A DNA stretch of 8,140 nucleotides, taken from assembly GCA_030630935.1 (NCBI GenBank), contig DAOVMD010000122.1, forward strand, positions 1 to 8,140, read 5' to 3'. Both the position numbers and the translations under genes were made by a program. This stretch comes from Candidatus Mcinerneyibacteriota bacterium (GTDB lineage Bacteria; AUK180; JAQVHJ01). A model generated the notes under the pieces. It made no database searches. It saw only the letters and a list, made by a program, of their open reading frames with translations, and had not been told where the DNA came from. Shown here piece after piece: positions 1-8,140 of this stretch (its first letter is position 1; every line of letters starts with the position of its first letter).

Positions 1-2
1 AT

Positions 3-254
3 ATTTCCCAGGTCCATGTTCAAACAGCCGGTGCAGGAGGCCAACAGGGAGTTCGAGCAGAGATTGTAATGTTAGGCTTGAAGTCTCCTGCGGAGATTAA
101 AGCAATTATCATGACTCGAATTAAGGAGTCGAAATTAGGTTTACATGTAGTTAAGGAGAGTTCAGTATCAACAGGAGTAAAAAAAGATAATAAAGTGTTA
201 AAGGACATTCTAAATGAACTGAAAGAAGTAAAGAAACTGTTAGAAAAACCTTGA
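3..254 (+). CDS. 3' end of an unrecognised protein (partial, start outside window)
   Basis: The frame is open from the first bases of the window to TGA at 252-254, so the ATG at 69 is an internal methionine and not the start. About 83 C-terminal residues are visible. The first part has a glycine/glutamine-rich turn (QTAGAGGQQG) flanked by short beta-like stretches (SQVHVQ and VRAEIVMLGL), then a helix (SPAEIKAIIMTRIKES). The end is a charged, heptad-like helix (KDILNELKEVKKLLEKP) that could form a coiled coil or mediate oligomerisation. I do not recognise the family. It is not the C-terminus of ThrRS, the common upstream neighbour of infC. The stop codon lies inside the -35 box of the infC promoter, so this gene ends just where the next transcription unit begins. 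Reading frame and coding character are convincing; the function is unknown. Confidence 0.7.
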   Translation: MSQVHVQTAGAGGQQGVRAEIVMLGLKSPAEIKAIIMTRIKESKLGLHVVKESSVSTGVKKDNKVLKDILNELKEVKKLLEKP

Positions 255-279
255 CATTTAAAATTAAATCTGTTATAAT
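251..279 (+). promoter_or_regulatory. Sigma70-type promoter of the infC-rpmI-rplT operon
   Basis: TTGACA at 251-256 and TATAAT at 274-279 are both exact consensus hexamers, with the optimal 17-bp spacer. Transcription should start near 285-287. The -35 box overlaps the TGA stop (252-254) of the upstream gene. The perfect match suggests strong constitutive initiation, so control of this operon is probably exerted later, at the leader attenuator and at translation. Confidence 0.9.
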
Positions 280-285
280 CATCTA

Positions 286-420
286 AATTCTAAGAAGAAG
301 CGGTGCTTCTCACCTTGCGCCTCTCCTGTAAATAGGGGTTAGAGCTAAGAGGTCTGTAGTAAGAGACACATTTTAAAACTACTAATAGCCGTATTCTTTT
401 TAGAGTACGGTTTTTTTTTA
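286..420 (+). ncRNA. Structured leader RNA of the infC operon, probable L20-type attenuator
   Basis: About 130 nt of non-coding, structured RNA lie between the promoter and an intrinsic terminator placed before infC. Two alternative hairpins overlap near the 5' end: AGAAGC-GGT-GCTTCT (296-310), and GGTG-CTTCT-CACC (302-314), which can be extended by GC/GC across a TT bulge. Further complementary pairs are CCTCT (320-324) with AGAGG (348-352), and GTAGT (356-360) with ACTAC (379-383). In Bacillus, ribosomal protein L20 binds the infC-rpmI-rplT leader, which mimics its 23S rRNA site, and causes premature termination (Rfam L20_leader). Position, length and terminator fit that mechanism. That L20 is the ligand here is inferred from context; I did not align it to the family model. 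Confidence 0.7.
389..419 (+). terminator. Intrinsic terminator/attenuator upstream of infC
   Basis: CCGTATTCT (389-397) pairs with AGAGTACGG (402-410) as a 9-bp stem with one G-U pair and a 4-nt T loop. Nine T residues (411-419) follow directly. It lies after the promoter and before the infC ribosome binding site, so it must be conditional. A possible antiterminator is AAGAAGCGG (295-303) pairing with CCGTATTCTT (389-398) across a small internal loop. That pairing would exclude both the terminator and the first leader hairpin. Confidence 0.85.
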
Positions 421-430
421 ACTAGTAAAC

Positions 431-448
431 AAGGAGGAGAAGACTATT
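431..448 (+). promoter_or_regulatory. Ribosome binding site and AUU start codon of infC
   Basis: AAGGAGGAG (431-439) is a near-perfect Shine-Dalgarno sequence. It is followed 8 nt after GGAGG by ATT at 446-448, in frame with IF3. AUU is the known start codon of infC in many bacteria. IF3 itself rejects non-standard start codons, so excess IF3 represses its own synthesis. The conserved N-terminal IF3 sequence (INVNNRIRAKRVLVIGP) begins a few codons downstream, which fixes the start here. Confidence 0.9.
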
Positions 449-1069
449 AAAGGAAGATTACAGATTAATGTAAACAACAGAATTAGAGCGAAACGGGTTC
501 TTGTAATAGGACCAGCAGGCAAGCAATACGGAGAGAAATCCATTTCAGAGGCATTAGAAATTGCTGATGAAATTGGTTTGGATTTGGTTGAGGTATCCCC
601 TAATGCCAACCCACCGGTCTGCAAAATCATGGATTTCGGAAAATATAAGTATGACCTTGATAAGAAGCGTCAGAAATCAAAGAAGAAGCAGAAGAAAATT
701 GTTATCAAGGAGATTCAGTTTCGTCCAAAAACAGGCGAGCATGATTATCAGTTTAAGAAGGATCATATTGAGAAATTTCTTAAGAAAGGTTATAGGATAA
801 AGGTTATAGTTTATTTTAGAGGCCGAGAGTTATCAAGGATTGATTTGGGGGAACAGATAATTACCCGTATTACCGAGGAACTTGGTGATTTAGTTGAAGT
901 TATTCAGAGGATGCCATTAGAAGGTCGGCGTCTGGGCGCCTTGGTTGGACCGTCAAAACTATTAATTGAACAAATAGAGAAGGAGTTAAAAGATGAAGAT
1001 AAAAGCAAAAACTCACAAAGGCACAAAAAAGCGAGTAAAGATAAAGGGGAAGAACAAGATAAAGGTTAA
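446..1069 (+). CDS. infC: Translation initiation factor IF-3 (AUU start)
   Basis: IF3 binds the 30S subunit, keeps it apart from 50S and monitors the start codon and initiator tRNA. The product is 207 residues. The N-terminal domain (about 7-75) contains NNRIRAKRV, the helix ISEALEIADEIGLDLVEVSP (33-52) and PPVCKIMDFGKYKYD (56-70). A lysine-rich linker helix covers about 72-86. The C-terminal domain (about 87-180) contains KEIQFRPKTGEHDYQFK, KGYRIKVIVYFRGRE and the end motif LGALVGPSKLLIEQIEKEL. The start is ATT at 446; no ATG, GTG or TTG lies in frame at the right place. The final 25 residues form a highly charged tail (K, D, E, Q) beyond the usual IF3 end, encoded entirely within the overlap with rpmI. 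It is first in infC-rpmI-rplT, under the strong promoter and attenuator. Confidence 0.97.
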   Translation: MKGRLQINVNNRIRAKRVLVIGPAGKQYGEKSISEALEIADEIGLDLVEVSPNANPPVCKIMDFGKYKYDLDKKRQKSKKKQKKIVIKEIQFRPKTGEHDYQFKKDHIEKFLKKGYRIKVIVYFRGRELSRIDLGEQIITRITEELGDLVEVIQRMPLEGRRLGALVGPSKLLIEQIEKELKDEDKSKNSQRHKKASKDKGEEQDKG

Positions 1070-1190
1070 CCATTGTTTTAGTGGTCACAAGAAAACCTCA
1101 AAAACATCAAAGAGGAAACGTCGATTACGAAAATCTAAGATGTTAAATGCGACTCTTGTTAAAGCAGCAAGAAGATTACTACATAAATAA
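993..1190 (+). CDS. rpmI: Large ribosomal subunit protein bL35
   Basis: A 65-residue, very basic protein of the 50S subunit. The N-terminal KAKTHKGTKKRVKIKGKNKIK matches the family signature (KMKTHKGAAKRFK-type), and KRKRRLRKSKMLN (about 41-53) matches the conserved SKRKRRLRK core. It ends with a short helix, VKAARRLLHK. The start ATG at 993 has AAGGAG (980-985) 7 nt upstream, inside infC. The first 77 nt overlap the 3' end of infC in a different frame, so translation is probably coupled to infC. The stop TAA is followed 15 bp later by rplT. Length is normal for bL35. Confidence 0.95.
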   Translation: MKIKAKTHKGTKKRVKIKGKNKIKVNHCFSGHKKTSKTSKRKRRLRKSKMLNATLVKAARRLLHK

Positions 1191-1205
1191 TTAAGGAGAT
1201 TAAAG

Positions 1206-1562
1206 ATGAGAGTAACTTATTCTGTTCAAAGAAGAAAACGGAAAAAGAAAATTATGAAGGCAGCTCGAGGTTTTCGAGGAGCCCGATCAAGAAGTTTTAA
1301 GAATGCAAAAGAAGCAGTCCAACATTCTTTACAATATTCTTTTAGAGATAGAAAGAATAGAAAGCGTGATTTCAGGCGCTTATGGATAGTAAGAATTAAT
1401 GCAGCTGCTAATAATAACGGACTATCTTATAGTAAATTTATATTTGGCTTGAAAAAGGCCAATATGGATATTAATAGGAAGATATTATCTGATTTAGCAG
1501 TAAATAATCCAGAAGCATTCACTAAGCTTGTTGAAGTTGCAAAAGCCAGTATTTCTAATTAA
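1206..1562 (+). CDS. rplT: Large ribosomal subunit protein bL20
   Basis: bL20 binds 23S rRNA early in 50S assembly and in several bacteria represses the infC operon through the leader RNA. The 118-residue product has the basic N-terminal arm RRKRKKKIMKAARGFRGARSR (about 9-29), then the globular part with YSFRDRKNRKRDFRRLWIVRINAA and the NGLSYSKFIFGLKKANMDINRK block, all typical of the family. Length is normal. AAGGAG (1193-1198) sits 7 nt before the ATG. The last codons and the stop lie in the first copy of a 17-bp tandem duplication. It is the likely regulator of the leader at 286-420, by analogy with Bacillus and E. coli. Confidence 0.97.
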   Translation: MRVTYSVQRRKRKKKIMKAARGFRGARSRSFKNAKEAVQHSLQYSFRDRKNRKRDFRRLWIVRINAAANNNGLSYSKFIFGLKKANMDINRKILSDLAVNNPEAFTKLVEVAKASISN

Positions 1563-1579
1563 CCAGTACTTCTAATTAA
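1546..1579 (+). repeat. 17-bp tandem duplication across the rplT stop codon
   Basis: CCAGTATTTCTAATTAA (1546-1562) is followed directly by CCAGTACTTCTAATTAA (1563-1579), with one mismatch (T/C). The first copy encodes the last rplT codons and its TAA stop; the second is intergenic. This looks like a slippage duplication. Because 17 is not a multiple of 3, the second copy is read in another frame if the stop is bypassed. Confidence 0.85.
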
Positions 1580-1585
1580 TTAGAA
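1570..1585. repeat. 16-bp perfect palindrome just upstream of ktrB
   Basis: TTCTAATTAATTAGAA is its own reverse complement and ends 4 nt before the ktrB ATG. It occupies the place where a Shine-Dalgarno sequence would be expected, and none is seen there. It could be an operator or an RNA hairpin affecting ktrB translation. In such AT-rich DNA chance is also possible. It has no T tract and is not a convincing terminator. Confidence 0.6.
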
Positions 1586-1589
1586 TAAT

Positions 1590-2957
1590 ATGCTGAAAAA
1601 ATTATCACCGCCGCAAATTATCGTTCTAAGTTTTATTAGTGCGATTTTTTTAGGTACAATCCTTTTATTTCTACCAATTTCAAAGGCAGGTCCCGGGCAT
1701 CTTGGTTTTTTGGATGCCCTATTCACTGCGACTTCTGCAGTATGTGTAACCGGACTTATTGTTGTAGATACCGGAACTTACTTCAGTCCTTTTGGAAAAA
1801 TTGTACTTTTAATATTGATTCAGCTTGGCGGGTTGGGAATTATGACATTCTCAACATTTTTCTTTGCTGTTATCGGCAAGAAAATTTCAATTAAGGAACA
1901 ATTGCTATTAACAGATGTTTTAGGTGATTCTAAAAAAACATCGTTAATTGACCTTGTTAAGAAGATATTATTGTTAACTTTTATAATTGAATTTATTGGA
2001 GCGTTAGTTCTTTATTTGAAATGGATTCCCAAATATGGATTAATTGGAGCTATTCCAACTGCGATATTCCATTCAGTTTCTGCATTCTGTAATGCCGGTT
2101 TTTCAATTTATTCCAGTAGTTTTGAAGACTATAAAGGCGATGTGGTAATTGTTGGAACAATTGCAATTTTAATTCTTATTGGTGGTTTAGGATTTGTAGT
2201 GGTTAATGAATTATCTAATATTAAGAAAATGTTCAAGGAAAAAAAGCGTTTCTTTATCAAGCTTTCTTTGCAGACTAAATTAGTTTTCACGATGTCGGGA
2301 ATTTTAATTTTATTTCCTGCGATTATTTTCTTTATTTTAGAGGCAAATAATGTACTAAGTGACCTTCCCTGGAAGGAGAAGATAATTGTAACATTATTCC
2401 AGATAATAACTCCGAGAACTGCCGGATTTAATGTAATCCCTATGGGTTCATTAAATAATGCAAGTCTGCTGCTTACTAAATTCCTAATGTTTATCGGAGC
2501 ATCACCCGGGTCAACGGGTGGCGGGATTAAAACAACAACATTCTTTATTTTGATCCTGTTAGTTATAGCAATGTTAAAGGATCGAAAAAATATAGTAATA
2601 TATAACAAAACCATCCCCGGATTTATAACGCAGAGAGTAGTTGTAATTGCTTTCCTTTCTATGATTTGGATTTTACTGGCAACTAATCTCTTATTATTTA
2701 CAGAACAGGGACTCCTTGATAAAATTGCTCTTGAGCAGGGATATTTTGCTTCAATTGTATTTGAGGAAGTCTCAGCGTTTGGAACTGTTGGTTTATCAAC
2801 CGGGATTACTCCTTACCTTTCTAAAACAGGAAAAATTATAGTTAGCATTTCAATGCTGCTCGGGAGGTTAGGACCTCTTACGATGGCATTGGCAATGACG
2901 AGGAAGGAACAAGTCCTCGATATAGGTTTCCCTGAAGAAAAAGTTATGGTAGGATAA
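1590..2957 (+). CDS. ktrB: K+ uptake pore subunit, KtrB/TrkH family
   Basis: A 455-residue integral membrane K+ translocator with the four M1-P-M2 repeats of the Trk/Ktr/HKT superfamily. The four pore loops are TSAVCVTGL (49-56), HSVSAFCNAGFS (161-172), ITPRTAGFN (273-281) and EEVSAFGTVGLSTG (392-405). Each has its selectivity-filter glycine (about G55, G170, G279, G401). The small-residue segment GASPGSTGGGIKTTT (303-317), after the third pore loop, corresponds to the intramembrane gate loop. GRLGPLT (425-431) carries the conserved Arg of the last M2 helix. The length, shorter than E. coli TrkH, and the adjacent RCK gene favour KtrB, although such proteins are often annotated TrkH. No clear Shine-Dalgarno precedes the ATG, and the 27-bp gap from rplT has no obvious promoter, so read-through from the infC operon is likely. 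It ends with tandem stops TAA TAG. Confidence 0.95.
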   Translation: MLKKLSPPQIIVLSFISAIFLGTILLFLPISKAGPGHLGFLDALFTATSAVCVTGLIVVDTGTYFSPFGKIVLLILIQLGGLGIMTFSTFFFAVIGKKISIKEQLLLTDVLGDSKKTSLIDLVKKILLLTFIIEFIGALVLYLKWIPKYGLIGAIPTAIFHSVSAFCNAGFSIYSSSFEDYKGDVVIVGTIAILILIGGLGFVVVNELSNIKKMFKEKKRFFIKLSLQTKLVFTMSGILILFPAIIFFILEANNVLSDLPWKEKIIVTLFQIITPRTAGFNVIPMGSLNNASLLLTKFLMFIGASPGSTGGGIKTTTFFILILLVIAMLKDRKNIVIYNKTIPGFITQRVVVIAFLSMIWILLATNLLLFTEQGLLDKIALEQGYFASIVFEEVSAFGTVGLSTGITPYLSKTGKIIVSISMLLGRLGPLTMALAMTRKEQVLDIGFPEEKVMVG

Positions 2958-2973
2958 TAGGAGGAAATATAAA

Positions 2974-3633
2974 ATGAGAAGTTTTGCAGTAATTGGTCTT
3001 GGTGAATTTGGTTTTTCAATTGCAAAAACCCTATCTGAACTTGGTGCAGAAGTAATTGCTATTGATGAAAGTCCGGAGCGTATTAAACTGATAGATAGCA
3101 TTGTTACAAAAGCAATTACACTCGATGCCACAAATGAGAAGGCGATTAAATCAGTCGGAATTGAAAATGTGGATGTTGCAATAATTGCAATTGGTAAAAA
3201 GTTAGAAGCGAGTATTTTAGTTGCATTAATGTTAAAGGAGATTGGGATTAAAAGGATAGTTGCGAAAGCTATTTCTGAAATCCAGGGTCGACTCCTTGCA
3301 AGAGTAGGGGCGGATGAAGTGGTTTTTCCTGAAGTTGAGAGCGGGGAACGAATTGCAAATTCCCTCGTGTCTTCCAGTATAAACGACTTTATTAAACTTT
3401 CAAGTGAATATGCGGTTGTTGAGATTATTCCACCGACTGAGTTTTACAATAAATCCCTAAGCGAATTATCCTTACGCAGTAAATATAATATAAATGTAAT
3501 TGGAATTCGCCCGGAAGACGATTCCGATAATATTAAGATTCTCCCTCTCGCAGAAGATGTAATTACTGAAGGAGACATGTTAATCGTTATCGGTGCAGTA
3601 AAAGATCTTGATAAATTTAAGAAGAAAAAATAA
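2974..3633 (+). CDS. ktrA: K+ uptake regulatory subunit, KtrA/TrkA type (RCK domain)
   Basis: A 219-residue cytoplasmic protein with one RCK_N (TrkA_N, Rossmann) domain and one RCK_C domain. This is the KtrA arrangement; E. coli TrkA has two RCK modules and is about twice as long. The nucleotide-binding motif GLGEFG (8-13) and the acidic D31 at the end of the second strand are present. The segments IGKKLEASILVALMLKEIG (73-91) and VVFPEVESGERIA (116-128) are typical of KtrA. The acidic residue E120 in the second segment is at a conserved ligand/cation site. The C-terminal domain (about 140-210) has the usual beta-rich RCK_C pattern. KtrA octamers bind ATP/ADP and gate the KtrB pore. AGGAGG (2959-2964), partly formed by the second ktrB stop, sits 9 nt before the ATG. 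No clear terminator follows the gene. Confidence 0.95.
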   Translation: MRSFAVIGLGEFGFSIAKTLSELGAEVIAIDESPERIKLIDSIVTKAITLDATNEKAIKSVGIENVDVAIIAIGKKLEASILVALMLKEIGIKRIVAKAISEIQGRLLARVGADEVVFPEVESGERIANSLVSSSINDFIKLSSEYAVVEIIPPTEFYNKSLSELSLRSKYNINVIGIRPEDDSDNIKILPLAEDVITEGDMLIVIGAVKDLDKFKKKK

Positions 3634-3635
3634 AA

Positions 3636-3662
3636 AATATTCTTGACTTAAATTGGAATATT
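3636..3662. promoter_or_regulatory. Inverted repeat flanking the -35 box, operator candidate
   Basis: AATATTC (3636-3642) and GAATATT (3656-3662) are a perfect 7-bp inverted repeat separated by 13 bp, placed symmetrically around the -35 hexamer. This is a plausible binding site for a dimeric regulator. As RNA it would be a weak AT-rich hairpin with no T tract, so a ktrA terminator is less likely. The regulator is unknown. Confidence 0.45.
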
Positions 3663-3671
3663 ATATATAAT
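3643..3671 (+). promoter_or_regulatory. Sigma70-type promoter of the lipoprotein-HEAT-TPR-CNB operon
   Basis: TTGACT (3643-3648, 5/6 match) and TATAAT (3666-3671, exact) are separated by 17 bp. Transcription should begin near 3678, about 25 nt before the first start codon. This makes the downstream genes a transcription unit separate from ktrBA, although read-through from ktrA remains possible because no terminator is seen. Confidence 0.8.
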
Positions 3672-3701
3672 AACGTTTGTTAGTTAAAAAGAGGTTTTAA
3701 G

Positions 3702-4109
3702 ATGAGAAGATATCTTTTTCTAGGAGCTTTCTTAATTTTAGTTTCTTTTTTCAGTATATCCTGTATGAAAGCTAAACTTGATTGGTCTTCCCCTGAAGGC
3801 GTTGTTAATACATTTGCAAATGCTGCAAAGCACGGCAACTATGAAACATTGGTTAAGACCACTTCAGGTGAATTAAGGAAGGAACTTGATGCATTAGGGA
3901 ATCAGGACTTAGAAAAGAGATTTAAGAATATGGAGAATGCTTACGTTACATTTTCTAAAAAAGTAATGGACATGGAGGTAGATAATTATTATACCATCAC
4001 AGCGAAAATCACAAAAGAAAATGGGAATATCGAATTCTTAATATTTCATGTAAAATTAGAAGAAGATAAATGGTTAATTTTTAAAATAATTGGGGGAAAA
4101 AATGAGTAA
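3702..4109 (+). CDS. Small predicted lipoprotein, NTF2-like/DUF4878-type fold
   Basis: A 135-residue protein with a lipoprotein signal peptide: MRRYLFLGAFLILVSFFSIS, then Cys21 as the predicted lipidation site. The mature part opens with SPEGVVNTFANAAKHGNYE, the pattern seen at the start of NTF2-like DUF4878 lipoproteins (a helix pair with a small cone-shaped beta sheet). It ends with beta strands (YYTITAKITKE, IEFLIFHVKLEEDKWLIFKI). The call is by resemblance and the molecular role is unknown. NTF2-like folds often bind small ligands or partner proteins, so a periplasmic accessory role is possible. GAGG (3691-3694) precedes the ATG by 7 nt. It is first in a tightly packed operon and overlaps the HEAT-repeat gene by 8 nt. 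Confidence 0.75.
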   Translation: MRRYLFLGAFLILVSFFSISCMKAKLDWSSPEGVVNTFANAAKHGNYETLVKTTSGELRKELDALGNQDLEKRFKNMENAYVTFSKKVMDMEVDNYYTITAKITKENGNIEFLIFHVKLEEDKWLIFKIIGGKNE

Positions 4110-5526
4110 GAGATTTGTTTCCTATTTAACTGTATTGTTAGTTGTATTTTATTTTTTAGGATGTACTCCTGAAGATTCAATTGATCTATTATTAATTGAT
4201 TTGCAATCACCGCCTGAAGAGATTACAAGAAAGATCCTTGCAATCGAGAAACTTAAAACACTTAAGGACCCAGAAGCAATTCCTTATTTAATTCCTGTTT
4301 TATCAGATAATAATCCTCAGGTCAGGATGAATGCTGCGGATTGTCTGGTAATATACGGTAAAGAGCTTCCGGCCGAGACAATTCCTCAGTTGAAGGAGAA
4401 TTTGGCTAGTAATTCAGATAGAATTCGAACTGAGATAATGGATATATTATCTAAAATTGGTCGGCCTGCAATACCTGCTTTGCGAAGGGCACTTCAGTCA
4501 AATAATTCATTTATAAAATTATCTGCAATTAGAATTCTTGGTGAAATAGGGGATAAAAAGGTCATTTACGATTTGATCCAAACTCTGGAAAATACAAAAA
4601 GTGAAGAAGTTCAGGTTTTATGTGCAATTTCCCTCGCGAAACTTAAATCACCTGCTGCAATTGAATCATTACAGAGATTATTGAATACCAGTAAATCTTT
4701 TGATGTCAAGGTTTCAGCCATTCGTGCAATTGGAGAATTGCAATCAAAGGACTCTGCAATTTTACTAGTTAAATTACTTGAGGATAAGAAAGAGAAACCA
4801 GGGCTCAAGGTTGAAGCAATTAAAGCTCTCGAAAGTATGGATATCAAAACACCTGAATTGAAGAAAAGTTTAATTAAATTAGTCTCGTCCAATAACAATA
4901 AATTGAGAATGGAATCCATTTATTATCTTTTTAAACTTGGAGATTCAAGGGGAATGAAATTCCTTAGAGAGGATGTTGATGAGAAATATCCCGGGCAAGC
5001 ACAAATGGCAATAATTGTTTTAGGTAGGACAGGTGATACTTCAAAGAATACTATCGCCGTATTAAAAAAGGCAACAAAATTTTCAAATGAAACTCTTACA
5101 ATCCTTGCTGCGAAATCATTGGTTCAATGCGGGAATGATAATGGGCGAAAGATTTTAATTGAATGCTTAAGGTCCTGTAAGGACATGGGAAATAAATTGA
5201 TTTCAATTGACTATATTGCTGAGCTTAAAATAAAAGAAGCTTCTCCAATTTTAATTGAACTCTTTAGAGGGTCAAAAGATTTTGGAATGATTAATTCTTT
5301 ATTGAAAGCATTTAAAGTTTTACAGATCAACGATTCAATTCCTGAGTTGAAGACGAAGTATTTAGAACTTGCATCTCAACCTGAATTAAAGATTGTAATT
5401 ATGGAATTACTGGTTAATTTTCATACCCCGGAAGCAAAGACAGTATTATCAGAACTATATACATATGAAGAGGATAAGGATAGATATTTTCGTTATGAAC
5501 TGAATAAAATAATAAAAGGTTGGTAG
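4102..5526 (+). CDS. HEAT-repeat lipoprotein
   Basis: A 474-residue protein made almost wholly of HEAT/PBS-lyase-like repeats behind a lipoprotein signal peptide. Residues 5-20 are hydrophobic, ending FYFLG before Cys21, the predicted lipidated residue. The repeats run from about residue 40 to the end, with a period near 31-37. Clear examples are PEAIPYLIPVLSDNNPQVRM (57-76), the helix pairs containing AIPALRRALQSNNSFIKLSA, and those containing AAIESLQRLLNTSKSFDVKV. I judge about ten to twelve repeats. Such solenoids bind other proteins, and the location would be periplasmic and membrane-anchored. ATG at 4102 is chosen over the in-frame TTG at 4090 because GGGGGA (4092-4097) lies just upstream. 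The start overlaps the previous stop by 8 nt. No catalytic motif is visible. Confidence 0.85.
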   Translation: MSKRFVSYLTVLLVVFYFLGCTPEDSIDLLLIDLQSPPEEITRKILAIEKLKTLKDPEAIPYLIPVLSDNNPQVRMNAADCLVIYGKELPAETIPQLKENLASNSDRIRTEIMDILSKIGRPAIPALRRALQSNNSFIKLSAIRILGEIGDKKVIYDLIQTLENTKSEEVQVLCAISLAKLKSPAAIESLQRLLNTSKSFDVKVSAIRAIGELQSKDSAILLVKLLEDKKEKPGLKVEAIKALESMDIKTPELKKSLIKLVSSNNNKLRMESIYYLFKLGDSRGMKFLREDVDEKYPGQAQMAIIVLGRTGDTSKNTIAVLKKATKFSNETLTILAAKSLVQCGNDNGRKILIECLRSCKDMGNKLISIDYIAELKIKEASPILIELFRGSKDFGMINSLLKAFKVLQINDSIPELKTKYLELASQPELKIVIMELLVNFHTPEAKTVLSELYTYEEDKDRYFRYELNKIIKGW

Positions 5527-5528
5527 GA

Positions 5529-6881
5529 ATGGGATTATTTTCATCTAAGGAAGAAAAGTTTCAAAAAGCATTTAATGAAGGTATGGATTTTTATCATCAA
5601 AAAGAATATGGTGAATCGATTCAGGAATTTAAAAAAGCATTAGATTACAAAGATGATTCAGTTGAATGCTTATACTTTTTAGGCTCTTCATATTTTAGAA
5701 GGGATGATAAAGAAAATGCACTTTTAATACTTAGAAAAGCTTTGAAGCTTGAACCTCAATACAGTGAGTTTTTTGAGAAAGAAGGTATGGAATATTATGA
5801 TAATGGCGATTATGAAGAAGCAAAACTTGTGTTTGAGGAAGGCTTATTGGTAACCCAGAATGAAAGTCTCATAGCCGCTTATGCTAATATCCTTTCCGTA
5901 GTTGGTGAATTGGAGGAAGCGATTAAAATCTTGACTAAGTTACTAAAAACAGCAAAAGATAAAAAATCGATTTACCTGGATTTAGCATTCTGTTATACCG
6001 AACTTGCCGATAAGACTAAAGCATTGCAGTATTTCTCAAAAGCACATAAGCTCGACCCTGAGAATACAAATATTTTGAATAATATCGGTCTCTTATATGC
6101 GAGGAATGATCAATATGACGAAGCTATAAAAATATTTAATAAGGCAGTTGAACTTGATCCGGATGATGCCTTAATTCATCATAACATAGGGAATATTTAT
6201 TTCTCAATAGGAAAATTTACGGATGCAGAGAGAGAATACTCCAAAGCAATCGAGATTGACCCGTCATTTGAAGGTGAAACAAATCTTAAAGGGATTGAGG
6301 ATTTTAATACAGGGAAATATTCGGATGAAGAAGAAGAGTTAATCAAATTAACTCAAACTAGTGAGAATAAAGCTGAACAATTTAATAGTCTTGGTTTATT
6401 CTATTTCAATAAAGGTAAGGTAGATATGTCAATAGAGTCTTTTAAAAAAGCTCTTGGAATTGTTTCTGATTATGCTGTATGTTATTCAAATCTGGGTTAT
6501 GCTTACGCTGAACAAGGTCTTTATTTTAAAGCTCTGCAAGCACTTAAAGACGCAATTAAAATTTTACCTGAAAGTGCTTATCTCCATAATAAACTTGCAA
6601 TATTCTATGAGAAACAAGGGAAATTTGAAGAAGCAGATAAGGAATTTGAATCATCTGCAAAATTTGATCCGCATTATGGGAATACTTTCTATTTAACCGG
6701 CTTACTTTGGGAATCAAGAGGCTTTATAAAACAAGCCCAGAGATTCTTCGATAAATTTATTAGATTTGGTATTGATCAAAATATGAAGGCTATTGCAGAA
6801 CAGAAATTGGCAAATATTAATATTTTACTTAAACAAAAAAGAGCAAAACAACCTGAAAAAATTGAAGAAGGAGATGAATAA
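5529..6881 (+). CDS. Large TPR-repeat protein, cytoplasmic
   Basis: A 450-residue protein composed of about twelve tetratricopeptide repeats of 34 residues, with no signal peptide or membrane segment. Strong copies include NILNNIGLLYARNDQYDEAI and ALIHHNIGNIYFSIGKFTDA, each ending in an A-x-E/K-L/I-D-P-type turn. One middle repeat (around GIEDFNTGKYSDEEEELIKL) is degenerate and very acidic. It probably marks a break between two TPR blocks. The C-terminus is a charged tail. TPR solenoids are protein-docking scaffolds, and the partner could be one of the co-encoded proteins. ATG at 5529 is preferred over TTG at 5520; AAAGG (5515-5519) lies 9 nt before it. It starts 2 nt after the HEAT gene stop and overlaps the next gene by 1 nt (TAATG). 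No enzymatic domain is seen. Confidence 0.85.
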   Translation: MGLFSSKEEKFQKAFNEGMDFYHQKEYGESIQEFKKALDYKDDSVECLYFLGSSYFRRDDKENALLILRKALKLEPQYSEFFEKEGMEYYDNGDYEEAKLVFEEGLLVTQNESLIAAYANILSVVGELEEAIKILTKLLKTAKDKKSIYLDLAFCYTELADKTKALQYFSKAHKLDPENTNILNNIGLLYARNDQYDEAIKIFNKAVELDPDDALIHHNIGNIYFSIGKFTDAEREYSKAIEIDPSFEGETNLKGIEDFNTGKYSDEEEELIKLTQTSENKAEQFNSLGLFYFNKGKVDMSIESFKKALGIVSDYAVCYSNLGYAYAEQGLYFKALQALKDAIKILPESAYLHNKLAIFYEKQGKFEEADKEFESSAKFDPHYGNTFYLTGLLWESRGFIKQAQRFFDKFIRFGIDQNMKAIAEQKLANINILLKQKRAKQPEKIEEGDE

Positions 6882-7336
6882 TGGGATATACTGAATTTCT
6901 TAAAAGCAATAAATTCTTTAAAAACCTTAATGATGAAGACCTCGCCTCATTAGAGAAATTCGCTGAACTAAAAAAGTTTCAAAAAAACGAAATGATATTT
7001 TCCGAAGAAGAAGCAGGGGATGAATTGTTCATTATTAAATCCGGAACCGTAAAAGTCTTACGCCAAATAAAAAATGAAGAGCAGACAATTGTAATATTAA
7101 ATCCTGGAGAGTTTTTTGGAGAGATGGCCCTCTTCGATAAATATCCCCGATCCGCATCCGTGAAAATGATGGATGATGGAGAGTTGGTAGTTTTAGAAAA
7201 ATCTGATTTTGAAGAGATGAAAACTAAGGTTCCTTCACTTGTCATTAAGTTAATGGAGATTGTGATTACAACTCTTTCAGATAGGTTAAGGCAGGCAAAT
7301 AGAAACTTTGAGGTAATTTCATTCTGGTTAACATAA
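6881..7336 (+). CDS. Stand-alone cyclic-nucleotide-binding domain protein (CRP-like, no HTH)
   Basis: A 151-residue protein consisting of one cNMP-binding domain. The N-terminal helices include the typical opening FLKSNKFFKNLNDEDLASLEKF. The beta-roll carries GDELFIIKSGTVKVL (46-60) and the phosphate-binding cassette FGEMALFDKYPRSASV (79-94). Both ligand-contacting positions of cAMP/cGMP-type cassettes are present: E81, for the ribose hydroxyl, and R90, for the cyclic phosphate. The C-terminal helix ends at LSDRLRQANRNFEVISFWLT, and there is no room for the winged helix that CRP/FNR regulators carry. It is therefore more likely a ligand-controlled partner or switch than a transcription factor. 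AAGGAG (6868-6873) sits 7 nt before the ATG, which overlaps the TPR stop (TAATG). The ligand is inferred. Confidence 0.88.
   Translation: MGYTEFLKSNKFFKNLNDEDLASLEKFAELKKFQKNEMIFSEEEAGDELFIIKSGTVKVLRQIKNEEQTIVILNPGEFFGEMALFDKYPRSASVKMMDDGELVVLEKSDFEEMKTKVPSLVIKLMEIVITTLSDRLRQANRNFEVISFWLT
7310..7323 (+). promoter_or_regulatory. Proposed ribosome binding site with AUU start for the last operon gene
   Basis: GAGG (7310-7313), then 7 nt, then ATT (7321-7323), in frame with the downstream secreted protein. It lies in the 3' end of the cNMP-binding gene, so coupling is likely. CTG at 7324 is an alternative. The TTG at 7432 has no Shine-Dalgarno and would cut off the signal peptide. Confidence 0.5.
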
Positions 7337-8016
7337 AATACTCCAGATCATTTTTAAAATATTTCGTACTTGTTTTTATAATTATTATCCCTACTATTGC
7401 TCAAGTTTATTCAACTAATATCCCTAAGTTTTTGTCAAAAAATGATATTTCATTTGGTTTATATTTTGGGAATGTGTACAATTATCAGTTCGGGTATGAT
7501 ATTATTAATGCTGAAGCTAATAACCTGAATGATAGTAGGATGCAAGTCAGAGGCTTATTTATTTCTAAACCAGTCTCAAAAATAATCGAAATGCGCCTTT
7601 CATATACAAATTTCAGCTGCTCTGGAATCCCGATAATTATTAAAGACAGAAGAAGTTATGCGTTTGATTTTCTTGTGAATAGTTTCTCTTTCGATCTGAA
7701 ATTTTTATTATTAAATAAATTTGGATTAAAAGTTGGATTGATTTCTAATCTTACAATGAACTATCAATTTTATCATGTTTATGAATTCTCTTACCCAAAT
7801 ATAAAAGAACTAAAAATTCGAGATGAATTTTATTTCGGGACCTCTCCAGGTATATCAATCGGGGTCCATTACCCGGATTCCGGCTTCGGGATTTACCTCG
7901 AAGTAAATAGGGAATATATAATTGAGAATAATAAATTTAAACATTACGGTAATATCTTGAAACTTATGTTCCAAATCTCATTTAAGAATGTTTTTAGGAA
8001 GGATTATTCTAAATGA
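7321..8016 (+). CDS. Predicted secreted beta-barrel (outer-membrane-like) protein, probable AUU start
   Basis: About 231 residues, not assigned to a named family. The frame is open from 7312, just after a stop at 7309-7311, and encodes a clear signal peptide: a basic start (NIKYSRSFLK), a hydrophobic core (YFVLVFIIIIPTIA), and likely cleavage near TIA|Q or VYS|T. The mature part alternates polar and hydrophobic residues in many strand-like stretches (ISFGLYFGNVYNYQF, GISIGVHY, GFGIYLEVNREYII, ILKLMFQISF), rich in Tyr and Phe. This suggests a small outer-membrane barrel. No ATG, GTG or TTG lies between the upstream stop and TTG at 7432, so I propose ATT at 7321 (or CTG at 7324) as the start. 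An indel in the sequence is an alternative explanation. It overlaps the cNMP-binding gene by 16 nt and ends the operon; no terminator is visible after it. Confidence 0.65.
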   Translation: MLVNIKYSRSFLKYFVLVFIIIIPTIAQVYSTNIPKFLSKNDISFGLYFGNVYNYQFGYDIINAEANNLNDSRMQVRGLFISKPVSKIIEMRLSYTNFSCSGIPIIIKDRRSYAFDFLVNSFSFDLKFLLLNKFGLKVGLISNLTMNYQFYHVYEFSYPNIKELKIRDEFYFGTSPGISIGVHYPDSGFGIYLEVNREYIIENNKFKHYGNILKLMFQISFKNVFRKDYSK

Positions 8017-8077
8017 TGGTAGTGTGAAAAGTAATATGAAAGAATATGAAACATAAAACAGCCCCGAAATCAGTTCT

Positions 8078-8109
8078 TTGACATACTAATTTCTATATTC
8101 TTGTATAAC
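8078..8109 (+). promoter_or_regulatory. Possible promoter for a gene beyond the window
   Basis: TTGACA (8078-8083) is an exact -35 consensus, but the -10 partner is unclear. TATAAC (8104-8109) gives a long 20-bp spacer, TTGTAT (8101-8106) has the right spacing but a poor match, and TATAAT (8114-8119) is too far away. The stretch 8017-8140 holds no gene, so a promoter for a downstream gene would make sense here. Confidence 0.35.
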
Positions 8110-8140
8110 TTAATATAATACTCTTGTTTATAACCTCTGA

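Follow-up and report, generated by a model that had tools for sequence, protein, structure and literature searches.

In the window, the 8,140-nt stretch of DNA analyzed here, we find a gene on the forward strand that appears to lack any canonical start codon and yet to encode an exported protein. The reading frame upstream of its first canonical codon, TTG 7432, is most likely translated both in the window and in a relative from another genus, with a canonical start in neither genome. Comparison of the two supports a non-canonical start that precedes TTG 7432 and is shared by the second genus. From the arrangement of signals, translation likely begins at AUU 7321, directed by a Shine-Dalgarno (SD) sequence, and almost certainly either there or at the adjoining CUG.

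An open reading frame without a canonical start

Frame +1 is bounded by TGA (7309 to 7311) and TAA (8014 to 8016) and is open from position 7312. A sequence-only reading of this DNA had claimed that the extension upstream of TTG 7432 contains no ATG, GTG, or TTG, and a scan of the frame from 7312 to that codon found none. The same reading had described TTG 7432 (7432 to 7434) as lacking an SD; we found no GAGG- or GGAG-type motif there, merely TAAG 3 nt upstream. Its further claim of a GAGG 7 nt from ATT 7321 (7321 to 7323) is exact: the GAGG occupies 7310 to 7313 and forms part of a GAGGT (7310 to 7314) within the end of the upstream gene (6881 to 7336). The in-frame CTG that adjoins the ATT (7324 to 7326) is a second candidate start, 10 nt from the GAGG, and ATA 7333 is a third. 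The full junction reads TTTGAGGTAATTTCATTCTGGTTAACATAAAATAC. The open frame shares its initial 25 nt with the end of the upstream gene; counted from ATT, the overlap with the new gene is 16 nt. Starting there, the gene would extend from 7321 to 8016 and comprise 231 codons plus the stop.

From ATT 7321 to TTG 7432, the frame contains 37 codons, which read ILVNIKYSRSFLKYFVLVFIIIIPTIAQVYSTNIPKF. The sequence-only reading had put the skipped codons at about 37 and considered them to spell a signal peptide, which agrees with both our count and the presence of a hydrophobic core in the relative as well. The predicted signal peptide, ILVNIKYSRSFLKYFVLVFIIIIPTIAQVYS (7321 to 7413), begins with a short, basic n-region, continues into a strongly hydrophobic core, and ends at a plausible cleavage site (VYS/T), where cleavage was proposed after VYS by eye using the -3/-1 rule.

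The stretch upstream of TTG 7432 is 45% T and 6% G. In Markov simulations, a frame of this kind stayed open by chance in 8 to 12% of cases for the window and 14 to 20% for the relative, while a frame both open and at least equally hydrophobic arose with P of ~0.0024 and 0.005, respectively. An open hydrophobic frame alone is unremarkable in such a T-rich stretch, and the comparative argument is stronger.

The start region is conserved in a second genus

Searches of two genome collections identified a sole relative (locus L004, G001:C291), carried on contig JAQVHJ010000187.1 of MAG STE_202, which belongs to the same family but a different genus. A search of 84,980 GTDB species genomes returned this relative as its single match, and no others were found in 96 additional genomes, in a class- and phylum-level profile search, or in viral contigs. 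The gene was likewise not found in five sister-family genomes in which the upstream gene is present. The comparison is one between two fragmented MAGs (80% and 72% complete), and the contig of the relative has a coverage of 2.9.

Window and relative have identical gene order, and their proteins share 42% identity. The junction of the relative is TTCGAGGTGATTTCATTCTGGTTAACTTAAAAATC, and its start region, GAGGTGATTTC-ATT-CTG-GTT-AAC, matches the arrangement in the window. Its SD, GAGGTGAT, is better than the GAGGT of the window, with the spacing kept. Both the ATT and the adjoining CTG are present in the two genomes, whereas ATA 7333 corresponds to TTA and TTG 7432 aligns with GTT. The earliest in-frame ATG, GTG, or TTG in the relative is TTG 4452, 85 codons past the ATT and deep in the conserved domain. 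Aligned across the upstream region, the relative is thus likewise without a canonical start, and it retains the signal peptide. The sequence-only reading had named as contrary findings a relative in which a missing base restores an ATG or one without the signal peptide, and the sole relative is neither.

The signal peptide of the relative, ILVNLKIRFILFYFICIFFLSLPTAINA, has a hydrophobic core like that of the window and aligns to it with gaps one and two whole codons long, INA lying opposite the VYS cleavage site. From the upstream stop to the mature domain, the frame is continuous in both genomes, interrupted by codon-sized gaps only. Nucleotide differences in the signal-peptide region fall less often at second codon positions (9) than at first (18) or third (18), and the pS/pN values for the signal peptide (0.83/0.44) accompany values of 0.72/0.39 for the rest of the gene. 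At the level of sequence, then, the two genera share the lack of a canonical start while the frame, signal peptide, SD, and spacing are all conserved.

Choice of start codon and alternative explanations

Of the near-cognate codons at a usable distance from the SD, ATT 7321 and CTG 7324 alone are retained in both genomes. The spacing is 7 for this ATT, 8 for the ATT of infC, and 10 for the CTG. Among the SD-bearing AUG genes of this genome, 57 of 71 start 4 to 8 nt after the GGAGG core (mode, 5 to 6), as do 31 of 36 AUG genes in the relative, measured from the SD core. Initiation at CUG 7324 would leave the SD unchanged and shorten the protein by one residue. This codon is kept in both genomes, and its spacing of 10 occurs in 8 of the 71 genes; however, that spacing is rarer than 4 to 8 in this genome and is seen in 1 of 36 genes in the relative, and infC on the same contig starts with ATT rather than CTG. 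Moreover, the T and G of the CTG are part of a TGG codon that is fixed in the upstream gene, which makes the conservation of these two bases uninformative. We consider a CUG start unlikely. Conservation does not decide between ATT and CTG, because the same bases double as codons for the C terminus of the upstream protein (EVISFWLT); synonymous conservation over the ATT-CTG overlap is marginal (5 of 7 identical codons versus 51 of 111 elsewhere; P = 0.06). AUA 7333 would overlap the upstream stop as AUAA, a geometry like that of the common AUGA junction, but with TTA in its place in the relative and a distance of 19 nt past the GAGG, it is a highly improbable start. Although the SD of the window itself has only 5 bases, which counts against it, AUU 7321 is the best candidate, judging by spacing and by its likeness to infC on the same contig. 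Of the AUU start suggested by the sequence-only reading, the part that holds up is a non-canonical upstream start, conserved in the second genus; as to the codon, the adjacent CUG is kept alongside the AUU.

Readings that dispense with a near-cognate start fare worse. TTG 7432 is the call expected of a gene finder, and if it were the true start, the codons upstream would be untranslated or a relic. Yet it has no SD, and the relative has GTT in its place and lacks a canonical start until 85 codons past the ATT, so that we rejected it as very unlikely. The upstream frame, which is kept with gaps of whole codons only and a pN lower than pS, speaks against such a start as well, and the signal peptide would be stripped from an all-beta, exported-looking protein. 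An assembly or sequencing error that hides an ordinary ATG could be suspected, given that both assemblies are fragmented MAGs and the contig of the relative has a coverage of 2.9. We give this a very slim chance: the absence recurs at the same position in assemblies from two genera, which rules out a private sequencing error of one of them, and in both the overlapping upstream gene reads without interruption across these bases. Nor does any frame contain an ATG from 7260 to 7432, so a missing or extra base could not by itself restore one, and an indel masking an ATG was rejected. Finally, the two frames share 25 nt before the upstream stop, where a -1 frameshift could in principle fuse the protein to the upstream cNMP-binding protein with no separate start. 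By inspection, though, the overlap contains no X XXY YYZ slippery heptamer; the fusion would bury the signal peptide inside a cytosolic protein; and in the sister family the upstream protein has the same end point but is succeeded by other genes. We rejected this extremely improbable reading for want of a slippery site.

Rarity of near-cognate starts and the infC gene

To place the proposed start at AUU 7321 in the context of its genome, we sampled 536 kb, or 17% of the assembly, which held 377 closed ORFs. We tabulated every codon that followed an SD match of 5 or more bases by 5 to 9 nt and preceded the first canonical start by 20 codons or more. Among the 377 closed ORFs, a near-cognate codon was accompanied by a credible coding extension in infC and this gene only. 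Two further frames fit the pattern, one from an ATA in L046 and one from an ACG in L144, and were discarded for lack of a coding signal. A general habit of AUU starts was not seen in the 536 kb, and 2 of 377 is exceptional rather than a habit of the lineage.

The recovery of infC (446 to 1069, forward strand) served as an unplanned positive control. It begins with AAGGAGGAGAAGACT-ATT at 446, the ATT following AAGGAGG, and is the sole other gene organized in this way within the portion of the genome sampled; it lies 6 to 7 kb upstream of the new gene on the same strand. The infC of the relative is not in its assembly. In the five sister-family genomes (L125 to L129), infC apparently begins with a TTG behind a good SD instead of an ATT, so an IF3 circuit should not be assumed class-wide. 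AUU-based IF3 control may be special to the family of this gene, and weak-start autoregulation of IF3 may have arisen or disappeared inside the class. A search of the genome assembly for 16S rRNA gave no match, leaving its 3' end unreadable.

The protein product and the upstream operon

Sequence searches of Pfam, NCBIfam, and PDB with the predicted protein gave no match of value, and it belongs to no family known to us from them. An AlphaFold2 model built from the two sequences (pLDDT 47) has an N-terminal helix followed by strands only, about ten in number, and a Foldseek search with this pLDDT 47 model returned nothing significant. Weak barrel matches to NanC, KdgM, Ail, and CarO in the fold search were given no weight. 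Judging from the look of the signal peptide and the low-confidence model (pLDDT 47), the product is probably exported. It probably consists of a beta-rich domain after the signal peptide and resides in the outer membrane or periplasm; an outer-membrane barrel would fit, as a guess from the model.

The upstream protein (6881 to 7336, forward strand) is a single cNMP-binding domain (PF00027; E = 7e-24) that is conserved class-wide; no DNA-binding domain was found in it. Its C-terminal motif, N-L/F-E-I/V-hydrophobic-S-L/F-W-L, is conserved across the class, and in the five sister-family genomes the gene ends with the same motif before different sequence follows. In both families, this gene and infC lie ~6 kb apart on one strand (446 to 7336 in the window; G002 to G006). 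The cNMP-binding gene is the fourth in a packed run (3702 to 4109, 4102 to 5526, 5529 to 6881, and 6881 to 7336), in which the starts of the second and third genes are taken as ATG codons within listed TTG ORFs. This operon (3702 to 7336) encodes lipoprotein-like (DUF4878, below the cut-off), HEAT-repeat, TPR, and cNMP-binding proteins, with junctions that overlap or touch.

A possible mechanism and a role for IF3

In the mechanism that we propose, the GAGGU(GAU) in the last codons of the upstream gene would place a 30S subunit on the AUU. With the upstream stop just 10 nt further on than the AUU in a packed operon, initiation is probably coupled, as happens where other genes overlap: the operon would bring terminating ribosomes to the site, and reinitiation or coupling would aid the start. 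The RNA of the start region is weakly structured in the window (z, +1.48). The weak codon would keep output well under that of an AUG gene and should confer sensitivity to IF3, as for infC. We infer the coupling, the low output, the IF3 response, and the use of AUU rather than CUG from the arrangement of these signals. In E. coli, extra IF3 lowers both non-canonical initiation and SD-less reinitiation (PMC2268962).

A broader idea is that infC and the exported protein share the AUU codon such that IF3 abundance determines how much of an envelope protein is made, by way of coupled initiation at the operon junction. We put this forward tentatively and regard it as rather doubtful. If true, it would represent a small IF3-controlled group outside the enterobacteria, staphylococci, and streptomycetes, in a family of an uncultivated phylum. 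Either way, the gene allows the question of whether IF3 acts on genes beyond its own to be put to a concrete test.

Comparison with known non-canonical starts

AUU starts outside infC are, to our knowledge, known in just a handful of cases. The sequence-only reading had called such a start rare, which stands, although there are precedents in pcnB of E. coli and cvfC1 of S. aureus. In a survey of 36 genome groups, 61,358 ancestral AUG starts had yielded 1 switch to AUU and 2 to CUG (PMC5622118).

The gene described here is probably a further member of the small known class that includes pcnB, cvfC1, sigR, and infC. A gene of this kind is invisible to gene finders limited to ATG, GTG, and TTG, and its presence in two genera far from model organisms indicates that comparing relatives can reveal others. 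The AUU codon of infC starts the gene in E. coli, where its autoregulation is known. The infC of the window uses the same codon, is likewise SD-directed, and is on the same contig as the new gene, but its SD is longer (AAGGAGG) and it does not overlap an upstream gene in this way. The AUU of E. coli pcnB has been shown experimentally to limit expression (Binns and Masters 2002, as cited in PMC13009471 and PMC9410913); it too lies outside infC, but in an experimentally established case whose product is a poly(A) polymerase, not an exported protein. The starts of S. aureus cvfC1 (AUU) and ccpN (AUA) are conserved between relatives and have long SD motifs, and AUU and AUA starts in that species gave ~10% of AUG output in reporters in poor medium (PMC13009471). 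Conservation between relatives is shared by the present start, and those long motifs are matched by the 8-base SD of our relative. However, cvfC1 heads its operon, whereas the start here overlaps an upstream stop; the product of ccpN is a regulator, whereas the one here looks exported. Streptomyces sigR, which starts with GTC and is repressed by IF3 in experiments (PMC5472188), resembles our gene in having a non-canonical start outside infC that gene finders missed, but it differs in its codon and in that its response to IF3 has been shown by experiment.
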